Source of the DNA: Acidobacteriota bacterium | GTDB taxonomy: Bacteria; Acidobacteriota; Terriglobia; UBA7540 | Assembly (NCBI GenBank): GCA_024638215.1 | Contig: JAHEKS010000004.1 | Location: 1 to 40,292, forward strand | DNA length: 40,292 nucleotides | Reading direction: 5' to 3' | Part shown: in pieces, positions 1 to 40,292 of the stretch | Layout: each line of letters opens with the position of its first letter | Position numbering within the stretch: position 1 is the stretch's first letter | Position numbers and translations under genes: made by a program | Notes under the pieces: generated by a model | The model's input: the letters and a program-made list of their open reading frames with translations, nothing else | The model's database searches: none | What the model was told of the DNA's origin: nothing

Positions 1-1271
1 AGGAATCCTGCGGCCAAGTGCAGGACCCGAAAAAAGAGAGCCACTCGTGCGCGGCCTGCGGCGGCCTGCTCGACGTCAAGTATGAGTTCGAGACGTTTGC
101 GCCCGGCTCGATGCGCCGCACTTGGCACGAGCGCCGGCTTTCCGGCGAGCCCATCGACCGCAGCGGCGTGTGGCGATTCCGCGAGCTGATCCCCTTTATT
201 GATTCGAATGACCGCATTATTTCGCTCTCCGAAGGTTCAACGCCGCTGGTCGGAGCGCGGCGTGCCGGCTGGTGGGCGGGACCGATCCACCTGACCGTCA
301 AACATCAGGGGTCGAATCCCACCGGCTCGTTCAAAGACCTGGGCATGACCGCCTGCATCACGCGCGCGGCGGCGCGCGGCGTCAAAATGGTCGCCTGCGC
401 CTCCACCGGCAACACTTCGGCTTCGATGGCTGCTTACGCCGCGCGCGCCGGGATGAAGGCGCTGCTCTTCGTTCCCTATCGCCAGATTTCCGCGGCCAAG
501 CTCGCCCAGGCGCTTGATTTCGGCGCGCTGGTCGTCGAGGTGGGCGACACCTTTGATCAGGCGTTCGGGCTGCTGCGCGAAATCGCGCCGGAGCTTGGGC
601 TCTATCTCGTCAACTCCATCAATCCTTTTCGCATCGAGGGCCAGAAAACCATCGTCGCGGAAATGATGGAGCAGCGCGCGTGGCGCCCGCCCGACTACAT
701 CGTGGTGCCGGGCGGAAATCTGGGCAATGCTTCCGCCATCGGCAAGGGCCTGCGCGAGCTGAAGGAGATGAATTTCATCGAGAAAGTCCCGCACGTGGTG
801 GTGATTCAGGCGGCGGGCGCCAATCCCTTTTACCGCACTCTCAGCGCGAACTCGCCCGAGCTGATTCCCGTCGCCGAACCTTCCACGGAGGCGACCGCCA
901 TCCGCATCGGGCACCCGGCCAACTGGAAGAAGGCGCGCCGCGTGCTCGAATGGACCGGCGGCTTCTGCGAATCGGTGACCGACGAGGAGATTTTCGAAGC
1001 CAAAGCTGTCCTAGCTGAGGACGGCGTGGGCTGCGAGCCCGCCTCGGCCTCGACGGTCGCGGGCGTCAGGAAGCTGGTGCGCGCGGGGAAGATCGAGCGC
1101 CACGCCGATGTGGTCGTGGTGCTGACCGGTAACCAGTTGAAGGATACCGAATATGTGATGCGGCACCGTGCGGAAACGGAAGAGTCGCGCCAGCGGTTGC
1201 GCGTCGAGCCCTCGCTCGACGCCCTGCGCGCCGCACTCGACCGGGTTCTCAGTGTCCCGGTCGCAACCTAG
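1..1271 (+). CDS. thrC: Threonine synthase, 5'-truncated by the window edge
   Basis: PLP enzyme that converts O-phosphohomoserine to threonine in the cytosol. Counting from the GTG at 18, the PLP lysine lies in PTGSFKD (about residue 106), followed by the ASTGNTSAS substrate loop (about 128) and the phosphate-binding PGGNLGNAS loop (about 231). A CxxC (CAACGG, residues 11-14) near the start is the second half of the N-terminal zinc ribbon of this subclass. The same frame stays open to base 3 and reads ESCGQ, which looks like the tail of the first cysteine pair. The true start is therefore probably upstream of the window and the GTG at 18 is internal. The gene ends with TAG, 63 bases before ppc. 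Homoserine kinase, the preceding pathway step, is about 10 kb away on the other strand. Confidence 0.93.
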   Translation, partial: ESCGQVQDPKKESHSCAACGGLLDVKYEFETFAPGSMRRTWHERRLSGEPIDRSGVWRFRELIPFIDSNDRIISLSEGSTPLVGARRAGWWAGPIHLTVKHQGSNPTGSFKDLGMTACITRAAARGVKMVACASTGNTSASMAAYAARAGMKALLFVPYRQISAAKLAQALDFGALVVEVGDTFDQAFGLLREIAPELGLYLVNSINPFRIEGQKTIVAEMMEQRAWRPPDYIVVPGGNLGNASAIGKGLRELKEMNFIEKVPHVVVIQAAGANPFYRTLSANSPELIPVAEPSTEATAIRIGHPANWKKARRVLEWTGGFCESVTDEEIFEAKAVLAEDGVGCEPASASTVAGVRKLVRAGKIERHADVVVVLTGNQLKDTEYVMRHRAETEESRQRLRVEPSLDALRAALDRVLSVPVAT

Positions 1272-1334
1272 CACTCCCCGTGCGGGAGGCTTGCTCCTCT
1301 CGCCGGCGCCCCGCTTCCGCGCGAAAGCCTTGCC

Positions 1335-4028
1335 ATGGATGAAATTCTCCGCCGCGAAGTCCGATTGCTCACCACGCGCCTGGGCTCGATCGCTCGCGAG
1401 CTCGCCGGCGAGGAAACCTTCCGCGCCATCGAAAACCTGCGCGGCTTTTCCAAACAACTCCGGCAAAGTCCCAGTCCCGAGCTGCTGAGTTCGAACGAAC
1501 AGGAGGTGCAGCGGCTCACCCTCCGGCGCGCGACCGAAGTGGCACACGCGTTCAGCCTTTTCTTTCACCTTGTCAACCTGTGCGAGGAACGCCAGCGGGT
1601 TCGCCGCCTGCGAGCCTATGAAGACCATGAGAAGGGCGCACCGATGTCGCTGCGGCATACCTTCAGCGAATTGGCGCGCCACAAAGTATCGGCGCGCGAA
1701 ATCCTCGAACTTCTCCGCACCATGCACGTCGAGCCGGTGCTGACGGCGCATCCCACGGAGGCCAAGCGCCGCAGCGTCTTCAACCACGTACTGCGCATCG
1801 CGCGGACGCTGGAAGCGCACCAGGGCGCTCCGCACCACGTAGCCGAGCGCGCTCTGGATCCCTGGATCGAGGCGCTCTGGCTGACCGACGAGGTCCGCGA
1901 ACGCCCCGTCACGCCGGAACTCGAAATCGAAAGCTCACTGGTTTTTCTCGAACGCACCATCTATGACCTGGCGGGCGTCTTCTGGGAGAGATTCTGCGAC
2001 GAACTCGCGCGGCTCGATGATGCCGCGGAGGGACCGCCACCGTTTCTGCGTTTCGGCTCCTGGGTCGGCACCGATCGCGACGGCAATCCCAACGTCACGC
2101 CCGCGATCAGCCTGCGCGCGGCGGAACATCTGCGGCGCAGCATCCTGAATTACTACCTCAAATGCCTGCGGCAAATGCTGGGCGTGATTTCGTTTCCCCC
2201 TGTGCGGGCGACGGTCGAAAAGCGTATCCGGCGCGACCTGGAGCGCTCGATGCGCCGGTTCCCCGCGACGCGCGAGTTTCAGAAGGTCGATCAGCCGCAC
2301 GAATATTACCGCCGCAAAATCCGCATCATGATGTGGCGGCTCGAGCAGACGGCCGAGGGACAATGCGGCGCTTACGCGGATGCGCGCGAGTTTGAAGGAG
2401 ACGCGCGAAGGCTGGAAATGCTCCTGGCCGGGCATCCCAGCCCGCGCGTGGCTCGCCTGGGCCCGCGTCGGCTACGCGTGGCCGCGCAGGTCTTCGGCTT
2501 TCACGCCGCCAGCCTCGATTTTCGCCAGCACGTTTCCCTCATTCGCGCGGCGTCAGAGGAGATTCTTCGCGCCCACCGCAAGCCTTCCGAGCCGGCGCAA
2601 GCGCGAATCGAATCCATTCGATCTCTGCTCGCGAGAGCGCCGCGAAAACTGAAACTCTCCGCCAGCGCCAAGCGGACGCTCGAGGAATTCAGCGCGCTGA
2701 AAGATATTCAGGCGCGCTTTGGCGAAGCCGCTTCGCACCGCTACATCCTGAGCATGACGCGCTCGGCAGCGGACGTTTGGGACGCGCTGCTGCTGGGCTG
2801 GCAGGCGGGCCTGGTGCGCGCGCGGCGAGGCAAGCTGCAATCGTCGCTCGACGTCATACCCCTTTTTGAAACGCTTGAAGACCTCGAGGCCGGCCCCGGC
2901 GTGCTCGACGAACTTCTGAGCGATCCCGTCTACCGCCGCCTTGTCGCCTCGCGCGAGGATTTCCAGGAAGTGATGCTCGGGTACTCGGACTCGGTGAAAG
3001 ACGGCGGCTACTTTGCGGCCAACTTTGCCTTGCTGCGCGCACAAAAGCGGCTGTGGGAAGTCGCCGCGCGGCACGGCGTGCGCTTGAGCCTTTTTCACGG
3101 CAAGGGCGGCACCATCGGGCGCGGCGGCGGGCAGTCGCACCGCAGCGTCCACGCGCAACCCTACGCGGCGCCGGGCGGACGCATCCGCATCACCGAACAG
3201 GGAGAAGTGATCTCGCTCAAATACGCCAACCTGGAAATCGCCGAGCGCAACCTGGAGCAACTGGTCAGCTCGGTGCTCGACACGCTGCTGCTCGACCCGC
3301 GGCGCAAGCCGCGCGAGCACCGCCTGCCCGAATGGGAAGCGTACGCGCAGGAGATGGCCGATGCGAGCAGCCGCTTCTATCGCGAGCTGGTTTACGAAAC
3401 GCCCGGCTTCATGGAATATTTCCGCCAAGCCACGCCGATTGATCTGATCGAAGGGCTGCGGCTCGGCTCGCGCCCCAGCCGGCGTTCGCGCGCGGGCGAC
3501 CTGAGCGGACTGCGCGCCATCCCGTGGGTTTTTGCCTGGACGCAATCGCGCCACTTCATTCCGGCGTGGTACGGGCTCGGTTACGCGCTGGAGAAATTCG
3601 CAGGCGATCATCCGCCCTCGGGCTGGCAAATCCTGAGAGAGATGTACCGCGACTGGCCGTTCTTCTCGCTGCTCGTTGACAACGCCGAGGTCTCGCTCGC
3701 CAAGACCGACCTTTACATCGCGCGCCGCTACGACGCCTTGTGCCGCGACGCCAATCTGCGCGAGGCGATTTCCAAGCGCATCGAAGAGGAATACGCGCGC
3801 AGCGTGCGCGCCGTGCTCGCCATCACGGAATCCTCGCGGCTGCTCGCGCGCCAGCCGGTGCTGGAAGAATCCATCCGCCTGCGCAATCCCTACGTGGACC
3901 CGCTCAACTTTCTGCAAATCCGCTTCCTCGGCGAGTGGCGCCGCGCACCCGCCGTGCGACCGGAATTGCTCCACCTGCTGCAACTCACCGTCGGCGGCAT
4001 CGCCTTCGGAATGAAAAGCACGGGCTGA
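1335..4028 (+). CDS. ppc: Phosphoenolpyruvate carboxylase
   Basis: Cytosolic enzyme that carboxylates PEP with bicarbonate to oxaloacetate, an anaplerotic reaction feeding the aspartate family (threonine, lysine) made by other genes here. At 897 residues it has the usual family length. Diagnostic blocks appear in order: VLTAHPTE with the catalytic His at about 139, GSWVGTDRDGNPNVT, YSDSVKDGGYFAAN, the mobile loop FHGKGGTIGRGGG with the second catalytic His at about 588, IPWVFAWTQSR, and a C-terminus GIAFGMKSTG that closely matches the normal NTG end. The ATG at 1335 gives a normal N-terminus. It follows thrC by 63 bases on the same strand, so the two may be cotranscribed. Identification is firm. 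Confidence 0.97.
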   Translation: MDEILRREVRLLTTRLGSIARELAGEETFRAIENLRGFSKQLRQSPSPELLSSNEQEVQRLTLRRATEVAHAFSLFFHLVNLCEERQRVRRLRAYEDHEKGAPMSLRHTFSELARHKVSAREILELLRTMHVEPVLTAHPTEAKRRSVFNHVLRIARTLEAHQGAPHHVAERALDPWIEALWLTDEVRERPVTPELEIESSLVFLERTIYDLAGVFWERFCDELARLDDAAEGPPPFLRFGSWVGTDRDGNPNVTPAISLRAAEHLRRSILNYYLKCLRQMLGVISFPPVRATVEKRIRRDLERSMRRFPATREFQKVDQPHEYYRRKIRIMMWRLEQTAEGQCGAYADAREFEGDARRLEMLLAGHPSPRVARLGPRRLRVAAQVFGFHAASLDFRQHVSLIRAASEEILRAHRKPSEPAQARIESIRSLLARAPRKLKLSASAKRTLEEFSALKDIQARFGEAASHRYILSMTRSAADVWDALLLGWQAGLVRARRGKLQSSLDVIPLFETLEDLEAGPGVLDELLSDPVYRRLVASREDFQEVMLGYSDSVKDGGYFAANFALLRAQKRLWEVAARHGVRLSLFHGKGGTIGRGGGQSHRSVHAQPYAAPGGRIRITEQGEVISLKYANLEIAERNLEQLVSSVLDTLLLDPRRKPREHRLPEWEAYAQEMADASSRFYRELVYETPGFMEYFRQATPIDLIEGLRLGSRPSRRSRAGDLSGLRAIPWVFAWTQSRHFIPAWYGLGYALEKFAGDHPPSGWQILREMYRDWPFFSLLVDNAEVSLAKTDLYIARRYDALCRDANLREAISKRIEEEYARSVRAVLAITESSRLLARQPVLEESIRLRNPYVDPLNFLQIRFLGEWRRAPAVRPELLHLLQLTVGGIAFGMKSTG

Positions 4029-4132
4029 AATGGCCTGCCGCTCGAGCGCGGCATCTGGCTCTATCCTTTGCACGCTCTCACCTGCATAATGAGGAATCGG
4101 GACTCGCATTTCTCAGCAAGAGAGGCATGACG

Positions 4133-4921
4133 ATGGCACAGAAGATCACTCAAGTTGACGCTTTTGCGGACAAACCCTTTGCTGGAAATCCCGCCGCGGT
4201 GTGCATTCTTGCCGCGCCACGCGAGGAAAGCTGGATGCGCAACGTGGCGCGCGAAATGAATCTCTCGGAGACCGCGTTCCTGGTCAAACAAGCGGACGGC
4301 TACGACCTGCGCTGGTTCACGCCGACGGTGGAAATCGCGCTTTGCGGGCACGCGACCTTGGCCAGCGCCCACGTGCTCTGGGAAGAAGGTCTGCTGAAAC
4401 CGGCCGAGCAGGCGCGCTTCCACACCCAGAGCGGTCTGCTCACCGCCGACCGCCGCGGCGATTGGATCGAGATGGATTTCCCCGCCTTGCCGGAACATCC
4501 CGTCGAGCCTCCCACGGGCCTGGGAGAAGCTCTGGGAACCGAGTGGACGCACGTGGGAAGGAACAAGTTTGATTATCTGGTGGAATTGGATTCGGAAGAG
4601 ACCGTCCGCGGTCTCAAGCCGGATATTACCGAGCTGAAAGCGCTTGCCGTTCGCGGGCTGATCGTGACCAGCAAAGCCTCCTCGCCCGGATTCGACTTTG
4701 TCTCGCGCTTTTTCGCGCCCGCCTCGGGCGTGGATGAAGATCCCGTCACCGGCTCCGCGCACTGCTGCCTGGGGCCTTACTGGAGCAAGCGCTTGAACAA
4801 GACGGAATTCACCGCCTATCAGGCTTCCGCGCGCGGCGGCGTGGTGCGCGTGCGCGTCGCGGGCGACCGCGTCAAGCTCAGCGGCCAGGCGGTGACCGTT
4901 TTGCGCGGGGAACTTCTCTAA
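4133..4921 (+). CDS. PhzF-family isomerase/epimerase-like protein
   Basis: 262 residues with the PhzF/diaminopimelate-epimerase-like fold. The N-terminus VDAFADKPFAGNPAAVC is the family signature. SETAF supplies the conserved catalytic Glu region, and the second half has GVDEDPVTGSAHC, the repeated signature of the C-terminal lobe. Members include PhzF, which isomerises a phenazine precursor, but most are uncharacterised, so the substrate is unknown. Two in-frame ATGs lie at 4127 and 4133. The purine-rich AAGAGAGG ends one base before the first but seven bases before the second, so 4133 (MAQKITQVDAF) is the better start. The gene follows ppc by about 100 bases. Confidence 0.88.
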   Translation: MAQKITQVDAFADKPFAGNPAAVCILAAPREESWMRNVAREMNLSETAFLVKQADGYDLRWFTPTVEIALCGHATLASAHVLWEEGLLKPAEQARFHTQSGLLTADRRGDWIEMDFPALPEHPVEPPTGLGEALGTEWTHVGRNKFDYLVELDSEETVRGLKPDITELKALAVRGLIVTSKASSPGFDFVSRFFAPASGVDEDPVTGSAHCCLGPYWSKRLNKTEFTAYQASARGGVVRVRVAGDRVKLSGQAVTVLRGELL

Positions 4922-4963
4922 CCCGCCTTGCTCTTGTCCTCGCGCCGCTGGCAGAATAGTCCC

Positions 4964-5641
4964 ATGCATCCCACTCGAGCGCCGCGCGTCAAAATCTGCT
5001 GCATCGCGAGCCTGGAAGAAGCCTGGCTGGCGATCCGTCACGGCGCCTCCGCGCTCGGGCTCGTCTCCGCCATGCCGAGCGGCCCGGGCCCAATTCCCGA
5101 AGAACTCATCGCGCAAATCGCCGCGCGCGTCCCGCCCCCTGTCGCGACGTTCCTCCTCACCAGCCGCCAGGACGCGGCATCCATCATGGAGCAGCAACGC
5201 CGCACGCGGGTGAACACCATCCAAATCTGCGATCACCTTCCGCCGGCCGATTTCGACGAGCTTCGCCGGTCGTTGCCGGGCATTCGCCTGGTTCAGGTGA
5301 TTCATGTTCAGGGGCCAGAATCTCTGCGAGAGGCGACTTCGGTGGCGCGCCACGTTGACGCGATTCTGCTCGACTCCGGAAGGCCGAAGGCTGAGGTGAA
5401 AGAACTCGGCGGCACCGGCCGCGTGCACGATTGGACCATCAGCCGGCAAATCCGCGAAGCCGTCGAAGTGCCGATCTTTCTCGCGGGCGGCTTGAAAGCC
5501 GAAAACGTCCATGAGGCAATCGAGCAAGTCTCGCCGTTTGCCCTCGATGTCTGCACGGGAGTGCGGACGGACGGCAAACTCGATGAGGCGAAGCTCGCGG
5601 CGTTTTTCCGCGAAGTTCGCGCCGCTACGGAATCCCTCTAA
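4964..5641 (+). CDS. Phosphoribosylanthranilate isomerase-like (TrpF-family) protein
   Basis: 225-residue (beta/alpha)8 protein resembling TrpF, which isomerises phosphoribosylanthranilate in tryptophan synthesis. TrpF landmarks are present: VKICCIASLEEA at residues 9-20 (canonical KICG with its catalytic Cys kept, but Cys replaces the following Gly), AILLDSG (the Asp region of the second catalytic residue), GGTGRVHDW, and the phosphate-binding LAGGLKAENV and CTGVRTDGKLD. No other trp gene is nearby, and the segment GLVSAMPSGPG differs from the usual GF.F...SPR. It may be a TrpF-like paralogue of unknown role rather than the pathway enzyme. The ATG at 4964 is 42 bases after the PhzF-like stop. 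Confidence 0.8.
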   Translation: MHPTRAPRVKICCIASLEEAWLAIRHGASALGLVSAMPSGPGPIPEELIAQIAARVPPPVATFLLTSRQDAASIMEQQRRTRVNTIQICDHLPPADFDELRRSLPGIRLVQVIHVQGPESLREATSVARHVDAILLDSGRPKAEVKELGGTGRVHDWTISRQIREAVEVPIFLAGGLKAENVHEAIEQVSPFALDVCTGVRTDGKLDEAKLAAFFREVRAATESL

Positions 5642-5657
5642 ATCGAGCTTAATTGGC

Positions 5658-5714
5658 CTAGCTGTTCTGGTTTTCGACGAGTTGTTTGGCGCGCTGGGCA
5701 GCAGCCGTCCGCCG
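5658..5714 (-). pseudogene. Remnant of a proC 3' end
   Basis: Read on the minus strand, this stretch translates as about 17 residues ending AKQLVENQNS and a TAG stop, preceded by in-frame stops. The intact proC ends AKQLVESQNS. The nucleotide match is imperfect, with many third-position differences, so this is an old or independently derived copy of the last codons of proC. It lies on the far side of the DUF433/DUF5615 cassette, so the cassette is bracketed by two proC tails in the same orientation. Confidence 0.6.
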
Positions 5715-5748
5715 CTATCAACAATGGCCAAACCGCGTCTGTCGTACG

Positions 5749-6156
5749 CTAAGCGCGGACAAGCGGGAGGCTTCGGACGCGGACGCCTGTTTCCGTAACA
5801 GTAACCATCGCGCCGGAATCCAGCCTGTCCTTGCATCGCTGAATCACGCGGGTGAGGAGGCGGGCAAGCTCCGTGGAATTCAATCCTTCGATGCGGATGC
5901 GGATCACAGACGGTCCGCGGGCACCGGATAACGCCAATTGCGTGTGGAAATCAGCGTCCAAGGTCACCAGGACCATTCCGCGGTTAAGCGCATAGGCGAG
6001 AATTGTCTTGTCGTCGGCGGTGGCCAACCCAATATCACCGACGTGTTCTGCACTCAGCGACGGATCAGAAACCTGGAAAGCGTCTTTCTGGAAGGCGTCA
6101 GCTTGAAAAGCAGCGGCCGTAGAGCGGGGCAGCCCCTGATCGAGTAACAGTCTCAT
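5749..6156 (-). CDS. DUF5615 PIN-like protein, putative toxin
   Basis: 135-residue member of the DUF5615 (Mut7-C/PIN-like) family, usually encoded after a DUF433 gene and predicted to be the nuclease-like toxin of a type II toxin-antitoxin pair. Visible family blocks are MRLLLDQGLPRST with the first acidic residue, GDIGLATADDKTILAYA, VLVTLDADFH with the catalytic-type acidic pair, and GPSVIRIRIEGL. It overlaps the upstream DUF433 gene by four bases (ATGA), which implies translational coupling. Unusual is an insertion AFQADAFQKDAFQV near residue 16, where relatives have a short helix; it comes from a threefold 15-bp DNA repeat. Whether the protein is active cannot be told from sequence. Confidence 0.82.
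   Translation of the reverse strand: MRLLLDQGLPRSTAAAFQADAFQKDAFQVSDPSLSAEHVGDIGLATADDKTILAYALNRGMVLVTLDADFHTQLALSGARGPSVIRIRIEGLNSTELARLLTRVIQRCKDRLDSGAMVTVTETGVRVRSLPLVRA
6073..6117. repeat. Three imperfect 15-bp tandem units inside the DUF5615 gene
   Basis: Consecutive units of the type CTGGAAAGCGTCTTT, CTGGAAGGCGTCAGC and TTGAAAAGCAGCGGC lie head to tail. On the coding (minus) strand they produce the repeated AFQ(A/K)DAFQ motif. The unit is a multiple of three, so the expansion keeps the reading frame. Confidence 0.7.
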
Positions 6157-6386
6157 CGCGCGGCGACCGGCGGCAGAATCTGGTCATCGAGGTAGGCGCT
6201 CGCAAACTGGAGCGCCTGGCGAATGTCTTCTTCTTCGAGCTCCGGGTATTCGCGCTTAAGCTCGGCCCGGTCGGGATAGGTCGCCAGAGCTTCGAGCACG
6301 CGTCGCACCGTCAGTCGCAGATTGCGAATGCACGGCTCGCCGTTCATGCGGGCGGGGTCCGACGTGATTCGGTCAAAATTCGCCAT
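6153..6386 (-). CDS. DUF433 protein, putative antitoxin
   Basis: 77-residue DUF433 protein, a small helix-turn-helix-like family normally paired with a PIN-like partner. The family signature is clear: FDRITSDPARMNGEPCIRNLRLTVRRVLEAL, then a Tyr-Pro-Glu-Leu segment and the EEDIRQALQFA helix. It is the first gene of the pair and its stop overlaps the DUF5615 start as ATGA. By family precedent it would neutralise the partner and probably autoregulate the promoter just upstream, around 6387-6425, where it sits back to back with the end of proC. Confidence 0.87.
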   Translation of the reverse strand: MANFDRITSDPARMNGEPCIRNLRLTVRRVLEALATYPDRAELKREYPELEEEDIRQALQFASAYLDDQILPPVAAR

Positions 6387-6425
6387 GGTCGCACGGCACC
6401 TGTTCGGATTTTACCACGGCTGCAG

Positions 6426-7292
6426 TTAAGAGTTTTGGCTTTCGACCAGCTGTTTGGCGCGCTCAGCGGCACGGACGACGGCTTTGATAAGGGTGACGCG
6501 CAGGCCGCCTTCTTCGAGCTCGAGCAGGCCGTCAATGGTGCAGCCGGCGGGTGTGGTGACAACGTCCTTGAGTTTCGCGGGATGCTCGCCGGTCGCGAGC
6601 ACCATCGCGGAAGCGCCCAGCAGCGTTTGGGCGCAGAGTTCGGTCGAAAGTTCGCGCGGCAATCCCAATTTCACGCCGCCTTCGGCGAGGGATTCGATAA
6701 TCATGTAAACGTAAGCCGGGCCGGAGGCGGAAAGGCCGGTGATGGCGTCGAGGTGTTTTTCATCCACCACCACCGACCGTCCCATGGAGTCAAAAATGCG
6801 CCGCGCAGTCGCGACGTCCTGGTCGGTGGCATGCTTGCCGCGCGCCAGTGCCGTCATTCCCTGGCGAATCAGGCAGGGCGTGTTGGGCATGGCGCGAATC
6901 ACGCGCGCGGGGCGTCCGAGCTCACGCTCGATCAACGCCGTGGTGACGGAGGCTGCGGCGGAGATAATCACCGCGTCCTTGCGCAGATGCTTCTTGACCT
7001 CTTGCAGAAATCCGCGCACTTGTTGCGGTTTGAGCGCGACAAGAACGAGGTCGGCGCCCGCGACGGCCCGGGCGTTTTCCGTGTGCGCCTTGATGCCGTA
7101 TTTTTCCGCCAGCGAATCGGCGCGCGGCTGGTGCGCAACCGTGGCCTCGACATGCGAAGCCGGAACGAGCTGCGAGCTCAAGATGCCCGAAAGCAACGCC
7201 TCACCGAGCTTCCCTGCACCGATGATCGCCAGCTTTCTTACCTGCAGCGCGTGCTCTTTGCTGGATTGCGAGACTTTGGATGAACTAGTCAC
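6426..7292 (-). CDS. proC: Pyrroline-5-carboxylate reductase
   Basis: Last enzyme of proline synthesis: reduces pyrroline-5-carboxylate with NAD(P)H in the cytosol. The 288 residues contain the Rossmann motif IIGAGKLGEALLSG (about 23-36), the conserved VIRAMPNTP segment, and the C-terminal signature GLSASGPAYVYMIIESLAEG followed by TTPAGCTIDGLLELE. About 18 residues precede the Rossmann strand, slightly longer than typical, so a later start is possible. The downstream side is unusual: a degenerate copy of its last codons lies at 5658-5714 beyond a toxin-antitoxin-like cassette. The upstream side is a 7-bp-period repeat tract. Confidence 0.96.
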   Translation of the reverse strand: MTSSSKVSQSSKEHALQVRKLAIIGAGKLGEALLSGILSSQLVPASHVEATVAHQPRADSLAEKYGIKAHTENARAVAGADLVLVALKPQQVRGFLQEVKKHLRKDAVIISAAASVTTALIERELGRPARVIRAMPNTPCLIRQGMTALARGKHATDQDVATARRIFDSMGRSVVVDEKHLDAITGLSASGPAYVYMIIESLAEGGVKLGLPRELSTELCAQTLLGASAMVLATGEHPAKLKDVVTTPAGCTIDGLLELEEGGLRVTLIKAVVRAAERAKQLVESQNS

Positions 7293-7295
7293 TTT

Positions 7296-7464
7296 CGGTT
7301 GTCCTTTGTCCGTTGTCCGTTGTCAGTTGCCGGTTGCCGGTTGCAGGTTCTCAAAGCTCGGGGTTTGCTTCCGCCTTCTGAACTCCGGTTTCTGATCTCT
7401 AATTTCTGCTTTCTACCTTCCTGTTTCCGACTTGCCACTTACCACTCGTCACTTGCCACTGTTC
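7296..7464. repeat. Degenerate 7-bp-period tract between proC and ilvC
   Basis: The 170 bases between proC and ilvC parse into consecutive degenerate heptamers, first of the type TGTCCGT/TGTCAGT/TGCCGGT and then TTCTGAT/TTCTGCT/TTGCCAC. No ORF, hairpin terminator or clear promoter is visible. The same style of tract recurs in most larger gaps of this window. Confidence 0.75.
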
Positions 7465-8499
7465 TCATCCCCGCGCCTGCGCCTGCGCCGCGGTTGCTTC
7501 TTCCTTGCCGGTCTGAATCCAGGGCATCATTTTGCGCAGCGCGGAGCCTACTTTCTCGATCTGATGCTCGGCGGCCTTCGAGCGCATTTCGAGAAACTTC
7601 TTGCGCCCGGCGGCGTTCTCATCCATCCATTCCTTGGCGAAGCTGCCGCTCTGGATTTCTCCCAGAATTTTCTTCATCGCCTCGCGCACGTGCGCATCAA
7701 TCACGCGCGGGCCGCGTGAGTAGTCGCCGTATTCGGCGGTGTCCGAGACCGAATAGCGCATGTACTTGATGCCGCCCTGATAAATGAGATCCACGATCAG
7801 CTTCAGCTCGTGCAGGCATTCAAAGTAGGCAATCTCCGGCTGGTAGCCGGCCTGGACGAGCGTCTCAAACGCGGTGGTAATGAGATAGGAAACGCCGCCG
7901 CAGAGCACCGACTGCTCGCCGAAAAGGTCGGTCTCGGTTTCTTCCTTGAACGTGGTGCCGATGACGCCCGCCTTCAAACTTCCGATGCCTTTCGCGTAGG
8001 TGAGCGCGGTCTGTTCGGCGTGGCCGGAAGCGTCCTGCTCGACCGCCAGCAGCGACGGCACACCGACGCCTTCCGTGAAGAGCTCCCGCAGGCGGTGGCC
8101 CGGGCACTTGGGCGCGATCATGATCACATCCACGCTTTTCGGCGGCTGGATGAATTTGAAGTGAATGTTGAACCCGTGCGCGAAGAGGAGCGTTTTGCCG
8201 GGCGCAAGATTCGGCTCGATCGCTTCCTTGTAGAGCTTGGCCATGGGCGGGTCGGGCACGAGCAGCGCCACCACGTCGCCGCGCTTGGTCGCTTCGGCCG
8301 GGTCGTACACCTCCAGCTTCTGCGCCTGGGCCTTCGCGCGAGAGGCGCTCGACGCGGGCAATCCGACAATCACCTTCACGCCGCTGTCGCGCAGGTTGAG
8401 CGCGTGCGCGTGTCCCTGGCTGCCGTAACCGATAATCGCTACCGTCTTGCCCGCCAGATTCTTTAAATCGCCGTCAGCTTCGTAATAGACCTTTGCCAT
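7465..8499 (-). CDS. ilvC: Ketol-acid reductoisomerase
   Basis: Second common step of valine, leucine and isoleucine synthesis: Mg-dependent alkyl migration and NADPH reduction of acetolactate. At 344 residues it is the short class I form. The Rossmann motif is [19 protein letters not shown] (about 23-41). The region [17 protein letters not shown] carries the conserved Pro-Lys, and the C-terminal knotted domain has [26 protein letters not shown] and the metal-ligand glutamates. It is the third gene of an ilvB-ilvN-ilvC series on this strand. The codons for AGYQPEI include a 24-base stretch whose exact complement-sense copy follows the cold-shock gene at 27605-27628. Confidence 0.97.
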
Positions 8500-8556
8500 C
8501 GTTGTAGGATCCTTTTCTGAAGGGTATGGAATCGAGTGCCGAAACCGGCGCCGACC

Positions 8557-9027
8557 TCAACAGGCCGCCTCGACCGCCTGGGGAGCCTCGCGCGTGGTCC
8601 GCACTCGCGCGAAGGGCAGGAACCCCGCCGCGGAAAAACTCGGATGGGTTTTGGCCGCCGTGGCCGGGATTTCCAGCAGGAACTTGCCGTGCCCGGCGAA
8701 GAGGAGCTTCGCGTCGGGAAGCGACTCGAGGATTCGCGCCGCGATGGAGGAATCCTCGGCACCGTCAATGAAGAGGAAAGAAGCGTCGGCGGACGGCTCG
8801 TGGCGGTAGTAATCCACGTGCTGAACGCCCGCCGTCGTGCGCAGGTAGTTGAAGATGTGCTCGGCGTCCGCTTCCGGCGCCTCGACCAGCACCATCATCG
8901 AAAAGCTCGCGGGCTGCGCCGTCAGGGTCAGCGTCGCGATCTTCAGGCCTTTGCGGCGGAAGATGTTCATCAGCCGGCACGCGGCGATGGGATCGTTGTC
9001 GGTTTCAAGTGCAATAAGCCACTTCAT
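8557..9027 (-). CDS. ACT-domain protein, putative acetolactate synthase regulatory subunit
   Basis: 156 residues. The first 75 or so form an ACT domain (LIALETDNDPIAACRLMNIFRRKGLKI, then a beta strand with FSMMVLVEAP and ADAEHIFNYLRTTAGVQHVDYY), similar to the IlvM/IlvN regulatory subunits that bind branched-chain amino acids and control acetolactate synthase. Its place between ilvB and ilvC on the same strand supports that role. The last 80 residues (FLFIDGAEDSSIAARILESLPDAKLLFAGHGKFLLEIP) do not match the usual IlvN C-terminal domain that I can recall and may be a second, divergent ligand-binding fold. The assignment rests on one domain plus context. Confidence 0.7.
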   Translation of the reverse strand: MKWLIALETDNDPIAACRLMNIFRRKGLKIATLTLTAQPASFSMMVLVEAPEADAEHIFNYLRTTAGVQHVDYYRHEPSADASFLFIDGAEDSSIAARILESLPDAKLLFAGHGKFLLEIPATAAKTHPSFSAAGFLPFARVRTTREAPQAVEAAC

Positions 9028-9037
9028 TGGAGTACCG

Positions 9038-9119
9038 TCCTTTGTCCTTCGTCAGTTGTCCGTTGTCCCCCGTCTCGTTGTTTTTCACAACTGACAACGG
9101 ACCAGGGACCACGGACGTC
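9038..9119. repeat. Degenerate 7-bp-period tract with internal inverted symmetry, ilvB-ilvN gap
   Basis: The left half reads in heptamers GTCCTTT/GTCCTTC/GTCAGTT/GTCCGTT. The right half carries the reverse complement type (ACTGACA/ACGGACC/AGGGACC/ACGGACG). GTCCGTTGTC and GACAACGGAC can pair, so the ilv transcript could fold a hairpin between ilvB and the ACT-domain gene. Confidence 0.65.
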
Positions 9120-9123
9120 TTTA

Positions 9124-10905
9124 CTAAACGGCCCACAAATCGTCGAGCGATTCCTCTTCCACCAGCACGCGCGGCGGCTCGACTACCATCTCCGCCAGCG
9201 AAGCTCCGGGCGGCACGATGGGATAGACGTTTTCCGCCGGGTCCACCCAGAAGTCAATCAGGCGCGGCTCGCGGTCGCTCAAGAAATCGCGCACGGCGTC
9301 CACCACGTCGGTGCGGTGGTCGACGCGCGAGCCGCGAATGCCGTAAGACTCGGCCAGCTTGGCGAAGTCCGGCGCGAAGTTCAGGTCAATGTCGCAGAAA
9401 CGCTTTTCAAAGAAGATTTCCTGCCACTGGCGCACCATGCCGAGCGAGCGGTTGTTGATGACCGCGATCTTCACCGGCACGCGGTATTGCACGATGGTGG
9501 CGAGATCGTTCAGCGTCATCTGAAAACCGCCGTCGCCCACGATGGCCACCACCTGGCGGTCGGGGAAAGCCATCTGCGCGCCCATCGCCGCCGGGAAGCC
9601 GTAACCCATCGTGCCCAGGCCGCTCGAGGAGAGCCAAGTGCGCGGGTAGTTGAAGCGGCAGAACTGCGCCGACCACATCTGGTGCTGGCCGACGTCCACG
9701 GCGATAATGCCGCGCTCTTCGAGACAGTTGGAAATCGTCTCCAAAACGTACTGCGGCTTCACCGCGTGCGAATACTTGTCGTAGGTGAGCGGATGCTGGG
9801 CGCGCCATGCCTCGATGCGCTGCAGCCAGTGGTCGCGCTCGGGCGTCGCCAGCGCCACGCCCGATTTGGCGCGGCGCTTCAGCTCGGCGAGGAGCGCCTG
9901 CAAAGTTTCGCGCGCGTCGCCCACCAGAGCCAGGTCCACCGCGACGTTCTTGTTGACCTCGGAGGGATCCACGTCAAAGTGGATTTTCCGGGCGCGCGAC
10001 GCAAAATCCTTGACGCGGCCCGTGACGCGGTCGTCGAAGCGCGCGCCGATGGCGATGAGCAGGTCAGCGCTGCAGATCGCCGTGTTCGCCGCGTAGGAGC
10101 CGTGCATGCCCAGCATGCCGAGCGAAAGCGGATGGCGCGAAGGAAATGCGCCGAGTCCCATCAGAGTGGTTGTTACCGGGATGTGAACCAGCTCCGCCAG
10201 CTCGCGAAGCTCCTGCCAGGCGTCGGAAGCGATCACGCCGCCGCCGACGTAGAGCACCGCCTGATGACTTTCGAGAATCATCTCTGCGGCGTGGCGAACG
10301 TCGTCCTCAGACCATTCACGCGCACGCTCGGGGCGCGCATCCGCGGGACGCTCGGGATAAGAGGGGTCGGCTTTGTCGACCAGAACGCTCTTGGGAAGAT
10401 CCACCAGCACGGGGCCGGGACGGCCGGAAACCGCGGTCTTGAAGGCGCGATGAATGATCTCCGGAATTTCCGCGGCGGTGCGCGCCATGAACGATTGCTT
10501 GGTGCAAGGCATCGTGATGCCGATGGTGTCGGCTTCCTGAAAGGCGTCTTTGCCGACCAGCGACAGCGGCACTTGGCCGGTGAGCGCAACCACGGGAATG
10601 GAATCCATCATCGCGGACGTCAAACCGGTGGTGAGGTTGGTTGCGCCGGGACCGGAAGTGGCCAGGCACACGCCAGGCTTGCCGCTGACGCGCGCGTAGC
10701 CATCGGCCGCGAACGCAGCCGCCTGCTCGTGCCGCACCAGCAAGTGGCGAATGCCCGCGCTGTAGAGCGCGTCGTAGAGCGGCAGAACTGCGCCGCCGGG
10801 CAATCCGAAGACGACCTCGACTTTTTCGCGGTGCAGGCATTCGAGCAAAATTTCCGACCCAGAAAAAAGTCTTCCCATTTGTGTCACCCGTATCCCTGGT
10901 ATCAT
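9124..10905 (-). CDS. ilvB: Acetolactate synthase large (catalytic) subunit
   Basis: Thiamine-diphosphate enzyme that condenses pyruvate with pyruvate or 2-ketobutyrate, the first common step of branched-chain amino acid synthesis. 593 residues with the three ThDP-enzyme domains. The catalytic Glu lies in LVRHEQAAAFAADGYARV, followed by CLATSGPGATNLTTGL. The C-terminal ThDP/Mg motif GDGGFQMTLNDL...VINNRSLGMV is intact. Two starts are possible: ATG at 10905 (MIPGIRVTQMGRLF) or ATG at 10878 (MGRLFSGSEIL), the latter closer to typical lengths. The first gene of the ilv series; a predicted promoter and an 18-bp palindrome lie directly upstream. Confidence 0.97.
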   Translation of the reverse strand: MIPGIRVTQMGRLFSGSEILLECLHREKVEVVFGLPGGAVLPLYDALYSAGIRHLLVRHEQAAAFAADGYARVSGKPGVCLATSGPGATNLTTGLTSAMMDSIPVVALTGQVPLSLVGKDAFQEADTIGITMPCTKQSFMARTAAEIPEIIHRAFKTAVSGRPGPVLVDLPKSVLVDKADPSYPERPADARPERAREWSEDDVRHAAEMILESHQAVLYVGGGVIASDAWQELRELAELVHIPVTTTLMGLGAFPSRHPLSLGMLGMHGSYAANTAICSADLLIAIGARFDDRVTGRVKDFASRARKIHFDVDPSEVNKNVAVDLALVGDARETLQALLAELKRRAKSGVALATPERDHWLQRIEAWRAQHPLTYDKYSHAVKPQYVLETISNCLEERGIIAVDVGQHQMWSAQFCRFNYPRTWLSSSGLGTMGYGFPAAMGAQMAFPDRQVVAIVGDGGFQMTLNDLATIVQYRVPVKIAVINNRSLGMVRQWQEIFFEKRFCDIDLNFAPDFAKLAESYGIRGSRVDHRTDVVDAVRDFLSDREPRLIDFWVDPAENVYPIVPPGASLAEMVVEPPRVLVEEESLDDLWAV

Positions 10906-10938
10906 TGGCCGCGCCCTGCGTACGGCCTGAGTCCCAAT

Positions 10939-10956
10939 CTACCGACCGGTCGGTAG
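10939..10956. promoter_or_regulatory. Perfect 18-bp palindrome, TetR-type operator candidate
   Basis: CTACCGACCGGTCGGTAG is a perfect palindrome. The core ACCGACCGGTCGGT has the form bound by several TetR-family repressors. It lies 33 bases upstream of the ilvB start and covers the predicted transcription start of the promoter at 10959-10987. No TetR-family gene is in the window, so the regulator would act from elsewhere. Confidence 0.7.
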
Positions 10957-10958
10957 GT

Positions 10959-10987
10959 AAGTTAGCATGACCTCCTGTCCCCGTCAA
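10959..10987 (-). promoter_or_regulatory. Predicted sigma-70-type promoter of the ilvB operon
   Basis: On the minus strand TTGACG (10987-10982) and TAACTT (10964-10959) are separated by exactly 17 bases. The predicted start at about 10952 falls inside the 18-bp palindrome, an arrangement typical of repression by a dimeric regulator. Nine-base arms AAGTTAGCA (10959-10967) and TGCTAACTT (10996-11004) form an additional inverted repeat overlapping the -10 box. Confidence 0.5.
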
Positions 10988-11330
10988 CCCCCTTTTGCTA
11001 ACTTTTTTCAGGGTAATGGATTACGGCGGCGACGGCGGCACCTTGTCTACGGGATCGTCCGGCAGGTTCGCGGCAGGCGCAAGCCCGTCCCTCAAGTATG
11101 TCCAGACCGTGGTTCACTGAGCCAGAATGTGCAAGCCAAGCGGCTCTTACTTGGGATCTCGCCTGTCTGTCCAGCCTATTCGGGGGGGAACCGGCACTGC
11201 CCAGGCGACAATCAGTCCGCACTCTCGTCCCGCCGAGGGGCCAGCCTGCCCAAAATCCGACGTAATGTCTGAACGGCTGCACTCGTCGCGCTTACTGCGC
11301 CGCCGCGCTCGCTGGAGCCGCCGCGCGCCT
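10988..11330. other. Gap between homoserine kinase and the ilvB promoter, no gene seen
   Basis: About 340 bases on the 3' side of homoserine kinase. Short open frames exist on both strands (for example 10998-11282 minus), but they resemble no family and have arginine-rich, low-complexity composition typical of noncoding GC-rich DNA. No tRNA, terminator with a T tract, or 7-bp repeat is evident. Confidence 0.5.
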
Positions 11331-12305
11331 TCACACCGGCATCAGAGTGGACTTTATGTCCGCAAGACTCAATGCCCTTGCCAAGGGCGACACAATTTCC
11401 GCCGCCACGGCGTTCCAGTCCTGAGCCCCGGCGTTGGACGGTCGAAACTCGCCCCAAGTGGACTTTATGCCCGCCCTCGCAAAGCATTCCTGCACGGCAG
11501 CGACGGCCTCCTCGGCGCTGCCCTGTGCCAGGATGCCGACGGCCGGCCCCGAGCCGCACACAAACAGGCTCACGGTATTGGCGGTCCGCACTTTCAGAGC
11601 CGCTTCGAGCCCGGACACGTTTTTCTCGCAGGTCGGCGGCAATGAAATCTCGACTGCCTCGCTCGCGCCTTCTTCCGGCCGCGCAAAGTATGCGGCCAAG
11701 GCAGCGGCGCGCTCATGGGCCGCGGCAGCGTTGGCCTGAGCGGCCCGCCGCCCCACGTTTTCCTTCCGAGCCTTTCCCAGCGGCGCATCGGGCGCGACCA
11801 CGCTCAGCACAAAATTCTCCGGCACCACGGTACGCCGAAACGCGCCCTCCGATTCATCTGCGGCCACCACAAACCCGCCGTACCACGCCGCGCGCAGATT
11901 GTCGCCACGCGTCTCATAAATCGCCGCGAGCTCGAACAGAGTTTTCTCATCCAGGCCCAGATCGTACAGCCGGTCGGCGGCCACGAGTCCCGCCAGCACG
12001 GCCGCGGTGCTCGAGCCCAATCCCACCGCCACGGGCACGGAGCTGTAGATTTCGAAGTCGGCGCCGGTAAATTCCAGCTCGCGCAGGTGCAGCGCCGATT
12101 GCATGGCGCGCGCCACCAGGTTGGAGCGGTCGCGCGGCACGCGCTCGCCGTTCTCGCCGAAGTAGCGGACGTTCACCTGCCCGTCCAGGCGCGGCGTCAC
12201 CTTCACGTTCAGCGGCGCATCCAGCGCCATCGCCGCCGTGTCTTTGGCGCCTGCGAAATTTCCCACCGTTGCCGGAACTTTAATTAATACCGAATGTGTG
12301 GGCAT
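11331..12305 (-). CDS. thrB: Homoserine kinase (GHMP kinase family)
   Basis: Phosphorylates homoserine with ATP, making the substrate of the threonine synthase at the left edge. 324 residues with GHMP-kinase motifs: N-terminal VLIKVPATVGNFAGAKD (motif 1), the ATP-binding loop SSVPVAVGLGSSTAAVLAGL (motif 2, about 88-107), the RGDNLRAAWYGGFVV segment matching the HPDN..P...GG block, and a C-terminal VSLFVCGSGPAVGIL (motif 3). The motif-1 variant VGNF (usual ANLG/GNVA) is slightly atypical, so another small-molecule GHMP kinase cannot be fully excluded. The start is ATG at 12305, just outside a long 7-bp-period repeat region. Confidence 0.8.
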   Translation of the reverse strand: MPTHSVLIKVPATVGNFAGAKDTAAMALDAPLNVKVTPRLDGQVNVRYFGENGERVPRDRSNLVARAMQSALHLRELEFTGADFEIYSSVPVAVGLGSSTAAVLAGLVAADRLYDLGLDEKTLFELAAIYETRGDNLRAAWYGGFVVAADESEGAFRRTVVPENFVLSVVAPDAPLGKARKENVGRRAAQANAAAAHERAAALAAYFARPEEGASEAVEISLPPTCEKNVSGLEAALKVRTANTVSLFVCGSGPAVGILAQGSAEEAVAAVQECFARAGIKSTWGEFRPSNAGAQDWNAVAAEIVSPLARALSLADIKSTLMPV

Positions 12306-13118
12306 GTTTGACTCCGTAATCAGTTTTCAGTTATCAGTTGTCAGTTCTCAGCATTCAGTTCTCAGTTTTCAGTTCTCAGTCAACAGTTCCTGGTTGCTGG
12401 TTCCTGGTTGTTGGCTCCTGGTTCCTGGTGCTTGGTTCCTCGTTCTTCGTCCCTTGTCACTTTCACTTCACCCTTCAGACTCTGCCCTTCAGACTTCGCC
12501 CTTCACACTTCAGGCTTTTTTGCCAGCCCCCAGCATTTAGCACCCAGAACCAGTTTCTTCGGTGGCTGCGAAGCCAGCTTCCACGTTACGGCACGCCAGC
12601 GTCCATGTGAAATCCAAAATTTTTATTATGGGGATAAATCGGGGTTCGGGACGCAAGGGCGGGGGTTCGTGATTCGGGACTCGGGGCTCGGCGCTCGGAA
12701 CGTAGGGGACGGGATTCGGGACAGGGGAGAAGCAAGGATGAAGTATGAAGTCTGAAGGATGAATTATGAATTATGAATTACCGGATACTGAGAGCTGAGG
12801 GCCGACAACTGCCGGGAAATCGGGGCTCGGAACCAGGATTCGGGATTCAGATCTCAGTTCTCAGTCCTCAGCCCTCAGTTTTCAGCCTTCAGACTTCAAA
12901 CTTCAGACTTCATACTTCAGACTTTCCCCTTCGTCCGCGTAATCCCTCCCCGACCGGGAGAATGTGATCAACTCAGTGATCAACGTTTGTAGATTGATCG
13001 TCCTCTGAACATTGATCATCTTGACAAGCAATGCGGCCCGATCAACGATCCGATCCGTGCCATCGAACCATCGGACGATCTGACCATCTGGCCATCGGAC
13101 CAGCAAAACGATGACCCG
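12306..13118. repeat. 813-bp gene-free region of degenerate 7- and 8-bp-period repeats
   Basis: No coding signal on either strand. 12321-12515 parses almost without interruption into heptamers (CAGTTTT, CAGTTAT, CAGTTGT, then TGGTTCC, then TCAGACT). 12631-12726 uses a CGGGACT/CGGGGCT type, 12735-12781 a GTATGAA/TTATGAA type, and 12813-12924 GGCTCGG followed by AGTCCTC/AGACTTC. 13061-13100 switches to an 8-base period (CATCGAAC, CATCGGAC, GATCTGAC, CATCTGGC). The right end, 12966-13080, holds eight GATC sites. The organisation resembles the short tandemly repeated repetitive (STRR) heptamers known from cyanobacteria, by pattern only. Confidence 0.8.
12966..13080. promoter_or_regulatory. Cluster of eight GATC sites upstream of the methyltransferase
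   Basis: GATC occurs at 12966, 12978, 12996, 13014, 13040, 13047, 13052 and 13077, eight sites in 115 bases where about 0.5 would be expected by chance. The cluster ends 38 bases before the start of a gene resembling the GATC methyltransferase DpnA. It may be a methylation-sensitive control region, or a by-product of the local repeat composition. Confidence 0.5.
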
Positions 13119-14261
13119 ATGAACCGATTATCTTCGCTCATGGAATCCCGTAACCCGAACCCCGAATCCGGGCCCCTGAATCCTGAATCCCGCCCCCGGC
13201 TGGATCGGGGGCTGAATCCTGTTTTCCACGACCCCAAGCACCACATCAAAATCTTCCAGGGCGACTGCCTGGAAATCCTGGCGGCGATTCCCGCCGACAC
13301 GGTGGACCTGATTTTCGCCGACCCGCCCTATTTCCTCTCGAACGACGGGATTACCTGCCACGCCGGGCGCATGGTGAGCGTCAACAAGGGCACTTGGGAT
13401 AAATCCAAAGGCCCCGACGCCAACCACGAATTCAACAAGACGTGGCTCGCCGCCTGCCAGCGCGTGCTGAAACCGAATGGGAGCATTTGGGTTTCCGGCA
13501 CCGCGCACGTGATTCATTCCGTCGGCTTCGCGATGCAGCAACTGGGCATGAAGCTGCTGAACGACATCACCTGGGTCAAGCCCAACCCGCCACCCAACCT
13601 TTCCTGCCGGTACTTTACCCACGCCACCGAAACGCTGATTTGGGCGGCGAAGAACAAGAAGAGCCGGCACACGTTCAATTACAAATTGATGCGGGAACTG
13701 GCGGGCGGCAAGCAGATGAAAAGCGTGTGGCAGATTCCTGCCCCCGACCGCGACGAGAAACGCTTCGGCAAGCACCCCACGCAAAAACCCGTGGCGCTGC
13801 TCGAAAGAATTCTGCTCGCGGCGTCGAACGAAGGCGACTTGGTTCTCGACCCCTTTGCGGGCAGCGGAACGACGGCGATTGCGGCGCTGCGGCTGCGGCG
13901 CTCGGCTCTCGCAATCGAACTCGACATGGCGTTCGTCCAGCTCGCCGCGCGGCGCACCGTGGCCGTGACTGTCGCGGTCAGGATGAGGGCCGACTGCTAC
14001 GCATCTAGCCTTGATCTGCGAGCCGTTTTCATGGATCGATCAGTGGACGAGGCCGCCCCGGTGGAAATGCTGCCGACAACTCAACTGGTGCATCGCGAGC
14101 GAAAGTATTTCTTTGTCGGCGCGGTTCATCGCGAGATTGTCTATTCCGTTGTGGCCGATTCACTGCAGGAAGCCTGGAGAAGTTTCCGCGCCAGCTGCTT
14201 CCAACATCTTGATATCTTCTCCGTTATCAAGACCGAAACTGAGATTTACCTCGCGCAATGA
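13119..14261 (+). CDS. DNA methyltransferase resembling DpnA (predicted GATC adenine-N6)
   Basis: 380 residues. Beta-class order: the catalytic motif IFADPPYFLSNDG (DPPY at 68-71) precedes the SAM-binding DPFAGSGTT (244-252). The blocks VSVNKGTWDKS, NDITWVKPNPPPNLSCRYFTH and FGKHPTQKP closely follow DpnA, the Streptococcus pneumoniae enzyme that methylates adenine in GATC, also on single strands, so the same target is inferred. Two oddities: residues 10-30 (RNPNPESGPLNPESRP) are translated from a 7-bp-period DNA repeat, so the real start is uncertain; and about 100 residues after the methyltransferase core (281-380) match nothing I recognise. It lies 19 bases before a DpnI-like nuclease gene. 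Confidence 0.85.
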   Translation: MNRLSSLMESRNPNPESGPLNPESRPRLDRGLNPVFHDPKHHIKIFQGDCLEILAAIPADTVDLIFADPPYFLSNDGITCHAGRMVSVNKGTWDKSKGPDANHEFNKTWLAACQRVLKPNGSIWVSGTAHVIHSVGFAMQQLGMKLLNDITWVKPNPPPNLSCRYFTHATETLIWAAKNKKSRHTFNYKLMRELAGGKQMKSVWQIPAPDRDEKRFGKHPTQKPVALLERILLAASNEGDLVLDPFAGSGTTAIAALRLRRSALAIELDMAFVQLAARRTVAVTVAVRMRADCYASSLDLRAVFMDRSVDEAAPVEMLPTTQLVHRERKYFFVGAVHREIVYSVVADSLQEAWRSFRASCFQHLDIFSVIKTETEIYLAQ

Positions 14262-14280
14262 GTTATGATCTAATCTCAAC

Positions 14281-15048
14281 ATGCGAGTCCAGATGCCGGG
14301 TGAATTGGCCCGACCCTATCGCAGCTTGTCACAAAAGGCTCGCGTCGTGAGCGAAGCGTGGGGTGCGGAAAACCTCTACTGCGCGAATTGCTCCTCCGAT
14401 AGCCTGGCTCAACTTGCAGCGAACACGAGAGCCGTAGATTTCAGGTGCCCCGAATGTGACTCCCTTTTCCAACTCAAGTGCCAGAGCAAACCCTTGGGCC
14501 GTCAGATTGCCGATGCGGGCTTCGACGCAATGCGCGAGGCCATCTCGCAGGTAGGCCCTACGAACCTGTTCGCGTTGCATTACAGCCCCCAGGATTGGCT
14601 CGTGCGTGACCTGATTATCGTGCCTCATTTCGCGTTTTCGATGTCCTGCATCCGGAAACGAAATCCGCTGCGCCCACAGGCGCGCCGGCACGGACACGTG
14701 CTGTGCACCATCTTGCTTTCGAGTTTCCCCTCCGACGCGAAGATTCCAATCGTCACAGATGGAACACCAACGAACCCAAAATTGGTGCGGGAGCAATACG
14801 CCCGCTTGCGGCCGCTCGCCAACGTCAAGCACGACGCGCGCGGGTGGACGCTGGACGTGCTAAATGCCGTTCGTCGGCTGGGGAAAGAGGAATTTACGCT
14901 GGCGGAGATATACGGCTTTGCGGGTGAGCTGGCCCGCCTGCATCCCCAAAACGAGCACATCGAGCCGAAAATCCGGCAGCAACTTCAGAACTTGCGTGAC
15001 CTTGGTTTTGTCCGATTCCTCGGCCGCGGGAATTACCGCATTTGGTAG
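14281..15048 (+). CDS. DpnI-like nuclease with Glu64 replaced by Gln
   Basis: 255 residues matching DpnI, the nuclease that cuts GATC only when the adenine is methylated, along its whole length: SLSQKAR at 15, zinc-binding Cys34, Cys37, Cys56 and Cys59, the PD-(D/E)XK-type core, and a C-terminal winged helix (EFTLAEIYGF...EPKIRQQLQNLRDLGFV.F.GRGNYR) that in DpnI also reads methylated DNA. The active-site spacing is conserved exactly: Asp53 and Lys66 are present, but DpnI Glu64 is Gln here (codon CAA, 14470-14472). A methyl-dependent cutter beside a predicted GATC methylase would be self-toxic if fully active. The stop TAG lies inside the GTAG head of a REP-like element. An ATG at 14293 is an alternative start. 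Confidence 0.88.
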   Translation: MRVQMPGELARPYRSLSQKARVVSEAWGAENLYCANCSSDSLAQLAANTRAVDFRCPECDSLFQLKCQSKPLGRQIADAGFDAMREAISQVGPTNLFALHYSPQDWLVRDLIIVPHFAFSMSCIRKRNPLRPQARRHGHVLCTILLSSFPSDAKIPIVTDGTPTNPKLVREQYARLRPLANVKHDARGWTLDVLNAVRRLGKEEFTLAEIYGFAGELARLHPQNEHIEPKIRQQLQNLRDLGFVRFLGRGNYRIW

Positions 15049-15113
15049 GGGAGGGCTCCGCCCTCTCGTTCCGTTCCGAACCCAGAAAGCGGGAGCCCAG
15101 AGGGCTCCCCTAC
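15045..15113. repeat. Inverted pair of GTAG-headed REP-like hairpins
   Basis: The left unit starts GTAG at 15045 and has the stem GAGGGC-TCC-GCCCTC (15051-15065). The right unit is inverted, with stem GAGCCC-AGA-GGGCTC (15092-15106) and CTAC ending at 15113. The doublet separates the DpnI-like gene from a duplicated copy of its 3' end. The TAG of the left head is the stop codon of the DpnI-like gene. Confidence 0.7.
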
Positions 15114-15233
15114 CAACTGCATCGCCTCCGTCCCCACAACAAGCACATCGAGCCGAAAATCCGGCAGCAAGTCCAGAACTTGCGTGGCCTTGGGCTGGTG
15201 GAATTCCGCGGCCGCGGGCGGTATCGGGCGTAG
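15114..15233 (+). pseudogene. Duplicated C-terminal fragment of the DpnI-like gene
   Basis: 39 codons translate as QLHRLRPHNKHIEPKIRQQV... ending GRGRYRA and aligning without gaps to the last 39 or so residues of the preceding DpnI-like protein (LARLHPQNEHIEPKIRQQL... GRGNYRIW). At DNA level the central part is nearly identical. It corresponds to the second half of the winged helix and has no start codon of its own near the homology boundary. It is probably a relic of tandem duplication around the REP doublet. Its TAG is again preceded by G. Confidence 0.75.
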
Positions 15234-15310
15234 GGACTCGGGGCTCGCGACTCGGGGCTCGGGATTCGGGTTTAGGGGTTCGGGAGTGGGGACTCGGGGA
15301 ACGGGGGTGA
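15230..15310. repeat. 7-bp-period tract after the DpnI fragment
   Basis: Heptamers of the type GACTCGG/GGCTCGG/GATTCGG/GGTTCGG run head to tail from 15235. They are the same class as 12631-12726 and the reverse complement of the repeat inside the methyltransferase N-terminus. Confidence 0.7.
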
Positions 15311-15367
15311 AGCGCGTTAGCCACAGAGGGCACAGGTCACTCAGAGACAGGCCACCACGGCCCCGCT

Positions 15368-15514
15368 TCAGGGCTCCAACTGGCGTAACCGCATCTGGGA
15401 TTCCGCTTGCTTCAAGGTCGCCAACTCTTTCTCCTTCCAGCGGTTGGTGATGCCCCGCTTGTGGGGTTTGCAAAGGCCGCAGGCGCGGCGTTTCCGTTTC
15501 AGGCGTTTTCGCAT
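15368..15514 (-). CDS. Small basic protein, 48 residues, conserved hypothetical
   Basis: Reads MRKRLKRKRRACGLCKPHKR followed by GITNRWKEKELATLKQAESQMRLRQLEP. The extreme basic N-terminus, the single CxxC and the CKPHK...NRWK block resemble a family of very small bacterial proteins of unknown function that I recall as ending in a short coiled segment. The composition suggests nucleic-acid binding, possibly with one zinc or iron shared between subunits; this is inference. No strong ribosome-binding site precedes the ATG at 15514. Confidence 0.6.
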   Translation of the reverse strand: MRKRLKRKRRACGLCKPHKRGITNRWKEKELATLKQAESQMRLRQLEP

Positions 15515-15564
15515 GAGGCGAGTATAGCAGGCCGTGGGAAGTGCCGGTGAGGCGTCTCAAAAAC

Positions 15565-15590
15565 GAGACGTTCCGCCGGAACGTCTCTAC
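15565..15590 (-). repeat. GTAG-headed REP-like palindrome at the hicB stop
   Basis: A perfect 10-bp inverted repeat GAGACGTTCC-GCC-GGAACGTCTC; on the minus strand it begins GTAGAGACG. The TAG of the head is the stop codon of the HicB gene (15589-15587). A second, decayed copy lies at 16095-16120. Confidence 0.75.
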
Positions 15591-15799
15591 GCCAACATAA
15601 GGCGTTCGCCCTTGGGCTCGGGGACGGGGTCGCCAAACTCGCGCGCGGTATCAATCCAAAGCTGGATGGCCTCGTTGGCGTGGGCGAGAGCCGCCGCCTG
15701 CGACTCCCCGTGGGCCATGCATCCGGGCAGCTCCGGGACCTCGGCGACAAACACCTGGTCCTCGTTGCTCCAGTAGATGATGATTTCGTACTTGTGCAT
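15587..15799 (-). CDS. hicB: HicB-family antitoxin
   Basis: 70-residue HicB-like protein. The degenerate RNase H-like fold is recognisable from YEIIIYWSNEDQVFVAEVPELPGCMAHGESQAAALAHANEAIQLWIDTA, the standard HicB partial-domain signature. HicB binds and neutralises the mRNA-cleaving HicA toxin. It lacks the C-terminal DNA-binding domain of longer HicBs. The ATG is two bases after the stop of the upstream hicA frame, so the pair was once a normal hicA-hicB operon. The toxin is now broken by an internal stop, leaving the antitoxin possibly orphaned. The stop codon is formed by a REP head. Confidence 0.88.
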   Translation of the reverse strand: MHKYEIIIYWSNEDQVFVAEVPELPGCMAHGESQAAALAHANEAIQLWIDTAREFGDPVPEPKGERLMLA

Positions 15800-15801
15800 G
15801 G

Positions 15802-16059
15802 CTACTCCCTGCCTCCCCCAAGGCCGTAACGCAGGATCACGCGGCGGACCTGGCGCACTTGGTACACTTTAGCCTTATCTCCCTCTTTCTACAAATTAAT
15901 CAGTTCTCGGACGCCTCGCTTCCTGAAGATGTGATGGCTCCCCCGGATGCGCTCCTCGAATCCCAGCCCGGCCAGCAGGCGGCGCAAATCTTCGAAATCA
16001 ATATTCGCGTCCGACTCACCCTCAAGAATCCGCCGCCGGAGTTCCTCGTGCTTGTCCAC
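15802..16059 (-). pseudogene. hicA: HicA toxin gene interrupted by an amber codon
   Basis: From GTG at 16059 (or TTG at 16068) the minus strand reads VDKHEELRRRILEGESDANI and then FEDLRRLLAGLGFEERIRGSHHIFRKRG...ELINL, a HicA double-stranded-RNA-binding-like domain with the catalytic His in GSHHIF. It is stopped by TAG at 15891-15889. The same frame continues KEGDKAKVYQVRQVRRVILR and YGLGGGRE to a normal TAG two bases before hicB, exactly the expected HicA tail. Relatives have Gln (CAG) at the amber position, so one C-to-T change explains it. The 56-residue truncated product lacks the last strand and helix and is probably inactive. Confidence 0.82.
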
Positions 16060-16094
16060 AGGCGCCAATCTATCATAGAGGAGGCGGAGGCCGC

Positions 16095-16120
16095 GAGCTG
16101 TTCCACCGGAACGTCTCTAC
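16095..16120 (-). repeat. Decayed GTAG-headed REP-like element
   Basis: Minus-strand GTAGAGACGTTCC-GGT-GGAACAGCTC matches the 15565-15590 element except for changes in one arm. It lies just upstream of the hicA remnant. Confidence 0.6.
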
Positions 16121-16175
16121 CGCCGCGTAAAATCGGCGCCGCGCCCGCCGCCGGGGCCTATACTGAAAACTGAGT

Positions 16176-16197
16176 GGCGAGATAAACTCGCCGCTAC
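16176..16197 (-). repeat. GTAG-headed palindrome, second sequence class
   Basis: Minus strand: GTAGC, then the stem GGCGAG-TTTAT-CTCGCC. It has the same architecture as the other REP-like elements but a different stem. It lies 37 bases upstream of the small membrane protein start. Confidence 0.6.
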
Positions 16198-16233
16198 GAT
16201 CCAGCACGAACACGTAAAACGAAGGAGGAACTC

Positions 16234-16497
16234 ATGCGACTCTCACTCAAAGCTCTGGCGATCACCTCGGCAATCCTCTGGGGAGGCGCTATCCTCTCCG
16301 TAGGCCTGGTGAACCTGGCCGCGCCCGCCTACGGCGTGGCTTTTCTCCAGATGGCCAGCTCGATTTATCCCGGCTTCCACAACGCGCGCACGTTCGTGGA
16401 CGTCATCGTCGGCACGCTCTACGGCATCGTGGACGCGGGCTTCGGCGCCGTCATCTTCGGCTGGATTTATAACTGGATCGCCGCGCGCGGGGCGTAG
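16234..16497 (+). CDS. Small integral membrane protein, 87 residues, unknown function
   Basis: Two hydrophobic segments (about residues 7-30, LALAITSAILWGG-type, and 60-82, IVGTLYGIVDAGFGAVIFGWIYN) joined by a short polar loop with SSIYPGFHNARTF. It belongs to a group of short two-helix proteins that I recall as hypothetical in related bacteria; no function can be assigned. The start is well supported: GAAGGAGGAACTC precedes the ATG with an ideal Shine-Dalgarno. The TAG stop is part of GTAGCGGC, a possible weak REP head. MscL follows 112 bases downstream, so a membrane-stress context is conceivable but unproven. Confidence 0.75.
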   Translation: MRLSLKALAITSAILWGGAILSVGLVNLAAPAYGVAFLQMASSIYPGFHNARTFVDVIVGTLYGIVDAGFGAVIFGWIYNWIAARGA

Positions 16498-16609
16498 CGG
16501 CAGGATAGATCCGCGGCCACGGCCTGCCTGGGTTACAATCCCTCCTCGGCAGTAGGCAATCGCAAAATGCCCGGAGGCGGCCGCCATTCGACGGCCTAGA
16601 GGAGGGTCT

Positions 16610-17071
16610 ATGAAACTTTTTCAAGAGTTCAAGAAATTCGCCCTGCGCGGCAACGTGCTCGACATGGCCATCGGGGTGATCCTGGGCGCGGCGTTCGGCA
16701 AGATCGTCACTTCCATGGTCACGGATGTGATCATGCCGCCCATCGGATTGTTGCTCGGCAAGGTGGATTTTTCCGCGCTGTTCCTGAGCCTGTCGGGAAA
16801 ATCCTACGCGACGCTGGCCGAAGCCAAAGCCGCCAACGCGGCCACGCTCAATTACGGCTTGTTCATCAACGCCGTAATAGATTTTGTGATTGTAGCGTTT
16901 GTGGTATTTCTGCTGGTGCAACAGTTCAACCGGCTGATGGAACGCACCAAGAAGGCCGAGGCGCCGGCCGCGCCCGCTACGCGCGATTGCCCGTATTGCC
17001 TTAACAGTATTCCGATCAAAGCGACGCGCTGCGCGCACTGCACGTCGGAGCTGAAACCGGCGGTTGCGTAG
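16610..17071 (+). CDS. mscL: Large-conductance mechanosensitive channel with C-terminal zinc ribbon
   Basis: Inner-membrane pentameric valve that opens under hypo-osmotic tension. The N-terminal amphipathic segment and first transmembrane helix are [20 protein letters not shown] plus [13 protein letters not shown]. The second helix is [24 protein letters not shown] (about 89-112). At 153 residues it is longer than the usual 130-140 because the cytoplasmic tail ends in a CPYC...CAHC zinc-ribbon-like module (about 126-147) in place of a simple helical bundle. The ATG at 16610 follows GGAGGGTCT. The stop TAG lies in the GTAG head of a hairpin that also looks like a terminator. Confidence 0.95.
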
Positions 17072-17096
17072 GGGCGGAGCTTGTCTCCGCCCTTTT
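17068..17096 (+). terminator. Hairpin plus T-run after mscL, GTAG-headed REP-like
   Basis: GTAG (17068-17071, containing the mscL stop) is followed by the stem GGGCGGAG-CTTGT-CTCCGCCC and then TTTT. It can serve as a short rho-independent terminator and has the GTAG-plus-palindrome layout of REP elements. Confidence 0.6.
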
Positions 17097-17122
17097 GCAG
17101 GCAGGGCCGTCCTCCACATCGC

Positions 17123-17149
17123 GGGGGCGGCCACAAGGGGCGCCCCTAC
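17123..17149 (-). repeat. GTAG-headed REP-like element at the dapD stop
   Basis: On the minus strand, GTAGGGGCGCCCC begins with the dapD stop TAG (17148-17146) and can pair GGGGCG with CGCCCC farther on. It is inverted relative to the element at 17068-17096, so the convergent mscL and dapD genes are each closed by one. Confidence 0.6.
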
Positions 17150-18003
17150 CGCAGCCAGTCTTCCAGCCGCACCGCCTGGTCGGTTTTTTCGTCGCGGTAT
17201 TTGATGATGACGGGCGTGTAAAGCGAAATCCCCAGTTTTTTTCCGCGGCCTTTGGTAACCGCGCGCGCGCCGGGAACCACCACGGCGCCGGGAGGAATCT
17301 TGAGCGGCGTGGGCTCGGCCTTTCCGTCGCGCGAGGGCTCACGGCGATGAACGGCGTCGCGGACGAGATCATAGACCGGCGTCGAGCCGGTCAGAATCAC
17401 ACCCGCCGCCAGCACCGCCCCCCGCCCCACAATCGCGCCCTCATAGACGCCGCAGTTGCCGCCCACCAGAACTTCGTCTTCAATGATCACCGGCAGCGCG
17501 CCCACCGGCTCCAGCACTCCGCCGATCTGCGCCGCGGCGGAGAGATGACAGTTCTTCCCCACCTGCGCGCACGAGCCCACCAGCGCGTGCGAGTCAATCA
17601 GCGTTCCGTCGTCCACGTAAGCGCCCGCGTTCACGTACATGGGCGGCATGCACACCACGTCTTTGCCGATGTAGCAGCCGTCTCGAATGGAAGAGCCGCC
17701 CGGCACCACGCGCACGTTGTGGCTGAGTGGAATTTGTTTCAGCGGATAAGTGTGCTTGTCGCGGAACTGCATCCGCCGCGGCGACATCTCCACGATGCGC
17801 CCCAGCCGGAAACCAAGCAGAATTCCCTTCTTCACCCAGGCGTTCACGCGCCAGCCGGTGGGCGAACTCGCGTCGGGCTCGGCGGCGCGGATGGTGCCTG
17901 AGTTCAGTCCCACCTTCAGCTCGCCAAAAACTTTCAGCGCCTCGCGCCCCAGCTCCTTCGCGGGCCGCGCGTACAGATCCTCAATCTTCGATTGCAAGGA
18001 CAT
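17146..18003 (-). CDS. dapD: 2,3,4,5-tetrahydropyridine-2,6-dicarboxylate N-succinyltransferase
   Basis: Succinylates tetrahydrodipicolinate in the succinylase branch of diaminopimelate/lysine synthesis. 285 residues: an N-terminal helical domain, then a left-handed beta helix of hexapeptide repeats ([60 protein letters not shown] region) and the DapD-typical [29 protein letters not shown] segment. It is the last gene of a minus-strand series with dapE-like, asd, dapB and dapA, which fits the succinylase route requiring DapE. The start is ATG at 18003, 42 bases after the stop of the isocitrate-lyase-family gene. Confidence 0.95.
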
Positions 18004-18045
18004 CAGTTCAGCCTCAGAGCAATTCTGCGTTGCTTTGGAATTGCG

Positions 18046-18879
18046 CTACTCAACAAGCTTGTTCATTTCAGCGTAAGGGATGCCCGGTTCGAGCGACTCC
18101 AGCGTTCCGCGCTCGCGCAGATCGCGCACGAAGCGATCAAACGCGGTCATCGCGGCGCGCATCGGCCAGGAGCCCAGGCTGACCCGCGCCACGCCCAGCC
18201 GTTCGAGCTCGGCCAGCGGCGCGGTCTGCGGGCGGGCCAGAATGTTGAGCGGCCCGTGGACCGCCTTGACGAGTTTGCCGATCGTCACCGCGTCATCCAC
18301 GCAGGGAGCAAACAGGCAATCCGCACCCGCCTCGCGGTAGGCGTTCAGGCGCGTGACCGTGTGCTCGAAGCGGCTGGCCGGCTCGCCCACCGCTTCCAGA
18401 TAAACGTCCGTGCGCGCGTTGATGACGATGTGCACGCGAAGCTTCTCGCCGGTCTCGCGCAAGCATTTGATTTTTTCCACCTGCTCGGCAATTTCGAAAA
18501 GAGGGTTGGCCGGGTCGCCGGTGCTGTCTTCAAAATTCAATCCCACCGCGCCCGCTTCCACCAAGCCTAGTCCCGTCCCGGCAATCGTATCGAGCGAAGT
18601 TCCATAGCCCGACTCGAGATCCGCCGTCAAGGGCACGGAAATCTTGGCGGCAATTCGCCGCACTACCGCGAGCATTTCCTCGCGCTGAATGTGCTGCCCG
18701 TCGGCATAGCCGAGCGAGTTCGCCACCGCGGCGCTCGAGGTAGCGACGGCGGGAAATCCCGCGCGCTCGACCATCCTCGCGCTCACCACGTCCCAGACGT
18801 TGGCAAGCACCAGCATCCGCGGGCCGCGGTGAAGGTCCAGAAGTCTCTGCGCTTTTTCGGTGAGCGTCTGTTTACCCAT
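18046..18879 (-). CDS. Isocitrate lyase/PEP mutase family protein
   Basis: 277-residue (beta/alpha)8 protein of the ICL/PEPM superfamily. Visible landmarks are VWDVVSARMVERAGFPAVATSSAAVANSLGY, the Mg-binding TADLESGYG (about 85-93), GAVGLNFEDS, and a helix-swapped C-terminus. It lacks the KKCGH motif of true isocitrate lyases. Members include oxaloacetate hydrolases, methylisocitrate lyases and phosphonopyruvate enzymes, and the specific substrate cannot be called. It is embedded between dapA and dapD on the same strand with short spacings, so it is probably cotranscribed with lysine genes although no lysine-pathway step needs it. Confidence 0.85.
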   Translation of the reverse strand: MGKQTLTEKAQRLLDLHRGPRMLVLANVWDVVSARMVERAGFPAVATSSAAVANSLGYADGQHIQREEMLAVVRRIAAKISVPLTADLESGYGTSLDTIAGTGLGLVEAGAVGLNFEDSTGDPANPLFEIAEQVEKIKCLRETGEKLRVHIVINARTDVYLEAVGEPASRFEHTVTRLNAYREAGADCLFAPCVDDAVTIGKLVKAVHGPLNILARPQTAPLAELERLGVARVSLGSWPMRAAMTAFDRFVRDLRERGTLESLEPGIPYAEMNKLVE

Positions 18880-18908
18880 TGGGTGCGATCCGAAACGCGC
18901 CCCCAGCG

Positions 18909-19808
18909 CTAAACTTTCTGTGCCTGAAGCAGCCCCTGCTCGGTGAGAACTTTTTCAAGCTTGGCGCGGTTCTCGGACTTCATCGGGACCAAGGGAAGCC
19001 GGTAAATTTCTTCGATCATTCCCATCATGGCGAGCGCGGCCTTGACGGGGATGGGATTGGTCTCGATAAAGTTCACCTGCATGAGCGGCAGCAACTGGAA
19101 GTGCAGCTTGCGCGCTTCCTCGAATTTTCCTTCCAGGCACAGGTGCGCAAGCTTGACCATCTGCCGCGGGATTTCGTTGGAGATGACGGAGATGATTCCC
19201 ACGCCGCCCAGCGCCATCAGAGGGAACGTGAACGAGTCGTCGCCCGAAAGCACGAGGAAACCGGCGGGCACGCGGGCGAGGACTTCCATCTGCTGGGTGA
19301 TGCTGCCGGAAGCTTCCTTGATGCCGATGATGTTGGGAATCTCCGCCAGGCGAGCCACGGTTGCGGGCTCGATGTTCGACGACGTGCGGCCGGGAACGTT
19401 GTAGAGAATCACCGGCAGCTTGGTGGACTCGGCGACGGCGGCGAAGTGCCGGTACAGGCCCTCCTGCGTGGGCTTGTTGTAATACGGCGCGACGGAGAGG
19501 ATTCCGTCCACTCCGAGCGTTTCGACTTCCGAAGCGAGCGCGCAAATCTTCTTGGTGCCGTTGCCGCCCACGCCGGCGATGATGGGGACTTTGCGTTTGA
19601 CCTCCTGCACCACCACGCGCAGGATTCCCACATATTCTTCGTGCTCGAGCGTCGGCGTTTCGCCTGTCGTCCCGCAAGGCACCAGGAAATTGATTCCCTC
19701 GCGCAACTGGAATTCCACCAGCCGGCGCAGGGCGTCAACGTCCACCGTGCCGTTCTTGGCGAAGGGCGTCACCAGGGCCGTGCCGCAACCACGAATGTCG
19801 AGCGCCAT
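18909..19808 (-). CDS. dapA: 4-hydroxy-tetrahydrodipicolinate synthase
   Basis: Condenses aspartate semialdehyde with pyruvate, the committed step to diaminopimelate. 299-residue TIM barrel with CGTTGETPTL (45-54), the active-site Tyr136 in VILYNVPGRTS, and the Schiff-base Lys164 in IIGIKEASG. It follows dapB in the minus-strand lysine cluster. The gap to dapB holds a GTAG-type perfect palindrome. A purine-rich AAGGAGGC precedes the ATG at 19808, a good ribosome-binding site. Confidence 0.97.
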   Translation of the reverse strand: MALDIRGCGTALVTPFAKNGTVDVDALRRLVEFQLREGINFLVPCGTTGETPTLEHEEYVGILRVVVQEVKRKVPIIAGVGGNGTKKICALASEVETLGVDGILSVAPYYNKPTQEGLYRHFAAVAESTKLPVILYNVPGRTSSNIEPATVARLAEIPNIIGIKEASGSITQQMEVLARVPAGFLVLSGDDSFTFPLMALGGVGIISVISNEIPRQMVKLAHLCLEGKFEEARKLHFQLLPLMQVNFIETNPIPVKAALAMMGMIEEIYRLPLVPMKSENRAKLEKVLTEQGLLQAQKV

Positions 19809-19850
19809 TGAAGCCTCCTTGTTTCGCAGCTTGAGCTCCGGGAATTACTT

Positions 19851-19878
19851 GTAGGGGCGATTCATGAATCGCCCCTAG
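19851..19878. repeat. 26-bp perfect palindrome between dapB and dapA, GTAG-headed
   Basis: The plus strand starts GTAGGGGCGATTCATG and is a perfect 26-base palindrome from 19852 to 19877. On the minus strand the dapB stop TAG (19877-19875) is the first part of the palindrome. It could fold a strong hairpin in the dapB-dapA transcript. Confidence 0.75.
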
Positions 19879-20612
19879 GTCATTTCGAGCACTTCCGCAA
19901 AGCTGTACAAACCCTTCTTGCCCACCACCCAGCGCGCGGCAAAGAGTGCGCCTTCGGCAAAGCCCTGGCGGCTGCGCGCGGTGTGGCGGAGGATGATCGT
20001 GTCCGCCTCGGCGTCGAATCCCAGCTCGTGCGTTCCGGGGATGAAGCCGGCGCGCACGCTCGCGACGGGAATGTCGCGCTCCGCCAGGTAGGGCTGGATT
20101 TGCCGCTTCAATTCGAGCGCCGTTCCCGACGGCGCGTCCTTCTTCTGCTGATGGTGCGCCTCGGTGATATAGGGCGCGTACATGGGAAAGCGCGCCATGG
20201 TTTCCGCCGCCACGCGCGCGAGGCGATAGAAAAGGTTTACGCCGATGGAGAAGTTGGCGGCGTAAACCATGCCGATGCCTCGGTCCGCAACGATCTTGCG
20301 CACCTCGTCCAGGTGCTGGTGCCAGCCGGTGGTGCCCACCACCAAATTGCAGCCGACCTCAGCCACCCGGCGGATGTTCTCAAGCGCGGCCTCGGGCGCG
20401 GTGAAATCCAGGCAGACGTCGATGCCCTGGAATTTCTCGGCAGTGATTCCCGCCGCGCCGACATTCGCGTCAATGTCCATGGCCAGGCGCACCTGGAATC
20501 CCCGCTGCGGGGCGAGCTGCGCCAGGACCGTGCCCATCTTGGCGTAGCCAAGCAGGGCAAGGTTCAGCACCGGAATATTTGCAGCGCCGGAAGTTGAACT
20601 TGAGTCGGGCAT
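19875..20612 (-). CDS. dapB: 4-hydroxy-tetrahydrodipicolinate reductase
   Basis: Reduces hydroxy-tetrahydrodipicolinate with NAD(P)H. 245 residues. The N-terminal nucleotide-binding motif is LLGYAKMG (about 20-27), with Ala where most DapBs have Gly-Arg/Lys-Met. The loop VVGTTGWH (91-98) and the substrate motif EAHHQQKKDAPSGTAL (151-166), with catalytic His and Lys, are intact. About 12 extra Ser/Ala-rich residues precede the Rossmann strand. Lies upstream of dapA in the cluster; its stop is built into a palindrome. Confidence 0.94.
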   Translation of the reverse strand: MPDSSSTSGAANIPVLNLALLGYAKMGTVLAQLAPQRGFQVRLAMDIDANVGAAGITAEKFQGIDVCLDFTAPEAALENIRRVAEVGCNLVVGTTGWHQHLDEVRKIVADRGIGMVYAANFSIGVNLFYRLARVAAETMARFPMYAPYITEAHHQQKKDAPSGTALELKRQIQPYLAERDIPVASVRAGFIPGTHELGFDAEADTIILRHTARSRQGFAEGALFAARWVVGKKGLYSFAEVLEMT

Positions 20613-20638
20613 AGCGAGAGATCGTTCTTCTGACCGAA

Positions 20639-20735
20639 AGTTATGAATTACGAATTACACATTTCAACATGACCTCGGTGTCCCGCGTATGCGTGGGGTT
20701 CCATCATTCATAATTCAGCATTGATAATTCAGTCA
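20639..20735. repeat. Short 7-bp-period stretches in the asd-dapB gap
   Basis: GTTATGA/ATTACGA/ATTACAC at the left and ATTCATA/ATTCAGC/ATTGATA/ATTCAGT at the right keep a 7-base period. The 116-bp gap shows no terminator. Confidence 0.55.
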
Positions 20736-21790
20736 AGGTAGCCTTCCGATTTCATAAGTTCCGCATTAAGCAGCGCCGCGCCCGCCGCGCCGCGAATGGT
20801 GTTGTGGCTGAGCGCGGTGTACTTGAACTGGAGAACAGGGCACGGCCGCGCGCGCCCGATGACCGTCGCCATGCCGTGCTCGACGTTGAGGTCGAACTTG
20901 GGCTGCGGGCGGTCGCGCTCCTCGCGCACCACGATGGGGTGCTTGGGCGCCGAAGGCAGCTCGCGTTCCTGCGGCACGGAGCGGAACGTCCGCCAGACTT
21001 CGATCAAGTCTTCGAGCTTGGCTTTGCTGCGCAAGGAAACGGAAATGGACTCCGTGTGCCCGTCTTCCACCAGCACGCGGTTGCAATGGGCGCTGACGGC
21101 GAAATCTCCCGGCGTCACGCGCCCGTCGGCGAATTTTCCCAGCAGCTTCTGCGTTTCGCGCTCCACTTTTTCTTCTTCGCCACCGATGTAGGGAATCACG
21201 TTGCCCATGATGTCGAGCGTGGGCACGCCCGGATAGCCCGCGCCCGAGACGGCCTGCATCGAGGTCATCAGCACCTTTTCCAGGCCGAAAGCCTTCTCCA
21301 GCGGCGCCAGCGACATCGCCAGCCCCACCGTCGTGCAGTTAGGGTTGGTGACGATCATTCCCTTCCAGCCGCGCTCCTTGCGCTGGCCGCGCACCAGCGC
21401 CAGGTGCTCGGGATTGACCTCCGGAATCAGCAGGGGCACGTCCGCGTCCATGCGATGGTTCGAGGAATTGGAAACCACAACGTGCCCGGCGCGCGCGAAT
21501 TCCTTCTCCACCTCGCCCGCCACTTTGGAATCGAGCGAGGAAAAAACCAGTTGCGGAATTTTCCCCGCGTGCTCGCCGGCCTTGCACTCGTGCACCTGCA
21601 GCTCGCGCGCGGATTTCGGCATGGGATCGCGCAGGCGCCAGTTGCAGGCTTCCGCATAGGTTTTCCCCGCCGATTTTTCCGAGGCCGCGAGCCACGCCAC
21701 TTCAAACCACGGATGGTGTTCGAGCAGGCTGACGAATCGCTGCCCGACCATTCCCGTGGCGCCCAGAATTCCCACTTCAAGTTTTTTCAT
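20729..21790 (-). CDS. asd: Aspartate-semialdehyde dehydrogenase
   Basis: NADPH-dependent reduction of aspartyl phosphate, giving the branch-point metabolite for lysine (dapA) and threonine (thrB, thrC). 353 residues: Rossmann motif [13 protein letters not shown] (8-20), SNSSNHRMD, and the catalytic Cys152 in [10 protein letters not shown]. Sequence style ([31 protein letters not shown]) fits the archaeal/fungal-type subclass rather than the E. coli type. The start ATG overlaps the stop of the upstream M20 peptidase gene (ATGA), implying coupled translation. Confidence 0.95.
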
Positions 21791-22812
21791 GTTCCCTGGC
21801 TTGCCCTTTCCGCCCCCTTAACTCGGTTCTTCAAATTATGAACCAGTTTACAATAGAGTTCGACCGCGCGCTCAAGCTCCGCCTTGGCCACGCGCTCGCG
21901 GTCGGTGTGCGCGACGCGGATGGACCCCGGTCCCAGCAGCAGCGGCCTGCCCCAACGCGTAAGATGCGGCAGGTCGGTGGTGAAGGCCACCACATCGGTT
22001 TCAAACCCATCGAGCTTCTCCATGAGGAGGGCCGGAGTTTCGCGGACGATTTCGTACTCGCACCGGCCGTGCAAAAGGTTTTCCACCTGGGCGCGCAATC
22101 CGCCCGAATTGTCCACGGTGCGGTACATGAGTTGGGCCGTGGCCTCGTCCGGAATCACGTTGGCGGCGCGGCCGCCCGCCATCACTCCGATATTCATCGT
22201 GGCCGCGCCCAGCACCGGGTCCGCGGGCATCGGCACCTTGCGCAGGTCGGCGAGCACGTCCAGCAACTTCTCAACGGCCGATTCCCCCAATTGCGGGTAA
22301 GCCGAGTGCGCCGCCCGCCCGCGCGCCCGCAGGTTCACCCGCAAGATGCCTTTCGATCCCACGATCAACTTGTTTTCGGTCGGCTCGCCGTTGATGATGA
22401 ACTTTGAGCCGCGCGGAGACTGATTGGCGGCGCGCGCGCCTTCACTCATCGTCTCCTCGCCCACCAGAAAGAGCAGCGCGAAATCCCGGACGCCCGCGGC
22501 GGCCAGCCGCTCCGCCGCCGCAATTTGCGCCGCCACGATTCCCTTGGCGTCGCACGCGCCGCGCCCGTAAATGTATTCCGCATCTTCGCTCGCCGGGAAG
22601 AAGGGCGGCACGGTGTCCACGTGCGTGCTGAGTACGACTTCCGGGATGCCGCGCTGGGCAAAAACATTGGCGCGGCTGCCCTCGACCGGCTGAAGTTCGG
22701 CCTTAAAGCCGCGGTCGGAAAGGTATCCGCGCAGGAACTCCGTGCAGGCGGCCTCGTTCCCGGAAACGGATTCTATGTTCACCAGCGTGCCGACGAGCTC
22801 GAAGAGTTGCAT
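21787..22812 (-). CDS. M20-family deacylase, probable succinyl-diaminopimelate desuccinylase
   Basis: 341-residue zinc-dependent M20 amidohydrolase. Metal-site motifs: STHVDTVPP (His64, Asp66), GRGACDAKG (Asp88, bridging), the catalytic LVGEE (Glu119, Glu120), and a dimerisation domain starting at about 165 ([21 protein letters not shown]). The first gene of the dap/asd series, which with dapD present makes DapE the natural role, although the sequence also resembles the ArgE/LysK acetyl-amino-acid deacetylases. The frame stays open upstream to 22977, but the added 55 residues are arginine-rich and family alignment begins at ATG 22812 ([18 protein letters not shown]), so that start was chosen. 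Confidence 0.85.
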
Positions 22813-22969
22813 CCCAGCCTTTCGCTCAGGCCGGAGTGCAGACCAGCGGATCTGCCGGCGTAAGCTCGCCGCGCGCTGAGCAAGCGGAAACCTTAGCTTA
22901 CCAAAGAAAACAGCGTCCTGCGCGTTTCCTCGGCGCGCCCAGCCGATTCGCCCGACCCTGCACTGCTTG

Positions 22970-23004
22970 AAAAACAAAAAGGCGGCGGCCGAAGCCGCCG
23001 CCTT
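22970..23004 (-). terminator. Strong rho-independent terminator of the TonB-dependent receptor gene
   Basis: Minus strand: an 11-bp perfect stem AAGGCGGCGGC-TTCG-GCCGCCGCCTT with a stable UUCG tetraloop, followed by TTTGTTTTT. It begins 22 bases after the receptor stop codon. Confidence 0.9.
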
Positions 23005-23025
23005 CGAGTGAGTGGACAGACACGC

Positions 23026-26000
23026 TCAGAAGTGCAGGCGCACTCCAAACTGGATCTGCCGCGGAGTGTAAATGAAGTTGCTGTTGGAGTTGGTGAGGCG
23101 GCCGAACGACGACTGATAGGTGAGCGTGTTGCCGCTGATGTAGTAGCCGTACGAGCTGGCACCGGTGTAGTTCTGGTGGTTGAAGACGTTAAAGCCTTCC
23201 GCCAGGAACTGCAGCCGGTACTTCTCGCGGATGGGGAAGGTCTTGGCCAGGCTCAGGTCGAAGATGGCGGTGCTGGGCATCCGGTAGGTGTTGCGCCCAA
23301 CCCATGGGAGCCGGTAATCGCCGCCCGAACCGTTGATGCTGCTCGACAGCCCTCCCGGCGCGTAGCCGCTGGTGGTGATGGAATACGGCAACCCGTTCTG
23401 GATTTGCAGGATGGGGGAAAGCTGCCAGTCATTGGCCAGCCACTTCTGCCAGCCTTCCACTTTCCAGGGCGACTGGAACACGCCGTTGAAGGTGAAGCGG
23501 TTGGGGACGTCGAAGTTGGAGTTGCCGTAATCCAGCCTGCTGTTGTAGGGATCCAGTCCCGACGGGTAGAGGGTGCTGGTGTACTGGTTCTGGTTGAAGT
23601 CCAGGGCGTGCGACCAAGTGTAGGCGAAGTGGAACTGCACGTGGCGGCTGAAGCGGTGGTTGAGCTGGACGGCGAGGGCGTTGTAGCTGGAGTTGACCGT
23701 GCTCTGGACCTGGAGCATGGTGCCGAAAGCCGGATTGGGCCGCGGCCCGGTGTAGAGGTTGGTGGTGTAACTGGCGCCCGCCTTGAGCGGTCCCTGCCCG
23801 GTGGAATCCACCACCGTGTAGGTGACGGTGCCTGTGGCGGGACCGATATTGATGTCGGTCCAATTCGGCAAGTGGCGTCCCAGGCTGCCCAGATAGCTGA
23901 CCTGAAGCACCGTGTTCCAGCCCAGTTCGCGCTCCAGCGAGAGGTTGAACTCGTGAATCTGCGGCAGCTTGAAGTTGGGGTCGAAGAAATAGACGGTGGC
24001 GGTGCCGGCGCTGACGCTGGTGGGCGGGGCGTCCAGGATCTCGGGGAAGACCGGCCCGTCGGGAAGGGTCGAGCCGGAGAAGCGGTAGCTGACCTGGCCG
24101 TTGGGCGAGCCGGTGTTGAACAGCGCCTGGTAGATGGTGGCATTGATGACGCGGCCGTAGAACATGCCGTAACCGCCACGCAGGGAGGTCTTGCCGTTGC
24201 CGAACATGTCCCACGCGAAGCCCACCCGCGGGCCAAACGCCGTATTGTAACTCGGGAAGGACTGGGTTTGCGGAACGGCGGAATTAGCCAGGTTACTGAA
24301 CGGCGTGGGCAGAGCCTCCTTATCCCAGCGAAGACCGAATTGCACGGAAAGCCGCGGGCTGAACTTCCAATCGTCCTGGGCGAAGATCCCAACGTCGTTG
24401 GTGGTGAAAGTCAGGCCCAGCGGACCGAAGGCCTGCGTGTAGCTCGAATAGCAGGGCTCCATGGTGCCCTTGTAGCTGCACGCGTAGCTGGAGCTGTAAA
24501 AGTCGGAGAAGAAGTTGACCAGGTTGCTGTACGAGTAAGCGCCGTACTGCTGGTAGAGGTTGGCGGTGTAATCCTTGACGTGCGTGATGTCGCCGCCGAA
24601 CTTGAGGGTGTGGTTGCCGCGCACCCAACTGACCGTATCGGCGAACTGCGTTCGGCGCTCGTCGGGATAGGCCGGGCGGGTGAGGAAAGCCGGCACCCCC
24701 ATGTTGAAGCCGTTGGTGATGTACACGTTGGGGGGCAAGCCGAGCGGATTGGTATAGCCCGGGAATTTGGAAGAGGTGACGAAGTTGCTCTGCTCAAAAG
24801 GCGTGGGGGCTTGAGGGATCTCCCACTCGAAGTCGCGGCCGTACTGGAAACGGAGTTCGTTCACCGTGGTGGGGCTGAAGGTGGTGGTGAGCCGGGCCAC
24901 GCCCCAGGTATCGGCCACGTAATCGTTGCCGAAACTGGCGATGGCGTAAGTCACCGGGGTCTGGGTCTGGATGCCTGCGGGCGACCACCAGCGCATGCGA
25001 TTCAACTCCACCGAGACGTGGTTCTTTTCATTGATGGCCCAGTCAAGCTTGGGGAAGAGAATGTCCTGGTCGCCGGTGCGGGGGACGGTGCCCAGTTCGC
25101 TGATCAACCCGCTCATGCCTTGGTTATAGAGCGTCTGGGCTTCCGTGTCGGTGACTCCGAGGCGGGAAGCCAGGGTGCTGATATCGGAGGTGCTGGGCGC
25201 CTTAAAGAAGGCGCTGGGGTTGCTGGCCACGCCGGTGCCGGGGTAGTCGAGGTGGTAACGGTCAAAGGCGACGTAGTAGAAGAGTTTGTCCGCGATAATG
25301 GGGCCACCGACGCCGAAGCCGCCCATCAGCCGAATGTTCTTGGGTTTGATGAAGGTGCTGGAGTAAACGCCCGGGGAGGTTTGCTGAGTGATGGTGGCGA
25401 AGGGAGCGCGGGCGCCCCAGCCGTTGCTGCGCTCGTAGAAGTAAGAATCCAGGTGCACGCTGTTGGTGCCGCTCTTGGTAACGGTGTTGATGACCGCCCC
25501 GGCGGCCCGGCCGTACTCGGCCGAGTAGTTGGAGGTGTTGACCTGGAATTCCTGGACGGCCACCTTAGGCGTCGAGTAGCCGATGCGCGTGCGGCCGCGC
25601 TCTTCGGAGAAGAAGGCTTGGTTGTTGTCGGCGCCGTCCACGGTGTTGTTGTTGAGCAGGGGGCTGATGCCGCGCGCGCTCACCAGGCCGAAACCGTTCG
25701 AGTCACTCACCACGCCCGGCGTGAGCAAAGTGAACTCAGACCAGCGCCCGCCGTTGATGGGAAGATTGGCAATCGCCACCTGGTTGAGCTGCGGGGCGAA
25801 TTCAGGAGTTGAAGAATTGATCTGCGCCGCCTGGCCGGTAACTTCCACGGTCGTCGCCACGTTGCCCACCGCCAGATGGGGCGAAACTTGGGTGAGCGCG
25901 CCCACACTGACTACCACCCCGGTGTCTTTGTAAGTCTGGAAGCCGGTGACGGTGACGGTGATGGTGTAGGTGGCGGGTTGCAGGTTGGTCACACGAAAAT

Positions 26001-26325
26001 TACCCGAAGCGTCGCTCTTCGCGGTCCTCTCGGCGTTGGTGCCGTTGTTGACCACAGAGACGGCCGCACCGGGCACGACAGCGCCTGTAGGATCGTAGAC
26101 AGTTCCCGTGATGCCTCCCTGAGTCGTGGATTGAGCGATTGCGACGCGGGAAAATGCCACGCTGAGCAGCAAAACCGCGCCCAGACTCAGCAGGTATCCG
26201 AAGCTGAAAGGCGACCGGCTCCGGCGTCTCTGCGCTCCAATCCGGCTGTAACCAGAAAGTGTCTCTCCCGGGCGGAAATATTCCCCCGGCGACCTATGCA
26301 AATGGACTTTGGCTTGCGACTTCAT
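23026..26325 (-). CDS. Oar-like TonB-dependent outer-membrane receptor with carboxypeptidase-regulatory-like domain
   Basis: 1,099 residues, outer membrane. After about 40 basic residues comes a hydrophobic segment ending FSRVAIAQ (cleavage near residue 64), so the signal peptide is unusually N-extended. Residues about 69-150 form a carboxypeptidase-regulatory-like beta domain (GGITGTVYDPTGAVVPGAAV...SGNFRVTNLQPATYTITVT). The plug follows (VDGADNNQAFF, EYGRAAGAVINTVTKSGTN), then a long aromatic-rich barrel, ending in the beta-barrel assembly signal FGVRLHF. This architecture is greatly expanded in Acidobacteriota and is presumed to import large substrates such as oligosaccharides; the substrate is unknown. 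It stands alone, preceded by GGAGGGGTG and closed by a strong terminator. Confidence 0.93.
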   Translation of the reverse strand: MKSQAKVHLHRSPGEYFRPGETLSGYSRIGAQRRRSRSPFSFGYLLSLGAVLLLSVAFSRVAIAQSTTQGGITGTVYDPTGAVVPGAAVSVVNNGTNAERTAKSDASGNFRVTNLQPATYTITVTVTGFQTYKDTGVVVSVGALTQVSPHLAVGNVATTVEVTGQAAQINSSTPEFAPQLNQVAIANLPINGGRWSEFTLLTPGVVSDSNGFGLVSARGISPLLNNNTVDGADNNQAFFSEERGRTRIGYSTPKVAVQEFQVNTSNYSAEYGRAAGAVINTVTKSGTNSVHLDSYFYERSNGWGARAPFATITQQTSPGVYSSTFIKPKNIRLMGGFGVGGPIIADKLFYYVAFDRYHLDYPGTGVASNPSAFFKAPSTSDISTLASRLGVTDTEAQTLYNQGMSGLISELGTVPRTGDQDILFPKLDWAINEKNHVSVELNRMRWWSPAGIQTQTPVTYAIASFGNDYVADTWGVARLTTTFSPTTVNELRFQYGRDFEWEIPQAPTPFEQSNFVTSSKFPGYTNPLGLPPNVYITNGFNMGVPAFLTRPAYPDERRTQFADTVSWVRGNHTLKFGGDITHVKDYTANLYQQYGAYSYSNLVNFFSDFYSSSYACSYKGTMEPCYSSYTQAFGPLGLTFTTNDVGIFAQDDWKFSPRLSVQFGLRWDKEALPTPFSNLANSAVPQTQSFPSYNTAFGPRVGFAWDMFGNGKTSLRGGYGMFYGRVINATIYQALFNTGSPNGQVSYRFSGSTLPDGPVFPEILDAPPTSVSAGTATVYFFDPNFKLPQIHEFNLSLERELGWNTVLQVSYLGSLGRHLPNWTDINIGPATGTVTYTVVDSTGQGPLKAGASYTTNLYTGPRPNPAFGTMLQVQSTVNSSYNALAVQLNHRFSRHVQFHFAYTWSHALDFNQNQYTSTLYPSGLDPYNSRLDYGNSNFDVPNRFTFNGVFQSPWKVEGWQKWLANDWQLSPILQIQNGLPYSITTSGYAPGGLSSSINGSGGDYRLPWVGRNTYRMPSTAIFDLSLAKTFPIREKYRLQFLAEGFNVFNHQNYTGASSYGYYISGNTLTYQSSFGRLTNSNSNFIYTPRQIQFGVRLHF

Positions 26326-27197
26326 TTCACACCCCTCCCTATCACTCAGCCTGCGAACGATTTAATGACTGAGTAGCTCTAAATCAAAATGCCAACACCT
26401 TTGACGCCTATGGGACTTGCCAGGTCCCCACGATATTCCCTCGCTCCAAGGTCCGACCCGGGTGGGCGCACCTTCGGCTCGGGCTTGAGGTCCGATGTGT
26501 CCTCGGGCAACGTGACCACCCGGAGGCTCCTTTCGCGGAAGGGTCGAGCGCGAATATAAACCACATTTGACTCCTCAAATGCAACAAGGAATTTACATTC
26601 ATATAAACTTTTTATGAAGTGTTCGGGCAGCGCAGGACACGAGTCGCCAGAACGTTGCGGACGAACGACGGCTAACGCATTGCACCATCGAATGTTGCGA
26701 TTTGGTAACGTCCCTTGGCACGTTCGCCATACTTTTTTTCATCGGGCCTCAACACGAAAGACAGAGCTGCGGCACTTCGCGCATCTTTCGTGGCAGAACC
26801 AGCTAAGCCCGCGGGAATTAGCGACTCGAAGGGCATATCCGACCGCCCTTTGGAGCAGAAACGTGAGGATTGACCGGCAGTCTCATGCTGCGGCGTTGAG
26901 TTGAGAACCCGCAGGTCTTGTAGTTGCAGCGGAAGGGCAGCAGGCCGCCACTGGGAAGCGCGGTCCCGGACTCGTAAGAGGGCAAGCTGAAGTGGCAAGG
27001 TCGAAGGGCTGCGAGGCGACGGCGAAAGCGCCGGGGACTCAGATTCCGAACGCTGTTAACAAACTGAAACTGAGTCACTTACGTGTCATAGTGAATGCGC
27101 TTGACGCCTCTTCTCAGGAGTTCACAGCAGGCAGTCTAGGCGGCGCAACCGGCAGCGAGACGGTTTGTTGGTGCCTGGACAGAGCCTGAATTTGGTC
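26326..27197. other. Long gene-poor interval upstream of the receptor and cold-shock genes
   Basis: About 870 bases between divergently transcribed genes. The longest open frames (26379-26564 minus, 26614-26904 plus, 26672-26998 minus, 26992-27189 plus) resemble no family and lack good ribosome-binding sites. GC is locally lower around 26550-26620. No 7-bp-period tract, tRNA or transposase remnant is visible. An inverted ACTCAG/CTGAGT pair lies near 26344-26374, just upstream of the receptor. Confidence 0.5.
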
Positions 27198-27226
27198 TGG
27201 CCAAAGCCAGGCAAGCCTGCTATACT
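27198..27226 (+). promoter_or_regulatory. Predicted promoter of the cold-shock gene
   Basis: TGGCCA (27198-27203), a 17-base spacer, then TATACT (27221-27226) preceded by TG as in extended -10 promoters. The predicted start is near 27233, giving a leader of about 170 bases. Confidence 0.55.
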
Positions 27227-27232
27227 TAATTT

Positions 27233-27400
27233 GCAGTTTGTAGTTGTAATTCCGACGCGTTTCGCTTCAGCACCGAGAGCCCGTCCGCTGACGGGTTCTT
27301 CAGCATGAGTGACCCTCGGCGTTACAGTGGATCAGCGGTCACACCCGCAGCTCCCGTACCCACAAATTGCCAAATCAAAACTTAAGGTGATGTCTGCACA
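27233..27400 (+). promoter_or_regulatory. Long structured 5' leader of the cold-shock mRNA
   Basis: Contains a 9-bp stem GAGCCCGTC-CGCT-GACGGGTTC (27277-27298) and a second stem GTGACC/GGTCAC (27309-27342). Long folded leaders are typical of csp genes and can control translation by temperature. That function here is inference. Confidence 0.4.
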
Positions 27401-27604
27401 ATGAAAGAACAAGGAACAGTGAAGTGGTTCAACGCGGCGAAGGGCTACGGATTCATCAAGCGCGAAAGCGGCGAAGATGTTTTCGTACATTTCTCGGCAA
27501 TTCAGGGCGACGGATACCGCTCTCTGGAAGAGGGCGCGCTGGTCAGCTTTGAGGTCCGCAAGGGCCCCAAGGGTCTGCAAGCCGATAACGTCGAGCGCGT
27601 CTAA
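27401..27604 (+). CDS. Cold-shock protein, CspA family
   Basis: 67-residue single OB-fold RNA/DNA chaperone that melts mRNA structure. Both RNA-binding motifs are intact: RNP1 KGYGFIKRE (about 14-22) and RNP2 DVFVHFSAI (26-34). The N-terminus [18 protein letters not shown] and the C-terminal [21 protein letters not shown] are canonical. AAGGTGAT precedes the ATG at 27401. It is expressed from its own predicted promoter with a long leader. Immediately after the TAA stop lies a 24-base sequence exactly complementary to ilvC mRNA. Confidence 0.96.
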
Positions 27605-27628
27605 CAATCTCCGGCTGGTAGCCGGCCT
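27605..27628 (+). repeat. 24-bp exact copy of an ilvC antisense segment in the csp 3' region
   Basis: Positions 27605-27628 are identical to plus-strand 7830-7853, inside ilvC, which is read from the minus strand. RNA running on from the cold-shock gene would therefore be perfectly complementary to ilvC mRNA over 24 bases. The core CCGGCTGGTAGCCGG is itself a hairpin. Flanks show no further similarity. Confidence 0.75.
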
Positions 27629-27789
27629 CGGAGGGGCGACAAGACGCTTTCTGTCTTGCCGCCGCCGAGGGAACAAAAGGACCAAGGGATTTTGTGGGGG
27701 GACTTTCCCGGAAGTGTTGACGACGGCACGCGCGGTCATCCTGTCGCTGTCGCCGGGTTTCGGTTCTGTGCCGCTGTGTTCACTGAAGG

Positions 27790-27896
27790 CCAAGTCGGAG
27801 AGTGATGCAAGCGGCCTTGGGTTTGTCAAGCTTACTGAGGGCGAGTACCATCGTCGCGTCATCAAGGAACTGAACGGCCAGCCTCTGAATCACTGA
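27790..27896 (+). pseudogene. Possible remnant of an RRM-type RNA-binding protein
   Basis: One frame ends SGLGFVKLTEGEYHRRVIKE then LNGQPLNH, which resembles the RNP1 strand and following helix of bacterial RRM proteins (GFGFVEM...AI..LNG..L.GR). No convincing first half or start codon precedes it, and the canonical Phe is Leu. The rest of the 27629-28011 gap shows no gene. The identification is weak. Confidence 0.3.
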
Positions 27897-28011
27897 CCCT
27901 CTACGGAGTCCGCCCTCAAGGGTCAGTTGCCGGAAGAGCCGGGAAGGGGATGGTGTCCCAGCATGGGACTACCGCGGCGGTGGGCAATGTCACTAGATTG
28001 CGAGGCAAACG

Positions 28012-28224
28012 ATGAACTTAAAAACCGGACAGTACATCCGTCATGCGAAGTATGGTTGTGGCACGATTGTGGAACGCGACGACGACCGGACGACGGTGGA
28101 ATTCGACACTGCCGGCATAAGAAAGTTCGTGACTTCCCTGGCCGCTTTTGAAGTGGCCGAGGGCGAAGCGCCCAAGAAGAAACGGGCCGCATCCCGCCGC
28201 CGGGTCAAAGCGCTGCCGAACTGA
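28012..28224 (+). CDS. Small Tudor/SH3-like conserved protein
   Basis: 70 residues: MNLKTGQYIRHAKYGCGTIV followed by ERDDDRTTVEFDTAGIRKFVTSLAAFE and a basic tail (PKKKRAASRRRVKA). The pattern 'H.KYG.GTIVERDDDRTTVEFD..G.RKFV' resembles the small Tudor-like domain at the C-terminus of UvrD/PcrA helicases and related stand-alone proteins, which binds RNA polymerase or nucleic acid. The function is unknown; a nucleic-acid-associated role is inferred from the fold and the basic tail. The ATG follows GAGGCAAACG. Confidence 0.7.
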   Translation: MNLKTGQYIRHAKYGCGTIVERDDDRTTVEFDTAGIRKFVTSLAAFEVAEGEAPKKKRAASRRRVKALPN

Positions 28225-28476
28225 ACTGCGGCGAGGGGCCTGAAGACGTCCCGACGAATTCCGGCTTGACCAGTTAAGACTTGACGAATACGCTGGGTGG
28301 GCACCAGCGGTGCATCCTGCGCGGGCGTCTGTGATTCGGGTTCCCAAATGCCCGGTGTCCAGCGCCCGCGAGATTCAAGCGCGGGCGGGGCTGCAACTTC
28401 ACAAAAGAAATTCAATTGAAGGGCTTCCTCGAGAAGCTCCCCGCGGAGGACCCAACTGCTCCTTTTCATCCTTGCC

Positions 28477-29328
28477 GTGCTCTCCCCCTCACTTCCAATA
28501 ACTGGCCGTAGACGGAAGGAATACTCGCTAGCGGAAGTGCTGCCTTTTGCGGCCGTCCACGCGGTTTGCTTCGCCGCCTTTCTGCTGGATTTTCGTTGGA
28601 GCTGGGTGGCGCTGGCCTTGGCGCTTTACTATGTGCGAATGTTCTTCGTCACTGCAGGCTACCATCGTTATTTCTCCCATCGGTCGTTCAAAACCAGCCG
28701 GTTTTGCCAATTCCTCCTGGCGTTCGGCGCGATGACCTCAGCGCAAAAGGGAGTGCTTTGGTGGGCCGCCCACCATCGCAATCATCACCGGCTGTCCGAT
28801 ACCGAGGAGGATCTCCATTCGCCGACCCAGCAAGGTTTCTGGTGGTCGCACCTGGGATGGATTCTGACCTCGCGCAACAATGCCACCGAGGTCACCATGA
28901 TCCGGGATTACTACAAGTACCCTGAGTTGCGCTGGCTGAATCGGCACTATCTGGTTCCGCCCGCGTGCCTGGCCGTGACTCTCTTCTTGATGGGCGGTTG
29001 GAGTTGGCTCGTCTGGGGATTCTTCATCAGCACGGTGATGCTGTGGCACGGTTCTTTCGCCATCAACTCGCTGGCGCACGTCTTTGGGCGTCGCCGCTAC
29101 GCCACCAAAGACACCAGCCGCAACAGCCTGATCCTGTCACTCATCACCTTGGGAGAGGGCTGGCACAACAACCACCACCACTATATGGCTTCCGTGCGGC
29201 AGGGATTCTTCTGGTGGGAACTGGATGTCACTTTCTATATCCTGCGCGCCCTTTCCTGGTTGGGAATCGTTTGGGACCTGCGCATGCCGCCCCGAGGCGT
29301 TCTCGACGCCGGTCGAGCCCCTGCGTAA
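28477..29328 (+). CDS. Membrane fatty-acid desaturase (acyl-CoA/acyl-lipid delta-9 type)
   Basis: 283-residue integral membrane di-iron desaturase that introduces a double bond into fatty acyl chains, adjusting membrane fluidity. The three histidine clusters are present: HRYFSH (about 65-70), HHRNHH (about 102-107) and HNNHHHYM (about 230-237). Hydrophobic helices lie at about 20-50 and 155-195. The GTG at 28477 is the listed start. An upstream GGAGGA at 28445-28450 is too far for it, and the frame is open above it (LLLFILAVL), so the true start may be slightly earlier. The small Tudor-like gene and the cold-shock gene lie upstream on the same strand, a plausible low-temperature group. Confidence 0.93.
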   Translation: MLSPSLPITGRRRKEYSLAEVLPFAAVHAVCFAAFLLDFRWSWVALALALYYVRMFFVTAGYHRYFSHRSFKTSRFCQFLLAFGAMTSAQKGVLWWAAHHRNHHRLSDTEEDLHSPTQQGFWWSHLGWILTSRNNATEVTMIRDYYKYPELRWLNRHYLVPPACLAVTLFLMGGWSWLVWGFFISTVMLWHGSFAINSLAHVFGRRRYATKDTSRNSLILSLITLGEGWHNNHHHYMASVRQGFFWWELDVTFYILRALSWLGIVWDLRMPPRGVLDAGRAPA

Positions 29329-29339
29329 AGCAGCGCCAG

Positions 29340-29640
29340 ACTGACGTGGACCTTGATCCGCAGAAGCTCTTCGAAAGGAACCTCTCCGGCGCCGACGTGG
29401 TGAACGCCATCAACGCCCAGAACCTGGTGATGCCGCAAGGCACGGTGAAGATTGGCGACCGGGAATACGACGTCGAGCTGAACAGCACCCGAGATCGGTC
29501 GAAGAGCTGAACGATTTGCCCGTGCGCGTGGTCAACGGCGCAACGGTTTACGTGCGCGACGGCGCCTTCGTCCACGATGGCGCCGGTTTCCAGACCAACA
29601 TCGTCCGGCAGGACGGCTACCGCGGCGCGATTGACGGCCC
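29340..29640 (+). pseudogene. Fragment of an RND (HAE1/AcrB-family) efflux pump, frameshifted
   Basis: Two adjacent frames together read TDVDLDPQKLFERNLSGADV, VNAINAQNLVMPQGTVKIGD, REYDVELNS and then EELNDLPVRVVNGATVYVRD and TNIVRQDGYRGAI. This is the porter/docking-domain segment of AcrB-type proton-driven exporters. A one-base loss near 29490 shifts the frame. Nothing of the pump's other 900 or so residues remains. It starts a few bases after the desaturase stop. Confidence 0.8.
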
Positions 29641-30716
29641 GAGTCCCCGTTTCGACGGTGTATCCTCGCCCGTCCGACGCGGCGAGCACTTTGTCTCTCC
29701 CCGTCAATGTTCAGGCTTATGTTGAAACGCCCATTTACGCCCGCACCAGCGGCTACTTGAAGAAATGGTACGTGGACATCGGCGGAAAGGTCCGGGCCGG
29801 CCGATTGCTGGCGGAAATCGAGACGCCGGAGATTGACGAAGAGCTTCGCCAAGCCGAGGCCGCCGAGGCGGAGGCCGCTGCCAACCTCGACCTCGCCAAG
29901 AAAACCGCGGTGCGCTGGCAGAACCTGCTCAAGGTGGACGGCGTCTCCCAGCAGGAAGTGGACCAGAACGTTTCCGCCTACCGGGCCCGCCAGGCCGACC
30001 TGGCGGCGCAGGCCAATGCTCAGCGGCTGAAAGACATGCAATCTTTCCAGAAAGTCGTGGCGCCCTTCGCGGGAATCATCACGGCGCGCAATGTGGACGT
30101 GGGCGCACTGATCAGCCCCTCCAATCCTCAGCCGCTCTTCAAGCTGGCCGATACGCACATTCTGCGGGTGTGCGTCAATGTTCCCCAGCCCTGCACCCGC
30201 TCGATGGTGCCGGGCTTGGCGGCGGACCTGAGCATGGCCGAGTTTCCGCATCAGACTTTTGCCGGCAAGGTCGCAAGGACGGCCGGGGCCATCGATCCCG
30301 CCTCGCGCTCGCGTCAGTCCGGCAACCGGCCCGTCGCGCCGCCTGTCCGTCCCAGCCCGTTCACTTCAAGCGCATTTACCCTGCCGCTCGACGCCAGTTA
30401 CGAAGCCGACGTCTGGGGCCGCGCGCGCCGGTCGCTGGAATCTTCGCAGGCCCAGGCGCAGGCGAGCGCCGCCGATTACCAAAACCTTCTGCTGACGCTC
30501 CGCGCCGAGGTGGCGCAGGACTATTATTACATTCGTTATCTTGACGACGACAGGGCTATCCTGCGTGACAATATCGAGCTTTTGAAGCGAGCCTTGCAGC
30601 TCACCGAGGTCCGGCACGCGGGCGGGGCGGCGGCTGGCAGGAATCGCATCCGGCCATCTACTCGGCGGCTCCACGGCCTCTCACCAATTCCCCTTGACCT
30701 GCCTGTCCTGTGCTAA
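29577..30716 (+). pseudogene. Collapsed efflux genes: membrane-fusion protein joined in frame to an outer-membrane factor
   Basis: One 379-residue open frame. Residues about 40-244 are a periplasmic adaptor of the AcrA/HlyD type (YARTSGYLKKWYVDIGGKVR, the coiled-coil hairpin 85-155, VAPFAGIITARNVDVGALIS, VPGLAADLSMAEFP, ending AIDPASR). From about 246 it becomes the middle of a NodT/TolC-type outer-membrane factor (FTLPLDASYEADVWGRARRS, SLESSQAQAQASAADYQNLL, LRAEVAQDYYYIR) and stops after unrelated residues. Neither part is complete and the first 38 residues are out-of-frame pump DNA. It is the remnant of an RND-MFP-OMF operon in native order after internal deletions. Translation would not give a functional adaptor. 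Confidence 0.78.
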
Positions 30717-30738
30717 TCTAGCTTCTGACACTACGCTT

Positions 30739-30815
<77 letters not shown>

Positions 30816-30828
30816 TCTTTTCAACAAC

Positions 30829-31935
30829 TTAGCAGACCCGTTCTTGCCGTTGCTCCGTGACTGTGGGGACTTTTGTGGGGACCCTTTGTGCTTCGTGCTC
30901 TTTGAACGCCTGCTCGATATTAAACTCGCGGAGTTTTCTGAGGGCATCTTTTTTGTGCTCTGGCGTGGGATGAATGTACCGCAGCGTGGTTGAGATTTCC
31001 GAATGCCCCATCAACTCCTTGAGTGTCGGCAGGTCCACTCCGGCCATGGCTGAACGCGACCCGAACGTGTGCCGAAGATCGTAGATTCGGAATCGCGGAT
31101 TGATCTTGGCATCCTTCAAAGCCTCTTCGTGGGCTCTCTTCATACACGTGAGAGGTTTGTTCGGATCGTGACGGTGCGGGAAAACATACGGTCCCTTCGC
31201 TGCCCTTACTCTTCGCTTGAGAATCGCCTTCGCGGTGTCGGTAAGGGGAATACTCCTTCTGGCAAACCGCGTCTTGCCCGCGGGAACGAAAACGTAACCG
31301 TGGGTCAAGTAAACGTTCTCCTTGCGGATTGTAAAGACTTCTTCAGGCCGCAACCCCGTTTCCAAGATCATGCTGGCCACGTCCCGGAGTAGCTTGTTGG
31401 CTTTCGATAGATACCTGCGTTGCTCTTCTTGCGAAACAGCCCGCATCGGCCCAGGCCCCTCGGGAAGCATCTTGACCCCGTGAACAGGATTCTTGACGAT
31501 CATTCCCTTTCGCATCGCGTAGTTGAGCATGAACCTCAGCATGGCGATATCCCGATTCGTGGCCGCTGGAGAAACATCTTCGGACCGAATCTGCTTGAAC
31601 TTTTCCACATGACCGGTGGTGATTGCGTCAAGCGGTAGCTTTCCGAAGAACTTATTCAGCGTACGGGAACTGGTCTTGTAGCGCATGTGTGTCCTCGGGT
31701 GTGCCTCGTGCTGCTTTTCCGACCAGGGGAGATAATCGTTATTCACAAAGTCCTCGAACTTCGGAGAGGGACCGCGATGCACAATCCCCACCCGGCCTTC
31801 TGCCAATTCGGCTCTGCGGATGGATTCCGCGTCCGTAGCCGCGTTCTTGTTGGCGAGTCCGGTTGATTCCCGGTAACGAATCCCTCGAAACCAGAAGTCA
31901 TACCAGTAAACACCGCCTCGCTTGTAAACGCTCAT
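30829..31935 (-). CDS. Tyrosine recombinase (phage-type integrase)
   Basis: 368 residues. The N-terminal arm-binding region (SVYKRGGVYWYDFWFRGIRYRESTG) is followed by a core-binding SAM-like domain (about 65-155) and the catalytic domain. Catalytic residues: Arg in ETGLRPEEVF, Lys in AGKTRFARRS, the box YDLRHTFGSR (Tyr replaces the first His, a variation seen in other integrases), His in LMGHSEISTT and the nucleophile Tyr in LRYIHP. The gene ends 13 bases from tRNA-Arg, pointing to site-specific integration there. Its ATG overlaps the stop of the upstream helix-turn-helix gene as ATGA. Confidence 0.95.
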   Translation of the reverse strand: MSVYKRGGVYWYDFWFRGIRYRESTGLANKNAATDAESIRRAELAEGRVGIVHRGPSPKFEDFVNNDYLPWSEKQHEAHPRTHMRYKTSSRTLNKFFGKLPLDAITTGHVEKFKQIRSEDVSPAATNRDIAMLRFMLNYAMRKGMIVKNPVHGVKMLPEGPGPMRAVSQEEQRRYLSKANKLLRDVASMILETGLRPEEVFTIRKENVYLTHGYVFVPAGKTRFARRSIPLTDTAKAILKRRVRAAKGPYVFPHRHDPNKPLTCMKRAHEEALKDAKINPRFRIYDLRHTFGSRSAMAGVDLPTLKELMGHSEISTTLRYIHPTPEHKKDALRKLREFNIEQAFKEHEAQRVPTKVPTVTEQRQERVC

Positions 31936-32150
31936 TTCCGTCTCCTCTCATGCGGATCGGAGACAGAAACCCTGCAACGCTCCAAGTAGGCTTGTACTTC
32001 AGCGGGATCATACCGCACCGCCCGGCCAATCTTCAAATACGGAATCCCGCGCCTCTGTGAGCGCCACTGCGCAAGCGTGTCCAAGGAAAGGTCCGTTATT
32101 TCGGCAACGTCCTCCGGCGTGAGTAAGTCGGGAATGACTACGGCTGCCAT
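31932..32150 (-). CDS. Excisionase-like helix-turn-helix protein
   Basis: 72 residues of the MerR/AlpA-like HTH_17 family: LLTPEDVAEITDLSLDTLAQ then WRSQRRGIPYLKIGRAVRYD and PAEVQAYLERC. Such proteins act as recombination directionality factors or regulators of the neighbouring integrase. The frame is open to 32264, but the extra N-terminus is unrelated to the family, and the ATG at 32150, one base after the stop of a small membrane-protein gene, fits a coupled operon. The stop overlaps the integrase start by four bases. Confidence 0.85.
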   Translation of the reverse strand: MAAVVIPDLLTPEDVAEITDLSLDTLAQWRSQRRGIPYLKIGRAVRYDPAEVQAYLERCRVSVSDPHERRRK

Positions 32151-32151
32151 C

Positions 32152-32298
32152 TCAGGCTCCCGATGTCCGTGAGTTCGGCGTCTGACTTGGCAAGGACGGT
32201 GCCACAGTCGCGCCTTTATGAAGTAGGGTGTCGAGTATGAAGACAGCGACAATGACCCCGACAATTATCAGAGCCGCTCCAACAATGGTGATTCTCAT
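32152..32298 (-). CDS. Small single-helix membrane protein, 48 residues
   Basis: Reads MRITIVGAALIIVGVIVAVF then ILDTLLHKGATVAPSLPSQT and a short polar tail. One clear transmembrane helix (about 4-24), then a Pro/Ser/Thr-rich tail. Its ATG overlaps the stop of the upstream zinc-ribbon gene (ATGA) and its stop is one base from the excisionase-like ATG, so it is locked into a four-gene operon with the integrase. I do not recognise the family. The tight packing argues that it is real. Confidence 0.65.
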   Translation of the reverse strand: MRITIVGAALIIVGVIVAVFILDTLLHKGATVAPSLPSQTPNSRTSGA

Positions 32299-32714
32299 TT
32301 TTCGGACTCCCATTTAACGATGGCCTCGCAGTCCTTTTTCGGGCAGCGAAACCCTTTGACGCTTCCATCGAAGATGCTTGTTTCAATCAATTCCGACTCA
32401 ATCCAGAATCGGGTGCCACACTCCGGGCACTTAAGACGATAGTGTTCCTCCATTTCACTCAGTTTGTTCCAGAGGCCGTCCTGGTTGGCACGCTCAACAA
32501 GTCGGTTGAAAGCTGCGATCCCGGCGGGTCCTCTGACGAAGACTTGAATCCCGCACGGGTCACAAGTTATGTACGGTTTATCCTTTTTCGTTTGGCGTAC
32601 CTCGCGTGGCTCCATACAAACCGGGCAAGGGAATAAACGCTTTCCGTTTTGATTCGTCATGGCTCGCATTCTGTCCGCATAATTAGGCCGAACTTCTGGC
32701 TTTAAGGCTTTCAT
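32295..32714 (-). CDS. Cys-rich zinc-ribbon protein, hypothetical
   Basis: 139 residues with four paired-cysteine knuckles: CPVC and CDPCG in the first half, CPECG and CPKKDC in the second, i.e. two zinc ribbons. Between them is a helical segment AAFNRLVERANQDGLWNKLSEMEEHYRL. A second possible start is ATG 32660 (MTNQNGKRLFPCPVC), but AAGGGT six bases before ATG 32714 supports the longer form. The first gene of the integrase operon. It probably binds nucleic acid or protein; no function is known. Confidence 0.7.
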   Translation of the reverse strand: MKALKPEVRPNYADRMRAMTNQNGKRLFPCPVCMEPREVRQTKKDKPYITCDPCGIQVFVRGPAGIAAFNRLVERANQDGLWNKLSEMEEHYRLKCPECGTRFWIESELIETSIFDGSVKGFRCPKKDCEAIVKWESEK

Positions 32715-32855
32715 TGTACCCTTGATTTTACGCGGTATTGTCGAAGGCAGCCGTCAGAGGTTTCGGCAAGGGAAGTAGTGTCCGCATAATTCAGGCCCGT
32801 TTGTCGAGAACTTGCCGTAAAATTGAGGTTCGGTTGTAGGGAAGGTTCCGCAAAA

Positions 32856-33416
32856 ATGCCAAAACGCAAAAAAGGGCCAAAACAAGCCGAAAAAGCGCTT
32901 GACACGTTTTCGGAAAAACGAAAGCGAGGGCGGCCTGGACTTCGCCCTTCCGAGATAAGCGGCAGGAGCTATAACTACCGCCTCATCTTCAGTCATATCT
33001 GGGATGTTGTGGGGAGTGCCTTGCTAAAGGCAGAGACGGAAGAAGACGTGGATCGAGCATTCGATCCACGTCCTGTTTATAAGCGTGAGTTTCTCCCATT
33101 GGCCTCGCGGATTCTCCGAGTCTTGCACGATCCCAAGTTCCCCAAGAGGCCCGAGCCTCAGAGGAACTTCCTTGCCGATTCTCTGGCGGGGAGAGACTGG
33201 ATTAGCCCGCGCCGCTGCCGTGACATTTGCGGACAAGAGCGGAGAAAAGATCGCGAGAGGGCGCGATTTAAGATTCTTCGCTGGGAGTTTTATATCGTGT
33301 GCTCGTGCAAGTACAAAGGGCCATCACTCAATCATACTTGCCCAAAGTGCGGTTCTGAAATCCCTATATCAAGCAGATTCCTTGAGAACACTTCTTTATT
33401 CTGGCCTTCCACGTGA
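32856..33416 (+). CDS. Hypothetical DNA-associated protein with AT-hook-like motif and zinc ribbon
   Basis: 186 residues, divergent from the integrase operon. The N-terminus is very basic (MPKRKKGPKQAEK...KRKRGRPGLRP) with an AT-hook-like RGRP. The middle is helical (NYRLIFSHIWDVVGSALLKA; EEDVDRAFDP). The C-terminus has CSCKY...CPKCGSEIP, a zinc ribbon. I recognise no family. The frame starts with TTG at 32823, but ATG 32856 follows GGGAAGG and begins the charged region, so it was chosen. It sits where cas3 would often lie in a type I-E locus, yet it has no helicase or HD motif. Confidence 0.65.
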   Translation: MPKRKKGPKQAEKALDTFSEKRKRGRPGLRPSEISGRSYNYRLIFSHIWDVVGSALLKAETEEDVDRAFDPRPVYKREFLPLASRILRVLHDPKFPKRPEPQRNFLADSLAGRDWISPRRCRDICGQERRKDRERARFKILRWEFYIVCSCKYKGPSLNHTCPKCGSEIPISSRFLENTSLFWPST

Positions 33417-33422
33417 ACGTGC

Positions 33423-33465
33423 CGGAACCGGAACGTAAGGTACGTAACGTTACGTTTCGGTTCGG
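33423..33465. repeat. Large inverted repeat with a nested 14-bp palindrome
   Basis: Arms 33423-33438 and 33450-33465 (CGGAACCGGAACGTAA against TTACGTTTCGGTTCGG) pair at 14 of 16 positions around an 11-base loop. Nested inside, ACGTAACGTTACGT (33442-33455) is a perfect palindrome. It lies just after the hypothetical gene and 228 bases before cas8e. Confidence 0.75.
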
Positions 33466-33536
33466 ATCGGGGCCACCGACCTTCCAGAAAAAGCTCAAAA
33501 TGTCCCAAACGGTTATTCATAATCCGCACAATCCCT

Positions 33537-33563
33537 TTGCGTATAGGCGGAAAAAGTTATAGA
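33537..33563 (+). promoter_or_regulatory. Tentative promoter of the cas operon
   Basis: TTGCGT (33537-33542) and TATAGA (33558-33563) are separated by 15 bases, shorter than ideal. They lie about 130 bases before cas8e in a locally AT-rich patch. No better pair is seen in the 33466-33692 gap. Confidence 0.3.
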
Positions 33564-33692
33564 TTCAACACCGTACTCAACCTCTATCGGAAGCCCAATA
33601 TGGCACGTGGAAGTGACGCGGGAACGGCCATGAATGGGGACAGGCTTTGATTTGAACAGACGCTGTGCCAAGGAAGAAAGGAGGATTGAGTT

Positions 33693-35117
33693 GTGAACTA
33701 TAACTTGCTCGAAGAAGAATGGATTCCGGTCCTGTTTTCGAACGGCATGGTCAAGCGTGTAAATGTCATTAAGGCGTTCACTGAAGCGAATCGAATTCGT
33801 GGAATCGCAGCCACCAATCCCATGGACCGCTTGGCCATTTTGCGCTTTCTCCTCGCACTGCTTTATTGGTGCAAGCGAAGCTCCCCGGGCGGGCTACCAG
33901 AGAGGTCCTTTCCCTTAGATTGGCTCAACGAACTCCAACGCCATAGAGATTGCTTCAATCTCCTAGGCGATGGAAGGCGGTTTTATCAGTCAAGGCAGAG
34001 AGACAGTAAGAAGACTCTCCCCGCAAATTATCTTGTGCAAGAGGTCCCCACAGGCACAAATCTCTGGCACTTTAGGCACTCAACCGACGAGTCCGACGGC
34101 TTGTGTCTTTCCTGTTGCGCCATGGGATTATTGCGTCTCCCCTTGTTTGCCACGTCGGGGGGACGGGGTAAGCCGCCTGGCGTCAACGCGAAGCCGCCAG
34201 TTTATGTTGTGCCTTTAGGCACATGTCTTGCGGATACCTTGCGCCTGTCGTGGCGGGAAGTGTCTGACCTAGGAACACCATCATGGGAAAAACCAGATTT
34301 GGTCCTACCAAGGACAGGTAAGGTCCCACTACTTGTAGGGTTGACGTGGCTTCCGCGTCGGGTCTGGCTCGACGACCCCGAGGAATCCGAAGCGAGATGC
34401 ATCTCATGCGGGCGTGAAGAGCGTTTGATCCGGCGAACCGTCTTCGCAGGCGTCGGGAGCATGAAGAGCGATGCAGATGGAGGGCCACGGGATTGGAAAG
34501 ACCCGCACGTCGTTTCTGAAGGCAACGATATTGTGAGACCCAGCGATGCCCTCGACCGCTCAGACGCGGCCGCTGGTCAGTGGGCAAGGGTCATGGCGGG
34601 AATTCTTAACGAACCAAGAGGGAGCGTCGTGCCCGGGTTGTGGGTAGTCGGCTTCGCCACAGTGCAAAACGACAAGTATCTGGAGGCGATGGAATCTATG
34701 ATTCCCTTCTCCCTCGCGCCGGAAGATAGGAAGTGTCAAGAGAGTGTTAACAACATTAGAATGTGGCAAAAAGAAGGACAGAGATTGCGGTCGAAGCTTG
34801 CCAACATCATTCGGCCAAGGGCACCTTCGCGGAAATATGTTCAAGTCGAGGCCCGCGCGATGGTTGACGGCATTCGCCCTCATGTTGAAAGCCACATCTC
34901 CGCAAGGGTGGGCAAGCTGATCACTGGCGGCGAGGGATGGGAGCAAGCGGCTCGCGAATATAGCCCCATGATGACCGCTGTCGCCAAAACGCTTTCACCT
35001 GGTTACACGACCACCGCGTTCCACAAACGTCAAAAGATAGCCAGTCTACGACCGGACATGTGGCCAAAGACCCTAACGAATGAAGGGTCCAGTCAAAAGA
35101 CGGGAGGGGGGAATTGA
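33693..35117 (+). CDS. cas8e: Type I-E Cascade large subunit Cas8e (Cse1/CasA)
   Basis: 474 residues (E. coli Cse1 is 502). It recognises the PAM and helps open target DNA. Family features: start MNYNLLEEEWIPVLFSNG, the zinc-associated LCLSCCAMGLLRLPLFATSG block near 150, then RGKPPGVN, CISCGREERLI, and a C-terminal four-helix region. In classical systems this subunit recruits Cas3, but no cas3 precedes it here. The start is GTG at 33693 with GAAAGGAGGATTGA ideally placed upstream. The first gene of a tightly overlapping cas operon; its TGA overlaps the cse2 start (TTGA). Confidence 0.93.
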   Translation: MNYNLLEEEWIPVLFSNGMVKRVNVIKAFTEANRIRGIAATNPMDRLAILRFLLALLYWCKRSSPGGLPERSFPLDWLNELQRHRDCFNLLGDGRRFYQSRQRDSKKTLPANYLVQEVPTGTNLWHFRHSTDESDGLCLSCCAMGLLRLPLFATSGGRGKPPGVNAKPPVYVVPLGTCLADTLRLSWREVSDLGTPSWEKPDLVLPRTGKVPLLVGLTWLPRRVWLDDPEESEARCISCGREERLIRRTVFAGVGSMKSDADGGPRDWKDPHVVSEGNDIVRPSDALDRSDAAAGQWARVMAGILNEPRGSVVPGLWVVGFATVQNDKYLEAMESMIPFSLAPEDRKCQESVNNIRMWQKEGQRLRSKLANIIRPRAPSRKYVQVEARAMVDGIRPHVESHISARVGKLITGGEGWEQAAREYSPMMTAVAKTLSPGYTTTAFHKRQKIASLRPDMWPKTLTNEGSSQKTGGGN

Positions 35118-35626
35118 CTCCAACTGAGCAATACATAAATGCGCTTGGGAATTTGAAACGAGGCGAACTTGGTCTGTTGCGCTCACACGCAGGCCAGAGC
35201 TTGGACGAATCGCTAGACGGGTTCGACCTGTTCACTGGCACTTGGTGGCCGTTGCGAGCAAAAAACCAGAGGGCACCCCGCCGCGAGGTGGCATGGCTCT
35301 TAGCCAAACTGTATGCCTTCCGGCCAATCCTGCACTCTCCTGGAGAAACACTTGCTTATCAGCTAGGCCGCTTGCGGCCCGCGAAACATCTTGACCAGGG
35401 GCGTTCGCGCGTGAGGTTTGATAGGAGGTTCGACGAAATTCTGACTTTGCCGCTTCGCAAAATCGAGCCTGCTCTGCAATGGGCGCTTGACCAACTCGCT
35501 TCAAACAACCTGAACCTCGATTGGGTAAGACTCACGGATAATCTTTCCTTTTGGGAACGGGAATCCACCCGCCTCAATTGGGCGAAGGAGTTCTTGGAAT
35601 CTTCACGAGGAGGAGAACCATGGTAA
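35114..35626 (+). CDS. cse2: Cascade small subunit Cse2 (Cas11e/CasB)
   Basis: 170-residue mostly helical protein; two copies form the belly of Cascade and hold the displaced strand. Recognisable: NLKRGELGLLRSHAGQSLDE, WLLAKLYAF, and the C-terminal RRFDEILTLPLRKIEPALQW plus LDWVRLTDNLSFW (family: Arg-rich helix, 'DW..L..DL..W'). It starts with TTG overlapping the cas8e stop and preceded by GGGAGGGGGGAA. Its end overlaps the cas7e start by seven bases. Confidence 0.9.
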   Translation: MTPTEQYINALGNLKRGELGLLRSHAGQSLDESLDGFDLFTGTWWPLRAKNQRAPRREVAWLLAKLYAFRPILHSPGETLAYQLGRLRPAKHLDQGRSRVRFDRRFDEILTLPLRKIEPALQWALDQLASNNLNLDWVRLTDNLSFWERESTRLNWAKEFLESSRGGEPW

Positions 35627-36813
35627 TTCAGATTCACGCCATTCAGAATCACAGTCCGGCCAATTTGAACCGGGACGACCTGGGGGCGCCCAAGACCTGT
35701 TTCTTCGGCGGCGTCCTCCGCTCCCGCATTTCCAGCCAGTGCCTCAAACGCAGCATTCGCATGAGCGACGAATTCAGACGATTGCTCGGCGGAGTGCGCA
35801 CAAGACAATTGGCGAAATTGATCGCCGAAAAGGTCACAGGCAAGGACGTGAAGAAGCGCGCCGAGAATATTCTCAAAGCCTGTGGGCTTGAGCCTAAGAA
35901 AACAAGAAAACAGGAGGGAGAAGACGAGCCAGAAAATGCTGAAAGAAGCAAGATGCTCGTTTACACCACGCAAGAGGCGATTTCACAAATGGCCAAGCTT
36001 CTGCAGAACGCTGACGGAAAGAAGGATGAGTCACTGGCAGCGGAATTCGAGAAACTCATAAGTGAATCAGTCGCGGTACCGGACATGGCCCTCTGTGGCC
36101 GGATGCTTGAAACAGGCGTCCTCAAAGATACCACTGTTGAGGCGGCGCTTCAGGTGGCCCATGCCATTTCCACCCACGAGGCCCGGCCCGAGGTTGATTA
36201 CTACGTTGCTAAGGATGATATCCCTGGTGAGGATGCTGGCGCGGGTTACGTTGACGAAGCAATGTTTGCATCAGCCTGCTTCTACAAGTACTTCTCGATT
36301 GACTGGGAAACTCTGTGCAAAAACCTGAAAGGCTTTGGAGATAGTCACGAAAAACTGGCCGCGCACACCGTGGGAGCATTCATTCGAGGGGCAGCGCTGG
36401 TCAATCCTACAGGAAAGCAAAACAGCTTCGCCGCGCACAATCCCCCCGACGGGATATTGGTCGAGGTCGGAACCGCGCCCCTCAACTACGCCAACGCCTT
36501 TGTCAAACCGGCGGCTCCGCAAGGCGAGCGAGACATCATTTCGCAGAGCATCACGCAACTGGGCCAGTACATTCACGACCTGGACACCGGATACGGCAGG
36601 CCCACGAAACGGTTCTGGTTCTCCCCCAATCTCCGCTACCCCCTGACGGCCACGATCAAGGAAAGCGAAGACGGAAAGCAGAAACAGCGTGAAGTCGAGC
36701 TTGCCGATAACAACCTCAAGTCGCTTGACGAGTTGATACCGGCTGTCATCCGGGCAATCGGCCACGACTGGGAGGAGGCTCAGAAGGTCATTCTGAACTC
36801 GGAGGTGGCCTGA
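35620..36813 (+). CDS. cas7e: Cascade backbone subunit Cas7e (Cse4/CasC)
   Basis: 397-residue RRM-fold protein; six copies coat the crRNA spacer. The start MVIQIHAIQNHSPANLNRDD and then GAPKTCFFGGVLRSRISSQCLKRSIR are the Cas7e hallmark. Later blocks are PDMALCGRMLETG, VDYYVAKDDI..EDAGAGYVDEAMFASACFYKYFSID and FAAHNPPDGILVEVG. The frame is open to 35551, but ACGAGGAGGAGAACC directly before ATG 35620 and the family alignment fix the start there. The stop shares one base with the cas5e start (TGATG). Confidence 0.95.
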   Translation: MVIQIHAIQNHSPANLNRDDLGAPKTCFFGGVLRSRISSQCLKRSIRMSDEFRRLLGGVRTRQLAKLIAEKVTGKDVKKRAENILKACGLEPKKTRKQEGEDEPENAERSKMLVYTTQEAISQMAKLLQNADGKKDESLAAEFEKLISESVAVPDMALCGRMLETGVLKDTTVEAALQVAHAISTHEARPEVDYYVAKDDIPGEDAGAGYVDEAMFASACFYKYFSIDWETLCKNLKGFGDSHEKLAAHTVGAFIRGAALVNPTGKQNSFAAHNPPDGILVEVGTAPLNYANAFVKPAAPQGERDIISQSITQLGQYIHDLDTGYGRPTKRFWFSPNLRYPLTATIKESEDGKQKQREVELADNNLKSLDELIPAVIRAIGHDWEEAQKVILNSEVA

Positions 36814-37913
36814 TGAGCGCCAACACCTTGTTTGTTCGGCTGGAAGGTCCTCTTCAGGCGTGGGGCGATCAGCAATCCAAGTTTCTCATCCGGCGAACGG
36901 CGGAGGCCCCGACCAAGTCTGGACTCATCGGGATGCTCTGCGCGGCCTTGGGCATCAACCGCCATGAAGCCGCGAAAGAGTGGCTTCCGAAGCTTGCCGC
37001 CTTGCCAATGGGCGTGCGCATCGATGTACCCGGCGTGCGCTGGTGGGATTACCACACAGTCGGCGCAAGGATGGAGATGCGCACTGCTGAGGGAAAGACC
37101 AAGCCCGGCGCGATGCTTACCCGGCGCGAATATCTCTGCGATGCCTCTTTCCTTGTTGCCCTGCAGGGCAAGCCGGACTTGATCGCCCAAATTGAAACCG
37201 CACTCAATGCGCCTAGGTGGACCCTCTATCTAGGCAGAAAGTGTTGTCCTCCTTCCCGTCCGTTGCTGGAGTATCCGGCAGGAGAATATTCCGATTTGCT
37301 TTCTGCACTCAAATCCATCCCTTGGCGCAAACGCCTTGAAGGGGATCAACAGCCTGCGACCGTAGAATGCCTCATCGATTGGAAACCAACCGAAGACCAA
37401 TCCGAAGCACCTGATAACGTGCTTATCTGGTATGACGTACCCCGGACCTTAGAACCACCCTCGCACGAACCCCGATTCGTGACTCGCACGGAATTGCGGG
37501 TAGGCACCGAGGACGGTGTAATAGTCGCAGTTCAGCCAGCGCAGAGCCACACGCCAGCACTTTCCCGGCCGAGAGCGGATTACACCAACACCGAATACAG
37601 GAAAAAGCGCCTTGAGCGGCTCGCCCTGGACCATCAACTGTGCGTCTTCTGCAAGGCTCCCGCTAGCTCCGTGCAGCACGTCACGTATCGACGAGGCGGA
37701 GGCTATGAAACACTGGACGACCTGCGCGCACTCTGCCGTTACTGCCACGATGCCGTTACCATGATCGAATACGGGCTTGGCATGGGCTTGGACCGGATCA
37801 ATCCTGAAGAGTTTCGCTGGCGCAACCTGATTATTGAGAAACGGAATGAGATTATCAAATTCCGCTCCATGCAAACGCGACGCCGCAAGCTTGCTGCCGG
37901 GGAGGTGGAGTAG
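36813..37913 (+). CDS. cas5e: Cas5e fused to a C-terminal HNH nuclease domain
   Basis: 366 residues against about 225-250 for ordinary Cas5e. Residues 1-240 are Cas5e, which caps the crRNA 5' handle: LFVRLEGPLQAWG, APTKSGLIGMLCAALGI, MLTRREYLCDASFLVALQGK, GRKCCPPSRPL. After a linker (about 241-260), residues 261-315 form an HNH endonuclease with zinc knuckles: Cys277/Cys280 (CVFC), the catalytic-type His289 in VQHVTYR, ETLDDLRALC, and Cys308, Cys311, His312 (CRYCHD). About 50 basic residues follow. The fusion is in the middle of the operon and in frame. With no cas3 here, the HNH domain is the likely target-DNA nuclease, as reported for rare Cas5-HNH type I-E systems. Confidence 0.95.
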   Translation: MSANTLFVRLEGPLQAWGDQQSKFLIRRTAEAPTKSGLIGMLCAALGINRHEAAKEWLPKLAALPMGVRIDVPGVRWWDYHTVGARMEMRTAEGKTKPGAMLTRREYLCDASFLVALQGKPDLIAQIETALNAPRWTLYLGRKCCPPSRPLLEYPAGEYSDLLSALKSIPWRKRLEGDQQPATVECLIDWKPTEDQSEAPDNVLIWYDVPRTLEPPSHEPRFVTRTELRVGTEDGVIVAVQPAQSHTPALSRPRADYTNTEYRKKRLERLALDHQLCVFCKAPASSVQHVTYRRGGGYETLDDLRALCRYCHDAVTMIEYGLGMGLDRINPEEFRWRNLIIEKRNEIIKFRSMQTRRRKLAAGEVE

Positions 37914-37915
37914 CC

Positions 37916-38689
37916 ATGTACCTCTCCTGTCTTTTGATTGATGTGGGTGGCAACCCCGACCATCCCCGCCCTGGCCGACTTTGGCTTCGCAACCTCTATC
38001 ATGTCCACCAGCGCCTTTGCATGGCCTTTCCTTCTGAGTTGCGGAAATCCGACGACCAAAACTTCCTGAAACCATTTAACCCAGAAGATTTTGGGAATGG
38101 ACATGTCCATGTCAAGCGCGCCGACGACAAGGGCTTCCTGTTTCGCATTGACCCGAAGCCGGGCGGCCGCGTGGTGATTGTCGTACAATCCTCCACTGAA
38201 CCCGACTGGGATTACGCCTTTCACAATGCTGGGTATCTATTAGCGGCTCCACCCCAGGTGAAGCTATTCGACCCTTCCTTCGAAGCTAAACAGCGTCTCC
38301 GCTTCCGCCTGGTTGCAAACCCGACCCGTCGCTTATCGAATCGTTCGCTTGGAGCCGACGGACAACCTATTCAAAAAGGGATCGGCAAGCGTGTCCCTGT
38401 GCCGACGGACCGCCTTCTCGAATGGCTCACCGGCCGAGCTGAAAAAGCCGGATTCTCAATTGAGAGCAAATCTGTCGATGTTTCGCCGGGCTATATCTGT
38501 ATCAATAAGGCGCGGAGCGGCGATGGGCTTCGTTTACGCTCAGTTCGTTACGATGGCGTTCTCATTGTCACTAACCCCGCGCGCTTCCGGGAGGGAATGT
38601 TACAAGGCATTGGTACCGGCAAGGCCTTTGGCTTCGGCCTGCTTTCCGTAGCCCCCTGCCACACGCTGCTCGCGGCGGAGGCACCGTGA
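37916..38689 (+). CDS. cas6e: crRNA-processing endoribonuclease Cas6e (CasE)
   Basis: 257 residues. Cuts the repeat hairpin of the CRISPR transcript and stays bound to the crRNA 3' end. The N-terminus MYLSCLLIDVGG...LRNLYHVHQRLCMAFP matches Cas6e; His31 aligns with the catalytic His of the E. coli enzyme. The C-terminal glycine-rich loop GIGTGKAFGFGLLSVAPC is diagnostic. About 40 residues longer than E. coli CasE. The ATG is two bases after the cas5e stop; the TGA overlaps the GTG start of cas1. Confidence 0.93.
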   Translation: MYLSCLLIDVGGNPDHPRPGRLWLRNLYHVHQRLCMAFPSELRKSDDQNFLKPFNPEDFGNGHVHVKRADDKGFLFRIDPKPGGRVVIVVQSSTEPDWDYAFHNAGYLLAAPPQVKLFDPSFEAKQRLRFRLVANPTRRLSNRSLGADGQPIQKGIGKRVPVPTDRLLEWLTGRAEKAGFSIESKSVDVSPGYICINKARSGDGLRLRSVRYDGVLIVTNPARFREGMLQGIGTGKAFGFGLLSVAPCHTLLAAEAP

Positions 38690-39660
38690 GAGTTCAAGAC
38701 CTCCACGTTTTGCCCAAGTTCAGTGACGGGTGGAGTTACCTCTACGTGGAGCATTGTCGCGTTGACCAGGAGGACCGGGCCATTGCGATTCACGACCAAG
38801 CCGGGAAGACGCCCGTGCCTTGCGCGAATCTGGCTTTGCTTATGTTAGGGCCGGGTGTCTCCATCACTCACGCAGCCATCTCGGTACTCGCTGACCATGG
38901 TTGCCTTGTAGCCTGGTGCGGTGAAGAAGGAGTGCGCTTCTACGCTACGGGAATGGGAGAGACGCGCAGCGCGGCCAATTTCCTGCACCAGGCGCGAATG
39001 TGGGCGCACGAGGGCTTCCGCATGGAAGTAGTGCGACGCCTCTACCAGTTGCGCTTCTCCGAGAGGTTCGACCCGGCCTTCAGCCTTCAACAGATTCGCG
39101 GCATGGAAGGCGTAAGAGTGCGTGGGGCATACGCTAAGGCAGCAAAAGAAGCCGGTATCACGTGGGAGGGCCGAAGCTATAAACGCGATGAGTGGAGCAA
39201 GGCGGACCCTGCCAATCGGGCCTTGTCCGCTGCCAATTCCTGCCTTTATGGAATCTGCCATGCGGCCATCGTGTCGGCGGGCTTCTCCCCTGCTCTCGGC
39301 TTTATCCACACCGGCAAGATGCTGTCCTTTGTGTATGACATCGCCGATCTTTACAAGACCGAAATTACCGTTCCCGTAGCGTTTCGAGCCGTCGCTGAAG
39401 AGAAAAAGCCGCTCGAACGGCAGGTCCGCATCAACTGCCGCGACCAGTTTGTATCCACTCGGCTCTTAGAAAGGATCATCCCCGACATTCAATCGGCGTT
39501 GATGCTGACAGTTGCGACTACTCCGGACACTGACTTCGACCTCGATGCCGCCGCCCCCGGCTTCCTTTGGGATAACGTGGAAGGTAAAGTCGAGGGCGGT
39601 CGCATGCAAGTGGCGGAAGGCGACGAAACGGAGCCCGACGATGGTGGTCCTGATTCTTGA
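38686..39660 (+). CDS. cas1: CRISPR adaptation integrase Cas1 (type I-E)
   Basis: 324 residues. With Cas2 it inserts new spacers. The metal-binding catalytic residues fall at the same numbers as in E. coli Cas1: Glu141 (RGMEGVRVR), His208 (LGFIHTGK) and Asp221 (FVYDIADLYK, with Asp218). The N-terminal beta domain (DGWSYLYVEHCRVDQEDRAI) is present. The acidic C-terminus (EGDETEPDDGGPDS) is a variable tail. Starts with GTG overlapping the cas6e stop. The adaptation machinery looks intact. Confidence 0.96.
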   Translation: MRVQDLHVLPKFSDGWSYLYVEHCRVDQEDRAIAIHDQAGKTPVPCANLALLMLGPGVSITHAAISVLADHGCLVAWCGEEGVRFYATGMGETRSAANFLHQARMWAHEGFRMEVVRRLYQLRFSERFDPAFSLQQIRGMEGVRVRGAYAKAAKEAGITWEGRSYKRDEWSKADPANRALSAANSCLYGICHAAIVSAGFSPALGFIHTGKMLSFVYDIADLYKTEITVPVAFRAVAEEKKPLERQVRINCRDQFVSTRLLERIIPDIQSALMLTVATTPDTDFDLDAAAPGFLWDNVEGKVEGGRMQVAEGDETEPDDGGPDS

Positions 39661-39922
39661 GCGCGTGCCGCCGGGATTGCGCGGCGAGCTCACACGATGG
39701 TTTCTGGAACCACAGGCAGGGGTGTTTGTGGGACGCGTTTCCGCCCTCGTTCGTGACCGGCTCTGGGAGAAAGCTTGCAGCAAGGCCAGCGGCGGCGGAT
39801 GCCTGATTATCTATTCCAGTGATAATGAACAGGGCTTTCGAGTCCGAACTTGGGGCCGAACCGCACGCCAGATCGATGACTTCGAGGGCCTTTTTCTCGT
39901 CCGTATGCCGCAGAATCAGTAA
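39641..39922 (+). CDS. cas2: CRISPR adaptation subunit Cas2 (type I-E)
   Basis: 93 residues of the Cas2e/CasB-type ferredoxin fold: MVVLILERVPPGLRGELTRW, FLEPQAGVFVGRVSALVRDR, LWEKACSKASGGGCLIIYSS, DNEQGFRVRTWG, with the typical 'QGF..RTWG' segment. It forms the central dimer of the Cas1-Cas2 spacer integrase. The ATG at 39641 overlaps the end of cas1 by 20 bases, the normal arrangement in type I-E; the frame is open further upstream inside cas1, but family alignment starts here. The stop is only 10 bases before the first CRISPR repeat. Confidence 0.94.
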   Translation: MVVLILERVPPGLRGELTRWFLEPQAGVFVGRVSALVRDRLWEKACSKASGGGCLIIYSSDNEQGFRVRTWGRTARQIDDFEGLFLVRMPQNQ

Positions 39923-39932
39923 CTTGGTTAGT

Positions 39933-40292
39933 ATCGTCCCCACGCGCGTGGGGGTGAACCGAGGGAGCGGCTGCCATGGGAAGCCGATCTTTTATCGTCC
40001 CCACGCGCGTGGGGGTGAACCGCGAGCGTCATTTGCACGCGCGCCATGGGTTTGATCGTCCCCACGCGCGTGGGGGTGAACCGCATCCGCCCCGGCCGAA
40101 TCCTTCCAGGCCCGAATCGTCCCCACGCGCGTGGGGGTGAACCGCACTCCGGCCGGCATGGGATGGGTTCGCATGAATCGTCCCCACGCGCGTGGGGGTG
40201 AACCGTCCGTGCGCGTGGGCCGAATAAGGAAGTACAAATCGTCCCCACGCGCGTGGGGGTGAACCGATGAGCGAATACTTCTCGCGGTTGGG
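39933..40292 (+). CRISPR. Type I-E CRISPR array, six repeats seen, continues beyond the window
   Basis: Six identical 29-base repeats start at 39933, 39994, 40055, 40116, 40177 and 40238 (61-base period). They begin ATCGTCCCC, contain the perfect palindrome CCCCACGCGCGTGGGG, and end GTGAACCG, the expected 8-base crRNA 5' handle for plus-strand transcription. Five complete 32-base spacers are visible, plus 26 bases of a sixth. All spacers differ, and I saw no match to the rest of the window. Only 10 bases separate cas2 from the first repeat, so there is no conventional AT-rich leader. The identical repeats and intact cas1-cas2 suggest a recently active array. Confidence 0.98.

What the first reader, a model, noticed from the sequence alone, without database searches (positions are those of the whole stretch)
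33693..40292. Type I-E CRISPR-Cas in which Cas5e carries an HNH nuclease and cas3 is missing
The Cascade and adaptation genes are complete and overlapping, but no helicase/HD nuclease gene lies before cas8e, the usual place, or between the cas genes. Cas5e is extended by an HNH domain with CVFC, HVTYR, LRALC and CRYCHD. The HNH fold is established as a metal-dependent DNA nuclease in Cas9 and homing enzymes, and Cas5-HNH type I-E variants have been reported from large-scale mining as rare cas3-independent DNA cutters. Cas5 sits at the crRNA 5' handle near the PAM, so cleavage would be placed differently from Cas3 shredding, giving a compact defined cutter (inference).
Basis: partly seen in the sequence, partly recalled or inferred. 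Interest (0 to 1): 0.93.

Follow-up and report, generated by a model that had tools for sequence, protein, structure and literature searches.

The report
Cas3-less CRISPR with built-in DNA cutter
This is a bacterial CRISPR immune system in which a DNA-cutting HNH domain fused to the Cas5 subunit appears to stand in for the usual Cas3 shredder; it is a clear new member of a rare variant that is already published (I-E2), so it is real but not a new kind.

Summary
Window 33693-39922 encodes cas8e-cas11-cas7-cas5-cas6e-cas1-cas2, followed at 39933 by a type I-E array cut off by the contig end. Cas5 (366 aa) carries a C-terminal HNH domain. No cas3 was found in the window, and none reaches the curated cut-offs in the 94%-complete own genome. 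The kind is known: variant I-E2 (Cas5-HNH), with published RNA-guided dsDNA cleavage and solved structures. All five Cascade subunits match the solved Cas5-HNH Cascade (8yb6 set) best, Cas5-HNH at E=1.3e-126. I found 49 relatives (48 genomes, 1 viral contig; 42 labelled rows fall in 12 phylum groups). Four cysteines and H289/H312 are invariant in 50 of 50. Three relatives keep a truncated Cas3 HD piece directly before cas8. Side findings: the array starts 10 bp after cas2 (short gaps are commoner in this family than in controls); the window copy lies beside an integrase at a tRNA-Arg; one relative lies 0.5 kb from a phage portal gene.

The parts
33693..35117 (+). cas8e (Cse1/CasA), 474 aa, GTG start behind an AGGAGG
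   Evidence: PF09481 127 bits; TIGR02547 70.2 bits, cut-off 70.05; best PDB match 8yb6_J E=6.7e-70; start site seen
35114..35626 (+). cas11 (Cse2/CasB), 170 aa
   Evidence: PF09485, TIGR02548, 8yb6_K E=5.3e-37
35623..36813 (+). cas7e (Cse4/CasC), 396 aa
   Evidence: PF09344 309 bits, TIGR01869, 8yb6_D E=2.2e-121
36813..37913 (+). cas5e-HNH fusion, 366 aa
   Evidence: PF09704 145 bits and PF01844 22.1 bits; TIGR01868 161 bits; 8yb6_A E=1.3e-126 over both domains; fold match to 8yha/8yb6/8zlu
37533..37910 (+). HNH domain, residues 241-366; C277, C280, H289, C308, C311, H312
   Evidence: these six residues invariant in 50 of 50 Cas5-HNH rows
37916..38689 (+). cas6e (Cse3/CasE), 257 aa
   Evidence: PF08798, TIGR01907, 8yb6_B E=4.4e-54
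38686..39660 (+). cas1e, 324 aa
   Evidence: PF01867; TIGR03638 388 bits
39641..39922 (+). cas2e, 93 aa
   Evidence: PF09707, TIGR01873
39933..40292 (+). CRISPR array: 6 identical 29-nt repeats, 5 whole 32-nt spacers and one cut by the contig end; begins 10 bp after the cas2 stop
30739..30812 (+). tRNA-Arg (anticodon CCT), likely integration site of an island; whether the CRISPR locus belongs to that island is not shown
   Evidence: Rfam RF00005, ARAGORN
30829..31935 (-). tyrosine integrase at the tRNA 3' end
   Evidence: PF00589 85.8 bits
31932..32264 (-). excisionase-like DNA-binding protein
   Evidence: phrog_66 'excisionase and transcriptional regulator' E=6.9e-10

Best explanation
A functional-looking type I-E2 (Cas5-HNH) CRISPR-Cas system. 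The array transcript is cut by Cas6e into crRNAs with 32-nt guides; Cas8, Cas11, Cas7, Cas5-HNH and Cas6 form an HNH-Cascade; PAM recognition and a full R-loop move Cas6 and the HNH domain so that HNH cuts both strands on the PAM-distal side, giving a defined break (in the studied system a 3' overhang) and collateral ssDNA cleavage, without a helicase that shreds. Cas1-Cas2 add spacers. Shown here: gene content, domain identity, invariant HNH residues, no detectable cas3. Inferred by homology to the measured Cloacimonetes system: assembly, PAM use, cut positions and collateral activity.
For: All five Cascade subunits have the solved Cas5-HNH Cascade as best PDB match, ahead of canonical I-E; for example Cas8 E=6.7e-70 against 5.6e-11 for the best other Cas8. 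AlphaFold model (mean pLDDT 76.2, pTM 0.61) has seven Cas5-HNH chains as its first seven PDB matches, at 51-54% identity. Four cysteines and two histidines invariant in 50 of 50; HNH part more conserved than the Cas5 part (median identity to the window 69% for residues 255-350, 58% for 1-240, 49 rows). No cas3 over cut-off genome-wide. In the relatives' stretches a Cas3 profile found no complete cas3 in any of the 48 Cas5-HNH genome loci or in L067; 35 of 44 loci with a cas8 match (window and L067 included) have that match at base 2600 or later, so upstream room for a cas3. Cleavage by such a complex, abolished when the HNH catalytic residues are inactivated (shown as loss of editing in human cells), is published.
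Against: No activity was measured for this locus. The array is cut off and no convincing protospacer was found for the 5 whole spacers, so neither recent use nor a PAM is shown. The right flank is missing. The genome is 94.1% complete in 453 contigs, so a cas3 in the missing part cannot be excluded; 15 of the 48 Cas5-HNH relatives' genomes have a cas3 over cut-off somewhere.
Confidence: 0.92

Rival explanations
1. An ordinary type I-E system that still uses a Cas3 encoded in trans or right of the contig end; the HNH is an accessory.
For: The contig ends inside the array. 15 of 48 Cas5-HNH genomes have a cas3 over cut-off elsewhere; in the four of these whose cas3 contig I read, it belongs to a separate plain I-E system (G001, G025, G017) or to a type I-C-like one (G031). 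For relatives whose contig starts at or inside cas8 or later (9 of 44 with a cas8 match, and those without one) a cas3 just outside the contig is not excluded.
Against: No cas3 over cut-off in this genome by three models. Three relatives keep only truncated cas3 pieces before cas8. Published HNH-Cascade cuts without Cas3.
Confidence: 0.05
2. A decayed or binding-only system: Cascade binds and silences, HNH inactive.
For: No protospacer evidence of use.
Against: All seven genes open and overlapping or nearly so, six identical repeats, the six HNH residues invariant across 50 divergent proteins.
Confidence: 0.03

Closest known systems
Type I-E2 / Cas5-HNH system of Candidatus Cloacimonetes bacterium (PMC10910872: passages and section 8 read; structures 8yb6, 8yha, 8zlu, 8zm3, 8zol, 8zp7, 8zp9, 9jxs: search listings)
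   Same: Same five Cascade genes, C-terminal HNH on Cas5, cas3 lacking, 32-nt spacers; all five subunits match the solved complex best.
   Different: Cas5-HNH only 51-54% identical; different genome; this copy lies beside an integrase at a tRNA. The published locus's array gap and neighbours were not seen.
Canonical type I-E (Thermus thermophilus HB8 pTT27 fetched; E. coli by PDB match)
   Same: Cascade gene order and repeat type; Cas5 part about 38% identical to Thermus.
   Different: The Thermus locus carries cas3 before cas8 and a Cas5 without HNH.
Type I-F4 / Cas8-HNH of Selenomonas (PMC11459484 seen in listing only; PMC11822464 whole text; PMC10910872 section 8)
   Same: HNH stands in for Cas3; PAM-distal cuts.
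   Different: HNH sits in Cas8f, type I-F backbone, 5' overhang.

Membership tests
Type I-E2 (Cas5-HNH) | HNH nuclease fused to Cas5 at its C terminus | tested here: met
Type I-E2 (Cas5-HNH) | Conserved HNH residues present | tested here: met
   C277, C280, H289, C308, C311, H312 in 50 of 50 rows; their roles (zinc, catalysis) are inferred from general knowledge of HNH folds
Type I-E2 (Cas5-HNH) | Full type I-E Cascade gene set | tested here: met
Type I-E2 (Cas5-HNH) | Typically lacks cas3 at the locus | tested here: met
   no Cas3 profile hit in the whole window; right of 40292 not readable
Type I-E2 (Cas5-HNH) | No cas3 in the genome (stricter than the published definition) | tested here: met
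   no match over cut-off with three models in a 94.1%-complete genome
Type I-E2 (Cas5-HNH) | I-E repeat (29 nt), 32-nt spacers | tested here: met
Type I-E2 (Cas5-HNH) | PAM-dependent, HNH-dependent dsDNA cleavage | not testable with these tools
   needs biochemistry; published for the Cloacimonetes system
Canonical type I-E | cas3 helicase-nuclease | tested here: not met

The most novel reading that the evidence does not exclude
The I-E2 system of this window is cargo of an integrative element at tRNA-Arg(CCT): the integrase abuts the tRNA 3' end, G+C falls to 53-57% from there to the window's end (58-65% elsewhere in the window), and a second tRNA 3' copy exists on another contig. With a viral contig in which an I-E2 operon starts about 0.5 kb from a lambda-type portal gene, and a patchy spread over 12 phylum groups, this would make I-E2 a mobile system that moves between phyla on phages or islands and may serve conflicts between mobile elements.
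Probability: 0.3. Interest if true: 0.5.

Novelty: new member of a known kind. Interest (0 to 1): 0.3.

Why it matters
It adds a well-preserved I-E2 ortholog, and 48 genome relatives, to a variant whose activity, in the papers I could see, was measured for one organism. That gives a conservation map of the HNH, further candidates for compact Cas3-free DNA cutters, and stages of cas3 decay (truncated HD pieces in three relatives) that make the HNH-for-Cas3 replacement traceable. It does not change the published mechanism.

Tried and rejected
Protospacers: window array against INPHARED phages gave 3 records with one weak 30-bp hit at E=0.3; the arrays of L054 and L042 gave 3 records with 60-80% identity hits of many pieces (repeat-like, my reading) and no match. 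Five spacer patterns, N at every sixth base over the first 23 bases, against IMG/VR: 4 of 5 no hit, 1 of 5 hit two contigs with the same sequence; the full spacer matches only 21 of 32 there and all three free positions mismatch, so I call it chance. The cut sixth spacer matches only itself in the own genome; the five whole spacers were not searched in the own genome.

Shared upstream partner gene: up to three ORFs of at least 100 aa nearest to cas8 in each of 34 loci gave 98 ORFs from 33 loci (L059 gave none). At E up to 1e-4 no Pfam family is in more than 2 of 98 (integrase 2 of 98), so no accessory helicase recurs there.

17 shared 40-mers between L048 and a cas3 contig of the same genome are not a cas3 remnant: they lie in a small ORF of about 90 aa found before cas8 in L048 and before the cas3 of a separate, type I-C-like system in L135 (the I-C label is my reading of gene order and proteins, no family search).

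Helicase-like piece before cas8 in L029 (E=0.03; no Pfam or NCBIfam match) is too weak to count.

A gap between the cas11 and cas7 matches in L045 and L046 is a longer cas7 (591 and 568 aa), not an extra gene; similar gaps in L050 and L057 were not looked at.

Plasmids: 214 PLSDB records match, none covers 80% of the query; the 20 listed match only residues 1-236.
Full report
Observation. The window's last 6.6 kb hold cas8e, cas11, cas7e, cas5e-HNH, cas6e, cas1e and cas2e on the + strand, overlapping or within a few bases, then a 29-nt repeat array of 61-bp period. The window is the whole of contig C93, which ends in the array. The repeat occurs nowhere else in the genome (6 places, all in C93, up to 3 mismatches allowed).

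HNH. Pfam HNH matches residues 280-315 just above its gathering score (22.1 against 21.4). The decisive evidence is homology of the whole chain to the solved Cas5-HNH CasD (E=1.3e-126; the next, ordinary Cas5e chains are at 2.6e-25 and weaker and stop at or before residue 243). Cas8, Cas11, Cas7 and Cas6 also match the same solved complex best. The AlphaFold model's first seven PDB matches are Cas5-HNH Cascade chains. The model is only fair (mean pLDDT 76.2), and the relative position of the two domains is not reliable (rmsd 14-17 over the full chains).

Relatives. A scan of the 84,980-species collection gave 49 loci; 48 (L018-L065) carry the HNH, one (L066) is a plain I-E locus with complete cas3. 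IMG/VR gave one (L067). In 50 aligned proteins (48, L067, window; L066 left out) C277, C280, H289, C308, C311 and H312 never vary. The search patterns include stretches around two of these motifs, so the sample is biased towards conserved motifs to some degree. A maximum-likelihood tree of the 50 puts the window next to a Nitrospinota sequence (97/84); the 42 rows with phylum labels fall in 12 groups and need 20 label changes (least possible 11), fewer than in any of 200 shuffles (mean 25.8): some vertical signal plus many apparent transfers; bins may hold wrong contigs. In the window's own phylum (name not given to me) 20 of 396 sampled genomes match the query, and only the window's own matches in the HNH; the other 19 match within residues 3-243. 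So the system is sporadic there.

cas3. Own genome: and the identification of the three best helicase hits as Lhr, HRQ1/MrfA-type and RecG. Relatives: cas3_core over cut-off in 16 of 50 genomes or records, one of them L066's, hence 15 of 48 Cas5-HNH genomes; a further one (G018) lies just below the cut-off. 24 cas3 or HD loci (about 1.5 kb on each side; not every place found had a locus) were compared with the Cas5-HNH locus of the same genome: none shares sequence with it except L066's own and the L082/L048 stretch explained under Tried and rejected. A profile made from 14 of these Cas3 proteins, run over six frames of the 50 loci, the window and seven other loci, found complete cas3 only in L066 and L082 (both among the 14), but truncated HD pieces directly before cas8 in L034 (143-aa frame), L030 (116 aa) and L116 (100 aa), the last on the contig that carries the front of a cas8 in the genome of L021, whose own contig starts inside cas8. 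Pfam Cas3_HD confirms all three over its cut-off of 23.1: 42.6, 52.5 and 55.0 bits. L116 and L034 still read HDIGKA; L030 has lost it. These are cas3 remnants of the kind that Altae-Tran et al. mention in a sentence. They lie on different branches of a tree with several weak forks, which favours several losses after the HNH was gained, or one early truncation that decayed. The window has no trace of one: the Cas3 profile finds nothing in it.

Mechanism. Published for Candidatus Cloacimonetes: PAM-dependent dsDNA cleavage, cuts 3-4 bp (target strand) and 8 bp (non-target strand) beyond the protospacer on the PAM-distal end, 3' overhang, collateral ssDNA cleavage, loss of activity on inactivation of the HNH residues (PMC10910872 section 8). 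HNH is held between Cas6 and Cas11 and moves with Cas6 on R-loop formation (PMC11822464, whole text). The primary structure paper (Zhang 2024, Mol Cell) is not held, so its residue-level claims are not used. Given the match over all subunits I infer the same mechanism here. The 2025 classification names the variant I-E2 (PMC12669027, passages).

Adaptation side. The window's Cas1 and Cas2 are 73-77% and 78-79% identical to those of L041-L043, whose Cas5-HNH is only 56-57% and Cas7 47-48% identical; L018, among the closest in Cas5-HNH (74%), has Cas1 at 60% and Cas2 at 68%; L019 is close in both (74%, 76%, 80%) (best segments). Adaptation and effector modules have thus been reshuffled in part. 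The array starts 10 bp after the cas2 stop. In 38 family loci with a readable array and cas2 (window included) the gap is at most 31 bp in 26, against 3 of 22 control I-E loci, Fisher p=4.6e-5. Of 26 control loci tried, 4 gave no value (3 no cas2 hit, 1 no array); 18 of the 22 come from the window's phylum and were not checked for cas3. L018 is counted at 78 bp although one search shows a further, mismatched repeat copy about 61 bp nearer to cas2, so 26 is if anything low. Rows are related and the gap may follow the cas1-cas2 type (control L132 has 16 bp), so this is a correlation only. 18 of the 38 have AGT just before the repeat.

Context. The integrase at the tRNA-Arg 3' end, an excisionase-like gene and a G+C drop to 53-57% (the rest of the window, in 2-kb steps, 58-65%) suggest an island boundary left of the CRISPR genes. 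A second copy of the tRNA 3' end (1 mismatch in 36) lies on contig C150 without a whole tRNA, beside another integrase-like ORF (the ORF label is my reading). Whether the island spans the CRISPR locus is not shown, and integrases are rare among the upstream neighbours of the relatives (2 of 98 ORFs). L067 (8.3-kb IMG/VR contig) has a lambda-type portal gene (E=5e-64, 1906-3387 on -) starting 0.5 kb from a divergent I-E2 cas8; a phage-borne system, a neighbouring prophage or a chimera are all possible.

Novelty. Paper searches on this point: (open-licence PMC library only). The kind is described; this locus is a new member.

Noticed in passing
window 30739-32264; G000:C150:30737-30772 (L129): tRNA-Arg(CCT) with adjacent integrase and excisionase-like gene; G+C is lower from there to the window's end; a second tRNA 3' copy without a whole tRNA lies on C150 beside another integrase-like ORF. 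Looks like an integration hot spot that may carry the CRISPR locus.
   Followed up: partly
L067 1906-3387 and 3922-8109: IMG/VR contig with a lambda-type portal gene divergent from a Cas5-HNH I-E2 operon about 0.5 kb away: possible phage-borne I-E2.
   Followed up: partly
window 39922-39933 and 37 relatives: Array begins a few bases after the cas2 stop in many I-E2 loci (26 of 38 at most 31 bp, controls 3 of 22), so the leader may overlap the end of cas2.
   Followed up: partly
L116 1055-1354 (-), L034 6458-6886, L030 6445-6792: Truncated Cas3 HD pieces directly before cas8 in three Cas5-HNH systems.
   Followed up: yes
L048 117-389 and L135 8419-8697 (- strand): Similar small ORF (about 90 aa) precedes the I-E2 cas8 and, in the same genome, the cas3 of a type I-C-like system.
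   Followed up: partly
L138 (Oceanithermus profundus pOCEPR01): Conjugative plasmid with cas8-cas11-cas7-cas5-cas6 annotated but no cas3, cas1, cas2 or HNH in the stretch read (the record starts there).
   Followed up: no
L045 5599-7374, L046 8283-9989: Cas7 of these relatives is 170-200 aa longer than the window's (insert of unknown role).
   Followed up: no
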